Source: Comamonadaceae bacterium
GTDB lineage: Bacteria > Pseudomonadota > Gammaproteobacteria > Burkholderiales > Burkholderiaceae_C
NCBI GenBank assembly: GCA_027484105.1
Contig: JAIXUG010000002.1
Span: 186,001 to 250,000 of the forward strand
Direction: 5' to 3'
Length of the DNA: 64,000 bases
The notes below the pieces were generated by a model that saw only the letters and a program-made list of their open reading frames with translations, ran no database searches and was not told the origin of the DNA. Of this stretch, positions 1-64,000 are shown in pieces; the first letter of the stretch is position 1; every line of letters begins with the position of its first letter. A program made the position numbers and the translations under genes.

Positions 1-7
1 CACGGGT

Positions 8-997
8 TTGACCGCCAAGGCCACACCGCACCTCGAATTTGCGCCTCCTGAGCCGCCAGGCATGGGCCGTGCCTGGCTGGTCGCCCTTGTCGCGCATGCT
101 TTGTTGTTCTTGGCCTTGGGCCTGGCCACGGCCTGGAAAACCCAACCGCAAACTTTGCAAGCCGAAGCCGAGTTGTGGTCGGCCGTGCCGCAAGCCGCCG
201 CCCCTCGCTTGCAAGAACCGCTGCCCAAGCCGGAGCTCGTGCCTGTGCCGGAACCCCAAGCCACGCCGCCCGCCAAACCCACTCCGCCACCAGCCCCAGC
301 CCCTGATCCCGCATTGGCCCTGAAGGACGCGCAAATCGCTCTGGAAAAGAAAAAACAAGAGGAAAAGAAAAAGGAAGCTGAAAAACAAAAGGCAGACAAA
401 GAAAAAGCCGAAAAAGAAAAAGCCCTCAAGGAAAAAGCCGCCAAAGAAAAGTTGGAAAAGGCCAAGGCTGAAAAAGAGAAAGCTGAAAAAGACAAGGCCG
501 CGAAAGCCAAGCTCGAAAAAGAAAAACTCGCGAAAGAGAAAAAGGCGCAAGAAGACAAAGAGCGAGAGAAAAAGAAAGCCGCCGAAAAAGAAAAGGCCGA
601 CAAAGCCGAGAAAGCCGAAGCCGCCAGGGCAGACGCCTTGCGCCAGGAAAACCTCAAACGCATGCAAGGCATGGCGGGGGCTTCGGGTGGCGAAAACGCC
701 ACCGGCACCGCCCTCAAATCCTCCGGCCCGTCGGCCACTTATGCGGGCCGCTTGGTCGGTCGGATCAAACCCAACATCACCTATCCAGGCGATGTGGTGG
801 GCAACCCCAGGGCGGAGGTGGAAGTCCGCGTGGCACCCGACGGCACCATCCAAAGCCGCCGCATCCTTCAATCCAGTGGCAACAAGGCTTGGGACGATGC
901 GGTTTTGCGCGCGATCGACAAAACCGAAATCTTGCCCAAGGACACCGATGGCCGGGTCCCCCCGGTGATCGTGCTGGGGTTCAGGCCGCTCGATTGA
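8..997 (+). CDS. tolA: TolA-like cell envelope protein
   Basis: Inner-membrane anchored spanning protein of the Tol-Pal system, which links TolQR to the outer membrane. Residues ~20-42 form one N-terminal membrane helix (AWLVALVAHALLFLALGLA). A Pro-rich stretch (~60-100) and a long Lys/Glu/Ala coiled coil (~105-220) follow. Residues ~245-329 are a TonB/TolA C-terminal domain (GRIKPNITYPGDVVGNPRAE). That three-part plan is diagnostic of TolA. The listed start is TTG at the window edge, so the true start may lie upstream. tolB and pal do not follow; a secreted protein and convergent dnaE do instead. TonB is an alternative, but the Lys-rich helical middle favours TolA. Confidence 0.88.
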   Translation: MTAKATPHLEFAPPEPPGMGRAWLVALVAHALLFLALGLATAWKTQPQTLQAEAELWSAVPQAAAPRLQEPLPKPELVPVPEPQATPPAKPTPPPAPAPDPALALKDAQIALEKKKQEEKKKEAEKQKADKEKAEKEKALKEKAAKEKLEKAKAEKEKAEKDKAAKAKLEKEKLAKEKKAQEDKEREKKKAAEKEKADKAEKAEAARADALRQENLKRMQGMAGASGGENATGTALKSSGPSATYAGRLVGRIKPNITYPGDVVGNPRAEVEVRVAPDGTIQSRRILQSSGNKAWDDAVLRAIDKTEILPKDTDGRVPPVIVLGFRPLD

Positions 998-1120
998 CCG
1001 AGCGCTGCGCCAAGGCATGTCCGGGATCTGGCACCTCAACTTTGGGCTGGTCATGCCGATACATATTCACCGGAGCTCAATTCAGACTCCGACGACTCAC
1101 CCTTTTGGCTGTTCGCACCC

Positions 1121-1729
1121 ATGACCCTGAAAACCCTCTTTGCCGGCTTGATGATCGCCGTGGGATGGCTGCCCATGAGCAGCGCATGGGCCCAAAAGAC
1201 CCCAGCCAGCGCGTGTTTTGTGGCCCATTTCAAATCGCTCGCCCTGCGCACCCATACACCTGAGGTGCGGGCCACGATGGCCAAGGCTTGGCTGGAGCGC
1301 AACGCCGGCAGCTGCACAGACGTGCAATTGGCCACCCTCTTGGCCAACAGCCCCAATTGGTTGGGCACCGCCTTGACGCTGGAGATCTCCTCCATCCTTG
1401 AAGGTGCCATCGAGGCCAAGATTGCAGGCAACCCCGAATTGATGGGAAAGCTGTATGAGTCACTGGGCAAAGAAGGTCAGCCACCCAGCATGACCAGCTA
1501 CAACACCCCCACACCCAGAGCGCCTGTGGTCAGGCCCATGGTGAACACGGGTGTGATGGCGGGCAGCCCCAATTTTGGCTCCATCACCGGCAACACCACG
1601 GTCAATCAAAACAACAATGCATTGAACACTGGCAACAACAGCAACGCCGCCAACACGAATCAAAATGCCTCGCCGCAAGCCCGATCCACCCCGACGCAAG
1701 GGGATAGTTCGGATTCGTCAAACAATTGA
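1121..1729 (+). CDS. Secreted protein of unknown function with Asn-rich tail
   Basis: A 202-residue protein I do not recognise. A Sec signal peptide is clear (MTLKTLFAGLMIAVGWLPMS, probable cleavage after SAWA). The mature part has two Cys (CFVAHF and GSCTDV) that could form a disulfide, then a helical segment to ~residue 115. From ~150 it is low complexity rich in Asn, Thr and Ser (NQNNNALNTGNN). It sits 123 bp after tolA on the same strand and faces dnaE. A periplasmic or surface location is inferred. No strong ribosome site precedes the ATG. Confidence 0.65.
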   Translation: MTLKTLFAGLMIAVGWLPMSSAWAQKTPASACFVAHFKSLALRTHTPEVRATMAKAWLERNAGSCTDVQLATLLANSPNWLGTALTLEISSILEGAIEAKIAGNPELMGKLYESLGKEGQPPSMTSYNTPTPRAPVVRPMVNTGVMAGSPNFGSITGNTTVNQNNNALNTGNNSNAANTNQNASPQARSTPTQGDSSDSSNN

Positions 1730-1763
1730 GACGATCGCTGGCGAACAGCCCCCTGGTTTCGCC

Positions 1764-4700
1764 TCACTCATAAACAATCCGAGCCTGCCCCTGATCGGCT
1801 TGCGCCATCCAACTGGCCAAGGCGGCATCGCTGGGGAAAAACTGCGCCGATTCCCCCAGCGCCAGCTCGGCTCGGGCAGCCCAGTCTTGCTGACGGCGCT
1901 CCAGCACCAAGCGCACGGGCAAGCCTTTGACCAGGTCGCCATGCTCGGTTTGCACCCTTTGTGCAGGAAATTCACGCACCAGCCGTGCAATGTCGGGCGC
2001 ACGCCCATTGGCCGCCACGCGCAGGTATTTGCCGTAGCGACAACGGGCAGCGCCCAAGTCCATGATCTGTTCGACCTTGAGGCGAAAGCCGCCTGAAAAC
2101 CTGTCGGCCTGCATTTTGGCCGTGACGACGATGAGTTCGTCGTCTTTGAGCAGGTGCTTGGCAGACTGGATCAAGGCTTCATCGGCCGTGGCCTCCATCA
2201 CGCCGGATTTGTCATCCAGTTTGAAGATCGCCACTTTGCCGCGTTGGCCATTGATGATGCGCAAATCACCCACGATGCCTGCCAGCACCATGGACTCGCG
2301 GCTGTCGATCAAATCGTCGATCTTGCGCCGCGCAAACTGGCGCACCTCGCGCTCGACCGCATCAAACAGATGGCCGGACAGGAAAAAGCCCACGGCTGTT
2401 TTTTCGAGCAGGAGGCGTTCCTTGATGCCCCAGGGCATGACATCGACCAAGTCGGGCTCTTGCGTGCTGGAGCCATGCGAGTCGTCGCCCAACATGTCAA
2501 ACAATCCACCTTGGTTGGCATTGGCCGTGGTGGCGTTGGAAAACTCAAATGCCCGATCAATGCTGGCCGACAAGGCCGCCCGGTTCATGTGCAAGGAATC
2601 AAACGCACCGGCCTTGATCAGCGCGTCCACCGTGCGCTTGTTGATGCGGGTGCGGTCGACACGCACCGCAAAGTCAAACAAGCTGGTGAATGGCCCGCCC
2701 TCTTGCCGAGCGGACACGATGGCTTCGATGGCCTGTTGACCCGTGCCCTTGATCGCGCCCAGGCCGTAACGGATCACTTTGTCAGTGACTGGCTCGAAAC
2801 GGTAATGACCACGGTTCACATCCGGAGGGTCAAAGGTCATGCCGAACTTCAAGGCATCTTCGTAAAGCACCTTGAGCTTGTCGGTGTCGTCCATTTCCAC
2901 GGTCATGTTGGCACAGAAGAACTCGGCCGTGTAGTGCACCTTGAGCCAACCGGTGTGATAGGCCAGCAGCGAGTAAGCGGCGGCGTGCGACTTGTTGAAG
3001 CCGTAGCCTGCAAACTTTTCCATCAGGTCAAAGACCTCGTCGGCTTTGTCTTGCGGAATATTGTGTGTGGCCAAAGCGCCTGCACGGAACTTCTCGCGGT
3101 GCTCGGCCATCTCTTCGGCTTTTTTCTTGCCCATGGCGCGGCGCAGCAAGTCCGCGCCACCGAGCGAGTAGCCGCCCAAAATCTGCGCCGTCTGCATCAC
3201 CTGCTCCTGGTAGACCATGATGCCGTAGGTCTCGCTCAACATCTCGGCCACCGCCGGATGCGGGTACTCCACCGCTTCACGTCCGTGCTTGCGCGCCACA
3301 AAGCTGGGGATCAAGTCCATGGGCCCCGGGCGGTACAAGGCGTTCAAGGCGATCAGGTCTTCCAAGCGGCTCGGGCGCGCATCGCGCAACATGCCCTGCA
3401 TGCCTCGGCTTTCAAACTGGAACACGGCCTCGGTTTTCCCGTCTGAAAACAACTTGTAGGTCGCCGCATCGTCCAGGGGAATGTTTTCAAAGGCAAAGTT
3501 TTCCTGGCCCTTGTGCCGCTTCATGATGAACTCGCGGGCAATTTCCAGAATGGTCAAAGTGGCCAGGCCCAAGAAGTCAAATTTGACCAGGCCCGCCGAC
3601 TCCACATCGTCTTTGTCGTACTGGCTCACCGCGGACTCGCTGCCCGGTTGTTGGTACAGCGGGCAAAAATCGGTCAGCCTGCCCGGGGCAATCAAGACCC
3701 CCCCCGCGTGCATGCCCACATTGCGGGTCATGCCTTCGAGTTTTTGCGCCAACTCGATCAGGGTCTTCACATCCTCTTCACGCTCAATTCTCTCGGCCAG
3801 GATGGGCTCCATGGCGATCGCATAGTTGTTCTTGTCGCCCTCTTTGGGGGTGGCAGGCGGGTACTGCAGCGTGACCGACATGCCCGGCTTGTTGGGGATG
3901 AGCTTGCTGATGCCGTCGCAAAAGGTGTAGCTCATGTCGAGTACGCGGCCCACGTCCCGGATCGCCGCACGCGCTGCCATGGTGCCGAAGGTGGCAATTT
4001 GCGAGACCGCATTGCGGCCGTATTTGTCCTTCACATAGTCGATCACCCGGTCGCGGTTGCTCTGGCAAAAGTCGATGTCAAAGTCGGGCATTGACACCCG
4101 CTCGGGGTTCAGGAAGCGTTCAAACAGCAAGCTGTATTGCAGTGGGTCCAGATCGGTGATCTTGAGCGCATAGGCCACCAGCGAGCCCGCACCCGAACCC
4201 CGCCCCGGGCCCACCGGGCAGCCATTGTTCTTGGCCCACTGAATGAAGTCACCCACGATCAGGAAATAGCCTGGAAAGCCCATCTTCAAGATCGTGCCCA
4301 GCTCGAACTCCAACCGGTCCACATAGCGCTGGCGCTCGGCCTCGCGTTTGGCTGCGTCGGGGTAGAGATGAATCAGGCGCTCGTTCAGACCCTCGTGTGA
4401 GACGTGGCGGAAATAATCATCCACCGACATGACCACGCCATTCACCGGCGGGATCGGGAAATTTGGCAGCTGAGGCTTGCCCAGCACCAGCGTCAGGTTG
4501 CAGCGCTTGGCGATTTCCAGCGTGTTGGCGATGGCGCTCGGCACATCCGCAAACAGCGCGCACATCTGCTCAGCCGACTTGAAATACTGTTCGCGGGTGA
4601 AGCGGCGCACCCGGCGCGGATTGGCCAGGATCTCACCCTCCGATATGCAGACCCGCGCCTCGTGCGCTTCGTAATCTTCGGTGGTGAGGAACTGCACGGG

Positions 4701-5291
4701 GTGCGTCGCCACCACTGGCAAACCCAAGCGGGCGGCGAGTGCCACAGCTGCGGCCACGTGGGGCTCGTCTTCCGGGCGGCCTGCGCGTTGCAGTTCGAGA
4801 TAAAAACGGTGCGGAAAAATCGAACCCAACTGCAAAGCCACATCCGCAGCCTTGTCGGTGTCACCCTGCACAATCGCCTGCCCCACCGGCCCGGCTTGGG
4901 CACCGGACAACAAAATCAGGCCTTCGGCCAACTCCTTCAGCCAGGCCAGCTTGACCACGGCCACACCCTTGCCCGCGTTTTGCGTCCAGGCACGGGCAAG
5001 CAGCTCGCAAATGTTCAGATAGCCCTGGTGGCTCTGCACCAAAAGCACCACGCGGCTCAGCACGGCTGGGTCGCCACCCAAACCTTCGAGGTTGACCTCT
5101 GCCCCCAATATGGGCTTGACGCCCTTGCCACGACCTTCTTTGTAGAACTTGACGCCGCCAAACAAGTTGTTGAGGTCGGTGAGGGCCAAGGCAGGTTGGC
5201 CATCTTTGGCCGCCGTTTTGACCACCTCATCGATGCGACAGGTCGAATCGACGACCGAAAATTCAGAATGAAGGCGCAGGTGAACAAACAT
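1764..5291 (-). CDS. dnaE: DNA polymerase III subunit alpha
   Basis: Catalytic subunit of the replicative DNA polymerase III holoenzyme. The 1175 residues match the usual DnaE length. An N-terminal PHP domain begins FVHLRLHSEFSVVDS. The polymerase active site carries PDFDIDFCQ with two metal-binding Asp. The helix-hairpin-helix, OB-fold (GIVGDLRIINGQRGKVAIF) and C-terminal regions follow. The ORF track start adds 19 residues of no family resemblance, so I place the start at the ATG giving MFVHLRLH. That ATG lies 8 nt after a TACAAT hexamer, so the mRNA may be leaderless. It converges on the Asn-rich secreted protein gene. Confidence 0.97.
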   Translation of the reverse strand: MFVHLRLHSEFSVVDSTCRIDEVVKTAAKDGQPALALTDLNNLFGGVKFYKEGRGKGVKPILGAEVNLEGLGGDPAVLSRVVLLVQSHQGYLNICELLARAWTQNAGKGVAVVKLAWLKELAEGLILLSGAQAGPVGQAIVQGDTDKAADVALQLGSIFPHRFYLELQRAGRPEDEPHVAAAVALAARLGLPVVATHPVQFLTTEDYEAHEARVCISEGEILANPRRVRRFTREQYFKSAEQMCALFADVPSAIANTLEIAKRCNLTLVLGKPQLPNFPIPPVNGVVMSVDDYFRHVSHEGLNERLIHLYPDAAKREAERQRYVDRLEFELGTILKMGFPGYFLIVGDFIQWAKNNGCPVGPGRGSGAGSLVAYALKITDLDPLQYSLLFERFLNPERVSMPDFDIDFCQSNRDRVIDYVKDKYGRNAVSQIATFGTMAARAAIRDVGRVLDMSYTFCDGISKLIPNKPGMSVTLQYPPATPKEGDKNNYAIAMEPILAERIEREEDVKTLIELAQKLEGMTRNVGMHAGGVLIAPGRLTDFCPLYQQPGSESAVSQYDKDDVESAGLVKFDFLGLATLTILEIAREFIMKRHKGQENFAFENIPLDDAATYKLFSDGKTEAVFQFESRGMQGMLRDARPSRLEDLIALNALYRPGPMDLIPSFVARKHGREAVEYPHPAVAEMLSETYGIMVYQEQVMQTAQILGGYSLGGADLLRRAMGKKKAEEMAEHREKFRAGALATHNIPQDKADEVFDLMEKFAGYGFNKSHAAAYSLLAYHTGWLKVHYTAEFFCANMTVEMDDTDKLKVLYEDALKFGMTFDPPDVNRGHYRFEPVTDKVIRYGLGAIKGTGQQAIEAIVSARQEGGPFTSLFDFAVRVDRTRINKRTVDALIKAGAFDSLHMNRAALSASIDRAFEFSNATTANANQGGLFDMLGDDSHGSSTQEPDLVDVMPWGIKERLLLEKTAVGFFLSGHLFDAVEREVRQFARRKIDDLIDSRESMVLAGIVGDLRIINGQRGKVAIFKLDDKSGVMEATADEALIQSAKHLLKDDELIVVTAKMQADRFSGGFRLKVEQIMDLGAARCRYGKYLRVAANGRAPDIARLVREFPAQRVQTEHGDLVKGLPVRLVLERRQQDWAARAELALGESAQFFPSDAALASWMAQADQGQARIVYE

Positions 5292-5351
5292 AGACTGACA
5301 TTGTAGAAGGTCACCTCCGGCAAGCCTGTCCCTCAATCGCCCCGCCATTCT

Positions 5352-6047
5352 TCAGTCTCTCAAGACCTGCAGCACCTCTGAGCGGAACTCGCGTCCGTAC
5401 AAAATCAGCACCACCAGCGCCGTGGCCACCACCAGCGCCAGCGGCGAGAAAAACCAGGCCATGGCGGCAAAAGAGAAGTAATACGCCCGCAAACCATCGT
5501 TGAAGGTTTCTGCGGCGGCACTGACCAAATTGCCCGCCCGCTGGGCATAGTGCTGCCGGTCATGCTCGCCACTGGCAAAGGATTCAGGCGGCGGCATGCC
5601 GCCGATGGCCAGGGCCACAAAGGTGTACTGCCGCATCGACCAGGAAAAGCGGAAAAAGGCATACACAAAGATGCCCACCAACACCAAAATTTTGAGCTCA
5701 AACACCAACAAGGGCGTGGGCTGGGCAAATGGAATTTCGCCCACCAACTCGGCCGCCTTGTTGGTCGTGCCCAACAGCGCAAACAAACCGCCAATGATGA
5801 TGATGCTGGTCGAAGAAAAGAAGGCCGGGGTTTGCGACAAGTTTTGGGTAATCAGGCCGTCCAGCATGCGCGGATCGCGCGCTGTGGCTTGCAGCATCCA
5901 GCTTTGCCGATAGGTGTTGGTGGTGGCGATCAGGCTTTTGTCCAACTTGCCGCGAATCCGTGCAAACCAGGCGTAACCCACCCACAAACCAAAAAATGTG
6001 AACAGCGCCAGCCAATCAGACCAGGGCAACAAAGAAATGATTTTCAT
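5352..6047 (-). CDS. DUF599 family membrane protein
   Basis: Integral membrane protein of 231 residues matching the DUF599 family, whose function is unknown. About four hydrophobic helices are visible: residues ~8-28, ~78-95 (TSIIIIGGLFALLG), ~112-130 and ~195-220 (WFFSPLALVVATALVVLIL). The conserved RGKLDKSL and NTYRQSWM segments near the N-terminus are typical of the family. It lies 60 bp upstream of dnaE on the same strand and could share transcripts with it. Nothing in the sequence points to a substrate or partner. Confidence 0.75.
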   Translation of the reverse strand: MKIISLLPWSDWLALFTFFGLWVGYAWFARIRGKLDKSLIATTNTYRQSWMLQATARDPRMLDGLITQNLSQTPAFFSSTSIIIIGGLFALLGTTNKAAELVGEIPFAQPTPLLVFELKILVLVGIFVYAFFRFSWSMRQYTFVALAIGGMPPPESFASGEHDRQHYAQRAGNLVSAAAETFNDGLRAYYFSFAAMAWFFSPLALVVATALVVLILYGREFRSEVLQVLRD

Positions 6048-6159
6048 GCCCTGATCGTAGCAAGTGCCGGGCAGTTGTCGAGGTGGAAAACTCCGACCCG
6101 TCGCCCCAAGCCAGGGGCGTGCCCGTCACTCCGGCTTTTGAGCGGCGGCTCGCCTTCGC

Positions 6160-6693
6160 TCAACCGCGCAGTTTGGCGGCGACAGCGGCCACGCGCGCGC
6201 CATAGGCTTTGGCCGTATCCAAATCACCCTGGGGAATGTCCTCGGCGGGGCTCGTCGGTCCCACTTGGGCCATCACACCGGAGTTGGAGCCGATGCGGTT
6301 GATGGTGCCGTCGTTCATGGCGGGCTGCCCCACCCAAACCATGCCTTGCTGCATGGCCAGGGTGATGAAGTACTGGATGGTGGACAGTTTGTCGCCGCTG
6401 GGACTGGCCGAGATGGTGAAACCGCCCGCGACCTTGTCTTTCCAGGCGCTGGTGAACCAGCGCTTGGACGTGGCGTCTGCAAATTTCTTGAACTGCCAAG
6501 AAGCCATGCCCATGTAAGTGGGCGAACCAAAAATGATGGCATCGGCCGCATCCAAAGCGGCCCAATCGGCCTCGGTGATGTTGCCATCGGCGTCGATCGC
6601 GATCACCTGTGCGTCAGCGCCCTGGCCCACGAACTGGGCAACGCGCTGGGTGTGGCCGTAGCCCGAGTGGTAAACAACAACTGTTTTAGCCAT
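6160..6693 (-). CDS. Flavodoxin-fold NAD(P)H reductase (WrbA-like)
   Basis: FMN-dependent reductase of the flavodoxin/WrbA superfamily, probably a soluble quinone or general reductase. The phosphate-binding loop follows the first strand (VVVYHSGYGHTQRVAQFV). The FMN-contact loop GSPTYMGMASWQFKKF is also typical. At 177 residues it is slightly shorter than E. coli WrbA (198), so specificity is uncertain. It follows the pirin gene on the same strand with a 40-bp gap, so the two are probably co-transcribed. Pirin plus quinone reductase next to a divergent LysR gene suggests a redox or aromatic-compound stress response; this is inference. Confidence 0.8.
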   Translation of the reverse strand: MAKTVVVYHSGYGHTQRVAQFVGQGADAQVIAIDADGNITEADWAALDAADAIIFGSPTYMGMASWQFKKFADATSKRWFTSAWKDKVAGGFTISASPSGDKLSTIQYFITLAMQQGMVWVGQPAMNDGTINRIGSNSGVMAQVGPTSPAEDIPQGDLDTAKAYGARVAAVAAKLRG

Positions 6694-6733
6694 GAGAAAA
6701 CTCCTTCAATAAAAAGACAGAGGGGGGTGAAAT

Positions 6734-7447
6734 TCAGGGCGCCAGATCGAACACCAGGACTTCAGCGTCCTGGCCTTCGCTCAAGGCCAAAGAAGACTCG
6801 GACTGCAGCAAGGCCGCATCGCCCGCAGCCAGCACCTGGCCATTGACCTTGAGCGCGCCGCGCACCAAAAACACATACGCCTTGCGCGCCGTGTTCAGGG
6901 GCAATACCGTGCCTTCCGCGCCATCGAACAACCCGGCGTACATGCGGGCATCGGCGTGGATTTCAACCGCGTGCGCAGCCACGTGGGCCTCCTTGGCGGG
7001 GGCAGCCACCAAGGCCAATTGCCCACGCTTGGCACTTTCGGGCACGGTTTTTTGCTCATAACCGGGGTCAATGCCGGTCACATTGGGTTCGATCCAGATC
7101 TGCAAAAAATGCGTTGACTGACCTTCAGCGTGGTTGAACTCGCTGTGGCGCACACCGCTGCCGGCGCTCATGCGCTGCACGTCCCCGGGCGGGATGCCCT
7201 TGACATTGCCCATGCTGTCCTGGTGGGCCAGGTTGCCCGACAACACATAGCTGATGATCTCCATGTCGCGGTGGCCGTGTGTACCAAAACCGGTACCGGG
7301 GGCAATGCGGTCTTCGTTGATGACACGCAAGTTGCCCCAGCCCATATGGGCCGGATCAAAGTAATTGGCAAAAGAAAAGCTGTGAAACGATTGCAGCCAG
7401 CCGTGGTCGGCAAAGCCACGTTCGGTCGATTTGCGGATGTTGAGCAT
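6734..7447 (-). CDS. Pirin family protein (YhhW-like)
   Basis: Cupin-fold protein of the pirin family; the E. coli homologue YhhW has quercetin 2,3-dioxygenase activity in vitro. The 237 residues match YhhW closely in length. The metal ligands are intact: His57 and His59 in THGHRDMEI, and His101 and Glu103 in RHSEFNHAEG. An active metal site is therefore likely, though the physiological substrate is unknown. The gene diverges from a LysR regulator across 126 bp that contain a 9-bp perfect inverted repeat, so control by that regulator is likely. Confidence 0.88.
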   Translation of the reverse strand: MLNIRKSTERGFADHGWLQSFHSFSFANYFDPAHMGWGNLRVINEDRIAPGTGFGTHGHRDMEIISYVLSGNLAHQDSMGNVKGIPPGDVQRMSAGSGVRHSEFNHAEGQSTHFLQIWIEPNVTGIDPGYEQKTVPESAKRGQLALVAAPAKEAHVAAHAVEIHADARMYAGLFDGAEGTVLPLNTARKAYVFLVRGALKVNGQVLAAGDAALLQSESSLALSEGQDAEVLVFDLAP

Positions 7448-7538
7448 GGGGATCCTTTCAAGAAGCCAAGTCTTGCGCTTGGACAGGTTTGAACTTTAGC
7501 CCCGCGAGCCCCCTTGAAAGTTGCCACGATTTGCTGGC

Positions 7539-7561
7539 ATCATTCAAAGTAATTGAATGAT
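7539..7561. promoter_or_regulatory. Perfect inverted repeat, probable LysR operator
   Basis: ATCATTCAA-AGTAA-TTGAATGAT is a perfect 9-bp inverted repeat with a 5-nt spacer. Its core fits the T-N11-A pattern typical of LysR-type binding sites (TCAAAGTAATTGA). It sits in the pirin/LysR divergent gap, just before the LysR start. Autoregulation plus control of pirin is the simplest reading. Confidence 0.55.
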
Positions 7562-7573
7562 CAAGCAAACACC

Positions 7574-8509
7574 ATGCAAACACCCCGTGATTGGCTGACC
7601 CCCGAAACCCTGCTGATGCTGCAAACGATTGACCAAAAAGGCAGCTTTGCAGCCGCCGCACGCGCCCTGCACCTGGTGCCCAGCGCCCTGACTTACCGGG
7701 TGCGCCAACTTGAAGATGCACTCGATGTCTTGCTCTTTGACCGCAGCGCCCGTCAAGCGGTGCCTACCGCCGCTGGCCGCGAATTGTTGCGAGAAGCCGC
7801 CCGACTGCTCGACGACATGGACGCCGTGGCCAACCGCGTGCGTCGCGTGGCCACCGGCTGGGAAGCCGTGCTCACCGTGGCTGTTGACGGCATCATTGCG
7901 CGCAACGTGGTGATGGATCTGTGCGCCCAGTTTCTGGCATTGGCTTCGCCCACCCGGCTGCGGCTGCGCTACGAAACCCTTTCGGGCACGCTGGCCGCGT
8001 TGACCTCGGGACAGGCCGATCTGGCGCTGGGCGCGGTGGCCGTGGCGGGGCAAGCCAAAGACATTCACCACCTCGAACTTGGGCAAGTGCCCTTTGTGTT
8101 TGCAGTTTCACCGCACCACCCCTTGGCAGCCTTGGCCGAGCCCCTGAGCGATGCCCTGCTCGCTCAACACCGCGCCGTGGCGGTGGCCGACTCGATCAGC
8201 CGAGGATCGGGACTGACCATTGGTCTCCTGGGAGGCCAAGATGTGTTCACCGTGCCCGACATGCAAAGCAAGCTGGAGGCGCAGTTGCGCGGTCTTGGCG
8301 GCGGATTCCTGCCTGAATCGCTCGCCCGTCCGTACATCCAAACCGGTCAATTGGTGGTCAAACAAGTCCTCTCGGTTCGCCACAATGCCAGCCATTACGC
8401 TTGGCGTGACAGCCCCCAAGCGCCCGCAGGGCAAGCCTTGCGCTGGTGGCTGGCACAACTGGCGCAGCCTGCAACGCGACAGGCCCTGCTGCAGCCAACT
8501 CAGGGTTGA
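7574..8509 (+). CDS. LysR family transcriptional regulator
   Basis: LysR-type regulator with an N-terminal winged helix-turn-helix (LLMLQTIDQKGSFAAAARAL, then VPSALTYRVRQLEDAL) and a C-terminal substrate-binding domain. The ORF track begins at TTG seven residues earlier, inside the inverted repeat. I prefer the ATG at 7574 (MQTPRDWLTPETLLML), which gives 311 residues, the normal family size. It diverges from the pirin/flavodoxin-like pair, the usual arrangement for a LysR gene and its target. The effector cannot be deduced. Confidence 0.9.
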   Translation: MQTPRDWLTPETLLMLQTIDQKGSFAAAARALHLVPSALTYRVRQLEDALDVLLFDRSARQAVPTAAGRELLREAARLLDDMDAVANRVRRVATGWEAVLTVAVDGIIARNVVMDLCAQFLALASPTRLRLRYETLSGTLAALTSGQADLALGAVAVAGQAKDIHHLELGQVPFVFAVSPHHPLAALAEPLSDALLAQHRAVAVADSISRGSGLTIGLLGGQDVFTVPDMQSKLEAQLRGLGGGFLPESLARPYIQTGQLVVKQVLSVRHNASHYAWRDSPQAPAGQALRWWLAQLAQPATRQALLQPTQG

Positions 8510-8592
8510 CCAAGGGATCAACCTCTTGAACAAGCATCAGGAATAACCCACCCATGCTGCCCACAGGCATGTTTCTCGGATAAAGTGAACCC

Positions 8593-9639
8593 ATGACCAC
8601 ACAACACATCGCCATCATTGGTGCCGGCATGGCCGGCGTCACCTGTGCACGCACTTTGCGCCAAGCCGGACACAAGGTCACGATCTTCGAAAAAAGCCGT
8701 GGCTTGGGCGGTCGCATGGCCACACGCGCCAGCGCCTTTGGCAGCTTTGACCACGGGGCGCAGTATTTCACCGTGCGCGACCCGCGTTTTGAACTGGCCA
8801 TTGGCACCGCCCCAGGCGTGTGCAAACCCTGGAGCGCCAATGCCGTGCGTGTGCTGGACCCCAACGGGCGGGTGATTGAAGCCGGCTTGCCTGGCGGCGA
8901 GCGGCATTGGGTGGCCGCACCGGGCATGAACGCTTTGGTCAAGGCTTGGGGCGCGCCCTTGGTCGAAGACGGCCATGTGCTGCTGCAAACCCGCGTGACG
9001 CAACTCATGCCCGACCGCTTGAAGAAAAACGGCTGGCAACTGAAAGCCGAAACAGAAGGTGGAGGCCAACAGGTTTTTGCAGGCTTTGACAAAGTCCTTT
9101 TGGCCATTCCACCCGAACAAGCCAAAGCTTTGCTCAAGGCTTCGGGCCTGAGTGACCTCGCCCAGCCACTGGACGCGGTGCGGGTGGACCCTTGCTGGAC
9201 CCTGATGTTGGCTTACCCCCAAGCCGTGCAACCCGGCCTGATCACCTTGGGGCCGCAGTGGAATGCCGCCCGCAGTACCCACCACCGCATCGCCTGGATG
9301 GCGCGTGAATCGTCCAAGCCAGGGCGCGAGCGCATCGAGCGCTGGACCGTGCAGGCCAGCGCCCCGTGGTCGGCCGAACACGTCAATGACACGCCCGAGC
9401 GCATCACCGGCAAGCTGATCAAGGCCTTTGCCGAAATCACCGGCATACGCGCCACCCCTTCCCACGTGGATGTGCAACGGTGGCTGTACGCCAAAACCGC
9501 TCAGCCTCTGGGCAAAAGCCACCTGTGGTCTCAATCGCCAGGCATTGGCCTGTGCGGTGACTGGTGCTTGGGCCACCGGGTCGAAGACGCCTTCATCTCC
9601 GGTCTGGAGCTGGCTTTGGCGGTGCTGCAAAAACGCTGA
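8593..9639 (+). CDS. FAD-dependent oxidoreductase, renalase-like
   Basis: Flavoprotein with an N-terminal Rossmann dinucleotide fold ([20 protein letters not shown]) followed by GLGGRMATR, the FAD-binding signature of the amine oxidase/renalase group. The C-terminus has the second FAD motif ([20 protein letters not shown]). The 348 residues fit bacterial renalase-like proteins, which oxidise aberrant NAD(P)H isomers. Another amine or carotenoid-type substrate cannot be excluded. gluQRS starts 6 bp after its stop, so the two are likely co-transcribed. Confidence 0.82.
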
Positions 9640-9644
9640 AAGTC

Positions 9645-10601
9645 ATGAACGTGGGCTACACAGGCCGGTTCGCGCCCTCGCCAACCGGCCTTTTGCATGC
9701 CGGCTCGCTGGTGGCCGCTTTGGCCAGTTGGCTCGATGCGCGCGCCCACGGTGGCCAATGGCTGGTGCGCATCGAAGATGTGGACACGCCACGCTGCGTG
9801 CCTGGGGCCGACCGGACCCTCTTGCAGCAGCTGGCCTGTTGCGGTTTGGTGCCCGACGGCCCGGTGCTGTGGCAAAGCCAGCGCCATGCCGCTTACCAAA
9901 GCGCACTGGACACGCTGGTCCAAAAAGGCTGGGCCTACCCTTGCGGCTGCTCACGCAAAGACATCGAAAGCGCCTTCGAAACGACGCAAGCTCAGCCGCT
10001 GCCCCGCCACCAAGCGGCGGTTTACCCCGGCACCTGCCGCCACGGCCTGAACGGCAAACCTGCCCGCGCCTGGCGGCTCGATGTGCAGGCGGTGCAAACC
10101 GCGCTGGACCTGCCCGCACTCACCCACTGGAACGACCGCCGCTTGGGGCCGCAGCAGCAAAACGTGTGCGAAGCCGTGGGCGACTTTGTGCTGCGCCGCG
10201 CCGATGGGTTGTGGGCCTATCAGCTGGCCGTGGTGGTGGACGACGCAGCGCAAGGCATCAGCCATGTGGTGCGCGGCCAAGACCTGGACGACAACACGGC
10301 GCGGCAAATCGTGCTGCAACGTGCCTTGGGGCTGCCCACGCCCCAATACCTGCACACGCCGCTGGTGCTCGGTGACAACGGCGAAAAACTCAGCAAGCAA
10401 AATGGGGCGCTGGCGCTGGACCTGCAGCACCCCTTGGTGGCGCTGAACGCAGCAGCGCATGCCTTGGGACTGCCCAAGCTGGCCGAAGACACGCCCGTCA
10501 ACCAAGCCTTGCTTCATTGGACGGCGCTGCGCGCCAACACCTTGGGGGCAACCTTTACAAAAGCAGGTGTGCAATTGGTCAATCCGTTTGCAGCCACCTG
10601 A
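9645..10601 (+). CDS. gluQRS: Glutamyl-Q tRNA(Asp) synthetase
   Basis: Truncated glutamyl-tRNA synthetase paralogue that attaches glutamate to queuosine at position 34 of tRNA-Asp. It has the class I HIGH-like motif in [18 protein letters not shown] and the KMSKS-like motif [10 protein letters not shown]. It lacks the anticodon-binding half of GltX, and 318 residues is right for GluQRS. The track start lies inside the preceding gene, so I use the ATG giving MNVGYTGRF. It heads a run of three RNA-modification genes. Confidence 0.95.
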
Positions 10602-10696
10602 CGCGTCACCGCTTCCTTTCAGCAATCCCACCCCCTCCAGCAGCCGCGATAATCGCAGGCTTCGCCAAACACTTCGGCCCTCAAGCCACGCCCCTC

Positions 10697-11446
10697 ATGA
10701 CGACGCCCGAGAACTCCCAGCAACAGCCTGTCCAAGAAACTCTCACCGAACAGGCTGCCCCCGACGCACCCTTCATGCGGCAGATCAAAACCTATGTGCT
10801 GCGCGCCGGTCGCATGGGCTCGGGGCAAATGCGGGCGTTCGAGCAGTTCGGGTCGAAGTTCCTCATCCCCTACAGCCCTGCTCGGCTGGATGTACATGCC
10901 GCGTTTGGGCGATCCGCGCCGCTGATTTTGGAAATCGGTTTTGGCATGGGCGACGCCACGGCCAAAATCGCGCAGGTGCGACCTGGTGACAATTTTTTGT
11001 GCTGCGAGGTGCATGAACCGGGCGTGGGCGCCCTGCTCAAACGCTGTGGCGAAGAGCACATCAGCAATATCCGCATCGTGCAGCACGACGCCGTGGAGGT
11101 GATGGACCACATGCTGGGCACGGACAGCCTGGACGGCGTGCACATCTTCTTCCCGGACCCTTGGCACAAGAGCCGACACCACAAACGCCGGTTGATCCAG
11201 AGCCCCTTCATCCAGAGACTGGCACAGCACATCAAGCCCGGGGGTTACCTGCACCTGGCCACCGACTGGCAGCCCTACGCTGAGCAGATGATGGGGGTGC
11301 TGCGCGCCGAGCCTTTGCTCGTCAATACCAGCGAAGCCACCGATGGGTTTGCCGCCAAGCCCGACTACCGGCCGCTCACCAAATTTGAAAACCGGGGTCT
11401 CAAACTCGGCCACGGTGTGTGGGACCTGGTGTTCCGTCGCGTGTGA
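10697..11446 (+). CDS. trmB: tRNA (guanine(46)-N7)-methyltransferase
   Basis: SAM-dependent enzyme that makes m7G46 in the variable loop of tRNA. The SAM-binding region [17 protein letters not shown] and the conserved [17 protein letters not shown] segment are classic TrmB signatures. The start at ATG 10697 removes 60 track residues overlapping gluQRS. The first ~30 residues (Gln/Glu-rich) are poorly conserved in the family. The stop is followed after one base by the ATG of the pseudouridine synthase, so translation is probably coupled. Confidence 0.96.
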
Positions 11447-11447
11447 C

Positions 11448-12377
11448 ATGACCCGATCGGCAAGCCTGGCCCCCATGCCCTTGCGCGAGGGCGTGAGCCC
11501 CAGCGTGGTGGCGGTGCCAGCTGGCCACTGGCCCAGCCTGCTCGATTTTTTGGCCCACCGCATGCCCGGCATCTCGCGCGAGGAATGGGCGCAGCGTCTG
11601 AGCCAAGGCCTGGTGTTGCAAGAAAGTGGGCAAAGCGCCCAGCCCGACCAAGCCTGCCTGGCTGGACAACGCTTCTTTTATTACCGCCACGTGTCCGATG
11701 AACCCTGCCTGCCCATGTCAGCAAACGTCTTGTTTGAAGACGATCACCTGCTGGTGGCCGACAAGCCGCATTTCATGCCCGTCACCCCATCCGGCGCCTA
11801 TGTGCAGCAAAGCCTTCTGGTCCAACTCAAACGCCTGACGGGCCATGCCGAGTTGGTGCCGCTGCACCGCATTGACCGCGAAACGGCGGGCCTGGTGCTG
11901 TTTGGCAAACATCTGCGCGAACGCGACGCCTACCACGCCCTGTTTCGCGAACACCGAATTCACAAGACCTACCGCGCGGTGGCGACACACCGGCCCGACC
12001 TGACACTGCCCTGCGTGCACACCAGCCGCCTGGCCGAAGACCCGGTGCATTTTTTCAAAATGCGCGAAGTGCCCGGCGATCCCAACAGCGAAACCCGCAT
12101 CACTTTGTTGGACACCCAGGGGCCTAGGGCGCTTTACCAGCTCGAACCTGTCAGCGGCAAACGCCACCAGCTGCGCGTACACATGAATGCTTTGGGCATA
12201 CCGATCGAGGGTGATCAGTTTTACCCCTCGGTGCTGCGCGGTCCTGATGCAGGGGAAGATTTCAACCAGCCTTTGCAGCTGCTGGCCCACTCGGTGCAGT
12301 TCACCGACCCGCACACGGGGCAAGACCGGCAGTGGACCAGCACCCTGCCGCTGGATTGGCGCACAAGCCCGCCTTAA
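11448..12377 (+). CDS. RluA-family pseudouridine synthase
   Basis: Isomerises uridine to pseudouridine in rRNA or tRNA. The catalytic motif LHRIDRETAGLVLFGK holds the invariant Asp. The later motif KRHQLRVHMNALGIPIEGD is also family-typical. An S4-like N-terminal part (SLLDFLAHRMPGISREEWAQ) precedes the catalytic domain. At 309 residues it resembles the YqcB/RluA group, but the target nucleotide cannot be told from sequence. The start one base after the trmB stop supports an operon. Its 3' end overlaps the convergent dehydrogenase gene by 4 bp. Confidence 0.9.
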   Translation: MTRSASLAPMPLREGVSPSVVAVPAGHWPSLLDFLAHRMPGISREEWAQRLSQGLVLQESGQSAQPDQACLAGQRFFYYRHVSDEPCLPMSANVLFEDDHLLVADKPHFMPVTPSGAYVQQSLLVQLKRLTGHAELVPLHRIDRETAGLVLFGKHLRERDAYHALFREHRIHKTYRAVATHRPDLTLPCVHTSRLAEDPVHFFKMREVPGDPNSETRITLLDTQGPRALYQLEPVSGKRHQLRVHMNALGIPIEGDQFYPSVLRGPDAGEDFNQPLQLLAHSVQFTDPHTGQDRQWTSTLPLDWRTSPP

Positions 12378-15300
12378 CGGTGCTGTCGGTCTGATCCAGG
12401 CAACAAACCCGCCAGCAGCTGGCTCAGGTGCACGGCCTCACGCCCAGCACCGTCGTGGATTTGGTGGCGGCAACTGGTGCCATCGGCCACCACGATCGCG
12501 TCGGCTTGGGCGCGCACAGCGGGCAGCAAGCTCATCTCGGCCATTTGCATCGACACCTCGTAGTGGCTGGCCTCATACCCGAAACTGCCCGCCATGCCAC
12601 AGCAACTGCTCTCGATAAGCTGCGGCTTGGCCCCCGGAATCCAGCGCAAGACCTCCAACACGGGTGAGACCGCGTCAAAGGCTTTTTGGTGGCAATGCCC
12701 GTGCAACATCACCGGGCGGTCCACCGGAGCAATCTGCGCCTTCAGCGCGTCCAGCTGACCCGATTGGGCTTCACGGGCCAAAAACTCTTCGAACAACAGG
12801 GCTTGCCCGGCGATGCGTTGCGCGCCCTCGCCCAAGCCCATGACCAGCATTTCGTCGCGCAGCGTGAGCAGGCATGAGGGCTCCAAGCCCACGATGGCCA
12901 GGCCTTTATCGGCAAAAGGCAGCAGGCTTTGCACCACTTCGCTGGCCTTTTCGCGGGCCTTGTCCACCATGCCGCTGGCCAGGTAAGTGCGGCCGCAGCA
13001 CAGATGCCCGCCATCGTCCTGCAGCTTGGTCGCCACATGCACCGTGTAACCGGCCGCCTGCAGCACCTTGACGGCCGCATGCGCGTTGGCCGACTCCAGG
13101 TAGCCGTTGAAGGTGTCCACAAACAAAACCACGCCTCGCGCTGCGGCCAACACCTCTTTGCGGCTGGCGGTCGCTTGGGCAGCGCTTGGCGGGGTGTTGA
13201 AGAAGTGGCGCATCTGCCACTCGGGCAAACTGCGTTTGGCCGACAGACCCAAGAGCTTTTCCGTCAAAGCGGCCAGCAAAGGCATGCGGTTGCGCAGGTT
13301 CAAAACCGGGGCCAGGCGGGCCGCCCAGCGGGCATAGTCGGGCAAATGGGCGACCAATTTGTCTTGCAGCGTGTGGCCGTGCTTGGCCTTGTAGTGCTGC
13401 AAAAACTCGACCTTCATCTTGGCCATGTCCACCCCGGTAGGGCAATCGCGCTTGCAGCCTTTGCAGCCCACACACAGGTCCATGGCCTCGCGTACCGCTT
13501 CGCTGCTCAATGCGTCTTCGCCTGCCAAGCCTTCGATCTGGCCACTCAAAGCCAAGCGCAAGGTGTTGGCGCGGCCCCGCGTCAGGTGTTTCTCGTCGCG
13601 GGTCACGCGGTAACTGGGGCACATGGTGCCCGCATCGAATTTGCGGCAATGGCCGTTGTTGTTGCACATCTCCACCGCCTTGGCCAAGCCCTGCGCCGGG
13701 TCGCCGCCGGTGCCCGGGGCGGTGGTTTGCTCGGTGACCGGGTCGTTTTGCACATTCCAGGCGCTCCAGTCCAGCGCGGTGTGGATCGGCACCACCTTGT
13801 AGCTGGGCGGAAAACGCATCAGCGTGGTGTCGTCCATTTTGGGCGGGTTGACGATGCGCTGTGGACACAGCAGTTGCTGCGGGTCCATCTCGCGTTTGAT
13901 CTGTGCAAAGGCCTCGCTGATGCGCGGGCCAAACTGCCAGCCGATCCACTCGCCCCGGCACAGGCCGTCACCGTGCTCGCCACTGAAAGCGCCCTTGTAT
14001 TGGCGCACCAGGGCGCTGGCCTCCTCGGCAATGGCGCGCATTTTGCTCGCACCATCGCGGCGCATGTCAAGAATAGGCCGCACATGCAAAGTGCCCACCG
14101 AGGCGTGGGCGTACCAAGTCCCACGGCTGCCGTACTTGCGAAACACGCCGGTCAAAGCATCGGTGTATTCGGCCAAGCTCTCCAGCGGCACGGCGCAGTC
14201 TTCAATGAAGCTCACAGGCTTGCCGTCGCCGCGCAGGCTCATCATGATGTTCAGGCCCGCCTTGCGCACTTCCCACAGGTTTTTCTGCGGGGCATCGTCC
14301 ACCATCTCGACCACGCTGCCGGGTAACCCCAAGTCGCCCATCAGCTCCACCAGCTCCTTGATTTTGTGGGCGATGTCGGCCTTGCTCGGCCCGGAAAACT
14401 CCACCAGCAACACCGCCTCGGGCATGCCACCGTTGATGTGCGGTGACAAGGCGGTGCGGATGGTCGGCGCAAAAGCCGGGTTTTGCAAAGACAGCTCGAT
14501 CATGGTGCGGTCCACCAGCTCGACGGCAGACAGGTGCCCCACCGGCATGCCCTGACCCAGCTTGACGATGTGCTGGGCCGAATCCATGGCTTGGTAAAAG
14601 CTGGGAAAGTTCACCACGCCCAGCACCTTGGCGCGTGGCAACTCGGCCAAGCGCAAAGTCAGCGAACGCGTGAGGGCCAACGTGCCTTCGCTGCCGATGA
14701 GCAAATGCGACAGGTTGACCGAGCCATCGGCCGTGTAGGGCCGCTCATTCTGGTTGCGGAAAATGTCCAGGTTGTAGCCCGCCACGCGGCGCAAGACTTT
14801 GGGCCAGTGGGCGTCAATTTCAGGGGCATGCTGCAGGGCCAAGTCACGTACAAAATCGCCAATCTGGCGAACGCGGCCCTGGGCTTTTTCATAGGCGCCA
14901 AATTCGAGCAAACTGCCATCGGCCAGCCAAGCTTCAGCCCCCAGCACGTTGTGCACCATGTTGCCGTAAGCGATCGAGCGGCTGCCACACGAGTTGTTGC
15001 CCGCCATGCCGCCCAGCGTGGCCTGCGCGCTGGTGGACACATCCACCGGGTACCACAAGCCGTGCTGTTTCAGGGCCGCATTCAGGTGGTCCAGCACCAA
15101 GCCAGGCTCCACCGTGGCGGTGCGCTGCTCAGGGTCGACCGCGAGAACCTGACGCATGTGCTTGGAATGGTCAATGACCAAACCCGCGCCCACAGTTTGG
15201 CCGCACTGGCTGGTGCCGCCGCCGCGCGGCACGATGGGCACGCCCAAATCGCGGCAGATGTCCAAAGCCATTTGCACGTCAGCGGCGTCTCTGGGCACAA

Positions 15301-15529
15301 ACACCCCGATCGGCATGGCCTGGTAGATCGAGGCGTCGGTGGCATAACGACCGCGATCGGCTGTCGAAAAGAGGACCTCACCCCGGGTGTCCGAGCGCAA
15401 GCGCTTGGCCAACAGGGCTGCCACTTCATTGCTTTGGCGGGCCACGCCTTCGTACACCCGATTGGGCGATGTGTGGCTGAAGTCCTGGGGCACATCCTTG
15501 GACAAATCTTGGGGCAGTCGGGCGTTCAT
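12374..15529 (-). CDS. Large FAD/Fe-S 2-hydroxyacid dehydrogenase (YdiJ-like)
   Basis: A 1051-residue fusion of an FAD-binding oxidase and a two-cluster iron-sulfur reductase. The N-terminal half has the PCMH FAD motif (VPRGGGTSQCGQTVGAGLVI, then GGMAGNNSCGSRSIAYG) and the FAD-oxidase C domain. Around residues 650-710 come 4Fe-4S Cys motifs (CVGCKGCKRDCPTGVDM), then a CCG-type domain (LCCGRTYLASG and SSCCGMAGSFGYE). Length and order match E. coli YdiJ, reported as a D-2-hydroxyglutarate dehydrogenase. Glycolate or D-lactate are alternative substrates. Its ATG overlaps the GntR stop by 4 bp, so the two form an operon. The divergent glyoxylate aminotransferase suggests glycolate/glyoxylate chemistry (inference). 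Confidence 0.9.
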   Translation of the reverse strand: MNARLPQDLSKDVPQDFSHTSPNRVYEGVARQSNEVAALLAKRLRSDTRGEVLFSTADRGRYATDASIYQAMPIGVFVPRDAADVQMALDICRDLGVPIVPRGGGTSQCGQTVGAGLVIDHSKHMRQVLAVDPEQRTATVEPGLVLDHLNAALKQHGLWYPVDVSTSAQATLGGMAGNNSCGSRSIAYGNMVHNVLGAEAWLADGSLLEFGAYEKAQGRVRQIGDFVRDLALQHAPEIDAHWPKVLRRVAGYNLDIFRNQNERPYTADGSVNLSHLLIGSEGTLALTRSLTLRLAELPRAKVLGVVNFPSFYQAMDSAQHIVKLGQGMPVGHLSAVELVDRTMIELSLQNPAFAPTIRTALSPHINGGMPEAVLLVEFSGPSKADIAHKIKELVELMGDLGLPGSVVEMVDDAPQKNLWEVRKAGLNIMMSLRGDGKPVSFIEDCAVPLESLAEYTDALTGVFRKYGSRGTWYAHASVGTLHVRPILDMRRDGASKMRAIAEEASALVRQYKGAFSGEHGDGLCRGEWIGWQFGPRISEAFAQIKREMDPQQLLCPQRIVNPPKMDDTTLMRFPPSYKVVPIHTALDWSAWNVQNDPVTEQTTAPGTGGDPAQGLAKAVEMCNNNGHCRKFDAGTMCPSYRVTRDEKHLTRGRANTLRLALSGQIEGLAGEDALSSEAVREAMDLCVGCKGCKRDCPTGVDMAKMKVEFLQHYKAKHGHTLQDKLVAHLPDYARWAARLAPVLNLRNRMPLLAALTEKLLGLSAKRSLPEWQMRHFFNTPPSAAQATASRKEVLAAARGVVLFVDTFNGYLESANAHAAVKVLQAAGYTVHVATKLQDDGGHLCCGRTYLASGMVDKAREKASEVVQSLLPFADKGLAIVGLEPSCLLTLRDEMLVMGLGEGAQRIAGQALLFEEFLAREAQSGQLDALKAQIAPVDRPVMLHGHCHQKAFDAVSPVLEVLRWIPGAKPQLIESSCCGMAGSFGYEASHYEVSMQMAEMSLLPAVRAQADAIVVADGTSCRHQIHDGAGREAVHLSQLLAGLLPGSDRQHR

Positions 15530-16242
15530 TGGGCGTGTCCTTGTTCCTGGTCTTTGCGCTCAGGCTGCGCGGCTTGGGCTGCGCTGCGCATTTGATCGAT
15601 GACGATGTGGCGCTTGTTGTCCAGGTGCTGCATCAGCACCTGGCGCAAGCGCGTCCCGTCGCGCGCCTGCAGGGCCTGCACCATGGCCATGTGCTCGTCC
15701 ACGGCGCGCTGCCATTTGTCACCGTCTTGGTTGGAGCGAAACCGCAGGGCCTGCAAACGGGCGTTGACCTGGTTGTAAGTGGCGGTCAGAACCGGGTTTT
15801 TGGCCGCCGCATTCAAGCTGCGGTGGATCGCCGCATTGATTTGGTAATAGGCCGACAGATCGCGCCGGGTGTAGGCGGCCATCATGTCGTAATGCAAGGC
15901 TTGGATCTCGCTGAGCTCGGCATCGGTCACGCGCTCAGCCGCCAACTCGCCCGACAAGCCTTCCAGGCCCGCCATCACCTCGAAAGTGTGATGCACATCG
16001 GCTTCGCTCAGCTGAACGGCCACCGAGCCCCTGTTGGGCAACAGTTCCACCAAGCCCTCGGCGGCCAACATTTTGATGGCTTCGCGCAGCGGCGTGCGCG
16101 AAATGCTGAGCTCTTCGCAAAGGGTGCGCTCATTGAGTTTGCCCCCTGGCGGGATCACCCCCTCCACCAACATCTGGCGCAGGCGTTGGGCCACCTGTTC
16201 GTGCAGAACAGGACGAGAAATGGACGAACCTGCAGAAACCAT
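15526..16242 (-). CDS. GntR-family regulator (FadR/FCD subfamily)
   Basis: Regulator with a GntR winged helix (LHEQVAQRLRQMLVEGVIPP, then LSISRTPLREAIKMLAAEGL) and a C-terminal all-helical FCD effector domain. The FCD domain carries metal/effector His and Asp residues typical of 2-oxo or hydroxyacid responders. The track start is TTG six residues upstream; I choose ATG 16242 (MVSAGSSISRPV), 238 residues. It is translationally coupled to the downstream dehydrogenase. One of two copies of a 15-bp repeat lies 8 bp before its start and the other near the divergent aminotransferase promoter, so it probably controls both directions. Confidence 0.92.
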   Translation of the reverse strand: MVSAGSSISRPVLHEQVAQRLRQMLVEGVIPPGGKLNERTLCEELSISRTPLREAIKMLAAEGLVELLPNRGSVAVQLSEADVHHTFEVMAGLEGLSGELAAERVTDAELSEIQALHYDMMAAYTRRDLSAYYQINAAIHRSLNAAAKNPVLTATYNQVNARLQALRFRSNQDGDKWQRAVDEHMAMVQALQARDGTRLRQVLMQHLDNKRHIVIDQMRSAAQAAQPERKDQEQGHAQ

Positions 16243-16249
16243 GAAATGA

Positions 16250-16264
16250 TTTGAATACAAAAAA
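16250..16264. promoter_or_regulatory. Repeat copy 1, putative GntR operator
   Basis: TTTGAATACAAAAAA, identical to a second copy at 16313-16327. The start-to-start distance is 63 bp, six helical turns, so both copies face the same side of the DNA. This copy is just upstream of the GntR ATG, suited to autorepression. The TACAA half is reminiscent of GntR-family sites. Confidence 0.5.
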
Positions 16265-16312
16265 AACGGTGCTCGACGTTTATTCTAGAATGAATGTTCT
16301 TGACAAATGTAT

Positions 16313-16327
16313 TTTGAATACAAAAAA
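16313..16327. promoter_or_regulatory. Repeat copy 2, putative GntR operator
   Basis: Second TTTGAATACAAAAAA. A TTGACA hexamer lies at 16300-16305 and a TTAAAT possible -10 at 16335-16340, so the repeat overlaps the likely aminotransferase promoter region. An ATTCTAGAAT palindrome (16282-16291) lies between the two copies. Confidence 0.5.
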
Positions 16328-16355
16328 TCATCTTTTAAATCCAATCTCTTTGCCC

Positions 16356-17555
16356 ATGTTGACCACCAATTTCCACCCCACAGGCCGCCACTTTCTGCAA
16401 ATTCCTGGCCCCTCTCCCGTCCCCGACCGCATCTTGCGCGCCATCAGTTCGCCCACCATCGACCATCGGGGGCCCGAGTTCGGTGCTCTCGGCCTGAAAG
16501 TCCTGGCCGATGTGCAAAAGATATTCAAAACCCGCCACCCGGTGATGATCTACCCCGCCTCCGGCACGGGGGCTTGGGAAGCTGCATTGAGCAACGTGCT
16601 TCAGGCGGGCGACCATGTGCTGATGTACGAAACCGGGCACTTTGCGTTTTTGTGGAACAAACTGGCCCAACAGCTGGGTCTGAAGTCCGAAGTCTTGAGC
16701 CTGCCTGGCCTGGAAGGCTGGCGCCACGGCGTGCAAGCCGATCTGATCGAGCAACGGCTGAAGACCGACACCGGCCACAGCATCAAAGCCGTGTGCGTGG
16801 TGCACAACGAGACCTCGACCGGCGTGACCAGCGACATCGCCGCCGTGCGTCGGGCCATGGACGCGGCCAAACACCCGGCCTTGCTGCTGGTGGACAGCAT
16901 TTCTGGACTGGCTGCTGCGGATTACCGCCACGACGAATGGGGCGTGGACGTGACCATCAGCGGCTCGCAAAAAGGTCTGATGTTGCCGCCCGGCATCAGC
17001 TTCAACGCCCTGTCACCGCGCGCCATCGAGGCCAGCCAAAAAGGCGGCATGCCCCGCAGCTATTGGGCTTGGGGCGAGATGATCGAGATGAACAAAAACG
17101 GCTACTGGCCCTCCACGCCCAACACCAATTTGCTCTATGGCCTGAGCGAGGCCTGCGACATGCTGCTGGCAGAAGGCCTGGACCAGGTGTTTGCGCGGCA
17201 CCAACGCTGGGCCGCGGGTGTGCGGGCGGCCGTCAAGGCTTGGGGCCTGCCCATCCAGTGCGACGACCCGGCCGTTTACTCCCCCATCCTGACCGGTGTC
17301 ATGACCCCCGAGGGCGTGGACGCCGATGCGGTACGCAAGGTCATCCACCAACGCTTTGACTGCTCACTGGGCACGGGCTTGGGCAAAGTCAAAGGCCGCA
17401 TGTTCCGCATTGGCCACCTGGGCGACAGCAATGACCTGACTCTGATCGCCACCGTGGCGGGCTGCGAAATGGGCCTGAAGCTGTCGGGCGTGGCGCTGCA
17501 AGGCAGCGGCGTGCAGGCGATCATGGACCATTTTTCTGCACACCCAGCGGCCTGA
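16356..17555 (+). CDS. Serine/alanine--glyoxylate aminotransferase family
   Basis: PLP-dependent class V aminotransferase of 399 residues. The N-terminus (IPGPSPVPDRILRAISSPTI, DHRGPEF) and FPASGTGAWE-type motif (YPASGTGAWEAALSN) match serine--glyoxylate aminotransferases. The PLP lysine is in SGSQKGLMLPPG. The likely reaction is glyoxylate to glycine using serine or alanine; ureidoglycine--glyoxylate transamination is a less likely alternative. I start at ATG 16356 because the upstream track residues are promoter DNA. Divergence from the GntR-dehydrogenase operon suggests one glyoxylate-linked module. Confidence 0.87.
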   Translation: MLTTNFHPTGRHFLQIPGPSPVPDRILRAISSPTIDHRGPEFGALGLKVLADVQKIFKTRHPVMIYPASGTGAWEAALSNVLQAGDHVLMYETGHFAFLWNKLAQQLGLKSEVLSLPGLEGWRHGVQADLIEQRLKTDTGHSIKAVCVVHNETSTGVTSDIAAVRRAMDAAKHPALLLVDSISGLAAADYRHDEWGVDVTISGSQKGLMLPPGISFNALSPRAIEASQKGGMPRSYWAWGEMIEMNKNGYWPSTPNTNLLYGLSEACDMLLAEGLDQVFARHQRWAAGVRAAVKAWGLPIQCDDPAVYSPILTGVMTPEGVDADAVRKVIHQRFDCSLGTGLGKVKGRMFRIGHLGDSNDLTLIATVAGCEMGLKLSGVALQGSGVQAIMDHFSAHPAA

Positions 17556-17572
17556 TCGACAAGCTTTGAAAA

Positions 17573-17589
17573 CGCCCACGCAGTGGGCG
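17573..17589. terminator. Hairpin between convergent genes
   Basis: CGCCCAC-GCA-GTGGGCG is a perfect 7-bp stem with a 3-nt loop between the aminotransferase stop and the alaS stop. There is no good T-run on either side, so it is at best a weak terminator. Confidence 0.4.
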
Positions 17590-17620
17590 CTGTTGCAAGC
17601 AGCTCAGCGCGCTTGATGAA

Positions 17621-20272
17621 TCAAACCCGCTCGCTCACCCAAGCCTGCACGCTGGCCAGCGCTGCGGGCAGGGCCGCCGGGTTGGTGCCTCCGGCCATGG
17701 CCATGTCGGGCTTGCCACCGCCTTTGCCGCCGACCTGACCGGCCACAAAACTGGCCAACTCACCGGCTTTGACTTTGCCCACGGTGTCGGCGGTCACGCC
17801 CGCGGCGATCTGCACCTTGTCGCCTTCGACGGCGGTCAACACGATCACAGCGGTCTTGATCTTGTCCTTGAGCTTGTCCATGGTGTCGCGCAAGGTCTTG
17901 GCGTCTGCCCCTTCGAGCTTGGCCACCAGCAACTTGATGCCCTTGATGTCCACGGCTTGCTTGGCCAATTCATCGCCCTGGGCCGAAGCCAGCTTGCCTT
18001 TGGCAGCAGCCAACTCTTTTTCGAGCGCCTTGACCTGGTCCAGCACCTGGGCAATGCGGGCATTCAGCTCGGCGGGCTGGGCCTTGAGCGTGCCAGCAGC
18101 TTGCGTGACGGTGTCTTCCAGCGACTGCAAATAAGCCAAAGCATTGGCACCTGTGACGGCTTCGATGCGTCGCACGCCAGCGGCCACGCCGCCTTCGCTC
18201 ACGATCTTGAACAGGCCAATGTCACCCGTGGCTTTGACGTGGGTGCCGCCGCACAGTTCGCGGCTCGTGCCGATGTCGAGCACGCGCACGGTTTCGCCGT
18301 ACTTTTCGCCAAACAGCATCATGGCGCCGGTCTTCTGGGCGCTTTCGATGTCCATCACACGCGCTTGCGCAGCGGCATTGGCCAAAATTTCTGCATTGAC
18401 TTGGGCCTCGATCTGGCGAATTTCAGCATCGGTCACTGGCGCGTTGTGCGCAAAGTCAAAACGGGTGCGCTCGGCATTGACCAAACTGCCCTTTTGCTGC
18501 ACATGGCTGCCCAACACTTCGCGCAGGGCTTTGTGCATCAAGTGGGTGGCGCTGTGGTTGCGCACAGTCGCGGCACGCAGCTCCATGTCCACATGGGCTT
18601 GCACTGCATCGCCCACCTTCAGGCTGCCGGATTTCACTTCGCCGTGGTGGCCAAACACATCGGCCTTGATCTTGAGCGTATCGGCCACATTGAACTGGCC
18701 ACCCGCATTGTGGATCATGCCCTGATCACCCACCTGACCGCCCGACTCGGCATAAAAGGGCGTCGTGTCCAACACCACCACGCCGGCTTGACCGGCCTTG
18801 AGTTCACTCACGGCGTTGCCATCGGCATACAAAGCCAGCACTTTGGCGTTGGCCGTCAGGTCTTCATAGCCCACAAAGTCGTTGCCTGAGCCGGTGTACT
18901 CCAGCGCCTTGTCCATCTTGAACTTGCCAGCCGCGCGGGCCTGGGACTTTTGCTTTTCCATGGCCGCGGCAAAACCGGCTTCGTCCACAGACAAGCCACG
19001 CTCGCGGCAGACGTCGGCCGACAGGTCCAGCGGAAAGCCGTAGGTGTCGTGCAGCTTGAAGGCCACCTCGCCGGGCAGCACTTTCACGCCGCCTTCGAGG
19101 GCCGCATCCAGAATCTGCATGCCGCTTTGCAGCGTCTCGAAGAAACGCTCTTCTTCCACACGCAAAACGTCGGCAATCCGCTCGGCCTGATCGGCCATAT
19201 TGGGGTAAGCCGCGCCCATGAGCCTGACCAAATCGGGCACCAGCTTGTGGAAGAACGGCGTCTTTTGGCCCAGCAAATAACCATGGCGAATCGCTCGGCG
19301 CACGATGCGGCGCTGCACATAGCCGCGGCCTTCTTTGCTGGGCACCACGCCATCGCTCACCAAAAATGCGGTGGCGCGAATGTGGTCGGCGATCACGCGC
19401 AGCGACTTGTTGCTCAGGTCGGAGCAACCGGTTTCGCGAGCGGCCGCCTTGATCAGCGCGTCAAAAATGTCGATTTCATAATTGCTGTGCACGTGCTGCA
19501 AGATGGCGGCCAGGCGCTCAAGGCCCATGCCCGTGTCCACACAAGGTGCGGGCAGCGGCGTGACCGAACCGTCTTCGTGCATATTGAACTGCATGAACAC
19601 GTTGTTCCAGATCTCGATGAACCGGTCGCCATCTTCTTCAGGGCTGCCGGGTGGGCCGCCAGGGATGTGTGGACCATGGTCGTAGAAGATCTCGGAGCAA
19701 GGACCGCAGGGGCCGGTGTCGGCCATCATCCAGAAGTTGTCTGACTTGTAGCGTCCACCCTTGTTGTCACCGATGCGGATGATGCGGGTTTCTTGAACGA
19801 TGCGCTCAGGCGTCCAGCCCGCTTTGACAAAAATGTTTTCCCAAATGGCATAGGCCTCATCGTCTTCCAAGTAAACGGTGGCGTAGAGCTTGTCGGCGGG
19901 CAGTTTGTAGACCTGGGTCAAAAGCTCCCAAGCCCATTCGAGCGATTCGCGCTTGAAGTAGTCACCAAACGACCAATTGCCCAGCATCTCAAAGAAAGTG
20001 TGGTGGCGTGCGGTGTAGCCCACGTTTTCCAGATCGTTGTGCTTGCCCCCCGCCCGAAGACAGGCCTGTACCGAGGCGGCGCGCACATAAGAGCGCTTGT
20101 CCGAGCCCAAAAACACGTCCTTGAACTGGACCATGCCCGAGTTGGTGAACATCAAAGTCGGATCATTGCCAGGCACCAGGGGGCTGGAAGCCACCACGGT
20201 ATGCCCCTTGGACTCGAAAAAGTCCAAAAAGGTCTTGCGGATGTCGGCAACGGAAAAAACAGCTTGGCTCAT
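17621..20272 (-). CDS. alaS: Alanine--tRNA ligase
   Basis: Class II synthetase that charges tRNA-Ala and edits mischarged Ser and Gly. The 883 residues are full length. The N-terminal catalytic domain starts [20 protein letters not shown]. The editing domain has the zinc motif [12 protein letters not shown] and [13 protein letters not shown]. The C-terminal DHHA1/C-Ala part ([15 protein letters not shown]) is intact. A TATAAT hexamer on the minus strand at 20302-20307 probably belongs to its promoter. The mRNA leader between that and the ATG is ~25 nt. Confidence 0.98.
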
Positions 20273-20301
20273 GGTGGTTCAGGCTTTCAATGCAACCGGG
20301 C

Positions 20302-20307
20302 ATTATA
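20302..20307 (-). promoter_or_regulatory. Probable -10 of alaS
   Basis: Reads TATAAT on the minus strand, 30 bp before the alaS start. No good -35 is seen 16-18 bp upstream. A 7-bp inverted repeat (GCAGGCC...GGCCTGC, 20316-20337) lies just upstream of it. Confidence 0.5.
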
Positions 20308-20467
20308 GATTTGAGGCAGGCCCAATTCCTGGCCTGCGCACGGCACGACCAGCCACCCTGCAGGCATCGGGGTTTTGAGACTTTTGTGACAGACGGGGTC
20401 AAGCACAGGCGCTAAGCTGAACAGTTGGACATCGAAACACCTGCACCTGCAGTTTCTGGAGACCCCC

Positions 20468-21946
20468 ATGGACATGAAGACATCCCCCCTCGCCCAGCTC
20501 AACGACCCCAGCCTGCTCAAAACCGACGCCCTGATCAACGGCCAATGGGTCAAGGGCAGCAGCCGTTTTGCCGTGACCGACCCCGCCACGGGCGCTCACT
20601 TGGCCGATGTGGCCAATCTGGGGCCCGCCGAGACCGAAGCCGCGATTGCCGCGGCCAATGCCGCATGGCCCGCCTGGAAGGCCAAAACCGCCAAGGAGCG
20701 CAGCACCATCTTGCGCAAGTGGTACGACCTGCTGATGGCCAACCAGGACGACTTGGGCCGCATCATGACCGCCGAGCAAGGCAAGCCCCTGCCCGAGGCC
20801 AAAGGCGAGGTCGCTTATGGCGCGAGCTTTGTCGAGTGGTTCGCCGAAGAGGCCAAGCGCGTCAACGGCGAGACCCTGCCCCAGTTCGACAACAACCGCC
20901 GCTTGCTGGTGCTCAAGCAAGCCATTGGCGTGTGCGCGGCCATCACGCCCTGGAACTTCCCGCTGGCCATGATCACGCGCAAAGTCGCACCGGCCTTGGC
21001 CGCGGGCTGCCCCGTGATCATCAAACCGGCCGAACTCACGCCGCTGACGGCCCTGGCCGCGGCCGAGCTGGCCATCCGTGCGGGCATTCCTGCGGGCGTG
21101 CTCAACATGATCACCGCCGACGCCGACAACTCCATTGCCGTGGGCAAGGTGCTGTGCGCCAGCGACGTGGTGCGCCACATCAGCTTCACAGGCTCGACCG
21201 AAGTGGGCCGCATCTTGATGGCGCAGTCGGCCCCCACGGTGAAGAAAATGTCTTTGGAATTGGGTGGCAACGCGCCCTTCATCGTGTTTGAAGACGCCGA
21301 CATCGACAGCGCTGTTGAAGGCGCGTTCGCCAGCAAGTACCGCAACGCCGGCCAGACCTGCGTGTGCTCCAACCGCATCTATGTGCAAGAAGCCGTTTAC
21401 GAAGCCTTCGGCACCAAGTTCGCTGCCAAGGTCAAAACCGCCAAGGTGGGCAACGGCTTTGAAGACGGTGTGAACCAGGGCCCCTTGATCGAGCCCGCGG
21501 CACTGGACAAGGTCGAGCGTCACGTGCAAGACGCGATCGCCAAAGGTGGCCGCGTGCTCACCGGCGGCAAGCGCTTGGGTGGTCAGTTCTTTGAACCCAC
21601 GGTGATCGCAGATGCCACAGCCGACATGGTCTGCGCCAAAGAAGAGACCTTCGGCCCCTTTGCGCCCATCTTCAAGTTCAAGACCGAGCAAGAAGCCATT
21701 GATGCGGCCAACAACACCGAGTTCGGCCTGGCCAGCTACTTCTACAGCCGCGACGTGGGTCGCATTTTCCGCGTGGCCGAAGCGCTGGAGTACGGCATGG
21801 TGGGCATCAACGTGGGCATCCTGGCGACCGAACACGTGCCTTTCGGCGGCGTCAAACAATCGGGCCTGGGCCGCGAAGGCTCACACCACGGCATGGACGA
21901 CTACGTGGAGATCAAATACCTCTGCGTGGGTGATGTGCTCAAGTGA
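20468..21946 (+). CDS. gabD: Succinate-semialdehyde dehydrogenase [NAD(P)+]
   Basis: Aldehyde dehydrogenase of 492 residues converting succinate semialdehyde to succinate, the last step of the GABA shunt. It has the cofactor region ITPWNFPLAMITRKVAPALA, the catalytic Glu in LELGGNAPFIVFEDAD and the catalytic Cys in NAGQTCVCSNRIYV. The GabD-type C-terminal segment GREGSHHGMDDYVEIKYLC supports this assignment over a generic aldehyde dehydrogenase. No gabT or GABA transporter is beside it. It diverges from alaS, with 195 bp between. Confidence 0.93.
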   Translation: MDMKTSPLAQLNDPSLLKTDALINGQWVKGSSRFAVTDPATGAHLADVANLGPAETEAAIAAANAAWPAWKAKTAKERSTILRKWYDLLMANQDDLGRIMTAEQGKPLPEAKGEVAYGASFVEWFAEEAKRVNGETLPQFDNNRRLLVLKQAIGVCAAITPWNFPLAMITRKVAPALAAGCPVIIKPAELTPLTALAAAELAIRAGIPAGVLNMITADADNSIAVGKVLCASDVVRHISFTGSTEVGRILMAQSAPTVKKMSLELGGNAPFIVFEDADIDSAVEGAFASKYRNAGQTCVCSNRIYVQEAVYEAFGTKFAAKVKTAKVGNGFEDGVNQGPLIEPAALDKVERHVQDAIAKGGRVLTGGKRLGGQFFEPTVIADATADMVCAKEETFGPFAPIFKFKTEQEAIDAANNTEFGLASYFYSRDVGRIFRVAEALEYGMVGINVGILATEHVPFGGVKQSGLGREGSHHGMDDYVEIKYLCVGDVLK

Positions 21947-21982
21947 AGCAGACTTGAGGATCTGCCAGGGCACCGCCACCCA

Positions 21983-22981
21983 TCAGGGTGGTGTGCCCTC
22001 TTGCCCCAGCCAATGGCGAAAAGGCACGTTGAACTCGAAGTCTTGCAGCAAAGCCTGGTGAACCCAGGCCACCGAATCTGCCCAAGCAGGTTCTGCGCGT
22101 GCACTCCATTCCACAAAAGGGGCCAGATAGGGTTTTTCGGCCCACAGCGCGGGACTGGCGACGAGTCGGTACGCTGGCGATGTGGTCCAAACATTGCCCG
22201 GCCACCAACTCAATCCCATGCACAACACGGTCAATGCCAAAAGCAGCCATGACCTGCAAAACTGCAACCACCGGTCTTGCCCTGCAACCATCACCAGCCA
22301 AGTGAACAGACCTGCAAACAGTTGACACAAATTAAGCAAGCCAAACAACAAGGAAGCGCCCAGCACCACGGGTGTCATGACCGTCTTGCGGTAAGCCGCC
22401 ACCCTTTGCGCTTGGGTGATTTCTGGCGCAAACAAGTTGCTGACCAATTGTGAGGCGCCCGAATCCGAATCCAGATCCTCCGGGTACAGCCCCGACACAG
22501 AAGAGGCCCACAAGGCACTCATCACAGGCCGTATCTCAGGAGGAGCCGGACTGGTCAACAAGGTTTCACCACGCAGCGAAATGCGCCCGTTGAGGGCTTC
22601 CTGCGTGCTCAGCTGGGACTTCCAGCTCATCATCAGGTCTTGCGCGTCCGCACGCGCCACGATGGTGTCCACCAAAGCCTTTTGCGCATGCCACATGCTG
22701 AACAAACCCAGCGTACAGCAAAGCAAAAACAGCCCAAGCCTGGAACACACCCAGTTGTCGAGCCATCGCATCAACAACAGGGCCAAACCCAAACCAGAAA
22801 CGACACGCCCCCAAATTTCAATGTCGTTCAATTGAACCGTGCTGGCGCCCCTTTGCAAGTCACCCGCCAATTCAAGCAGCCTGTGGTTAAAGGAAAGCTC
22901 CAACACCGTGTAACAGGCCAGCAAAAGCAAAAACCAAGGCTGCAAATTCAAGGCTTGGCTTTTGAGGTTGGAGCGGTGCAT
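21983..22981 (-). CDS. Membrane protein of unknown function
   Basis: A 332-residue protein I do not recognise. Hydrophobic helices appear at ~14-32 (WFLLLLACYTVLEL), ~58-72, ~78-96 (LGLFLLCCTLGLF), ~205-232 (VVLGASLLFGLLNLCQLFAG) and ~240-258. A soluble loop (~100-200) separates the second and third pair and carries SGLYPEDLDSDSGASQLVSN. It is convergent with gabD. The start codon lies only 6 nt after a TAAAAT hexamer, so the transcript may be leaderless. No motif indicates transport or catalysis. Confidence 0.6.
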   Translation of the reverse strand: MHRSNLKSQALNLQPWFLLLLACYTVLELSFNHRLLELAGDLQRGASTVQLNDIEIWGRVVSGLGLALLLMRWLDNWVCSRLGLFLLCCTLGLFSMWHAQKALVDTIVARADAQDLMMSWKSQLSTQEALNGRISLRGETLLTSPAPPEIRPVMSALWASSVSGLYPEDLDSDSGASQLVSNLFAPEITQAQRVAAYRKTVMTPVVLGASLLFGLLNLCQLFAGLFTWLVMVAGQDRWLQFCRSWLLLALTVLCMGLSWWPGNVWTTSPAYRLVASPALWAEKPYLAPFVEWSARAEPAWADSVAWVHQALLQDFEFNVPFRHWLGQEGTPP

Positions 22982-23017
22982 GGATCGATTTTAGCTTTGA
23001 GTCCTTTTGTAGCAGCG

Positions 23018-23045
23018 CTGAACGCTGAGCCAAAGCGATTAGAAT
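23018..23045 (+). promoter_or_regulatory. Probable promoter of tRNA-Gly(CCC)
   Basis: CTGAAC at 23018-23023 and TAGAAT at 23040-23045 with a 16-bp spacer. The predicted start is within a few bases of the tRNA 5' end. The same TTAGAAT hexamer context precedes dapA and efp. Confidence 0.45.
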
Positions 23046-23053
23046 TTCTGTAT

Positions 23054-23127
23054 GCGGGTGTCGTTCAATGGTAGGACTCTTGCTTCCCAAGCAAATAACG
23101 TGGGTTCGATTCCCATCACCCGCTCCA
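23054..23127 (+). tRNA. tRNA-Gly (anticodon CCC)
   Basis: A 74-nt cloverleaf with encoded CCA. The acceptor GCGGGTG pairs with CACCCGC, the D-arm is GTTC/GGAC, the anticodon loop is TTCCCAA and the T-loop is GGGTTCGATTCCC. It closely resembles E. coli tRNA-Gly(CCC). Pair 27-43 appears to be a C-A mismatch. Confidence 0.95.
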
Positions 23128-23137
23128 AGTACCCAAC

Positions 23138-23163
23138 AAAAAGGCCCCTCACGGGGCCTTTTT
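23138..23163. terminator. Bidirectional terminator (tRNA-Gly / scoB)
   Basis: AAAAAGGCCCC-TCAC-GGGGCCTTTTT, an 11-bp arm palindrome with A-run and T-run on opposite sides. It serves the tRNA on the plus strand and scoAB on the minus strand. Confidence 0.85.
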
Positions 23164-23181
23164 GCATGGGTTGTGGGCGGT

Positions 23182-23823
23182 TCAAAAAACCAGTTTCACG
23201 CCCGTCTTGCTTTGCAGGAATTCGGGGGTCACGCCCGGGGCCAGTTCGACCACTTTGAGGCCTGCATCGGTCACATCCATCACGGCCAGGTCGGTGATGA
23301 TGCGGTCGACCACGCCTTTGCCGGTCAGCGGCAAGGTGCACTCGGGCAAGATCTTCATGTCTTCGCTGCCGTCTTTCTTTTTAGCCACGTGCTCCATCAA
23401 GATGATCACACGTTTGACGCCCGCGACCAGGTCCATCGCGCCACCCATGCCCTTGACCATCTTGCCAGGGATCATCCAGTTGGCCAGATCGCCCTTGTCG
23501 GTCACCTGCATCGCACCCAGAATCGACAAGTTGATCTTGCCGCCCCGGATCATGGCAAACGATTGCTCGCTGCCAAAAATCGACGAACCTTTGATGGTCG
23601 TGACGGTTTGCTTACCGGCATTGATCAGATCGGCATCCACTTCGTCTTCGTTCGGGAAAGGACCAATGCCCAACATGCCGTTCTCGCTTTGCAGCCAGAC
23701 TTCCTTGTCGGCAGGCACAAAATTGGCCACCAGCGTGGGAATGCCGATGCCCAGGTTCACATAAAAACCGTCTTCCAGTTCATGGGCCGCACGCGCAGCC
23801 ATTTGGTCTTGACTCCAGCTCAT
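23182..23823 (-). CDS. scoB: 3-oxoacid CoA-transferase subunit B
   Basis: Beta subunit of succinyl-CoA:3-ketoacid CoA-transferase, which activates acetoacetate with succinyl-CoA. The CoA-transferase family I signature with the catalytic Glu is in [13 protein letters not shown], and [14 protein letters not shown] is also conserved. At 213 residues it is normal in length. I use ATG 23823 ([13 protein letters not shown]), one base after the scoA stop; the track start overlaps scoA. PcaJ-type oxoadipate transferase is a possible alternative, but no other aromatic-pathway genes are present. Confidence 0.92.
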
Positions 23824-23824
23824 A

Positions 23825-24532
23825 TCAAACTCCAGCTTTTTCAGTGATGGTGCGCTTTTCAATGCGCTTTTCGGGGGTCTTGTTCAGCACGATGCGGTGT
23901 ACGTAAATGCCGGGCAGGTGGACGCTGTCGGGGTGCATCTCGCCCGTCTCCACGATCTCCTCGACCTCGACCACACAGATCTTGCCCGCCATGGCCACGG
24001 CCGGGTTGAAGTTGCGCGAGGTGTATCGAAACTGCAGGTTGCCGGACTTGTCGGCGCGGTGCGCCTTGACCAGTGACACATCGGGCACCAAAGAGCGCTC
24101 CATCACATAGGTTTCGCCGTCAAAATCACGCAACTCCTTGCCATCGGCAACCATGGTGCCCACGCCCGTTTTGGTGAAAAAGGCCGGGATGCCTGCACCA
24201 CCCGCACGCAGCTTCTCGGCCAACGTGCCCTGGGGTGTGAAGTCCAGCGCCAACTCACCGGCCAGGTACTGGCGCTCAAACTCCTTGTTTTCGCCCACAT
24301 AGGAGGCGATCATTTTCTTGATCTGGCGAGTCTGCAACAACAAACCCAAACCAAAGTCGTCCACGCCCGCATTGTTGGAAATCGCCGTCAGGTTTTGCAC
24401 GCCGCTGTCGCGCAAGGCGGCAATCAAGGCCTCGGGAATGCCACACAGGCCAAAACCGCCCACGCCAATGAGCTGTCCATCTGCCACGATGTCCTTCAAA
24501 GCCTCGGCAGCGGAAGGAAAAATCTTATTCAC
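23825..24532 (-). CDS. scoA: 3-oxoacid CoA-transferase subunit A
   Basis: Alpha subunit partnering ScoB. It has the family signature [16 protein letters not shown] and the segment [20 protein letters not shown]. At 235 residues it is full length. It is first in a two-gene operon with scoB. The divergent PAS-LuxR gene and the 8-bp palindrome between them suggest induction by that regulator, possibly during growth on ketone bodies, polyhydroxybutyrate or a related substrate (inference). Confidence 0.93.
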
Positions 24533-24566
24533 ACGCGTCTCCAGAAAAGATTGAAGTTGCTACGAT

Positions 24567-24588
24567 ACTACGTAATGGCCTACGTAGT
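24567..24588. promoter_or_regulatory. Perfect palindrome, probable LuxR operator
   Basis: ACTACGTA-ATGGCC-TACGTAGT, an 8-bp perfect inverted repeat with a 6-bp spacer in the 77-bp scoA/LuxR divergent gap. A further CGTAATGG copy at 24593-24600 repeats the sequence at 24571-24578, giving a possible third half-site. Confidence 0.6.
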
Positions 24589-24609
24589 TTTTCGTAATGG
24601 TGCGCCCTG

Positions 24610-25179
24610 ATGCCAGAACCTCTCCACGACATCGATTACCGACTTGCCTTTGACCTGGCGCCGGTTGGCATGGTGCTTTCACGCAACCGGTCCATGGTGG
24701 ATTGCAATCAACGGTTGTGCGAAATGTTTGGCGCCACCCGGGAGCAACTGATTGGGCAAAGTTTTCAGCTTTTGTACCCCAGTGCGGACGAATACGAGCG
24801 CACGGGCCAGCGCATTGCACCGATCCTGAACGCCAACGGAGTGTATGCAGACGACCGGGTGATGAAACGGGTGGATGGCCGCTTCAAAGGGGAGACATTC
24901 TGGTGCCATGTCACCGGACGAGCCCTGAACCGGCAAGCCCCGCACGAGGCCGGCATCTGGACGTTCGAAGACCTGTCAACGCGAAAACCTGTGAAAGCCG
25001 AACTCACGGCCCGCGAGCGCGAAGTGGCCGCCCATCTGACGGAGGGCTTGAGCAGCAAGGCGATCGGCAAAGTGTTGAGCATCAGCCACCGAACCGTGGA
25101 GATTCATCGTGTCAACTTGATGCGCAAATACCAAGCATCCGGTACGGCTGACCTGATTCAAAAACTCGTGCGGGGTTAG
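24610..25179 (+). CDS. PAS domain LuxR-family regulator
   Basis: Short (189-residue) single-protein regulator. An N-terminal PAS domain (LAFDLAPVGMVLSRNRSMVD to about residue 120) is followed by a LuxR/GerE helix-turn-helix (LTAREREVAAHLTEGLSSKA, ISHRTVEIHRVNLMRKY). It has no receiver domain, so it probably senses a small ligand or redox state directly. It is divergent from scoAB. The start gives MPEPLHDIDYRL. Direct control of scoAB through the palindrome is inferred, not shown. Confidence 0.88.
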   Translation: MPEPLHDIDYRLAFDLAPVGMVLSRNRSMVDCNQRLCEMFGATREQLIGQSFQLLYPSADEYERTGQRIAPILNANGVYADDRVMKRVDGRFKGETFWCHVTGRALNRQAPHEAGIWTFEDLSTRKPVKAELTAREREVAAHLTEGLSSKAIGKVLSISHRTVEIHRVNLMRKYQASGTADLIQKLVRG

Positions 25180-25188
25180 CACAAGCCC

Positions 25189-25214
25189 AAAAAAAATCCC
25201 GCCTGACGCGGGAT
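25189..25214 (-). terminator. Terminator of tRNA-Cys transcript
   Basis: On the minus strand ATCCCGC-GTCAG-GCGGGAT followed by a T-run of eight. It ends the tRNA-His/Gly/Cys run and converges on the PAS-LuxR gene. Confidence 0.85.
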
Positions 25215-25233
25215 GGAGACCATACAAGACATT

Positions 25234-25307
25234 TGGAGGCGCGACCCAGAGTCGAACTGGGCTCGACGGATTTGCAATCCGTTGCATAACCGCTTTGCTA
25301 TCGCGCC
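25234..25307 (-). tRNA. tRNA-Cys (anticodon GCA)
   Basis: A 74-nt tRNA with encoded CCA. The minus strand begins GGCGCGATAGCAAAGCGG, the anticodon loop is ATTGCAA and the T-arm contains CAGTTCGACTCTG. Acceptor arms GGCGCGA/TCGCGCC pair fully. Confidence 0.96.
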
Positions 25308-25355
25308 AAAAAAGGGAGTAGAAACTTCCTTTTTTAAAAAAATCCACCAAAAAAG

Positions 25356-25431
25356 TGGAGCGGGAAACGAGGCTCGAACTCGCGACCTCAACCTTGGCAA
25401 GGTTGCGCTCTACCAACTGAGCTATTCCCGC
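25356..25431 (-). tRNA. tRNA-Gly (anticodon GCC)
   Basis: A 76-nt tRNA with encoded CCA. The minus strand begins GCGGGAATAGCTCAGTTGG and the anticodon stem-loop is AACCTTGCCAAGGTT. It lies 48 bp upstream of tRNA-Cys in the same run. A minus-strand TATAAT at 25445-25450 immediately upstream may be its own -10. Confidence 0.97.
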
Positions 25432-25444
25432 AAAGAAGCATGAA

Positions 25445-25450
25445 ATTATA
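25445..25450 (-). promoter_or_regulatory. Probable -10 of tRNA-Gly(GCC)
   Basis: TATAAT on the minus strand, 14 bp before the tRNA 5' end. No clear -35 is seen, so tRNA-Gly/Cys may have a promoter separate from tRNA-His. The 115-bp stretch up to tRNA-His holds nothing else I can support. Confidence 0.5.
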
Positions 25451-25546
25451 CATTGAAAAGCAAGCTGATCGCCCCGTTAAAGGCTTCAAATCACTTCTCA
25501 AAAAAACCAAACTCGATCGAAGAAAAGGAGCTTGGCTGAAGGTATT

Positions 25547-25623
25547 TGGGGTGGCTGATGGGGCTCGAACCCACGACAACAGGAATCACAATCCTGGACT
25601 CTACCAACTGAGCTACAGCCACC
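25547..25623 (-). tRNA. tRNA-His (anticodon GTG)
   Basis: A 77-nt tRNA counting the characteristic extra 5' G(-1) opposite C73 and the encoded CCA. The minus strand starts GGTGGCTGTAGCTCAGTTGG and the anticodon loop is ATTGTGAT. Confidence 0.96.
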
Positions 25624-25634
25624 GTAAGGCGTGA

Positions 25635-25640
25635 ATTATA
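25635..25640 (-). promoter_or_regulatory. Probable -10 of tRNA-His
   Basis: TATAAT on the minus strand, 12 bp before the tRNA-His 5' end and after the ppiD stop. The -35 is unclear. Confidence 0.55.
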
Positions 25641-25677
25641 GCCTGAAGAAATCGACCATTTGGCCCACTGAGAAGAA

Positions 25678-27594
25678 TTATGAAGCCGCAGAGGTCTTGG
25701 GCTTGGGCGCCAAAATTTGCACCTTGAACTGCGCCTTCAAATGCGCCATGTAGGCTGCCGATTCAGCACCCGACAACAACCGTTGAAACTGATCGCGGGT
25801 TTGCGCTTTTTGCTGCGGGCTCGACTCCTCGCGGGGCACCACCTTGTTCACCCTCACCAAGGCATAGCCCATGGCGCCCAAGTCCACCCCCACCAAGGAT
25901 GGCATGGACGACGGATCGGTGCGCAATGCGGCATCCACAAGCTTTTGGGCTTGTCCTTGGTTTTGATCTCGGGACACGATCAAGGCGGGACCTACCTGGG
26001 CCAAATCAGGCTTTTTCTGCCATTCGGCCAAACGCGCTTGCCCTTCGGCTTTGGCCAGTGCCACAGCCTGATCAACCATGAACTCTGAGCGAACTGCATC
26101 CTTGACTTCTTCAAAAGGGCGGGCCGCAGCTGGCTTGTACTGGGTCAGTCGAGCCGACACGAGGGTGTTGTTGCCCAGCTCTATGGCAGCCGTGTTGCGA
26201 CGCTTGCTGATGGACTCCTCTGAAAACAAGGCTTCCAACACTTTGGGGTTTGCCAAAACACCGGCAGTGCTTGCAGTTGGGCTACGGCTGACGCCCTTGA
26301 CTTGTTGAACCTGCAAGCGAAGTTTCTCTGCGATGGGTTTGAAAGTGTCGGATTGTTCATAAACACTGTTGCTGAATGTCTCGGCAAACTCAGCGAACTG
26401 GCGCTTGGCTTGCTGTTGCCTCAAATCGGCTTCCAATTGGGGGCGCATGGCTTCAAGGCTTGGCGTCACGGGCGCCTTGATGTCAGTGAGTTGAATGATG
26501 TGAAATCCAAATTCAGACTCGACGACACCACTGATTTCGCCCTTTTTGAGCGCAAACGCAGCGTCCTCAAACACCTTGACCATGGCGCCTTTGGCGAAAA
26601 AGTCCAGGTCTCCCCCGTTCCTTGCAGAGCCTGGATCTTCGGAATTCTTGCGTGCCAAATCTGCAAAGCTCTTGGGCTCTTTGCGCACGCTGGCCAATAA
26701 ACCCTCGGCCTTGGTTCGCGCTTTGTCTCTTTCAGCCGCAAGCGCGTCTTTGGGCGCATTGATCAAAATATGGCTGGCACGGCGCTGCTCTTGACCTGAC
26801 AAGCGCTGGATGTTTTGCTCGTAGTAGCTCTTAACGTCTGCCTCGGGCAATTGAATGGTCTTGGCCAATGCAGCGGCATCCAACACCAAGAACTCCACAT
26901 CGGCAGACTCTGCGGACCTGAATCGCTCCGAGTGGGTTTTGTAAAACTGCTCCAAATCGGCATCACGGGGTTGAACTTTGGCAACAAAGTTGGCCGGAGA
27001 AAACCTCTGAATCTGGATCTCGCGGCGTTGCAAAAATGCCTGCAAAGCCAAATCACTTTGCTGTTGTGAAGCCATGGCCGAAGCCTGAAGCGCAGACAGG
27101 ACCTGCTGGCCGGACAAATCACGCCTGACCTGCGCCTCCAACATTTCAGGCGTCATCCCTTGGCTGGCGGCCAACTGGCGGTACCTGTCCATGTCCAGTT
27201 TGCCATCGGGACCACGCAAACTGGCGATGGAGGGGTCTTGTTTGAGGTAATTCGCAAGGCGTTGGTCACTGGTCACCAACAATTGCTTCTCTGAGGCCAT
27301 GGCCACCAAACGTTCATTGACCATCCGCTCCAGGCTGGCGTAACGTGCCTGGTCTGAACCCAGCATCTTGGGATCAAGGTTGGGCATGGACGCACGCAGC
27401 CGGTCAACTTCTTGCTGGTGCTGGGCATCCCACTGCTGTTGGGTGATTTCAATGTCCCCGACTTTGGCCACCACGGCGCCACGATCGGCCCGGTTGTTGT
27501 AGCCCTCCACACCAAACAAAACAAACGAGGGGATGATCAATACGACCAGCACGCCCATCAAAATCCTGGATTTGTTACGAATGGCGTCAAACAT
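25678..27594 (-). CDS. ppiD: SurA/PpiD-type periplasmic peptidyl-prolyl isomerase
   Basis: Membrane-anchored chaperone that helps outer-membrane proteins leaving the Sec translocon. A single N-terminal membrane helix (ILMGVLVVLIIPSFVLFGVE) is followed by a SurA-like N domain. A parvulin domain lies at ~265-365 (RRASHILINAPKD, GGDLDFFAKGAMVKVFEDAA) and a long C-terminal domain follows. The 638 residues match PpiD. It sits between tRNA-Val and tRNA-His on the same strand, with hupB upstream, the same hupB-ppiD order found in E. coli. Confidence 0.93.
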   Translation of the reverse strand: MFDAIRNKSRILMGVLVVLIIPSFVLFGVEGYNNRADRGAVVAKVGDIEITQQQWDAQHQQEVDRLRASMPNLDPKMLGSDQARYASLERMVNERLVAMASEKQLLVTSDQRLANYLKQDPSIASLRGPDGKLDMDRYRQLAASQGMTPEMLEAQVRRDLSGQQVLSALQASAMASQQQSDLALQAFLQRREIQIQRFSPANFVAKVQPRDADLEQFYKTHSERFRSAESADVEFLVLDAAALAKTIQLPEADVKSYYEQNIQRLSGQEQRRASHILINAPKDALAAERDKARTKAEGLLASVRKEPKSFADLARKNSEDPGSARNGGDLDFFAKGAMVKVFEDAAFALKKGEISGVVESEFGFHIIQLTDIKAPVTPSLEAMRPQLEADLRQQQAKRQFAEFAETFSNSVYEQSDTFKPIAEKLRLQVQQVKGVSRSPTASTAGVLANPKVLEALFSEESISKRRNTAAIELGNNTLVSARLTQYKPAAARPFEEVKDAVRSEFMVDQAVALAKAEGQARLAEWQKKPDLAQVGPALIVSRDQNQGQAQKLVDAALRTDPSSMPSLVGVDLGAMGYALVRVNKVVPREESSPQQKAQTRDQFQRLLSGAESAAYMAHLKAQFKVQILAPKPKTSAAS

Positions 27595-27613
27595 TTTTGA
27601 AGTCTCGGTTGTT

Positions 27614-27645
27614 CAATAAAAAAGGCGAACCACGGGTTCGCCTTT
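27614..27645 (-). terminator. Terminator after tRNA-Val
   Basis: AAAGGCGAACC-ACG-GGTTCGCCTTT on the plus strand, an 11-bp stem. The minus strand continues TTTTTTATTG. It ends the hupB/tRNA-Val transcript, so ppiD, starting just downstream, probably has its own promoter or depends on readthrough. Confidence 0.85.
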
Positions 27646-27655
27646 GTTCATGAGG

Positions 27656-27731
27656 TGGTGGGTGCTGACGGTCTCGAACCGCCGACCTACTCCGTGTAAA
27701 GGAGCCGCTCTACCAACTGAGCTAAGCACCC
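27656..27731 (-). tRNA. tRNA-Val (anticodon TAC)
   Basis: A 76-nt tRNA with encoded CCA. The minus strand starts GGGTGCTTAGCTCAGCTGG, the anticodon loop is TTTACAC and the T-arm contains CGGTTCGAGACCG. It starts 12 bp after the hupB stop. Confidence 0.95.
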
Positions 27732-27743
27732 CCTCAATGTCTA

Positions 27744-28016
27744 TCAGTTCAAAGCGTCCTTGAGGCCTTTGCCTGGACGGAACTTTGGCACATTGGCTTT
27801 TTTGATTTTAATGGCAGCGCCTGTGCGAGGATTGCGACCCGTACGGGCGGCACGCTTACCCACTGCGAAAGTACCAAAACCCACCAAGGAAACGGTACCG
27901 CCCTTTTTCAAGGTGGTGCGCACGGCACCGATGGTGGCTTCCAAAGCGCGACCAGCGGCAGCTTTGGACAGATCGGCGTGCTTGGCAATGTGTTCAATCA
28001 ATTCAGTTTTGTTCAC
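27744..28016 (-). CDS. hupB: HU family DNA-binding protein
   Basis: Nucleoid-associated histone-like protein of 90 residues that bends DNA non-specifically as a dimer. The HU signature [20 protein letters not shown] is intact, and the beta-arm follows ([19 protein letters not shown]). The start codon is GTG with a fitting AGAGG six bases upstream. A strong sigma70-type promoter and a hairpin at the expected 5' end of the mRNA lie about 100 bp upstream. Confidence 0.97.
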
Positions 28017-28103
28017 AAAAAACCTCTGGGTGTTGATGCCGTGACAAACGGCGTAGGGTCAAATGACATATCAACAGGCTGAGCATGTTGATGCAAAGGG
28101 TTA

Positions 28104-28118
28104 GGGCAAGCAATGCCC
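28104..28118 (-). other. Hairpin at hupB transcript 5' end
   Basis: GGGCA-AGCAA-TGCCC inverted repeat, placed where the hupB mRNA should begin (about 7 nt after the -10). A 5' hairpin can stabilise mRNA, which would suit an abundant protein (inference). Confidence 0.4.
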
Positions 28119-28124
28119 TGAACA

Positions 28125-28153
28125 ATTAAATCCATACCTTGTGGGTATGTCAA
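28125..28153 (-). promoter_or_regulatory. Sigma70-type promoter of hupB
   Basis: On the minus strand a perfect TTGACA (28148-28153), a 17-bp spacer and TTTAAT (28125-28130). It is the best canonical promoter in the window and predicts a leader of about 100 nt. The rest of the 248-bp gap to the next gene holds nothing further I can support. Confidence 0.8.
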
Positions 28154-28264
28154 TCGGTGTCAGGCATTGCCCATCGAGCGGTGGATTCTAGCCTTGAAAA
28201 CCCAGCAAGTGCGCGGCTTAACAAGATTTTTTGACGAACAAGCGCAGCGCACCTCGCTTTCAAA

Positions 28265-29350
28265 TCACAAAGCCTCTGAAATGGCTTTACCGACATCCGA
28301 AGTACTTGCTTTACCGCCCAAATCTGGTGTACGCGGCGCATCAGGACCTGCTGCCAGTACTTTTTCAATGGCCGACAGCACCGCATCATGCGCTGCCTTG
28401 TGGCCTAAAAACTCCAGCATCATGGCGCCGCACCAAATTTGGCCAATCGGGTTCGCAATTCCCTTGCCCGCAATGTCCGGGGCCGAGCCGTGTACCGGTT
28501 CAAACAAGGATGGAAATTTGCGGTCGGGATTCAGGTTGGCGCTGGGGGCGATGCCGATGGTGCCGGTACAAGCTGGCCCCAAATCGCTCAGGATGTCACC
28601 AAACAAATTGCTGGCCACCACCACGTCAAAAAAGTCGGGGCGCTGCACAAAGTGCGCCGTCAGGATGTCAATGTGGAATTTGTCCACGTTGATGGCCGGA
28701 TATCCCTTGGCCATTTCGGCCACACGCTCGTCCCAATACGGCATGGTGATGGCGATGCCATTGGATTTGGTGGCGCTGGTCAAGTGCTTTTTGGGGCGCG
28801 ACTGCGCCAACTCAAAGGCAAACTTGAGCACACGGTCCACGCCCACGCGGCTCATGATGGTCTCCTGCATCACGATCTCGCGCTCGGTGCCGGGGAACAT
28901 GCGCCCGCCAACCGCCGAGTACTCGCCTTCGGTGTTTTCTCGCACGATGTACATGTCAATCTCACCGGGTTGGCGTGCGCTGCCATCACGGCGCACCACC
29001 GGGGCGATGATGCCAGGCATCAAACGCGCTGGACGCAGGTTGATGTACTGGTCAAACTCGCGCCGAAACAACAGCAAAGATCCCCACAAAGACACGTGGT
29101 CAGCGATTTTTTCTGGCCAGCCCACCGCACCGAAATAGAGCGCGTCATGACCACCAATCTGGTCTTTCCAGTTGTCCGGCAGCATCTGCCCATGCTTTTC
29201 AAAATAGTCCCAGCTGGAAAAATCAAAATGGTCAAATTGCAAGTCGATGCCGAACTTGCGGGCCGCGGCGTCCATCACGCGCAGGCCCTCGGGCATCACC
29301 TCTTTGCCAATGCCGTCTCCTGGAATCACGGCAATGCGGTGTCGAGTCAT
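28265..29350 (-). CDS. Tartrate / D-malate dehydrogenase family
   Basis: NAD-dependent decarboxylating dehydrogenase of the isocitrate/isopropylmalate family, 361 residues. The N-terminus IAVIPGDGIGKEVMPEGLRV and the substrate-binding LLLFRREFDQYINLRPARL segment fit the tartrate dehydrogenase/DmlA subgroup rather than LeuB. The NAD site is in LFEPVHGSAPDIAGKGIANP. Likely reactions are D-malate to pyruvate or tartrate to oxaloglycolate. No leuC/leuD is nearby, which argues against leucine synthesis. Confidence 0.88.
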   Translation of the reverse strand: MTRHRIAVIPGDGIGKEVMPEGLRVMDAAARKFGIDLQFDHFDFSSWDYFEKHGQMLPDNWKDQIGGHDALYFGAVGWPEKIADHVSLWGSLLLFRREFDQYINLRPARLMPGIIAPVVRRDGSARQPGEIDMYIVRENTEGEYSAVGGRMFPGTEREIVMQETIMSRVGVDRVLKFAFELAQSRPKKHLTSATKSNGIAITMPYWDERVAEMAKGYPAINVDKFHIDILTAHFVQRPDFFDVVVASNLFGDILSDLGPACTGTIGIAPSANLNPDRKFPSLFEPVHGSAPDIAGKGIANPIGQIWCGAMMLEFLGHKAAHDAVLSAIEKVLAAGPDAPRTPDLGGKASTSDVGKAISEAL

Positions 29351-29444
29351 GGGGTGTCCTTTGTCAAATCAATGAAAGTGGCGGCAACGCCTTGGCGCAG
29401 CCCGTCGAAGCGGCGAGCATACAAGCTCCGGGTTCTCAAGAGGT

Positions 29445-30353
29445 TCACCGAGGTGACGCCCTCACCACCAAGCTCACACCCAAGGCCGTCAGCGCCGTGC
29501 CCACCAGGGTCGCGGCCGTGATGGTTTCACCAAACAGCAACCAGGCCATGATGGCGGTGGTGGGCGGCACCATGTACATCAGGCTGGTCACAGAGGCTGC
29601 GGCCCCACGCTGGATCAGCACATACAAAAGGGAACTGCCGCCCAGCGTCAGCCCCAGCACCGACCAAGCCATGGCCCCGACCAGCTCGGCATTCCAGCGC
29701 ATGGCCTCGGGCTCGGCCAGCGCCAGCGGCAAAGTCACCACAAACGCGGCCATCAACTGCACCGTGTTGGCCGAACGCACATCACAAGGCTGCACAAAGC
29801 GCTTTTGGTAGAGGGTGCCCACCGTGATGCTCAGCAGGGCCCCGATGGCCAGCGCCATGTTCGCTGGGGTCACATGGTCCAGGGGTGAGCCCCAAGTGAG
29901 CTTGCGCCACACCACCATCAGCAGGCCCACAAAGCCCAAACACAAACCCAACCACTGCCTTGGGGTAACACCGGGCTGGTCCGATCCGCGCAAACTGTAC
30001 GACAGCCAAATCGCCGTGAGCACCGGTTGGAACCCCACGATGAGAGAGGACAGCCCCGAACCCATGCCCGCCTTGACTGCAGCCCACACGCCGCCCAGAT
30101 ATGCGGCATGCATCAGGATGCCGGAGACCGACAAATGCAGCCATTGCACGCGGCTCTTGGGCCAGTGCACGCGCGCCAGCCAGATCCAGGGCAAGAAACA
30201 CGCGATGGACAAAAAGTAACGCAGCAAAAGGAAGCTGAACGGCGGAGAGTGCGGCATGCCATAGCGGGCCACGATGAAGCCGGTGCTCCAAATCAGCACA
30301 AACACCACCGGCGTGGCCTGTAGCCACGCCATGCGTTGCTGCGCATCGTTCAT
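29445..30353 (-). CDS. DMT superfamily transporter (EamA)
   Basis: Ten-helix drug/metabolite transporter of 302 residues with two EamA repeats. The first begins VVFVLIWSTGFIVARYGMPH and the second around MALAIGALLSITVGTLYQK. The C-terminal MYMVPPTTAIMAWLLFGETI is typical. The substrate is unknown; amino acid or metabolite efflux is usual. Its ATG overlaps the pgsA stop as ATGA, so it is translated from the pgsA (and possibly uvrC) transcript. Confidence 0.87.
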   Translation of the reverse strand: MNDAQQRMAWLQATPVVFVLIWSTGFIVARYGMPHSPPFSFLLLRYFLSIACFLPWIWLARVHWPKSRVQWLHLSVSGILMHAAYLGGVWAAVKAGMGSGLSSLIVGFQPVLTAIWLSYSLRGSDQPGVTPRQWLGLCLGFVGLLMVVWRKLTWGSPLDHVTPANMALAIGALLSITVGTLYQKRFVQPCDVRSANTVQLMAAFVVTLPLALAEPEAMRWNAELVGAMAWSVLGLTLGGSSLLYVLIQRGAAASVTSLMYMVPPTTAIMAWLLFGETITAATLVGTALTALGVSLVVRASPR

Positions 30354-30919
30354 TTAACCCGAGCCCGAATCTCAGGCAAGGCCTTGCGCATGTAGTACAC
30401 CATCGACCAGATGGTCAAAATGGCTGCGATCAGAATCAATACCGCACCCCAATCGCGGGTATCGATCACACCCAACAGCATGCCGTCGTAAAGCAAGAAA
30501 GGAATTGCCACCATCTGCACCGTGGTTTTGAGCTTGCCCACCATGTGCACCGCCACGCTCTTGCCCGCGCCGATTTGCGCCATCCACTCACGCAAGGAAG
30601 AAATGGCGATTTCACGGCCAATGATGACCAAGGCGATCAACACATGCACCCGGTTCATGTGCACCAAAATCAGCAAAGCTGCACACACCAGAAACTTGTC
30701 GGCCACCGGATCCAAAAAAGCCCCGAAGGCCGAGGTCTGGTTGAGCTTGCGGGCCAAAAAGCCGTCCAGCCAGTCGGTCCAGGCAAACAGGACAAACATG
30801 ACCGTGGCGATCAGGTTTTGCGTTTCGACCTTCAGGCTGTCCAGGTAATACACGCCAATGATCAAAGGAATCGCGACGATGCGCGTCCAGGTCATGATGG
30901 TGGGAATCGTGAAAAACAT
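30350..30919 (-). CDS. pgsA: CDP-diacylglycerol--glycerol-3-phosphate 3-phosphatidyltransferase
   Basis: Makes phosphatidylglycerol-phosphate, the committed step to PG and cardiolipin, in the inner membrane. The CDP-alcohol phosphotransferase motif is intact: DWLDGFLARKLNQTSAFGAF then LDPVADK. It is 189 residues with about five helices. The 90-residue track extension is rejected; the start is ATG 30919, MFFTIPTIMTWTRI. That ATG lies 7 nt after CACAAT, so the mRNA may be leaderless. It follows uvrC, a linkage also seen in E. coli. Confidence 0.95.
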   Translation of the reverse strand: MFFTIPTIMTWTRIVAIPLIIGVYYLDSLKVETQNLIATVMFVLFAWTDWLDGFLARKLNQTSAFGAFLDPVADKFLVCAALLILVHMNRVHVLIALVIIGREIAISSLREWMAQIGAGKSVAVHMVGKLKTTVQMVAIPFLLYDGMLLGVIDTRDWGAVLILIAAILTIWSMVYYMRKALPEIRARVK

Positions 30920-30971
30920 GGGCTTGATTGTGGCACGCCCGGACGAGGGCGCGATGACAACATCTCCAGGT

Positions 30972-32924
30972 TCAGCGCAAGGCGTTGTAAATGGTTTCAG
31001 CCAATTCGTGCGAGATGCCTTCCACCCCGGCCAGGTCCTCAACGCTGGCCGCCTCGACGCCCCGCACCCCCCCAAAACGCTGCAGCAGCCGCGCCCGTTT
31101 GCGCGGCCCAATGCCCGGAATCTCCTCGATCTTGCTGCCGCCCATGCGTACTTTGGCGCGTGCGGCACGCATGCCGGTGATGGCAAAACGGTGCGCCTCG
31201 TCTCGAATTTGCGCCACCAACATCAGCGCTGCCGAGTCCTTGCCCAGGTAAACCTTGTCGCGGCCATCGGCAAACACCAGCTCTTCCAATCCCACCTTGC
31301 GGCCTTCGCCTTTTTCCACGCCGACGATGCGCGACAGGTCCAGCCCCAGGTCGGTAAAAACTTCCCGGGCCATGCTCACCTGGCCTTTGCCCCCGTCGAT
31401 CAGCACCAGATCGGGCAGCCGGGCCGTGCCCTCGCCAGAGCGCAGGGCTTCGGCCAATTTGCCATAACGGCGCAACAGCACCTGGCGCATGGCCGCATAA
31501 TCGTCCCCCGGCGTGATGCCCTCGATGTTGTAGCGCCGGTAATCGCTGCTTTGCATCTTGTGCTGGCGAAACACCACACATGAGGCTTGCGTGTTTTCGC
31601 CTGCCGTGTGCGAAATGTCGAAGCACTCGATGTGCAGCTGGTCCAGATCGTCGGGGGCAAGGTCCAGCGCCTCGGCCAGCGCCCGGGTGCGGGCTTGCTG
31701 CGAGCCTTCTTCGGCCAGCAATCGGGCCAGTTGCAACTCGGCATTTTTCTCGGCCATCTCCAGCCACACGCGGCGGTGCTCACGCGGCTGCGTCACGGTG
31801 CTGATCTTGACACCCGACTGCGCCGACAAAGCCGCGATGAGCGCTTTGTCCACAGCCGCGCTCAAGATCAGCAGCGGCGGCACGGGCACGCCGATGTAAT
31901 GCTGCGCCAAAAAGGCTTCGAGCACCTGCACCTCGACCGGGCGCTGCTCTTTACCCTCACCATCGCCCTCACCATCGCCCTCTCCCAGCCCCAACAGGTC
32001 TTGGGCGTCCTGGACATGCACCGGAAAATAAGGACGGTCGCCCAAATGCCGCCCGCCGCGCACCATGGCCAGGTTCACACAGGCGCGCCCCCCTTGCACC
32101 CGTGCCACCAGGATGTCGGCATCGGTGTCCACCGCCGTGTCGACCGACTGTTGGTGCAAGACCCGTGACAAGGCCGTCATTTGGTTGCGCACCTCGGCTG
32201 CCTGCTCAAACTCGAGCCGATCGGCGTGCGCCATCATGCGCTGCTCCATCTCGCGCATCAGCGCCTGGGTCTCGCCGCTCAAAAACTGCTCGGCATGCTG
32301 TACGTCGGCCTTGTAGTCCTCGGGACTGATCAGATTCACGCAGGGGCCCGAGCAGCGTTCGATCTGAAACAGCAAGCAAGGCCGGGTGCGGTTGGCAAAC
32401 ACCGTGTCCTCGCAGGTGCGCAGTTTGAACACCTTTTGGATCAGCTGAATCGACTCCTTGACCGCCCAGGCGCTGGGAAAGGGGCCAAAGTAACGGTGCT
32501 TCTTTTCTACACCACCTCGGTAATACGACACCCGCGGGTAATGCTGTGCCTCAGGTGTGCTGACCACGGCGGGCAGCGGACTGCGGCCATTGCCCGAGAG
32601 CTTGAGGTAGGGGTAGCTTTTGTCGTCCCTGAACAGGATGTTGAAGCGCGGACTCAGGGTTTTGATGAGGTTGTTTTCGAGCAGCAATGCCTCGGCCTCG
32701 GAGCGCACCACCGTGGTCTCCATGCGGGCGATTTTGCTGACCATGTGGCCAATGCGTGTGCCGCCGTGGTCCTTCTGGAAATAGCTCGACACCCGCTTTT
32801 TGAGCTGCTTGGCCTTGCCCACGTACAGCACGTTGCCCTGCGCATCAAAATAGCGGTAAACCCCCGGCAAAGCCGGGAGCGCCGCCACCTGGGCCAACAA
32901 GGATTCGTCGTGTGCCGCTGTCAT
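30972..32924 (-). CDS. uvrC: UvrABC excinuclease subunit C
   Basis: Dual-incision nuclease of nucleotide excision repair. The N-terminal GIY-YIG domain is seen in [24 protein letters not shown] motif follows near residue 215, then the C-terminal RNase H-like nuclease ([30 protein letters not shown]) and a double helix-hairpin-helix end ([18 protein letters not shown]). It has 650 residues. A small acidic insertion [12 protein letters not shown] near 320 is encoded by a 12-bp tandem repeat. The ATG lies 7 nt after CACAAT, and it diverges from earP across 47 bp. Confidence 0.97.
31955..31983. repeat. 12-bp tandem microrepeat in uvrC
   Basis: CCCTCACCATCG occurs twice in tandem and is followed by CCCTC. 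It is in frame and encodes an acidic Gly/Asp/Glu insertion in a linker, so copy-number change would not break the protein. Confidence 0.6.
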
Positions 32925-32971
32925 GGCGCGTATTGTGACGGCGAAACACTTTGCCGCGACAATCTCCCCCC

Positions 32972-34132
32972 ATGCACTCGCTTCACTCCGGGAAAATTTG
33001 GGACATTTTTTGCACCGTCATCGACAACCATGGTGACCTCGGCGTGTGCTGGCGTCTGACGCGCCAGCTGCTGGCCCAGGGCCAATTGGTGCGGCTGTGG
33101 GTAGACGACGCCTCGGCCCTCGTCTGGATGGCCCCCGAAGCCCAAGCTCTGCCTCAATTGCAAGTGCTGCCCTGGGCTGCCGCCAGCCAACACGAAGTAC
33201 TGCAAACGCTCGCACCCGCCGACGTCTGGGTCGAAGCCTTTGGCTGCAGCTTGCCCGAAGCCTTTGTGGCCCACGGTGTCGCAACTCGCCCACAACAACC
33301 GGCGTGGATCAACCTGGAATATTTGAGCGCCGAAGACTGGGTGCCCCGCATGCACAACATGCCTTCGCCCGTGATGAGCGGCCCCGCCAAAGGCTGGACC
33401 AAGCGCTTTTTCTACCCCGGCTTCACGGCAGATACGGGTGGTCTGCTGCGCGAAACCGATTTGCAAGAACGGCAAGAAGGGTTTGATCGCGCTGCCTGGC
33501 GCCAGCAACACGCCCCCGACGCGGCCCCCAACGCCCTGCTGATCAGCCTGTTTAGCTACGAACCTGCGGCCCTGCCCCAAGTGCTGCAACAACTGGTGGG
33601 CACGCCCCACCACCTGATGGTCACCCCCGGCCGCCCACTGGCAGCAGTGCAACAAGCGCTATCGGGCATGGCCGTCCACCCCCGCTGGAGCGCCCTGCCC
33701 TACACCCACCAAGACGGCTTTGACGAGATGCTGTGGGCCTGCGACCTCAACCTGGTGCGCGGCGAAGACTCGCTGGTGCGCGCCCTGTGGGCGGGCCAAG
33801 CCTTCATCTGGCACATCTACCCGCAAGACGACAACGCGCACCATGCCAAGCTGGAGGCGTTTTTGGAGTGGATGCAGGCCCCGCAGAGTCTGAGGCAGGC
33901 GCATCGGCTTTGGAATGGGATGGCAGCGGGTGAATGGCCTGCACTCAGTGCAGCCACACTGGAAGACTGGGCAGCATCTGCGCAAACTGCAAGGCAAGTG
34001 CTGCTTCAACAATCTGACTTGGTCAGCCAACTGCGATCCATCGTCATGTCACCACATGCGCAGCACCGTGACGGTTTTTCGCTCGGCCAGCACCTCGAGG
34101 AGCCAGCGATGCTGAATGCCCACCGTCCGTGA
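32972..34132 (+). CDS. earP: EF-P arginine rhamnosyltransferase EarP
   Basis: Transfers rhamnose from dTDP-rhamnose to Arg32 of elongation factor P, enabling rescue of polyproline-stalled ribosomes. The hallmark [18 protein letters not shown] holds the conserved Asp pair. The GT-B C-domain motif [20 protein letters not shown] binds the nucleotide sugar. It is 386 residues from ATG 32972 ([13 protein letters not shown]), with GACAAT 8 nt upstream and GTGACG 17 bp before that. The target gene efp lies 1 kb downstream and encodes Arg32, which supports both calls. Confidence 0.96.
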
Positions 34133-34159
34133 CCGCCTCTGCGGCAATAATCTCCAACC

Positions 34160-34642
34160 ATGACCCTCATTGAAACCCTCTTCCCCCTCGGCTGGCAGCA
34201 TTACCTGCTGGGCGGCCTCACGATTGGCGCTGGCGTGGCGCTGCTTTACTTGTTCAACGGCTGGGTCGGCGGCATGAGCTCTGTTTTCTCCAGCAGCTGG
34301 TCCTTGGTCTCCAAACGGGCGTTTTTTCAGCAGTCGCGCTTTGTCAACACGCGCCAATGGCGGCTCGTTTACGCCTTGGGCGTGGTGCTGGGGGCTCTGG
34401 TTTGGCGCTTTGCGCTGGCAGGTGGTGAGGCCCAACACACCAGCGTGCCGGTGTGGCAACTGCTGGTGGGCGGGTTTTTGGTGGGCTATGGGGCGCGCTT
34501 GGGCAACGGTTGCACCTCGGGCCACGGCATTTGCGGGCTGGGCGCTTTGCAACTGCCATCGCTCGGCGCGGTGCTCACTTTCATGGCCACCGCCTTCATG
34601 ACCGCCAACCTCATGGCCATCAGCACGAAAGGCCTGGCATGA
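34160..34642 (+). CDS. YeeE/YedE family sulfur transporter, first half
   Basis: Membrane protein of 160 residues, N-terminal half of a split YeeE/YedE (DUF395) transporter. The conserved Cys motif GYGARLGNGCTSGHGICG is present; in YeeE-type proteins such Cys residues relay thiosulfate or sulfane sulfur. About four helices are visible. The stop overlaps the next ATG as ATGA, so both halves are made together. AATAAT lies 8 nt before the ATG, suggesting its own leaderless promoter rather than earP readthrough. Confidence 0.9.
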   Translation: MTLIETLFPLGWQHYLLGGLTIGAGVALLYLFNGWVGGMSSVFSSSWSLVSKRAFFQQSRFVNTRQWRLVYALGVVLGALVWRFALAGGEAQHTSVPVWQLLVGGFLVGYGARLGNGCTSGHGICGLGALQLPSLGAVLTFMATAFMTANLMAISTKGLA

Positions 34643-35064
34643 ACCCGCACACCCTCACTTTCCCCAAAGCGCTGGTCACCTTGTTGGCCGGCGCGCTCTT
34701 CGGCTTTGGCCTGTCGCTGGCCACCATGGTGCAGCCCGAAGTCGTCATCGGCTTTTTGCAGTTCAAGGACTGGGGCCTGATGCTGGTCATGGGTGGTGCT
34801 GCTGGCCTGGCCATGCTGGCTTACAAGGGCTTTCCGCGTTGGTTCAACAGGCCCTTGCTGGGGGGCCAGTTCCTCAGCCAGCCTGCCAGCTGGAACCGCC
34901 AGACGGTGATCGGCGCGGCCATTTTTGGTGTGGGCTGGGGCTTGTCGGGCGTGTGCCCCGGCCCGGCCATTGCAGCTTTGGGCACAGGCAACACCGACAT
35001 CTTGTGGGCTTTGGGCGGCATTGCGCTGGGCGCTTTGGCCCATGGCCTGACGGCGCGTGGCTGA
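34639..35064 (+). CDS. YeeE/YedE family sulfur transporter, second half
   Basis: A 141-residue partner of the preceding gene (DUF6691-like). Motif WGLSGVCPGPAIAALGTGN carries the second conserved Cys. Three or four helices are visible (LLAGALFGFGLSLATMV, LMLVMGGAAGLAMLAYKG). I start at ATG 34639 because the track start lies inside the first half. The ATGA overlap implies coupled translation. Two-gene forms usually sit beside ArsR regulators or sulfurtransferases; here the neighbours are earP and efp, which is unexpected. Confidence 0.9.
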   Translation: MNPHTLTFPKALVTLLAGALFGFGLSLATMVQPEVVIGFLQFKDWGLMLVMGGAAGLAMLAYKGFPRWFNRPLLGGQFLSQPASWNRQTVIGAAIFGVGWGLSGVCPGPAIAALGTGNTDILWALGGIALGALAHGLTARG

Positions 35065-35106
35065 TCGCCTGCCTGCGTCATCAGCCCAAAAGCAGCCCTC
35101 ACAGGT

Positions 35107-35112
35107 TAGAAT
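35107..35112 (+). promoter_or_regulatory. Probable -10 of efp
   Basis: TAGAAT in TTAGAATAATGGG, 48 bp before the efp start. No convincing -35 is seen. The same TTAGAAT context precedes dapA and tRNA-Gly(CCC). Confidence 0.4.
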
Positions 35113-35160
35113 AATGGGCTTGGCTACAAGCCACCCCCTTTCATTTCAGACTCAATTCCT

Positions 35161-35715
35161 ATGAAAACCGCTCAAGAAATCCGCGTTGGCAACGTCATCA
35201 TGCACGGCAAAGACCCCATGGTCGTCCTGCGCACCGAATACCAGCGTGGCGGTCGTGGCTCGTCCACCGTGCGCATGAAGCTCAAAAGCCTGATCGCCAA
35301 CTTCGGCACCGAAGTGGTCTTCCGCGCCGACGACAAGATGGACCAGGTCATTCTGGACAAGAAAGAGTGCACCTACTCTTACTTTGCTGACCCCATGTAC
35401 GTTTGCATGGACACCGATTTCAACCAGTACGAAGTTGAAGCCACCAACATGGGCGACGCCCTCAACTACCTCGAAGACGGCATGGAACTCGAAGTGGTGT
35501 TCTACAAAGAGAAAGCCATCTCGGTGGAATTGCCCACCACTGTGGTGCGCGAGATCACCTGGACCGAGCCCGCCGTCAAGGGTGACACCTCCGGCAAAGT
35601 GCTCAAGCCTGCCAAAATTGCCACCGGCATGGAAGTGCCCGTGCCTTTGTTCGTGGACCAAGGCGACAAGATCGAAATCGACACACGCACGGGCGAATAC
35701 CGCAAACGCGTCTGA
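35161..35715 (+). CDS. efp: Elongation factor P
   Basis: Translation factor that stimulates peptide bonds at consecutive prolines. It has 184 residues and three beta-barrel domains (KOW-like N-terminus [21 protein letters not shown]-terminal [19 protein letters not shown]). The loop tip [15 protein letters not shown] places Arg at position 32, the residue rhamnosylated by EarP, rather than the Lys used by EpmA. It is separated from earP by the sulfur transporter pair. Confidence 0.98.
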
Positions 35716-35737
35716 TCCTCCGAGCAAGACCCGTACG

Positions 35738-35761
35738 AAAGCCCCGCAAGGGGCTTTTTTC
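35738..35761 (+). terminator. Terminator of efp
   Basis: AAAGCCCC-GCAA-GGGGCTTT followed by more T residues, 23 bp after the efp stop. Confidence 0.88.
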
Positions 35762-35836
35762 TTGGGCCGTGTTGAATGGGTCCTTGTCCTTTATGGTCCT
35801 TGACCATGGGGTCTGCAAGCGGTGCACAATGCTTGC

Positions 35837-36712
35837 ATGCCACCTAATCCAGAACTCAAAGTCCCTTCCCTGCCCCATGCTTGGGCCGACTTGCAAGCCG
35901 ATGCCCAAGGCACCGACTGGCTTCAACCCGAAGCCCACCGCTTGGCCTTTGCCGACCCCGAATTTTTGCTGCGCCGCGAAACACGTGGCATCCGCTTTCA
36001 GCTGGAGATGCTCAAACCCGATTTGGCCCAAGTAGAAGCCGGCATCGAACACACGGTGGTGGTGTTCGGCAGCGCCAGGTTTGTGGACAAGGCCAGCGCC
36101 CAAGCCCAATTGCAAGCAGCCGAACAAAGCGGTCAGACTCAAGACATATTGAAAGCCCAAGCCGCGGTGCGCAACGCCGATTACTACGAAAAGGCCCGCA
36201 CCTTTGCGCAACTGGTCGCCAAGTCTTGCTCTTGTTTGCCCGCCGATGAAAAGTTGTACATCTGCACCGGCGGTGGCCCCGGCATCATGGAAGCGGCGAA
36301 CCGAGGTGCACAAGAATCGGGGGCGCCCTCGGTGGCACTGAACATCGCCCTGCCGCATGAACAACACCCCAACCCTTATGTCACGCCCGATCTGAGTTTC
36401 AAGTTCCACTACTTTGCCCTGCGCAAAATGCACTTCATGATGCGGGCCAAGGCCTTGGTCGCATTTCCAGGTGGGTTTGGCACCCTGGACGAGTTGTTCG
36501 AGGTGATGACGCTGGTGCAAACCGGCAAGGCCCGTCCTGTGCCCATCCTGCTGTTTGGCTCCGAGTTTTGGAAACGCTTGATCGACATGGACGTGCTGGT
36601 GCAAGAGGGCACCATCTCTCTGGAGGATCTTCACTTGTTTCACTACGTGGACACGCCACAGGCAGCTTGGCAAGTGATTTGTGACTTCTATGCCTTGAGT
36701 CTCCCCAAGTGA
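35837..36712 (+). CDS. LOG family protein (TIGR00730-type)
   Basis: Rossmann-fold protein of the LOG/lysine-decarboxylase-like family. Members are cytokinin-nucleotide phosphoribohydrolases or AMP/nucleotide hydrolases. Both signatures are present: CTGGGPGIMEAANRGAQE and PGGFGTLDELFEVM. The 291 residues place it with the longer bacterial group having an N-terminal helical extension. ATG 35837 (MPPNPELKV) is preferred, with CACAAT 6 nt upstream. The physiological substrate is not evident. Confidence 0.85.
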   Translation: MPPNPELKVPSLPHAWADLQADAQGTDWLQPEAHRLAFADPEFLLRRETRGIRFQLEMLKPDLAQVEAGIEHTVVVFGSARFVDKASAQAQLQAAEQSGQTQDILKAQAAVRNADYYEKARTFAQLVAKSCSCLPADEKLYICTGGGPGIMEAANRGAQESGAPSVALNIALPHEQHPNPYVTPDLSFKFHYFALRKMHFMMRAKALVAFPGGFGTLDELFEVMTLVQTGKARPVPILLFGSEFWKRLIDMDVLVQEGTISLEDLHLFHYVDTPQAAWQVICDFYALSLPK

Positions 36713-36747
36713 CACCCCTGCGCTTGTGAATTGGTTAAAGTCTGTTT

Positions 36748-37959
36748 ATGCAAACCAAACCCCTTTCTCTGTCCCAAGTGCTGATCTGCGGCGCGGCCAT
36801 TGTCACCCTGTCCATGGGAATTCGCCACGGCTTTGGTTTGTGGCTTCAACCCATCACGCAAGCGCAAGGCTGGGGCCGCCAGGAATTTGCTTTTGCCATG
36901 GCCATCCAGAACCTGGCTTGGGGATTCATGGGGATCTTTGCCGGGATGGTGGCAGACAAGTTCGGAGCCTTCCGTGTGATCACCGTGGGCGCCGTGATTT
37001 ACAGCGTGGGTCTGCTGGGTATGGCATGGGCCACCGACCCCTGGGTGTTCGCGCTGTTCACCGGTGTGATCATCGGCACGGCCCAAGCCGGGACCACCTA
37101 TGCCGTCATTTACGGCGTGATTGGCCGCAATGTGCCCGCTGAGCGCAGGTCTTGGGCCATGGGCGTGGCCGCTGCGGCTGGCAGTTTTGGTCAATTCTTG
37201 ATGGTACCGGTGGAGGGCATGCTGATCAGTCAAACGGGCTGGCAAACCGCCTTGGTCATTTTGGCTGCGGCGGCATTGCTGATTGTTCCTCTGGCCTGGG
37301 GCCTGCGCGAACCCGCACTGCAAGGGTCTGGCCCCGTCAAACGCGACCAAACCATTGCGCAAGCGCTCCAAGAAGCCTTCCGGTATCCCAGCTTTCAATT
37401 GTTGATGGCGGGCTATTTTGTCTGCGGCTTCCAGGTGGTGTTCATTGGCGTTCACATGCCCAGCTACCTGAAAGACCATGGCTTGGCGCCCCAAGTGGCC
37501 AGCTATGCACTGGCCTTGATCGGGCTGTTCAATGTGTTTGGCACCTATATTGCGGGCTCTTTGGGTCAAAAAATGGCCAAGAAAAACATCTTGGCCTCCA
37601 TTTACGCTGCCCGCTCTGTCGCGATTGTGGTCTTTTTGATTGCACCTTTGACACCCACCAGCGTTTACATTTTTTCAGCCATCATGGGCCTGTTGTGGTT
37701 GTCCACCGTGCCCCCCACCAACGCCGCAGTGGCTCAAATTTTTGGTGTCGCCCATTTGTCGATGCTCAGTGGCTTCATCTTTTTCAGCCACCAGATTGGC
37801 TCCTTCATGGGGGTTTGGTTGGGCGGGTATCTGTATGACAAAACTGGCAGCTATGACATGGTCTGGTATCTGGCCATAGCACTGGGCGTTTTTGCCGCCT
37901 TGGTGAACCTGCCTGTTCGTGAAAGCCCCATCGTCCGCAAGACACCCCAAGCCGCATGA
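36748..37959 (+). CDS. Major facilitator superfamily transporter
   Basis: Twelve-helix transporter of 403 residues. The start LSLSQVLICGAAIVTLSMGI resembles the oxalate/formate antiporter-like (monocarboxylate) branch. The MFS loop motif between helices 2 and 3 appears as GMVADKFGAFRVI, and the second-half equivalent as GSLGQKMAKKNILASIYAAR. A monocarboxylate substrate is a guess. Its stop overlaps the ATG of a 39-residue ORF. Confidence 0.87.
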   Translation: MQTKPLSLSQVLICGAAIVTLSMGIRHGFGLWLQPITQAQGWGRQEFAFAMAIQNLAWGFMGIFAGMVADKFGAFRVITVGAVIYSVGLLGMAWATDPWVFALFTGVIIGTAQAGTTYAVIYGVIGRNVPAERRSWAMGVAAAAGSFGQFLMVPVEGMLISQTGWQTALVILAAAALLIVPLAWGLREPALQGSGPVKRDQTIAQALQEAFRYPSFQLLMAGYFVCGFQVVFIGVHMPSYLKDHGLAPQVASYALALIGLFNVFGTYIAGSLGQKMAKKNILASIYAARSVAIVVFLIAPLTPTSVYIFSAIMGLLWLSTVPPTNAAVAQIFGVAHLSMLSGFIFFSHQIGSFMGVWLGGYLYDKTGSYDMVWYLAIALGVFAALVNLPVRESPIVRKTPQAA

Positions 37960-38075
37960 GCCACCGCTTCACCTACCTTCTGTTGGGGATAGCCGCCTTG
38001 AGCTTGATCTTCTGGCTTTATGGTCAGTCTGATCTGGTCATCATGCTGTCCGATCAACTTTGGGCCTGTTTTTGA
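37956..38075 (+). CDS. Small membrane peptide (39 aa), unknown
   Basis: Too short for the ORF track. MSHRFTYLLLGIAALSLIFW begins a 39-residue product with one clear membrane helix (residues ~6-22) and a short tail ending QLWACF. The ATG overlaps the MFS stop as ATGA, the usual sign of translational coupling. The stop lies 15 bp before the methyltransferase start, so it fills the gap between the two genes neatly. It could be a small partner of the transporter. Real expression is unproven. Confidence 0.5.
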   Translation: MSHRFTYLLLGIAALSLIFWLYGQSDLVIMLSDQLWACF

Positions 38076-38090
38076 CCCAGCACCACCCGC

Positions 38091-38639
38091 ATGATGCACG
38101 GCACCGAAAAAGCTTCAGACTGGGTTGAGCGCTGGACCCATTTACTCCCCCCCAACAGTCGGGTGCTGGACATCGCTTGTGGTGCTGGACGGCACATGCG
38201 GTGGCTGGCCAGTCAGGGGCACCGGGTTCAAGGCGTGGACCGAAACCCAGAGGCCCTCACCTTGGCCCAAGCCTTTGGCCCGGTCACTTGTGCGGACATA
38301 GAAAACGGTCCATGGCCCTTCGAGGGCATGACCTTTGATGGCGTCATCGTGACCCACTATTTGTGGCGTCCTCTGCTTCCTCACATCCTGCAATGTGTCG
38401 CCCCTGGGGGGCTGCTGATTTACGAAACTTTTGCCTCAGGCCAGGCATCGATCGGCAAACCCTCCCGTGCCGACTTTCTGCTCCAACCGGGCGAATTGCT
38501 CAGCGCCACCAAGGGCCTGAGAACCATCGCCTACGAAGATGGTTTTGAGTTGTCACCGGATCGGTTTGTTCAACGCATTGCGGCTGTTCGTGAAGTGGCA
38601 AATTCTGCATTTGAACGGTGGCATTTGCGCGCCATCTGA
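38091..38639 (+). CDS. Class I SAM-dependent methyltransferase
   Basis: Small methyltransferase of 182 residues. SAM-binding motif I is VLDIACGAGRHMRWLA, motif II has VQGVDRNPEAL and motif IV has DGVIVTHYLWRPLLPHIL. It resembles the TehB-like/generic Methyltransf_11 group. The substrate is unknown. It begins MM, so the second ATG is equally possible. It follows the MFS gene and small ORF on the same strand, probably one transcript. Confidence 0.85.
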   Translation: MMHGTEKASDWVERWTHLLPPNSRVLDIACGAGRHMRWLASQGHRVQGVDRNPEALTLAQAFGPVTCADIENGPWPFEGMTFDGVIVTHYLWRPLLPHILQCVAPGGLLIYETFASGQASIGKPSRADFLLQPGELLSATKGLRTIAYEDGFELSPDRFVQRIAAVREVANSAFERWHLRAI

Positions 38640-38716
38640 AAACGGCTTGGGCCTGAGCCCAGCAATGCGTTCGCTCCCCGAACAACGCCGCCCCGGTCAA
38701 TAGCCCCCGCACTCGT

Positions 38717-38722
38717 TAGAAT
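38717..38722 (+). promoter_or_regulatory. Probable -10 of dapA-bamC
   Basis: TAGAAT in GTTAGAATGACC, 27 bp before the dapA start. No strong -35 is visible. Confidence 0.4.
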
Positions 38723-38749
38723 GACCTTTTTGAGTACTCCAACCCAGAC

Positions 38750-39646
38750 ATGACCACCGACTTTCGCCCCATGCGCGGCAGCATTCCTGCCCTGATCACC
38801 CCCATGCTCGATGATGGCAATGTGGACTACGCCACTTTGCGAAAATTGATCGATTGGCATGTCGCCGAGGGCACCGATGCTTTGGTGATCGTTGGGACAT
38901 CGGGCGAGTCTCCCACCGTCACCGTGGAAGAACACCGCGAAATTCTGCGCGTGTCGGTCGAGCAAGCGGCCCGGCGCATTCCCATCATTGCTGGCTGCGG
39001 GGCCAACTCCACCATGGAGGCCATTGCCTTGGCCAAATTTGCCGAGTCGATCGGCGCAGACGCGCAACTGCAAGTCGTGCCCTACTACAACAAGCCCACC
39101 CAAGAAGGGCTTTTCCAGCATTTCAAAGCCATCGCGCTGGCCACCCCCAAACTGCCCGTGATCCTCTACAACGTGCCCGGCAGAACGGTCGCCGATTTGC
39201 AGCACGACACGGTTTTGCGCCTTGCACAAGTGCCTGGCATTGTGGGCATCAAGGAGGCCACGGGGAATATTGAACGCGCCCAGTGGTTGATCCGCGATGT
39301 GCCACCCGAGTTTGCCGTTTACTCTGGTGATGACCCCTCGGCCGTGGCCCTCATGTTGTGTGGCGGTGCTGGCAACATCAGCGTGACGGCCAACGTGGCA
39401 CCACGCCTGATGCACGAGTTGTGCATCGCGGCCCTCAACGGCAATGTCAAGGAAGCCATGCGCCTGCAGTTTCAGCTGATGCCTGTGCACAAAAACCTGT
39501 TTGTTGAAGCCAACCCCATTCCCGTGAAATGGGCCATGAACCGCATGGGACTGTGCGGACCGACCTTGCGCCTGCCCATGACCCAGCTGTCTGCGTCTCA
39601 ACAGCCTCTGGTTGAAGCGGCCCTCAAGGCCAGCAAATTGATCTGA
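38750..39646 (+). CDS. dapA: 4-hydroxy-tetrahydrodipicolinate synthase
   Basis: Condenses pyruvate and aspartate semialdehyde, the first committed step to lysine and diaminopimelate. It is a 298-residue TIM barrel. The signature [18 protein letters not shown] and [18 protein letters not shown] (catalytic Tyr) are present, and the Schiff-base Lys is in [13 protein letters not shown]. bamC begins 11 bp after the stop, the same dapA-bamC operon as in E. coli. Confidence 0.97.
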
Positions 39647-39657
39647 TCCGAACCCGT

Positions 39658-40785
39658 ATGTTTGTGAACCACACGCCCAATGCCTCCATGGCCGCCCTCT
39701 CTTGCACACGCTTGGCCACTGTGTTGGCCATCGCAGCCACACTGAGTGCTTGCTCGGTTTTGAAAGAAGACAAGGTCGACTACAAAAGCGCCGTCAAAGC
39801 GCCCAGTCTGGAGATTCCACCTGACCTCACACAATTGCGCAGAGAGTCCCGTTACGCCCTCGAAAGCACGTCGGTCACGGCAAGCGGTTTTCGTCAAGCA
39901 AATGCCCGGGTGACCGATGCAGGGACTGCGGCGAACACATTGGGCAAGGTCACCATGCAACGCCAAGGTGAGCAACGGTGGCTGGTTGTGACCCTGCCTG
40001 CCGATCAAGTCTGGGGTTCGCTGCGTGAGTTCTGGACAGCCAATGGTTTTCCCCTGACCACGGACTCGCCAGAGCTGGGCATCATGGAAACCGACTGGGC
40101 GGAGAATCGTGCCAAATTGCCTCAGGATTTCATTCGCAGAACTTTGGGCAAGGTACTGGACCCCCTTTACTCCACAGGCGAGAGAGACAAATACAGGACG
40201 CGTGTTGAGCGCAATGCCAAGGGTGAAGTCGAAATTTTCATCACCCACCGAGGCCTGATCGAAAACTATGCCACGGCTCAAAAAGACCGCACCATTTGGC
40301 AGGCTCGCCCCAGCGACCCCGAGCTCGAAATCGAATTTTTGCGACGTTTGATGGTCAAGCTGGGCTCTTCGCCACAAGAAGCACAGATGGCCTCTACCTC
40401 AGCAAAACCAACCACTGTCTCTGTTCCCGTTGAGGTGGTCAATGGCCAACCCACCCTCTCCATCAATGAAACCATGGACAGGGCTTGGCGACGTGTCGGG
40501 GTGGCGATCGATCGAAGCGGCTTCACGGTTGAAGACCGTGACATGGCTGCTGGCCGCTATTTCGTGCGTTATGTTGCACCACAAGCGGCCAAGGAAGAAT
40601 CGGGCTTTTTATCCCGTATTTTCAGCAGCAAGAAAGAGCAAAACTTGATGACCAAATACGTCATCAGCTTGGTGAATGCCCCTTCTGGGCAGGTTTGGGT
40701 CAGGGTGTTGAACACCAACGGTCAAGCCGAACAATCCAGTGATGCCGACAAAATACTTCGTGTGATTGCAGCCGAATTGCGCTGA
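39658..40785 (+). CDS. bamC: Outer membrane assembly lipoprotein BamC
   Basis: Lipoprotein of the BAM complex that inserts outer-membrane beta-barrels. A signal peptide ends in the lipobox LSAC with Cys at ~32. An N-terminal unstructured stretch (DKVDYKSAVKAPSLEIPPDL) matches the BamD-binding lasso of BamC. Two helix-grip domains follow (~105-235 and ~260-375). It has 375 residues. It is the second gene of the dapA operon and ends at a strong bidirectional terminator. Confidence 0.92.
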   Translation: MFVNHTPNASMAALSCTRLATVLAIAATLSACSVLKEDKVDYKSAVKAPSLEIPPDLTQLRRESRYALESTSVTASGFRQANARVTDAGTAANTLGKVTMQRQGEQRWLVVTLPADQVWGSLREFWTANGFPLTTDSPELGIMETDWAENRAKLPQDFIRRTLGKVLDPLYSTGERDKYRTRVERNAKGEVEIFITHRGLIENYATAQKDRTIWQARPSDPELEIEFLRRLMVKLGSSPQEAQMASTSAKPTTVSVPVEVVNGQPTLSINETMDRAWRRVGVAIDRSGFTVEDRDMAAGRYFVRYVAPQAAKEESGFLSRIFSSKKEQNLMTKYVISLVNAPSGQVWVRVLNTNGQAEQSSDADKILRVIAAELR

Positions 40786-40797
40786 CACCCACAGGCC

Positions 40798-40828
40798 AAA
40801 AAAAACCCCGCAAAGCGGGGTTTTTTTT
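40798..40828. terminator. Bidirectional terminator bamC / lipoprotein
   Basis: AAAAAAAACCCCGC-AAA-GCGGGGTTTTTTTT, a perfect 14-bp arm palindrome between convergent genes. Confidence 0.93.
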
Positions 40829-40858
40829 GGTCATCCCGGTTTGACCCGGGACAAAACA

Positions 40859-41089
40859 TCACTTGGCAGGTGCGGCTGGAGCTGCAGGAGCTGCAGGTGC
40901 GGCGGCAGGCGCAGCAGCGGGTGCAGCGCCAGGTGCAGCTGCTGGAGCGGCATCGGCAGGTGCTGGAGCAGCAGCGGGTGCAGGTGCAGCGGCAGGAGCG
41001 GGTGCAGCAGGTGCAGCGGCTTCTTTTTTACCGCAAGCGGCCAAAGCAGCTGCAGCGATGATGGCGGCCAGAACGAGGGACTTGTTCAT
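40859..41089 (-). CDS. Small Ala/Pro-rich lipoprotein
   Basis: A 76-residue product. Signal peptide MNKSLVLAAIIAAAALAACG ends in the lipobox LAAC (Cys19). The rest is almost entirely Ala and Pro in irregular AAPA/PAAA repeats with KKE just after the Cys. The composition suggests an extended rod tethered to a membrane. I start at ATG 41089; the track start adds 56 residues of non-coding look. The antisense frame is an artefact of the same low-complexity DNA. The function is unknown. Confidence 0.72.
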   Translation of the reverse strand: MNKSLVLAAIIAAAALAACGKKEAAAPAAPAPAAAPAPAAAPAPADAAPAAAPGAAPAAAPAAAPAAPAAPAAPAK

Positions 41090-41281
41090 TTTGATTTTCC
41101 TGATGTAAGAATGAGAAAACAATTTCCGGAAATTGTTCGCATGACGAAGCGCCATGCAAACCAGGTCAAAAGCACTCGAGCTCTTTTGTACCCAGCGGGC
41201 GATTATAGCGTTTTCCCTAACTTTTGCAGTGCTGCCTATGTCACAAAAATCGGTCATGTGGCATAAAACACCTCACCCGTA

Positions 41282-42412
41282 TCAGGTCATTGAGCGGGCA
41301 TGCAACCATCCAGCATGAGCCCAATCCAGCAACGCCTCCTTGGCATCCGGGCTCAAGGACCGCAAGGCCATCGCTGACAGAGCACGGTCATCTGCCAACA
41401 CACGCAAGAGTCGAGCATCTTTTCCAGCCACGCGAAAACTTTCGCCATTGATGAAAATATGCTTCTGGTCGTACATCATTTTGCTGCGCCGATCCAATTG
41501 AACCCCTGCAGAAAGAGCCGGCTCGCTTGCGGGTGCTTCAAACCACACATTGGACTTAGGCTCTGTCAAGTACTCACCCAACAAACTGCCCAAGAGGTCT
41601 GGGTTTTGGACCGCTTGATCGACCACTTGCCGGGCAAAGTCACCCAAGGCTTGCGGAATGGCAGCTGGGCAAGACACCGCCAGCTGTTGCGGGTCGCGGT
41701 AGAGCGCATCCCCTAAGCCATCAAAGGCCTCATCGGCCAGACCCTGCAACATCTCTCGCGCCAGCTCGCCCTTTTGCGGTGCCCGAAAACCAATGGACCA
41801 GGTCATGCATTCGTTTTCAGCCACCCCATCGTGCGCGTATTTGGGGGGCAAATACAGCATGTCGCCTGGATTGAGCACAAACTCTTCTTCGGCCTCAAAA
41901 TTTTGCAAAATTTTGAGCGGTACGCCCGACTGCAGCGTCAAGTCCTTGTTGCGCCCAATGCGCCAGCGGCGCTGGCCGTGGGCTTGCAACAAAAACACGT
42001 CGTAGCTGTCAAAGTGCGGCCCAACGCCACCACCCTCGGTGGCATAACTGATCATCACATCGTCCAGACGTGCATCCGGAATAAAACGAAACTGCTGCAT
42101 CAAGGCATGTACGCCGTCGTGGTGCAAATCCACGCCTTGCACCAGAAAAGTCCACTTTTTACGACTGAAGGGCGGCAAGCTGCGTTTGGCCAATGGACCG
42201 TGCTTCATCTTCCAGCCCTTGTCTGAATCGATGATCAAGCGAGACTCCACGCCTTCTTGGCCCGCCAAGGCCACCAATTCGGCGCGACCTAAACAGGGCA
42301 CAAAGTTGGAAATGGCATGGCGCACCAGCAACGGCTTTTTTTGCCAATGGCGCTTCATGAACTGGCGGGGCGTCAAGCCGCCCAACAGGGCCAAAGGTTG
42401 TTCTGTGTTCAT
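41282..42412 (-). CDS. roxA: Ribosomal protein L16 arginine hydroxylase (YcfD/RoxA family)
   Basis: JmjC/cupin 2-oxoglutarate oxygenase that hydroxylates an Arg of ribosomal protein L16 in E. coli. The iron ligands are HFD in GGGVGPHFDSYDVFLLQ and a later His in YLPPKYAHDGVAEN. The N-terminus (LTPRQFMKRHWQKKPLLVRH) matches the family. At 376 residues it includes the C-terminal dimerisation and winged-helix part. It diverges from an FKBP gene across 66 bp holding two palindromes. Confidence 0.9.
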   Translation of the reverse strand: MNTEQPLALLGGLTPRQFMKRHWQKKPLLVRHAISNFVPCLGRAELVALAGQEGVESRLIIDSDKGWKMKHGPLAKRSLPPFSRKKWTFLVQGVDLHHDGVHALMQQFRFIPDARLDDVMISYATEGGGVGPHFDSYDVFLLQAHGQRRWRIGRNKDLTLQSGVPLKILQNFEAEEEFVLNPGDMLYLPPKYAHDGVAENECMTWSIGFRAPQKGELAREMLQGLADEAFDGLGDALYRDPQQLAVSCPAAIPQALGDFARQVVDQAVQNPDLLGSLLGEYLTEPKSNVWFEAPASEPALSAGVQLDRRSKMMYDQKHIFINGESFRVAGKDARLLRVLADDRALSAMALRSLSPDAKEALLDWAHAGWLHARSMT

Positions 42413-42439
42413 TTCGGGTTCTCAACTCTCAAAACCAAA

Positions 42440-42458
42440 GCGGCCAAAAACTGGCCGC
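42440..42458. promoter_or_regulatory. Inverted repeat in roxA/FKBP gap
   Basis: GCGGCCA-AAAAC-TGGCCGC, a perfect 7-bp inverted repeat. A second palindrome GACAATTGTC follows at 42467-42476. They may be operators or promoter parts. Confidence 0.35.
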
Positions 42459-42466
42459 CAAACTGC

Positions 42467-42476
42467 GACAATTGTC
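42467..42476. promoter_or_regulatory. GACAATTGTC palindrome, probable -10 for FKBP
   Basis: The left half GACAAT is a plausible -10 ending 6 nt before the FKBP ATG. As a palindrome it reads the same on the minus strand, so it could serve roxA too. Confidence 0.4.
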
Positions 42477-42478
42477 CT

Positions 42479-43012
42479 ATGGAAATCAAGACACCTTCTG
42501 TGGTCGCTCTGACCTGGACACTCAAAGACACGCTGGGCGAAGTTCTGGACACCTTGGACGAGCCTGTGGAATTTTTCATTGGCGGCCACGACCTGCTGCC
42601 CAAAATCGAAGAAGCCCTGCAAGGCCATGAACGGGGTGCCAAGGTCGACCTGCACCTGGAGCCGGAAGACGCCTTTGGCGACTTCGATGAAAACCTGCTC
42701 TTTCTGGAGCCCCTGGCCCTTTTCCCGCAGGGACTGGAGCCGGGTCTGACCATCGAAGGCACGGCCCTGCCCCAAGGCTGCAACCCGGATGCACCGCGCA
42801 ACGTCCTGTACACCGTGACCGAGATTTATCCCGAACATGTCGTGCTGGACGCCAACCATCCCCTGTCAGGCATCGCTCTGCGCTTGCATCTGAAAGTGGA
42901 ATCTGTTCGCGAGCCCACGGAGGCCGAAGTGGGCCACGGCAGCTGCGGCACAGGCTTTTTCAAGATTGAAGTTGGGAACGAAGACACCCCCACATGGCCA
43001 ACACTGCACTGA
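42479..43012 (+). CDS. FKBP-type peptidyl-prolyl isomerase (SlyD-like)
   Basis: Prolyl isomerase/chaperone of 177 residues with the FKBP core (SVVALTWTLKDTLGEVLDTL, FFIGGHDLLPKIEEALQGHE) and the insert-in-flap domain of SlyD/FkpB proteins (DLHLEPEDAFGDFDENLLFL). It lacks the His/Cys-rich metal tail of E. coli SlyD. It ends with an unusual GHGSCGTGFFKIEV segment instead. The track start is discarded in favour of ATG 42479 (MEIKTPSV). Confidence 0.88.
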   Translation: MEIKTPSVVALTWTLKDTLGEVLDTLDEPVEFFIGGHDLLPKIEEALQGHERGAKVDLHLEPEDAFGDFDENLLFLEPLALFPQGLEPGLTIEGTALPQGCNPDAPRNVLYTVTEIYPEHVVLDANHPLSGIALRLHLKVESVREPTEAEVGHGSCGTGFFKIEVGNEDTPTWPTLH

Positions 43013-43113
43013 ACGCAAGGCCGCTTGGCGGACATGGATGGTCAGTGGCTTGAGCCTCGGCCATCCTCTGAAGGACGCTCTTTGGGTCCTCCAGTGCCAA
43101 CCGACCAATCGGC

Positions 43114-43563
43114 TTATTTTTTGCCCGTCGAGCCGTAGCCGCCTTCGCCACGTTCGCTTGGCGAGTCAAAGGTATCGACCACATTGAAAGTGGCCTGCAC
43201 CACGGGCACGATCACCATCTGCGCGATACGCTCCATGGGCTCGATGGTGAATGCGACATCGCTGCGATTCCAGGCACTGACCATCAACTGGCCTTGGTAG
43301 TCACTGTCAATAAGGCCCACCAGATTGCCCAATACGATGCCGTGTTTGTGCCCCAGCCCTGAACGCGGGAGCAACATGGCGGCATAAGCGGGGTCTTTCA
43401 GATAGACCGCAATCCCCGTTGGGACCAATTGCCAGGCATTAGGTTGCAAGGTCAAAGGGGTCTCCAAACATGCCCGCAAATCCAATCCGGCACTGCCGGA
43501 TGTGGCGTAAGCTGGTAATTGATCGGCCATGCGGGCATCCATGATTTTGAGATCGATGTTCAT
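43114..43563 (-). CDS. dut: dUTP diphosphatase
   Basis: Trimeric enzyme hydrolysing dUTP to dUMP, keeping uracil out of DNA and feeding dTMP synthesis. The motifs are in place: motif 1 [10 protein letters not shown], motif 2 [15 protein letters not shown], motif 3 [17 protein letters not shown] and the C-terminal arm GGYGSTGK. It has 149 residues from ATG 43563 (MNIDLKIMD). It follows coaBC on the same strand, the same order as dfp-dut in E. coli. Confidence 0.97.
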
Positions 43564-43624
43564 AAAAACTCCGGAGTTCACGGTAAGAGCAGCCCCTCGC
43601 GAGCGTCAATGCCCGAAAACGGCA

Positions 43625-44836
43625 TCAGCTTACACGACGGGCGATGTCAGCGATCAGCTCAACCGCCAAAGCCTGCTTGCTAGCGTGAGGCAACTCGCGA
43701 GCGCCAAGCGCGTCCACCAGCAGCAAGGCATTGTCGTCTTGCCCGAATGTGGCAGGACCGATGTTACCCACCAGCAAGGGCACTTGTTTGCGCAAGCGTT
43801 TGGCCGTGGCGTGCGCCAGCAGGTCGTGGCTTTCGGCGGCAAAGCCGACACAAAACAGATCGCCTTTTAGCGCCGCAGGAGACCGGGTAACGGTCGCCAA
43901 AATGTCGGGGTTCTCCACAAAAGTCAGCTCAGGCGTTTGGCCAGAGCCGTCTTTTTTGATTTTCTGGTCGGCCGAGTTGGCTGGACGCCAGTCGGCCACC
44001 GCCGCCGTGGCGACAAACACGCCCTGATCAGGCAGATTGGCCTGCACGGCTTGAAGCATCTCGCGGGCAGAGCGCACGTTCACACGCTTCACGCCCCGGG
44101 GGGTGTCTAGGCTCACGGGGCCTGAGATCAGGGTCACCTCAGCGCCCGCCATACGGGCCGCACGCGCAATGGCAAACCCCATTTTGCCGCTGGACAAATT
44201 GGTGATCCCTCGAACAGGATCGATGGCTTCATATGTGGGCCCAGCAGTGACCAGCACCGACTTACCCGCCAGAGTCTTGGGGGTAAAAAATGCCTCCAAG
44301 TCTTCCAGAATTTCCTCGGCTTCGAGCATGCGACCGTCACCGGTTTCGCCGCAAGCCTGATCCCCCTGCCCCACGTCCAGCACATGGATGCCATCGGCCT
44401 TGAGTTGTGCCACATTGCGCTGGGTGGCCGGGTTGTTCCACATTTCGCGGTTCATGGCCGGCGCCACGATCAGAGGCACTTTGTCGATGGGCCGAGCCAG
44501 ACACATCAGGCTGAGCAACTCGTCTGCACCGCCATGCAACAACTTGGCCATGAAATCTGCACTCGCCGGCGCAACCAAAATCGCATCGGACTCGCGACTC
44601 AAATTGATGTGGGCCATGTTGTTGGCCTCTCGCGGGTCCCACTGGGATGTGTACACCGGCCTGCCCGACAAGGCCTGCATGGTGACGGCAGTCATGAAAT
44701 GTTCGGCAGCCTCGGTCATGACCACCTGAACTGTGACGCCCTCCTTCACCAAGGCACGGCAAAGTTCTGCCGACTTGAATGCAGCAATGCCCCCCGACAA
44801 ACCCAAAACAATGTGTTTTCCAGCCAATGTGCTCAT
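43625..44836 (-). CDS. coaBC: Bifunctional phosphopantothenoylcysteine decarboxylase / ligase
   Basis: Two consecutive steps of coenzyme A synthesis. The FMN-dependent decarboxylase (CoaC) occupies the first ~185 residues, with GLSGGIAAFKSAELCRALVK, the catalytic His in AAEHFMTAVTM and APAMNREMWNNPA. The CoaB ligase follows (VLVTAGPTYEAIDPVRGITN, SSGKMGFAIARAA). It has 403 residues. The track start is replaced by ATG 44836 (MSTLAGKHIVLGLSG), which lies 7 nt after TACATT. Confidence 0.97.
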   Translation of the reverse strand: MSTLAGKHIVLGLSGGIAAFKSAELCRALVKEGVTVQVVMTEAAEHFMTAVTMQALSGRPVYTSQWDPREANNMAHINLSRESDAILVAPASADFMAKLLHGGADELLSLMCLARPIDKVPLIVAPAMNREMWNNPATQRNVAQLKADGIHVLDVGQGDQACGETGDGRMLEAEEILEDLEAFFTPKTLAGKSVLVTAGPTYEAIDPVRGITNLSSGKMGFAIARAARMAGAEVTLISGPVSLDTPRGVKRVNVRSAREMLQAVQANLPDQGVFVATAAVADWRPANSADQKIKKDGSGQTPELTFVENPDILATVTRSPAALKGDLFCVGFAAESHDLLAHATAKRLRKQVPLLVGNIGPATFGQDDNALLLVDALGARELPHASKQALAVELIADIARRVS

Positions 44837-44850
44837 GGCCGGGAATGTAG

Positions 44851-46614
<1,764 letters not shown>

Positions 46615-46634
46615 GCCCCTAAACAGGAACCCTC

Positions 46635-47489
46635 ATGAAACTTTGCGGATTTGACGTTGGCCTGCACCAGCCCTTCTTTTTGATTGCGGGCACTTGCTCG
46701 ATCGAAGGCCTGGAGATGTCCATCGAGGTGGCGGGTCGCCTCAAAGAGGCTTGCTCTTCGCTGGGCATCCCCCTCATTTACAAGGGCTCGTTTGACAAGG
46801 CCAACCGCTCGTCTGGCAATACCCAGCGTGGTGTGGGTCTGGATGCGGGCCTGAAGATTCTTGCGGAAGTGCGCCGGCAAATCGGCGTGCCGATCCTCAC
46901 CGATGTGCACGACGAATCCCAGGTCAAGACCGTGGCCAGCGTGGTCGATGTGTTGCAAACCCCTGCCTTTTTGTGCCGCCAGACCGACTTCATCCGCGCC
47001 GTGGCCCAGTCGGGCAAGCCGGTCAACATCAAGAAGGGCCAGTTCTTGGCCCCTTGGGACATGAAAAACGTCATCGACAAGGCCCGCACCGCTGCCCGTG
47101 AAGTCGGACTGCCCGAAGACAACTTTTTGGCCTGCGAGCGCGGCGTGAGCTTTGGCTACAACAACCTGGTGGCCGACATGACCAGCTTGGCCGAAATGCG
47201 CAAAACCGCGGCGCCGGTGGTGTTCGATGTGACCCACTCGGTGCAAAAGCCTGGAGGGCAAGGCACCAGCAGCGGTGGCGCCCGCGACATGGTGCCGGTG
47301 CTGGCCCGCGCAGGCGTGGCCGTGGGCGTGGCGGGTCTCTTCATGGAAACCCACCCCAAGCCCGCAGAGGCTTGGTCGGATGGCCCGAATGCCGTACCAC
47401 TGGGCCAAATGAAAGCCCTGCTGGAAACCTTGGTGCAGCTCGATGCCGTCACCAAAAAGAACCCATTTTTAGAGGACAACTTCGCATGA
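46635..47489 (+). CDS. kdsA: 3-deoxy-8-phosphooctulonate synthase
   Basis: Condenses phosphoenolpyruvate with arabinose 5-phosphate to Kdo 8-phosphate for lipopolysaccharide. It is a 284-residue TIM barrel. Family segments include [32 protein letters not shown] and [17 protein letters not shown]. Asn rather than Cys at the metal position (AGTCSIE context) cannot be judged without alignment. Its stop overlaps the next ATG as ATGA. kdsB for the next Kdo step lies at 59 kb. Confidence 0.97.
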
Positions 47490-47773
47490 GCGGCTACATC
47501 ATCGCCCACGTTCAGGTCACCAACCCTGTTCAATATGAAGAATACAAAAAATGGTCCTCCGCGGCCATGAAAACCGCAGGCGCCGAAGTGTGCGTGCGCG
47601 GCGGCCAGGTGCAAGTGCTCGAAGGCGACTGGGCCCCTGAACGCATCGTCGTCCTAAAGTTCCCCTCGTTCGAGGCCGCCAAGGCTTTTTACGAACTGCC
47701 CGAATACCTGAAAGCCCGCGAAGCGCGCGAAGGCGCCGCCATCATGCGCATGGTGGCCGTCGAAGGCGTCTGA
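47486..47773 (+). CDS. DUF1330 family protein
   Basis: A 95-residue dimeric alpha-beta barrel-type protein. [20 protein letters not shown] and [20 protein letters not shown] are characteristic of DUF1330. The function is unknown. The ATG overlaps the kdsA stop, so it is translated from the pyrG-kdsA message. The track start lies inside kdsA and is rejected. Confidence 0.9.
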
Positions 47774-47811
47774 ACCGCTGGCTTCAAAGACCCGTTTTGT
47801 TTTTAAATTGA

Positions 47812-49110
<1,299 letters not shown>

Positions 49111-49122
49111 CCCCCTCAGGCC

Positions 49123-49398
49123 ATGGGCAATCGTCTGATTCCTGCTGTGTTGTTCGCCCTGTTGCTCATCGTGCAGGCTCAGCTGTGGTTTGGACCGGGC
49201 AGCTTGCCCCATGTCAATGCCTTGAAACAGGAATTGGATCAACAAAAATTGGCCAATGAAGAAGCCCGTCGAAAGATGGAACAGCTGAGCGCCGAGGTCA
49301 ACGATCTGAAGCAAGGCCTGAACATGGTTGAAGAACGTGCCCGGCATGAGCTGGGCATGGTCAAGGCCCAGGAAATCTTCGTTCAAGTCGCCAAATGA
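49123..49398 (+). CDS. ftsB: Cell division protein FtsB
   Basis: Septum-formation initiator of the FtsQBL complex. It has 91 residues: one N-terminal membrane helix (LIPAVLFALLLIVQAQLWFG) then a periplasmic coiled coil (~35-75, LKQELDQQKLANEEARRKME) and the conserved EERARHELGMVKAQEIF end. It follows eno, the standard proteobacterial arrangement. Confidence 0.95.
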   Translation: MGNRLIPAVLFALLLIVQAQLWFGPGSLPHVNALKQELDQQKLANEEARRKMEQLSAEVNDLKQGLNMVEERARHELGMVKAQEIFVQVAK

Positions 49399-49432
49399 GG
49401 CCCCAAAGTCCGGGCTGGGGTGGCCTGAAGCG

Positions 49433-49957
49433 ATGAGCCCCCGGCGCTTAGCCATCCTGGGTGCTACGGGCAGCGGAAAATCTTGGCTGACCCGCGCTTT
49501 ATCCGACGCATTGATGGCCAAGGGCCATTCTGTGCGTGTCTCGTGTTCATGGTCTCCCAACACAACCCCGGGCACCAGGCTGGCCACAGAGGAATGGTGG
49601 ATCACCGAGGCGATCACGGCCCCACGGGTTCATGACCATGGTCTCACGACCTTGTTGATGGGCCTGGATTTACCAGGCGTTGGACCAGAGCAGCAAAGAC
49701 AAGACAGTTCATTGAGACAATCGCTGAGCCAGGCGCATTGCCCATTCAAGATCGTCTACGGGCAAGGCATTCAACGCTTGCACAATGCCATGCTTGCACT
49801 GGGTTTGACCAAGGACCACACAGCGGCGTGGCAGGACCGAGCGCTTTCCCAGTTCAACATCAACCGTGGCCGAGATGTTTGGCAATGCAACGATTGCAGT
49901 GACCCGGCTTGTGAACACAAGCTGTTCACCCGATTGCTGACGCAACGCGCCGTTTGA
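49433..49957 (+). CDS. P-loop NTPase-like protein with C-terminal Cys cluster
   Basis: A 174-residue protein I cannot assign. A Walker A motif is clear (AILGATGSGKSWLTRALSDA), as in nucleotide kinases or small ATPases. The middle has LLMGLDLPGVGPEQQ, perhaps a degenerate Walker B. The C-terminus holds CNDCSDPACEHKLFTRLL, three Cys and a His spaced like a zinc site. The track start lies inside ftsB, so ATG 49433 (MSPRRLAIL) is used. It follows ftsB by 34 bp and converges on hslO. Confidence 0.65.
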   Translation: MSPRRLAILGATGSGKSWLTRALSDALMAKGHSVRVSCSWSPNTTPGTRLATEEWWITEAITAPRVHDHGLTTLLMGLDLPGVGPEQQRQDSSLRQSLSQAHCPFKIVYGQGIQRLHNAMLALGLTKDHTAAWQDRALSQFNINRGRDVWQCNDCSDPACEHKLFTRLLTQRAV

Positions 49958-49966
49958 GCGGCGACT

Positions 49967-50953
49967 TCAGTGGACCGCGCCAGGCGGCAGATCGGCGGGC
50001 AAGCCTGTGAACAGGCCCGCCGCGTCGACCGGGTCGAACCGGTATTGCGCACCACAAAAATCACAGCCCACTTCGACCTGGCCTTGCTCTGCAAGGATGC
50101 CCTCGACCTCTTCGGTACCCAGGCTGCGGATCATGTGACCCACGCGCTCGCGGTTGCAACGGCAGGCAAAACGGGGCCCCGTCTCCCCGACGAAGGGCTC
50201 AAACCGGGCCAGAGGCTCTTCCCAATAGAGGCGGTGCAAAATAGTTTCAGCGTCCAGCCCCAGCAATTCTTCGCGCTTGAGGCTCTTGGTCAGGATCGAG
50301 ATGCGGCTGAAGTCTTCGCTCTGACCCAGCACCGACTCACGCATCTGGGAACCGGTTTGTCCAGCCAGATTGCCCTCCCCTTCCACCGGCAAGCGCTGGA
50401 TCAGCAAACCCGCCGCCACCTGGTCATCGGCCGCCAGCACCAGCACGGTGTCCAGTTGTTCGGACTGCAGCATGTAGTGCTCCAGCACCTCGCTGATGTT
50501 CTCCAACTTTTCGCCCCGATCTCCAAACAAGGGGACAACGCCCTGGTATGGCTGTTGGCCCGGCAAGCGGCCCAACGGGTCGAGCGTGATCGCGCAGCGG
50601 CCTTCGTTGTTCACATTGACCATCTGGCTGAGCGTCGCGTCGTCGGCGACATCGCCCACTTGGGTGCAGGTGGCACGCAAGCTCAGGTCAGGCTGCACCT
50701 CGACCACGCCCAGCTTGACCGGGCCATCGCCAAAAATCTGCAGCACCAAAGCCCCGTTGAACTTGATGTTGCCCTGCATCAGCACGCCAGCAGCGGCCAT
50801 CTCGCCCAGCAACTGGCGCACGGGTGCAGGGTAGGCGCCCGTCTCGGAGTTGGCAGCGCGGCGCGCCAGGATGTCTTGCCAAGCGTCGGTCAGGCGCACC
50901 AGCATGCCGCGAACCGGCAGGCCTTCGAAAATGAATTTATGGAGTTCGGACAA
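49967..50953 (-). CDS. hslO: Redox-regulated chaperone Hsp33
   Basis: Holdase activated by oxidation. It has 328 residues. The N-terminal domain begins LHKFIFEGLPVRGMLVRLTD. The C-terminal redox switch has CxC (ACRCNRERVGHMIRSLG) and CxxC (VGCDFCGAQYRF), the zinc-binding Cys. The start codon is TTG; an in-frame stop two codons upstream rules out extension, and the first residues align with the family. It follows the gamma carbonic anhydrase gene with a 79-bp gap. Confidence 0.95.
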   Translation of the reverse strand: MSELHKFIFEGLPVRGMLVRLTDAWQDILARRAANSETGAYPAPVRQLLGEMAAAGVLMQGNIKFNGALVLQIFGDGPVKLGVVEVQPDLSLRATCTQVGDVADDATLSQMVNVNNEGRCAITLDPLGRLPGQQPYQGVVPLFGDRGEKLENISEVLEHYMLQSEQLDTVLVLAADDQVAAGLLIQRLPVEGEGNLAGQTGSQMRESVLGQSEDFSRISILTKSLKREELLGLDAETILHRLYWEEPLARFEPFVGETGPRFACRCNRERVGHMIRSLGTEEVEGILAEQGQVEVGCDFCGAQYRFDPVDAAGLFTGLPADLPPGAVH

Positions 50954-51032
50954 AGTTCAATCGACAGCCCCGTGGGGCCGATCCTCAAAAGTTAAAAAGC
51001 GTTCGCTCAGGCCAACAAGATGATCGAAAACA

Positions 51033-51557
51033 TCAGCCGATTTTTTTCAGGCCAGCCTTGAATCGGCGGGCGTTTTCCACGTAATGGCGGGCACTTTGGC
51101 GCAAACCTTCGATCTGCTCGGGGCTGAGTTCTCGCACCACCTTGGCGGGCGTGCCCATGATCATCGAGCCATCGGGAAACTCCTTGCCTTCGGTCACCAG
51201 CGAACCGGCACCCACCAGGCAGTTCTTGCCAATTTTGGCGCCGTTGAGCACCACCGCGCCAATGCCGATCAGCGACTCGTCGCCAATCGTGCAGCCGTGC
51301 AGCATGACCATGTGGCCCACCGTCACGTTTTTACCCACCTTGATGGGTTTGCCATGGTCGGCGTGCATGACGCTGCCGTCCTGGATGTTGCTGCCCTCGC
51401 CAATTTCGATGGTCTCGGTATCGCCTCGCACCGTCACACCAAACCAGATGCTGGCGTCGGCCGCGATCTTGACCGCGCCCATGACCTGTGCGTTGTCGGC
51501 CACCCAGGCGCTGTCGGCCACGGCGGGGATGTGGTTGTCGAGTTGGTAAATGGCCAT
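51033..51557 (-). CDS. Gamma-class carbonic anhydrase-like protein (YrdA)
   Basis: Left-handed beta-helix trimer of 174 residues built from hexapeptide repeats ([20 protein letters not shown]). The three metal His are visible: [11 protein letters not shown] and [16 protein letters not shown]. Many YrdA/CaiE-like members show little carbonic anhydrase activity, so the function is uncertain. A ribosome site CAGGAG precedes the ATG. It diverges from the DUF455 gene through a symmetric CTACAATTGTAG. Confidence 0.9.
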
Positions 51558-51590
51558 CGGTCGCTCCTGTGGGTCTGACTGCCTGAAAAT

Positions 51591-51602
51591 CTACAATTGT
51601 AG
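51591..51602. promoter_or_regulatory. Symmetric bidirectional -10 element
   Basis: CTACAATTGTAG, a perfect 12-bp palindrome that presents TACAAT on both strands. It is 33 bp before the carbonic anhydrase start and 40 bp before the DUF455 start, so one sequence could provide both -10 elements. Confidence 0.5.
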
Positions 51603-51642
51603 GGAAGCCCACAATCTGCCGTGGGCCCTGACACCGCCTGCC

Positions 51643-52419
51643 ATGCACTCTCTGCGCACCGCCGCCCTCACCCCATGGGCTCAAACCAACCCCGTGCTGA
51701 AGGCCCAGGCCACATTGGCGCTGGACCTGAGACTGCCCGTGTGTGCCACCGATGCCCTGCAAGCCCCCAGCTCAGGGCCCGGCCGCTCGGACCGCCCGCT
51801 GCTGGTGCCGCACACCCAGCTCAAAGCCAAATCCTTGTCCACGCCCGAAGGCCGGGCCATGCTGGTGCACTCGATTGCCCACATCGAACTCAATGCCATC
51901 GACCTGGCCCTTGACTTGGTCTGGCGCTTTGCGGGCATGCCCGACGAGTTCTACACCGACTGGGTGCGCATTGCCCAAGAAGAAGCCAAGCACTTCACCC
52001 TGCTGCGTCAGCACCTGCTGGGCATGGGCTTTGACTATGGGGATTTTCCGGCCCACAACACCCTGTGGGACATGGCCGAGCGCACCCAAGGCGACTTGCT
52101 GGCGCGCATTGGCATCGTGCCGCGCACCTTGGAAGCCCGGGGCCTGGATGCCTCGCCGGGCGTGAAAAACAAGCTGGTCAGCGTGGGCGACCACCGGGCA
52201 GGCGACATCCTTGACATCATCCTGGCCGAAGAAATTGGCCATGTGGCCGCAGGCAACCGCTGGTACCGTTATCTGTGCGCACAACGCGGTCTGGACCCTG
52301 TCAGCACTTATGCCGCACTGATTGCGCAATACGACGCCCCCAAACTGCGCCCCCCTTTCAACCTGGCGGCGCGTCGCTTGGCGGGATTTGAAGAGGTTGA
52401 ACTCGCCGCCTTGAGATAA
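51643..52419 (+). CDS. Ferritin-like DUF455 protein
   Basis: A 258-residue protein of the DUF455 ferritin-like family. Helical segments carry Glu/His iron-ligand patterns: HSIAHIELNAIDLALDLVWR, IAQEEAKHFTLLRQHLLG and ILAEEIGHVAAGNRWY. A di-metal site is therefore likely, but no reaction is established for the family to my knowledge. The ATG at 51643 is used; upstream track residues cover promoter DNA. Confidence 0.88.
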   Translation: MHSLRTAALTPWAQTNPVLKAQATLALDLRLPVCATDALQAPSSGPGRSDRPLLVPHTQLKAKSLSTPEGRAMLVHSIAHIELNAIDLALDLVWRFAGMPDEFYTDWVRIAQEEAKHFTLLRQHLLGMGFDYGDFPAHNTLWDMAERTQGDLLARIGIVPRTLEARGLDASPGVKNKLVSVGDHRAGDILDIILAEEIGHVAAGNRWYRYLCAQRGLDPVSTYAALIAQYDAPKLRPPFNLAARRLAGFEEVELAALR

Positions 52420-52499
52420 GCCTGGCCCAGTCCTGGTGGCTTGGGCGACAATCTGCGCATTCTTGTTTCAACACTCGACTTTGACATCGAAAGCTCCTC

Positions 52500-52958
52500 A
52501 TGAACGTTTACGACACCCTGAAATCCTTGAACATCGAATTGCCCCCCATGGCCGTGCCCGCTGCGGCCTATGTGCCCTTCGTGCAGTCTGGCCATCTGGT
52601 GTTCCTGTCTGGCCACATCGCCAAAAAAGACGGCAAAGTCTGGGCTGGCCAACTGGGCAAAAACATCAGCACAGCCGAAGGCCAGCAGGCGGCCCGCGCT
52701 GTGGCCATTGACCTGATGGGCACCTTGCATGCCGCCGTGGGTGACCTGAACAAGGTCACACGCATCGTGAAAGTGATGAGCTTGGTCAACTCCACGGGCG
52801 ATTTCACCGAACAGCACCTGGTCACCAACGGCTGCAGCGAATTGTTGGGCCAAGTGTTTGGGCCTCAGGTCGGGGCCCATGCCCGCAGCGCTTTTGGCGT
52901 GGCGCAAATCCCGCTGGGGGCCTGCGTCGAGATCGAACTCATCGCAGAGATCGGCTGA
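52500..52958 (+). CDS. RidA/YjgF family protein
   Basis: A 152-residue member of the RidA superfamily of enamine/imine deaminases. It has SGHLVFLSGHIAKKDGKVWA and the C-terminal AHARSAFGVAQIPLGACVEI, where the Arg is the usual carboxylate-binding residue. The longer length and VYDTLKSLNIELPPMAVPAA start place it in a non-canonical subgroup, so canonical RidA activity is probable but not certain. It is on the same strand as DUF455 with an 80-bp gap. Confidence 0.9.
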   Translation: MNVYDTLKSLNIELPPMAVPAAAYVPFVQSGHLVFLSGHIAKKDGKVWAGQLGKNISTAEGQQAARAVAIDLMGTLHAAVGDLNKVTRIVKVMSLVNSTGDFTEQHLVTNGCSELLGQVFGPQVGAHARSAFGVAQIPLGACVEIELIAEIG

Positions 52959-53031
52959 AAATCGGCGTACGCCCGAAGGCCTCGGCTTAGAGCTTGCGGC
53001 TTGGGTTTTTAGGTCCAAGACTGGGGCGGTC

Positions 53032-54141
53032 TCAAGCCAGCCGACGGCCCACTTCTTCCGCGATCGCCAGCGAACTCGTCAAGCCGGGTGACTCGATGCC
53101 CAGCAAGTTCACCAGACCGGGCACACCGTGCTCGGCGGGCCCTTGGATCAGAAAATCGGCCGACGCCTCCGTGGGGCCACTGATCTTGGGCCGGATGCCT
53201 GCATAGCCAGGCAGCAACGCGCCATCGGCCAATCCAGGCCAGTATTTGCGAACTTCGGCATAAAAGGCATCCCCCCGGCTGGGGTCGACCTGCAGATCGG
53301 TCGGGTCGCTCACCCATTGCACATCCGGCCCAAATTTGGCTTGCCCACCCAGGTCGAGCGTGAGGTGCACACCCAGCCCGGCAGCTTCAGGCACGGGGTA
53401 GATCAAGCGTGAAAAGGGGGCTTTGCCCGCCAAGGTGAAGTAGTTGCCTTTGGCGTAGTGGGCTTTTGGCAAGAGATTGGGGTTCAGCCCGGCCATGGCC
53501 CGCGCCATGGGCACGGCCGAGAGCCCTGCCGCATTCACCAAAACACGGCAAGCCAGTTCTGTGCCGTCTTGCGTTTGCACACGAATCGGATGGCTGGCCG
53601 TGCCTTGACGCAGGCCAATGTGCTGAACGGGCGAGAGCAGCGCCAGCAAACCGCCCGCATTTTCCATATCGCCTTGCAAGGCCAGCATGAAGCCGTGACT
53701 GTCCACCACGCCCGAACTGGGGGACAACAAAGCCGCCTCACAGGACAGTGCGGGCTCCAAGGCGATCGCCTCGGCGGCGCTGAGTTTTTGCAGATCATGA
53801 ACGCCGTTGGCCGCCGCCTTGCGCAAGATGCCATCGAGCGCCTGCACTTGCTCAGGGCTGGTGGCCACAATCAATTTGCCCAGTTGACGATGCGCGACAC
53901 CCCGCTCGGCGCAATAGGCGTACAGCATCTGTTTGCCCTGCACACACAAACGCGCTTTGAGCGAACCCCCAGGGTAATAAATGCCCGCGTGGATGACTTC
54001 GCTGTTGCGTGCGCTGGTGCCAGTGCCGATCGCATTCTCCGACTCAAGCACCATGACCTCTTGCCCCGCCAAAGCCAAAGATCGCGCAACAGCCAAGCCC
54101 ACCACACCAGCGCCAATCACGACTGCATCGACTTGTTCCAC
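53032..54141 (-). CDS. FAD-dependent oxidoreductase, L-2-hydroxyglutarate oxidase-like
   Basis: DAO-family flavoprotein with the Rossmann motif [20 protein letters not shown] and the [20 protein letters not shown] stretch typical of LhgO-type enzymes. The C-terminus [18 protein letters not shown] is also conserved. I choose the GTG start ([10 protein letters not shown]), which has GAGG five bases upstream, giving 369 residues; the track's 40-residue extension has no family character. Other hydroxyacid or amine substrates are possible. It diverges from the SDR gene. Confidence 0.85.
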
Positions 54142-54281
54142 TTGGACCTCAAAATGGTTTTTGAAAACCCGATTGTGGCGCAGCCCATTCATCCTCACCG
54201 TGTCAGGGCTGACGCCCGCAAGACAGACAGCGGCAGCGCCCCGGTGCAGACTTCGCTCCATACAAACGAGGAGAAGCAGAC

Positions 54282-55043
54282 ATGTCGTTGTTCAATTTAC
54301 AAGGCAAAGTGGCGGTGGTGACGGGCTCAAGCCGGGGCATTGGCCGGTCCATTGCCCACCAACTGGCCACGGCGGGGGCCAAAGTGGTGGTGTCAAGCCG
54401 CAAGCAAGACGCTTGCGAAGTGGTGGTTCAAGAAATTCAGGCCGCTGGCGGTCAGGCCATGGCCATAGCGGCCAGCATCTCGAACAAAGAACAACTGCAA
54501 CACCTGATGGCCAAGACCCGCGAAACATGGGGTCCGGTTGATATTTTGGTGTGCAATGCGGCCACCAACCCTTATTACGGCCCGGCCATGGGCATGAGCG
54601 ACGAGGTGTTTGACAAGGTGATGCGCAACAACGTGCTGTCCAATGCCTGGCTGTGCAACCTGGCCTACCCGGACATGAAGGCCCAAAAGGACGGTGCCAT
54701 CGTGATCGTGTCATCCATTGGCGGGCTGCACGGCTCGCCGGTGATTGGCGCTTACAACCTGTCCAAAGCAGCGGACATGCAACTGGCGCGCAACCTGGCG
54801 GTGGAATGGGGACCCGACAACATCCGCGTCAATTGCATTGCTCCGGGCTTGATCAAAACCGACTTTGCCAAGGCCCTGCACGAAGACCCGGTGCTGAGTG
54901 CCAAGTACAACAACGAGACCCCTCTGCGCCGCATGGGTGAGCCCGATGACATCGGTGGCATCGCGGTGTTTTTGGCGAGTGCTGCGGGGCGTTACGTGAC
55001 GGGACAGACCGTTGTGGCCGATGGCGGGATGATGATTCGCTGA
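54282..55043 (+). CDS. Short-chain dehydrogenase/reductase
   Basis: NAD(P)-dependent SDR of 253 residues. The cofactor motif is [18 protein letters not shown], the NNAG-like motif reads [11 protein letters not shown], and the catalytic Ser-Tyr-Lys are in [12 protein letters not shown] and YNLSKAAD. The [12 protein letters not shown] segment is typical. Its substrate is unknown; 3-oxoacyl or hydroxysteroid-type alcohols are usual. A strong GAGGAG ribosome site precedes the ATG. A palindromic element follows the gene by 38 bp. Confidence 0.9.
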
Positions 55044-55081
55044 TTCGCTGTTAATACAGGGTCCGCGTTACAACAGGCACC

Positions 55082-55157
55082 GCTGAGCATGGGCTGGGGC
55101 CGGGCACCTCATGAGGGGGTACCCAAAATCGGTGCACGGCCCCAGCCCATGTTCAGC
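55082..55157. repeat. Palindromic element copy 1 (downstream of SDR)
   Basis: A 76-bp hairpin. The outer stem CATGGGCTGGGGCCG (55088-55102) pairs perfectly with 55137-55151 and extends five more pairs after one mismatch. Inside, a one-by-one mismatch is followed by GCACC/GGTGC (55104-55108 with 55131-55135) and a 22-nt loop starting TCATGAGGGGGTACCC. A second, inverted copy lies at 56024-56095. It has no coding capacity and no T-run. It looks like a mobile or structural repeat of the REP/MITE kind. Confidence 0.85.
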
Positions 55158-55242
55158 TCACAGGTTGATCGCAGGACCCTCAAAGGGCATTTCGAAAACT
55201 GTGACTTATCCAAGGACCCCATTTACCTTCGCCCCCTGAAAG

Positions 55243-55270
55243 CACAAAGCCCGCATCAGCGGGCTTTGTG
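55243..55270. terminator. Hairpin terminator between SDR and sodB
   Basis: CACAAAGCCCGC-ATCA-GCGGGCTTTGTG, a perfect 12-bp stem between convergent genes. T residues are within the stem, and no long T-run follows. Confidence 0.7.
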
Positions 55271-55288
55271 ACTTGAGGCTTGGCTCGA

Positions 55289-55870
55289 TCAGCCGAAGTT
55301 CTTCTCAGCGAAGGACCAGTTCACCAGCTTGTCGAGGAAAGTCTCCACGAACTTGGGGCGCATGTTGCGGTAGTCGATGTAGTAGGCGTGCTCCCACACG
55401 TCCACAGTCAACAGGGCGGTGTCGCCAGTGGTCAGGGGGGTGCCAGCGGCGCCCATGTTGACGATGTCCACCGAGCCGTCGGCTTTCTTGACCAGCCATG
55501 TCCAGCCGGAGCCGAAGTTGCCCACGGCGCTCTTGACGAAGGCTTCCTTGAAAGCGGCGTAGCTGCCGAACTTGGCGTTGATGGCCGCGGCCAGGGCGCC
55601 TGTGGGCTCGCCACCGCCGTTGGGCTTCATGCAGTTCCAGAAGAAGGTGTGGTTCCAGATTTGGGCGGAGTTGTTGTAGATGCCGCCGCTGGATTTCTTG
55701 ATGATCTCTTCGAGGCTCATGTTCTCGAATTCAGTGCCTTTTTGCAGGTTGTTCAGGTTCACGACGTAAGCGTTGTGGTGCTTGCCGTGGTGAAACTCCA
55801 GAGTCTCCTGGCTGTAGTGAGGGGCCAAAGCGTCGATCGCGTAAGGCAGTGCGGGCAAGGTGTGTTCCAT
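55289..55870 (-). CDS. sodB: Superoxide dismutase [Fe]
   Basis: Cytoplasmic iron-type SOD of 193 residues. Metal ligands lie in [32 protein letters not shown] and the signature [13 protein letters not shown]. The N-terminus [20 protein letters not shown] is typical of FeSOD. Fe versus Mn is judged by overall resemblance and length. It lies downstream of xseA on the same strand, separated by 246 bp that include palindromic element copy 2. TAAAAT at 55913-55918 (minus) is a possible -10. Confidence 0.96.
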
Positions 55871-56023
55871 GAGGGGTCCTTTTGTTGTTACAGATTGAAA
55901 AACGACTTCTCCATTTTAGGGGAGCGCAATGCCCCTTACCGTCTTCAGGGTCACTGCAGAGCCTTGCGAGGATGGTGATCTGAAAGACATCGCCTTGGCC
56001 AGGTGGACCCAATGACCCACAGC

Positions 56024-56095
56024 CGTTGTGGGCCGGGGCCTGGGCACCGATTTTGGGTACTCCCTCATGAGGTGCACAGGCCCCGTCCCACGACG
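56024..56095. repeat. Palindromic element copy 2 (between xseA and sodB)
   Basis: A 72-bp hairpin inverted relative to copy 1. The stem CGTTGTGGGCCGGGGCCTG (56024-56042) pairs with 56077-56095 at 17 of 19 positions plus one G-T wobble. The inner GCACC/GGTGC and a mismatch next to it are kept. The 22-nt loop is identical to copy 1 in 21 positions. The outer stem differs from copy 1 on both arms together, so pairing is preserved. Confidence 0.85.
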
Positions 56096-56116
56096 TCTGA
56101 CATGTTCAACAAAAAC

Positions 56117-57472
56117 TCAAGGGGCCACGGTCAGCTGCACATCCCCATCTGCCAAAGTCGCTCGAACCGCTTGGCCCGGTTGAAACTGCGCGGCGTGGGT
56201 CAAAGCCTGCCCGTTGTCGTCGCTCAGCCAGGCATAACCACGCTCCAGCACCCGGTGTGGGTCCACCGAAGACAAGCGCAAAGCAGCGCGCTCCAGTCGC
56301 TGCGCGCGTTGCGGCACCTGCTGAGCCCGGTTGAAACCCAAACGGTCATTCAGGCGCTCCAACTTGTGACCGCTGTCCCTCAACTCGCTTTGTGCACCGG
56401 CTTGTAAACGGTGCGCCAGTTGATCCAGCCATTGCCGGTGCTGGCCCAGCACAGCTTGCGGTCGGCTCAAACGGACAGCTACGGCTGTCAGACGCTGGGC
56501 TTGGCGGTCTTGCTGACGCGCCAGCCCCACGCCCCAGCGTGCGGCCACATGGTCCAGCCGCTGGGCCTGACGGTCTTGCTGGCGCAACAGCCCCCGCTTC
56601 AGCCGGTGCTCCAACACGCTCAAGGCCTCCAAGTCCACCCCTCGATCGTGCGCGGCCATCTCGGCCGCTGCCGTGGGCGTTGGAGCGCGCACATCGGCCA
56701 CAAAATCGGCGATGGTGAAGTCGGTCTCGTGACCCACGCCGCAAATGAGCGGCACGGGACTTTGGGCAATCGCACGGGCCAAGTTTTCGTCGTTGAAGGA
56801 CCACAGATCTTCCAAGGAGCCACCACCGCGCACCAAGAGGATCACGTCCACAGGCGGGCTCAGAGGGTTGTCCTCGGCGGTGAAGGCGTACAGGCTTTGC
56901 AGAGACTGTGCCAACATGGCAGCTGCCCCCGCCCCTTGCACCAGGGCCGGGACCATCACGACCGGAATGTGCGGCACGCGCCGCTGCAAGGCGGTGACCA
57001 CATCGTGCCAAGCGGCTGCACCCAGCGACGTGACCACCCCTATGGCACGGGGCCGGGCTGGCAATTCACGCTTGAGCGCAGGATCAAACAAGCCTTCAGA
57101 CTCCAATTTGGCCTTGAGCCGCAAGAATTGCTCAAACAGCGCACCCTGCCCCGCCCGACTCATGGACTCGACCACCAACTGCAAGTCGCCCCGGGCCTCG
57201 TAAACCCCTAAGCGGCCCCGCACCTCGACCAGTTCACCATCTCGGGGCGAAAAATCCAGCAGAGTGGCCGCCCGTCGAAACATGGCACAACGGATCTGCC
57301 CTGTGTCGTCCTTGATCGAAAAATAACAATGCCCACTGGCTGGGCGCGAGAAGCCAGAAATCTCGCCGCGTACCGCGACAGGATTGAACTGTGCATCCAA
57401 ACTGTCAGCCACAGCGCGGCACAGCGCAGAAACTGACCACACCGAGGCCGTCAAATCGAGATTTTCAGTCAT
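56117..57472 (-). CDS. xseA: Exodeoxyribonuclease VII large subunit
   Basis: Catalytic subunit of the single-strand-specific exonuclease. It has 451 residues. The N-terminal OB domain includes VRGEISGFSRPASGHCYFSI KD-type sequence. The catalytic core has IGVVTSLGAAAWHDVVTALQ, LLVRGGGSLEDLWSFNDENL and CGVGHETDFTIADFVADVRA. A long helical region and the C-terminal beta-strands follow. xseB is not in the window. It lies upstream of sodB. Confidence 0.96.
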   Translation of the reverse strand: MTENLDLTASVWSVSALCRAVADSLDAQFNPVAVRGEISGFSRPASGHCYFSIKDDTGQIRCAMFRRAATLLDFSPRDGELVEVRGRLGVYEARGDLQLVVESMSRAGQGALFEQFLRLKAKLESEGLFDPALKRELPARPRAIGVVTSLGAAAWHDVVTALQRRVPHIPVVMVPALVQGAGAAAMLAQSLQSLYAFTAEDNPLSPPVDVILLVRGGGSLEDLWSFNDENLARAIAQSPVPLICGVGHETDFTIADFVADVRAPTPTAAAEMAAHDRGVDLEALSVLEHRLKRGLLRQQDRQAQRLDHVAARWGVGLARQQDRQAQRLTAVAVRLSRPQAVLGQHRQWLDQLAHRLQAGAQSELRDSGHKLERLNDRLGFNRAQQVPQRAQRLERAALRLSSVDPHRVLERGYAWLSDDNGQALTHAAQFQPGQAVRATLADGDVQLTVAP

Positions 57473-57896
57473 GGAGTACCGGATGGATGGGTGTTTCGAG
57501 AAGGTTCATGGCGGTCATCGGCCCCCTGCCTTGCTCAGTACTCCACAAGCCAAGGCCTTGGCTTCGACCATCAAGCCGCCGTGAACACATGGCAGGCCAC
57601 CCGTGTAAGTACATGATTTTATTGAATATTTTATTTTTCAAGGTATAAATATATGAAGGAAGTTAAAAACTTGGGTATTCATAAGCAGCTCGATGGCAAA
57701 GTTCTTCACAAAGTTATCCACAGCCAGCCATGACCAAGACAGCATCCGCAGCTGAAATCGCCGTGCAAGCCAAGCTTGATCGATAATCAAGCCGCCAAAC
57801 GCCTGCCAATCCTCCCAAAATGACTTTGACAATGCCCTTGCTCTCCAGTGGATTCTCCCATTTTGTGGGTGGGCGTGCGCCAGCCTTGGGTGATTG
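57473..57896. other. 424-bp gene-poor gap with AT-rich segment
   Basis: Between divergent xseA and lpxK. About 57605-57700 is strikingly AT-rich for this genome. It contains a perfect DnaA box (57714-57722), a 26-codon ORF (57653-57733) and the inverted repeat GCTTGAT-CGATA-ATCAAGC (57774-57792). In related Burkholderiales exbB-exbD commonly precede lpxK; I see no trace of them here. The 113-residue minus-strand ORF across the gap shows no family features. Confidence 0.6.
57714..57722 (+). promoter_or_regulatory. Perfect DnaA box
   Basis: TTATCCACA, the consensus DnaA binding site, directly after an AT-rich tract. It is a single copy, with no dnaA or dnaN nearby. It could be a titration or regulatory site or chance. 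Confidence 0.5.
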
Positions 57897-58883
57897 ATGG
57901 GCCACTTCTTACACCACCATCTGCCGCGCATTTGGGCATCGCGCAAGGCCATCGCCTGGCTGCTGACCCCCTTTTCCATCCTTTACGGGATCGCCTTGTT
58001 GGTGCGTCGTCAGTCCTACCAATGGGGCTTGAAAAAGAGACACCGATTGCACGTCCCCGTGGTGGTGGTGGGCAACGTGGTGGCGGGTGGCGCTGGCAAA
58101 ACACCTGTGACCCTGGCCATCGTGGCCCACCTCCAAGCCCAAGGCTGGCATCCCGGGGTGATTTCCCGCGGCCATGGCCGTCGGACCCACGACACGCGCC
58201 CGGTTGACAACGACAGTCATCCGGCTGATGTGGGCGATGAACCCCTGCTGATACGCCAAAAAACCCATGTGCCCGTTTGGGTGGCTCGACTGCGCGCCGA
58301 TGCCGGAATGGGCTTGCTCCAGGCCCACCCAGAGACGGACATCCTGGTTTGTGACGATGGTTTACAACACTGGGCTTTGGCGCGCGATGTCGACATTTGC
58401 GTCATGGACGATCGCGGCATCGGCAATGGCTGGTTATTGCCCGCAGGCCCTTTGCGCGAACCCTGGCCCAAACCGGTGGATTTTTTGCTGCACACTGGGG
58501 CCAATCAGATCCCAGGAGGGTTTCAGGCCCATCGACAGTTGGCCGACTGGGCCGTCGATGGTCAAGGACGTCGTGTGGCCTTGAACAGCCTGTTGGATCA
58601 ACCCGTGGACGCATTGGCCGGCTTGGCAAGGCCTGAAGGATTTTTTCGACTTCTACGGGACAAAGGCTTGAATCTCCATGAAACCCTCGCCCTGCCTGAC
58701 CACTTTGACTTTGAGGCCTGGACCCGCCGTGCTTTGACCAGACCCCTGCTTTGCACTGAAAAAGATGCTGTCAAATTGTGGCGACACCAAGCACAGGCCT
58801 TGTCCGTGCCTCTGGTGCTGCAAATTGAGCCTGATTTTTGGTCCGCATTGGACCAGCGACTGTTGTCTCTCAAGCCGCGCTGA
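57897..58883 (+). CDS. lpxK: Tetraacyldisaccharide 4'-kinase
   Basis: Phosphorylates the lipid A precursor at the 4' position on the inner membrane. It has 328 residues. An N-terminal membrane-associating helix is followed by the Walker A motif [19 protein letters not shown]. Family segments include [18 protein letters not shown] and [20 protein letters not shown]. The track starts at a TTG one codon early; ATG 57897 is used. It begins the lpxK-trm112-kdsB run for lipid A/Kdo synthesis. Confidence 0.96.
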
Positions 58884-58906
58884 CGCCAGCCCGTTATCAT
58901 CGCGGC

Positions 58907-59113
58907 ATGGACATCAAATTGCTTGAATTGCTGGTTTGCCCAGTCACCAAGGGGCCTCTCAATTTTGACCGCGAGCGCCTTGAATTGCTTTCCCGAAGCG
59001 CTCGGCTGGCTTATCCGGTTCGACAAGGCATTCCCATCTTGCTGGAAAACGAAGCCCGCACGCTGAGTGACGAGGAAATTGAAAAACTGGCAGCCCAACG
59101 CCCCCCGCTCTAA
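58907..59113 (+). CDS. Trm112/YcaR family small protein
   Basis: A 68-residue Trm112-like protein, the short bacterial YcaR type. [20 protein letters not shown] and [17 protein letters not shown] are characteristic. Only one Cys remains, so no zinc site is expected, unlike eukaryotic Trm112. The role is uncertain; it is commonly lodged between lpxK and kdsB, as here. ATG 58907 lies 6 nt after TATCAT. Confidence 0.92.
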
Positions 59114-59122
59114 GGGCCGAGC

Positions 59123-59926
59123 ATGACGAATACCTCTGCAACCCAGGGATTCACAGTGGTCATACCGGCACGCATGGACTCGAGCCGCTTGCCCAACAAA
59201 CCACTGGCCGACATCGATGGCTTGCCCATGGTGGTACGGGTGGCGCAACGCGCTCTGCAATCTCAAGCCCGACAAGTGGTGGTCGCGGCCGACGACACAC
59301 AGATCGTGCAAGCCTGCCAGAGTCATGGTATTTCGGCCCTGTTGACCCGCAAAGACCATGTCAGCGGAAGTGACCGCTTGGCTGAAGCTTGCCAAATGTT
59401 GCGTCTGCCTGCCGATGCGGTGGTGGTGAATGTGCAAGGTGATGAACCTTTGATACCGCCCGCTTTGATCGATGATGTGGCCAAAGTGCTCATCGAGCGG
59501 CCTGAAGCCAGCATGAGCACCGCTGCCCATGCCATTGACTCTTTGCAAGATTTCGTGAACCCGAATGTGGTGAAACTGGTCATGGACGCCCGCCAAATGG
59601 CCCTGTATTTCAGCCGTGCGCCCATCCCTTGGTGGCGAGATGGCCAGTTGTCGGGCTCATTTCAGACTTTGCCCAACCCTGCCCCCTGGCGCCACATCGG
59701 CATTTATGGTTACCGGGCCGGTTTTTTATCGGATTTCCCTCGCTTGCCTGCCTCGCCACTCGAAACGATGGAGTCACTTGAACAGCTCCGTGCCTTGTGG
59801 CATGGCCACCGGATCGCTGTTCACATCACCCCACAGGTCCCGGGACCGGGCGTGGACACCCCTGAAGATTTGGCCCGTGTTCGCCAACTGATCGCACAAG
59901 AACGACAGGCAGCCAAAGCAACGTAA
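59123..59926 (+). CDS. kdsB: CMP-Kdo synthetase
   Basis: 3-deoxy-manno-octulosonate cytidylyltransferase, which activates Kdo with CTP for attachment to lipid A. It has 267 residues. The nucleotide-binding start is [40 protein letters not shown] holds the metal-binding Asp, and YFSRAPIPW and [12 protein letters not shown] follow. It starts 9 bp after trm112. The window also encodes kdsA and pyrG, which supply its substrates. Confidence 0.97.
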
Positions 59927-60679
<753 letters not shown>

Positions 60680-60721
60680 ACCCAGCAGCACTGTAAAGGT
60701 GAGACCCACCTCCCTGACCCG

Positions 60722-60746
60722 ACAAAGCCCCGTTCAGGGGCTTTGT
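60722..60746 (+). terminator. Terminator of adk
   Basis: ACAAAGCCCC-GTTCA-GGGGCTTTGT followed by TGTT. A 10-bp perfect stem. Confidence 0.8.
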
Positions 60747-60830
60747 TGTTGGTGGGCGCCCCAGCAGCGCCAGCACCGTTGACCTGGGGTGCAAGCACAT
60801 TCAGTGAAAAAGCTTGCACAAAATCAAAAG

Positions 60831-60846
60831 CTGGTTAAAAATACAG
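60831..60846. promoter_or_regulatory. SOS (LexA) box 1
   Basis: CTGGTTAAAAATACAG fits CTG-N10-CAG, the LexA site consensus, 40 bp before the lexA start. Confidence 0.85.
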
Positions 60847-60849
60847 TCA

Positions 60850-60865
60850 CTGGATGGATAAACAG
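60850..60865. promoter_or_regulatory. SOS (LexA) box 2
   Basis: CTGGATGGATAAACAG also fits CTG-N10-CAG. It is three bases after box 1, 21 bp before the lexA ATG. Two tandem boxes before lexA recall the E. coli lexA promoter. Confidence 0.8.
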
Positions 60866-60886
60866 CCACCCTCACGAAGGAAACAC

Positions 60887-61558
60887 ATGACTGACAGCCC
60901 CAAACTGACCGCAAGGCAACAGGAAATCCTGGAACTCATCCAGAACACCATCGCCAGCACTGGCGCGCCCCCCACGCGTGCCGAAATCGCGAACATCCTG
61001 GGTTTCAAATCAGCCAATGCCGCAGAAGAGCACCTCAAAGCCTTGGCCAGAAAAGGGGCCATTGAATTGGTCAGTGGCACCTCCCGTGGCATACGCCTCA
61101 AAGGCAACCACCGAAGCACTCAACGCGCATCCGCCGATCTTTTCACCATGAGTCTTCCAGGTTTGGGGCAGTTGTGCTTGCCACTGATTGGCCGGGTAGC
61201 CGCTGGGTCACCGATCCTGGCCCAGGAACATGTCGACCGCAGCTACCAGGTCGAAAGCAGCCTGTTTTCGACTCAACCCGACTACTTGCTCAGGGTTCGG
61301 GGCATGTCCATGCGCGATGCCGGCATCATGGATGGCGACCTGTTGGCGGTCAAATCCACCAAGGAAGTGCGCAATGGACAAATCGTTGTGGCCAGACTGG
61401 GCGAAGAAGTGACCGTCAAACGCCTGAACAAAACAGCCTCAGGCATCGAACTTTTACCTGAAAACCCGGACTACCCGACCATCAAAGTCCACCCGGACGA
61501 GCCCTTTGACATTGAGGGCTTGGCGGTCGGATTGATCCGAAACAGCACGCTGATGTAA
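60887..61558 (+). CDS. lexA: LexA repressor
   Basis: SOS-response repressor and self-cleaving protease of 223 residues. The winged helix ([20 protein letters not shown]) binds SOS boxes. The Ala106-Gly107 cleavage bond is in [10 protein letters not shown], and the catalytic Ser141 ([10 protein letters not shown]) and Lys178 (EVTVKRL) are in place. The start is ATG 60887 ([11 protein letters not shown]), since the track start falls within the operator region. Two SOS boxes upstream indicate autoregulation. Confidence 0.98.
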
Positions 61559-61668
61559 GCCTTTGCGACATGCACTCAGGTGGCGGGCGCTGTCAACAGC
61601 CCTGAGCGCAATGTCATTCAATACCAATCCTGCCTGTGTCCAACCTCCATGCTTTTGAAAGGTTTCAC

Positions 61669-61980
61669 ATGGGAATCGCACTCCTGACCCTCTCGGGTCT
61701 CTTCAAACACCTGCCGGGTTTTGTCCCCTCCAAATCGGCCTTGCCCACACGCGCATTTGACCGCCCCTTCCCCATTCGGGCCAGTCGACCCTCGGCCTGC
61801 ACAATCGCTGCTGTCAAGCCCATGCCCAAGAACACCCAGCGGCTGAAGGTGCTGAGGGTTCACGAATACGGCGATGCACCGCAAACCGCCGGAAGGATGG
61901 TGATCTCGGGTCGCATGTCTGACGTCTGCGCCGAATTGGACCGACTGGCAGCGATGGAAATGAGCCGCTTGCCAAATTGA
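61669..61980 (+). CDS. Conserved small protein of unknown function
   Basis: A 103-residue protein. The C-terminal part (KVLRVHEYGDAPQTAGRMVI, SGRMSDVCAELDRLAAMEMS) looks like a compact conserved helix-containing domain; I recall similar unnamed proteins in Burkholderiales but know no function. The N-terminal part is basic and Pro/Ser-rich. The track start is GTG 61636. I prefer ATG 61669 because AAGG lies six bases before it. Confidence 0.6.
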   Translation: MGIALLTLSGLFKHLPGFVPSKSALPTRAFDRPFPIRASRPSACTIAAVKPMPKNTQRLKVLRVHEYGDAPQTAGRMVISGRMSDVCAELDRLAAMEMSRLPN

Positions 61981-62058
61981 CCTCCGGTGGAGAACACCCC
62001 ACGAAAAGGTGGAGCTGGCCCGCCAGATATCGGCTCCTGACAAGGCACAATGTCGGGC

Positions 62059-63066
62059 ATGAACATTGTGATCCTTGACGACTACCAAGATGTCGTCCGC
62101 AAACTCGACTGTGCGTCCAAACTCGAGAACTACCCAGCCAAGGTTTACACCAACACGGTCAAAGGCATCGGGCAGCTGTCTGTCCGACTCAAAGATGCCG
62201 ATGTGATCGTGTTGATTCGTGAACGCACTGTGGTGACCAGAGCCTTGATCGAAAAACTGCCACGCCTCAAATTGATCGCCCAAACGGGGCGCGTGGGTGG
62301 TCACATCGACCTGGCGGCTTGTTCGGAACGTGGCGTGGCCGTTGCAGAAGGCGTGGGCTCTCCCGTCGCACCGGCTGAACTGACTTGGGCCTTGATCATG
62401 GCCGCAGCCCGGCGCCTGCCGCACTACATCAGCAACCTCAAACACGGCGCTTGGCAGCAATCGGGGCTGAAATCCGGGGGCATGCCCACCAATTTTGGTT
62501 TGGGGACTGTCTTGAAGGGGAAAACCCTCGGTGTATGGGGTTACGGAAAAATTGGGCAAATGGTTGCGGGGTATGGTCGCGCTTTTGGCATGAACGTGCA
62601 AATTTGGGGCAGCGATGAATCCCGCATCCGCGCCGTGCAGGATGGTTTGGCCGCCGCGCCCAGCCGCGAGTCATTTTTTGAAAATGCCGATGTGCTGTCT
62701 TTGCACTTGCGCTTGAACGATGTGACCACCGGCATCGTGACCGGTGATGACTTGGGCAGAATGAAGCCCACGGCCTTGTTGGTCAACACATCGCGTGCAG
62801 AATTGATCGAGCCCAACGCCTTGATTGGTGCCCTGAATCGGGGGCGTCCCGGCATGGCCGCCATCGATGTTTTCGAATCCGAGCCGATCTTGCAGGGATC
62901 GGCGCTATTGCGGCTGGAAAACTGCATCTGCACGCCCCACATTGGCTATGTTGAAAAAGACAGCTACGAACTCTACTTTGGCACCGCTTTCGACAACGTC
63001 GTGAACTACATCAAAGGGACACCGACCAACATCGTCAATCCTGGCGCGCTGCAAGTGCGTCGCTAA
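62059..63066 (+). CDS. D-2-hydroxyacid dehydrogenase family protein
   Basis: NAD(P)-dependent dehydrogenase of about 335 residues, similar to phosphoglycerate/hydroxypyruvate reductases. The Rossmann motif is GVWGYGKIGQMVAGYGRAFG. Catalytic Arg is in NTSRAELIEP, with Glu and His downstream (TPHIGYVEKDSYELYFG). The substrate is unknown. Two starts exist, 62050 and 62059; homologues start MNIVILDDYQ and CACAAT lies 7 nt before 62059, so I choose the latter. Confidence 0.9.
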   Translation: MNIVILDDYQDVVRKLDCASKLENYPAKVYTNTVKGIGQLSVRLKDADVIVLIRERTVVTRALIEKLPRLKLIAQTGRVGGHIDLAACSERGVAVAEGVGSPVAPAELTWALIMAAARRLPHYISNLKHGAWQQSGLKSGGMPTNFGLGTVLKGKTLGVWGYGKIGQMVAGYGRAFGMNVQIWGSDESRIRAVQDGLAAAPSRESFFENADVLSLHLRLNDVTTGIVTGDDLGRMKPTALLVNTSRAELIEPNALIGALNRGRPGMAAIDVFESEPILQGSALLRLENCICTPHIGYVEKDSYELYFGTAFDNVVNYIKGTPTNIVNPGALQVRR

Positions 63067-63168
63067 ACGCCCACCGGCTTGGGACCGCCACTGATTTCGG
63101 GTTGCACTGCCTTCAACAAGGGCTCAAGCCATTGAAACTTCAAATTCCTATTGCCTGACTCACAGATC

Positions 63169-64000
63169 ATGACCCTCGCATTTTCCAAAGTCGCCATCAT
63201 TGGCGCCGGCGCCATGGGCCGGGGCATCGCCCAAATTGCCACACAAGCGGGCAGCCAGGTGTGGCTGTACGACACCCAAGCCGAAGCCATCGCCAAAGCC
63301 CGTAACGCTGTATTCCAACAATGGGACAAGCTGCAGGAAAAAGGCCGCCTGTCTCCCGAAACCGTGGCCGACTACAAAACCCGTTTGCTCAGCGCCGCCA
63401 GCATGCAAGACCTGGCCGAATGCGAATTGGTGGTGGAGGCCATCGTCGAGAAAATCGACATCAAGAAAAGCCTGTTCACCGAACTCGAAAAAGTGCTCGC
63501 CCCCACGGCTGTCCTGGTGACCAACACCTCGTCACTCTCGGTCACCGCCATTGCAGCGGCCTTGCAGCGCCCCAGCCAGTTTGCGGGCTACCACTTCTTC
63601 AACCCCGTGCCCTTGATGAAGGTGGTCGAAGTGATCGCCGGTCTCAAGACCGACCAGGCCGTCTGCGAACGCTTGTCCGAGTTTGCCCGCCAGATGGGCC
63701 ACACACCGGTGCAAGCGCAAGACACGCCGGGCTTCATCGTCAACCACGCTGGGCGTGGTTACAGCACCGAAGCACTGCGCATCGTGAGCGAAGGCATTGC
63801 GGATTTCGCGACCATTGACCGCATCCTGCGCGATCAGGTGGGGTTCAAGCTTGGCCCCTTCGAATTGTTTGACCTGACGGCCCTGGATGTTTCCCACCAT
63901 GTGATCGAAGCGATTTATCACCAGTACTACGAAGAACCCCGCTACCGCCCCAACGTCATCACCGCCCAGCGTTTGGCGGGTGGCGTGGTGGGCAAAAAAG
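63169..64000 (+). CDS. 3-hydroxyacyl-CoA dehydrogenase (cut by window end)
   Basis: Open to the window end, so missing from the ORF track. The 277 visible codons begin MTLAFSKVAIIGAGAMGRGI, an NAD-binding Rossmann fold. The catalytic region is YHFFNPVPLMKVVEVIAG with the conserved His. DTPGFIVNHAGRGYSTEALR starts the C-terminal domain. It resembles PaaH/HbdA-type enzymes that oxidise 3-hydroxyacyl-CoA in beta-oxidation or phenylacetate breakdown. Family members with a duplicated C-domain reach about 500 residues, so much may lie outside. Confidence 0.92.
   Translation, partial: MTLAFSKVAIIGAGAMGRGIAQIATQAGSQVWLYDTQAEAIAKARNAVFQQWDKLQEKGRLSPETVADYKTRLLSAASMQDLAECELVVEAIVEKIDIKKSLFTELEKVLAPTAVLVTNTSSLSVTAIAAALQRPSQFAGYHFFNPVPLMKVVEVIAGLKTDQAVCERLSEFARQMGHTPVQAQDTPGFIVNHAGRGYSTEALRIVSEGIADFATIDRILRDQVGFKLGPFELFDLTALDVSHHVIEAIYHQYYEEPRYRPNVITAQRLAGGVVGKK

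Follow-up and report, generated by a model that had tools for sequence, protein, structure and literature searches.

A dispersed palindromic repeat family with a fixed internal loop and a freely varying stem brackets sodB in Limnohabitans

The presence of a long hairpin in two inverted copies on either side of sodB raised the question of whether such a pair is a local duplication, part of a mobile repeat family or a structured RNA. We analysed the 64-kb stretch of Comamonadaceae DNA that contains it (contig JAIXUG010000002.1, positions 186,001 to 250,000; here called the window) together with the remainder of the genome and related genomes, using two covariance models, R1, built from copies with the exact loop, and the broader R2. 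As shown in Table 1, the two copies lie around sodB in opposite orientation, as the initial annotation had described, and both fold into the long stem, one-by-one mismatch and GCACC/GGTGC helix proposed there; the limits given at that time, 55082-55157 and 56024-56095, are better set slightly wider. The two strands of copy 1 fold with -60.3 and -63.2 kcal/mol (z of -9.3 and -9.7 against shuffles) and those of copy 2, which retains the remnant of an older left arm, with -53.9 and -48.4 kcal/mol (z of -6.4 and -6.3), while on the strand opposite to the one listed R2 scores the window copies at no more than 22.3 bits. The window has exactly two occurrences of the core CATGAGGGNGTACCCAAAATC, against none expected, and no shuffle attains two. 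Only one base of the 22-nt loop differs between the copies, in keeping with its description as nearly identical; the palindromes noted inside it, CTCATGAG and GGGTACCC, are present in both but are not features of the family, since most copies read CTCATACTGGGGTACCAG there.

Table 1. Features around sodB in the window; for elements and cores the strand is the one bearing CGATTT, the putative functional strand
Feature	Position	Strand	Basis and details
Element copy 1	55081..55157	minus	R2: 55084-55155 minus, 73.5 bits; R1: 55081-55157
Core of copy 1	55108..55131	minus	CGATTT 55131-55126, apical mini-hairpin, CATGAG 55113-55108; sequence and invariant columns of 25 unrelated elements
Outer arms of copy 1	55082..55107 pairs with 55132..55157
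Element copy 2	56022..56098	plus	R2: 56024-56095 plus, 67.9 bits; R1: 56022-56098
Core of copy 2	56048..56071	plus	CGATTT 56048-56053, mini-hairpin, CATGAG 56066-56071; sequence and invariant columns
sodB, Fe/Mn superoxide dismutase	55289..55870	minus	Pfam PF02777/PF00081
Short-chain dehydrogenase (SDR) gene	54282..55043	plus	Pfam PF13561; copy 1 starts 38 nt past the stop codon
xseA, exonuclease VII large subunit	56117..57472	minus	Pfam PF02601; copy 2 about 17 nt past the stop codon
Terminator-like hairpin directly 3' of sodB, outside the element	55235..55278	minus	inverted repeat; kept in all orthologues

When the own genome was searched for the full core with up to three mismatches, only the two sodB copies were returned, which taken alone would have resembled a local duplication. 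An identical loop is present at 16 further named loci, almost all of them from Limnohabitans/Comamonadaceae and all 16 adjoining sodB, and the genus name Limnohabitans used here is based on such named loci. However, R1 revealed many further copies elsewhere, and R2 detected nine in the own genome: two by sodB, three at C7:199 kb, three in a uvrA-type gene at C7:424-428 kb and one weak copy at C10:82 kb. Two copies only, with no covariation, had been named in the initial annotation as the outcome that would speak for a local duplication without a wider role, and this is clearly not what we found: the nine copies, their distribution over 17 genera and the strong covariation described below refute a chance duplication around sodB, to which we assign practically no probability, and the genome and family searches bear out the dispersed repeat family that had been suspected.

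A core pattern matched in 82 of 90 genomes of the genus and, across the family, in 34 of 401 genomes and 17 of 141 genera, at 1-60 copies per genome, while the reversed pattern used as a control gave no match in either search. The 60 copies belong to genome G154, in which R2 has 62 matches. R2 found no element in about 95 genomes of the order's other families. A single core-pattern match outside the family, in G648, has a short stem overlapping a gene and was taken as chance, as were nine matches in viral contigs, none of them with a paired stem; among plasmids, the G154 units had no match and the own-genome copies one, also judged to be chance. Within the genomes searched, the element family is confined to the Limnohabitans/Comamonadaceae family, and the hairpins on either side of sodB are best explained as two of its old, fixed members. 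One sodB locus, L017 (CALQKH020000002.1), comes from an assembly labelled Akkermansia muciniphila; its gene order is that of Limnohabitans, the proteins around sodB are 90-98% identical, and the contig is probably mislabelled or contaminated.

Near-identical copies dispersed in unrelated flanks, as in MITEs and other mobile repeats, are found in G154, where the copies recur as units of two inverted elements with a palindromic spacer between them and the aligned units have unrelated surroundings, and at locus L165 of G019, which has four near-identical inverted pairs. No target-site duplication was seen; the orthologous sites were decayed or deleted, with no clean empty ones among them, and GGGGTCAG repeats confounded the flank search. 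Among 191 intergenic elements, 118 are in tandem, 63 in convergent and 10 in divergent gene contexts, the divergent ones being fewer than the 62 among 300 regions in the same loci (binomial p 3e-9, a guide only because the elements are related). Inverted pairs 35-100 nt apart are common and lie closest to stop codons, the median distance to the stop codon of the gene in CTCAT sense being 35 nt. The three copies in the uvrA-type gene preserve its reading frame; they lie in both orientations in the gene for a UvrA-type protein of double length (2056 aa; L076:484-6654 on C7), and relatives (L081, L082, L086) have two to four of them. As for L165, its four pairs stand between blocks of genes on the upstream side of an aldehyde-oxidase-like locus (L165:4852-10772), whose content is not the same in L169 of the close relative G007; genes may be gained and lost here as at a hot spot. 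We considered integron-like cassettes for this array and found no support for them, the blocks being in both orientations with no conserved recombination boundary to be seen.

What unites these copies is a small fixed part. Twenty-five elements, one per unrelated-arm group, align without gaps and share the invariant columns CGATTT, GG-TAC, CC and ATGAG, the fixed part being an internal loop, 5'-CGATTT ... YATGAG-3', between a free outer helix of about 25 bp and a free apical hairpin. The apical hairpin, too, has been replaced in G163 and a few further genomes (TTGGCCGCGCAGCGGACGG and others), where only 5'-C GAUUU / YAUGA G-3' stays fixed. On the CGATTT strand the internal loop opens with tandem G.A pairs, and about half of the copies have a second G.A tandem, which lies outward of the first by one base pair and reads TC/TC on the opposite strand. 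Although tandem G.A is also present in a K-turn, the loop has no 3-nt bulge, which makes that assignment improbable. Searching the window with Rfam 15 in gathering and E-value modes returned only tRNAs, along with chance microRNA hairpins below threshold.

The stems, in turn, vary and yet stay paired. Over the 25 unrelated stems, 93.1% of cells pair compared with 53.0% in shuffles, covariation is 0.986 against 0.192 +/- 0.018 (0 of 500 shuffles) and double changes number 275 against 81, while shifting the partner by one column lowers pairing to 39-46%. The outer helix and the inner stem both covary strongly, and the covariation exceeds composition and phylogeny controls. Left arms of different groups have a mean identity of 33%, but each is Watson-Crick paired with its own right arm at 90% of positions, compared with 35% when right arms are swapped; likewise, among changes relative to the nearest relative, 98 double changes keep Watson-Crick pairing and 7 do not. 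The initial annotation was thus right both in seeing a fixed loop on a variable stem and in taking the changes in the outer stems for genuine compensation.

Such covariation could also have a purely replicative origin. Homogenised arms and inverted spacers are known outcomes of template switching in replication (PMC8604942), so that part of the covariation may stem from it. Acting alone, with no structural selection, it would mimic compensatory change, and the sodB region does preserve traces of the kind expected, namely an exact core flip between L030 and L034 and the older left arm in copy 2. Nevertheless, the process has no reason to favour G.U over A.C on a strand defined by the core, it leaves the invariant internal loop and the conserved stem length unexplained, and the adjacent GGGGTCAG arms show no such bias; we therefore regard template switching as the sole cause as improbable. 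It can supply part of the covariation and cannot produce the strand bias.

Comparison of orthologous loci revealed both persistence and turnover. Through most of the genus the sodB pair has kept its position: among the distinct sequences of the aligned intergenic regions, copy 1 can be recognised in 16 of 21 and copy 2 in 22 of 24, and arms and core are 80-97% identical there against 48-59% for the flanks. As to whether sodB orthologues lack the copies, a check proposed in the initial annotation, most carry the pair and some are without one copy through deletion or decay (copy 1 in L038, L028 and L029; copy 2 in L096); the sodB neighbourhood does not define the element family. At the xseA site, 4 of 22 genomes have a core that was inverted in place. 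In L030:1502-1577, compared with L034, the inversion of the core is exact and arms and flanks are identical, a case of spacer inversion found in nature.

When a transition creates a mismatch in a perfect palindrome, the pair is A.C if read on one strand and G.T if read on its complement, so that the imperfect pairs can reveal which strand is under selection. Read on the CTCAT strand, all stems together have 120 A.C and 14 G.T; counted once per stem group, the numbers are 91 to 12 and 86 to 13, the latter with p 2e-14, a value that ignores relatedness and is only a guide because the sequences are related. A.C occurs in 21 of 29 stem groups and G.T in 6 of 29. On the CGATTT strand the imperfect pairs are accordingly mostly G.U (86) against A.C (13), and changes relative to the nearest relative on that strand are C to U (41) and A to G (25) as opposed to G to A (8) and U to C (3). 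We considered cytosine deamination as the source of the bias, but since A to G changes are likewise biased, deamination alone leaves that part unexplained. As a control we counted mismatches in the GGGGTCAG arms that enclose nested copies in genomes of low GC content, and at 15 versus 20 the bias was absent. From the G.U excess we conclude that the CGATTT strand has, as far as sequence comparison can tell, been selected to fold as a single strand, and this supports the structured single strand that the initial annotation had offered as one of its options. The folding strand is probably RNA, which is the simpler reading, even though single-stranded DNA would leave a similar bias.

To be explained, then, are the established dispersal, structure, covariation, strand bias, gene-3'-end preference and persistence in place. 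The best reading of the core is a protein-binding motif in RNA (or single-stranded DNA), and we consider it on balance probable that the loop is bound in RNA and the hairpin acts as a boundary or stabiliser at gene ends, with mobility in the past. The working part would be the internal loop on one strand only (minus in copy 1, plus in copy 2), to which a putative protein would bind in single-stranded form, most probably in RNA that arises when transcription continues beyond the ends of genes; the long outer helix would present and stabilise the loop, and the hairpin may serve as a 3'-end stop, a stabiliser or an insulator between neighbouring genes. The past spread would have been due to a putative trans-acting enzyme, and template switching would keep the arms alike and sometimes flip the core in place. 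Against this reading, the CGATTT strand has no consistent sense in tandem regions (68 antisense, 50 sense), core flips are tolerated at the xseA site, and in the youngest multi-copy class, that of the nested copies, the bias is not visible (5 versus 3, too few mismatches to show it). Among the genomes searched, we found neither a binder nor a mobilising enzyme for the element.

Two simpler roles at gene ends were weighed as well. That the element serves the nearest upstream gene as part of a sense 3' UTR was rejected, since the strand bias indicates the other strand; in tandem contexts CGATTT is antisense as often as sense, and at sodB it is not on the strand of the nearest upstream gene. Intrinsic terminators would account for GC-rich hairpins near stop codons, but no T-run follows the hairpin on either strand, sodB has a conserved terminator hairpin of its own (Table 1) and a terminator does not need a fixed loop, which makes this identity very unlikely.

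A stronger competitor is a REP/REPIN-type DNA element, whose single-stranded hairpin would be recognised by an HUH nuclease (Y1/RAYT or similar), so that the bias would reflect recognition of one strand without any use to the host. REPs, too, are reported to form inverted pairs, to lie at 3' ends or between convergent genes and to insert into uvrA (PMC3733652), and TnpA-REP binds just one strand of folded DNA (PMC8266576). Moreover, among the 401 family genomes a Y1 gene is present in 32 of 34 carriers against 262 of 367 non-carriers (p 0.002); counted by genus, however, the association vanishes (15 of 17 versus 105 of 124, p 1.0). No Y1 gene was detected in the element-bearing G163 (complete, with 13 copies), G196 and G369, and, conversely, some Limnohabitans genomes without a core-pattern match still carry one, as do G071 and G074, which have no R2 match. 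Every good-quality genome of the genus has a Y1 gene, usually in single copy and of about 231 aa, which is flanked by inverted TTAATTGGGGTCAGATC repeats; these belong to the TIR type that is described for TIRYT genes and has the motif GGGGWSAS. Within 1.4 kb of the Y1 genes the element core was not found, the flanks consisting of GGGGTCAG repeats. A GTAG or CGTC tag is absent from the hairpin base, and when 29 stem clusters are compared, their flanks have no tetranucleotide in common. Because of the foreign flanking repeat, the missing tags and the three carriers without a detected Y1 gene, membership in the RAYT-REP class fails on the defining features tested, Y1/RAYT is not supported as the mobiliser, and the suggested recognition by such a transposase was not upheld. 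Mobility alone also fails to explain paired single orthologous copies amid decaying flanks, and overall we regard a nuclease-recognised DNA element with no host use as unlikely, albeit deserving more weight than template switching alone. The Y1 gene of the genus is apparently a TIRYT-type system kept by vertical descent. In the own genome it is an IS200-like gene on C2 (L204:1186-1881), and TTAATTGGGGTCAGATC inverted repeats are present at nearly all loci examined (L186-L210). The palindromes at L168:11875, L171:3057 and L177:10025 are nested: the element forms the centre of GGGGTCAG palindromes, and an element stem has a second GGGGTCAG palindrome where its core would be, which gives the impression that insertions were aimed at the tips of hairpins.

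What normally identifies a palindromic repeat in bacteria is a conserved stem with a terminal tag; in the present family the reverse holds, the stem being free and a small internal loop fixed. Like REP, BIME and REPIN sequences, it consists of short palindromes, often in inverted pairs, that are intergenic, mostly in convergent or tandem contexts, sometimes in uvrA-type genes, and hairpin-forming in a strand-specific manner (PMC3733652, PMC8266576). Unlike these GTAG-tagged, RAYT-associated repeats, however, it has no GTAG at its base, its conserved part is an apical internal loop, and it does not lie beside a Y1 gene and occurs also where none is detected; in place of the common stem consensus over 20-40 bp expected of REPs it has stems of about 25 bp, compared with less than 20 in REP, and left arms that are on average only 33% identical. 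The CGTC-tagged REPs (dRS3 of Neisseria, RPE-4 and RPE-6 of Rickettsia) are likewise palindromic, have no known dedicated transposase, form inverted dimers and in part lie in coding genes, but have 8-9 bp stems and the terminal CGTC tag (PMC3733652). Rickettsia RPE-1 is also a hairpin element located in frame within protein genes (PMC3733652); it is set apart by description, belonging to another organism, whereas the present element is mainly intergenic. As to the TIR palindromes of TIRYT genes, in whose GGGGTCAG centre the core nests in low-GC Limnohabitans, their sequence is different, most copies including the sodB pair have no GGGGTCAG, and the nested outer arms are unbiased. BRE, the Beta-proteobacterial repeat element (Hot et al. 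2011, PMC3110155), resembles the element in being about 75-91 bp long, GC-rich, intergenic and intragenic, and present in Bordetella and several Comamonadaceae including Polaromonas; it is reported there in tandem arrays and was detected through its overall similarity, something that freely varying stems would not yield. The distinction from the BRE of Bordetella is drawn from that description, the two may be the same element, and BRE is the main ground for caution about the novelty of ours.

The best reading is that the element is a REP-like yet separate repeat family, apparently undescribed before. More tentatively, and falling somewhat short of what we would call probable, it may represent an undescribed class of structured RNA, with a 5'-CGAUUU/YAUGAG loop containing tandem G.A on a sequence-free helix, bound by a putative RNA-binding protein, that would mark transcription-unit boundaries at gene ends in an orientation-specific manner and have spread as a repeat. 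The preference for G.U over A.C reveals the working strand without experiment and separates selection for a folded single strand from template switching in DNA, which are usually hard to distinguish in long palindromes. If the binder is found, the effect of 3'-end palindromes on gene expression could be tested directly, and sodB offers a natural case, with copies present, absent or flipped among sister strains. Upstream of sodB, a further inverted repeat, TTTTAGGGG..GCCCCTTA at 55913-55939, is conserved in all aligned relatives and is possibly part of the sodB promoter or a site for its regulator.
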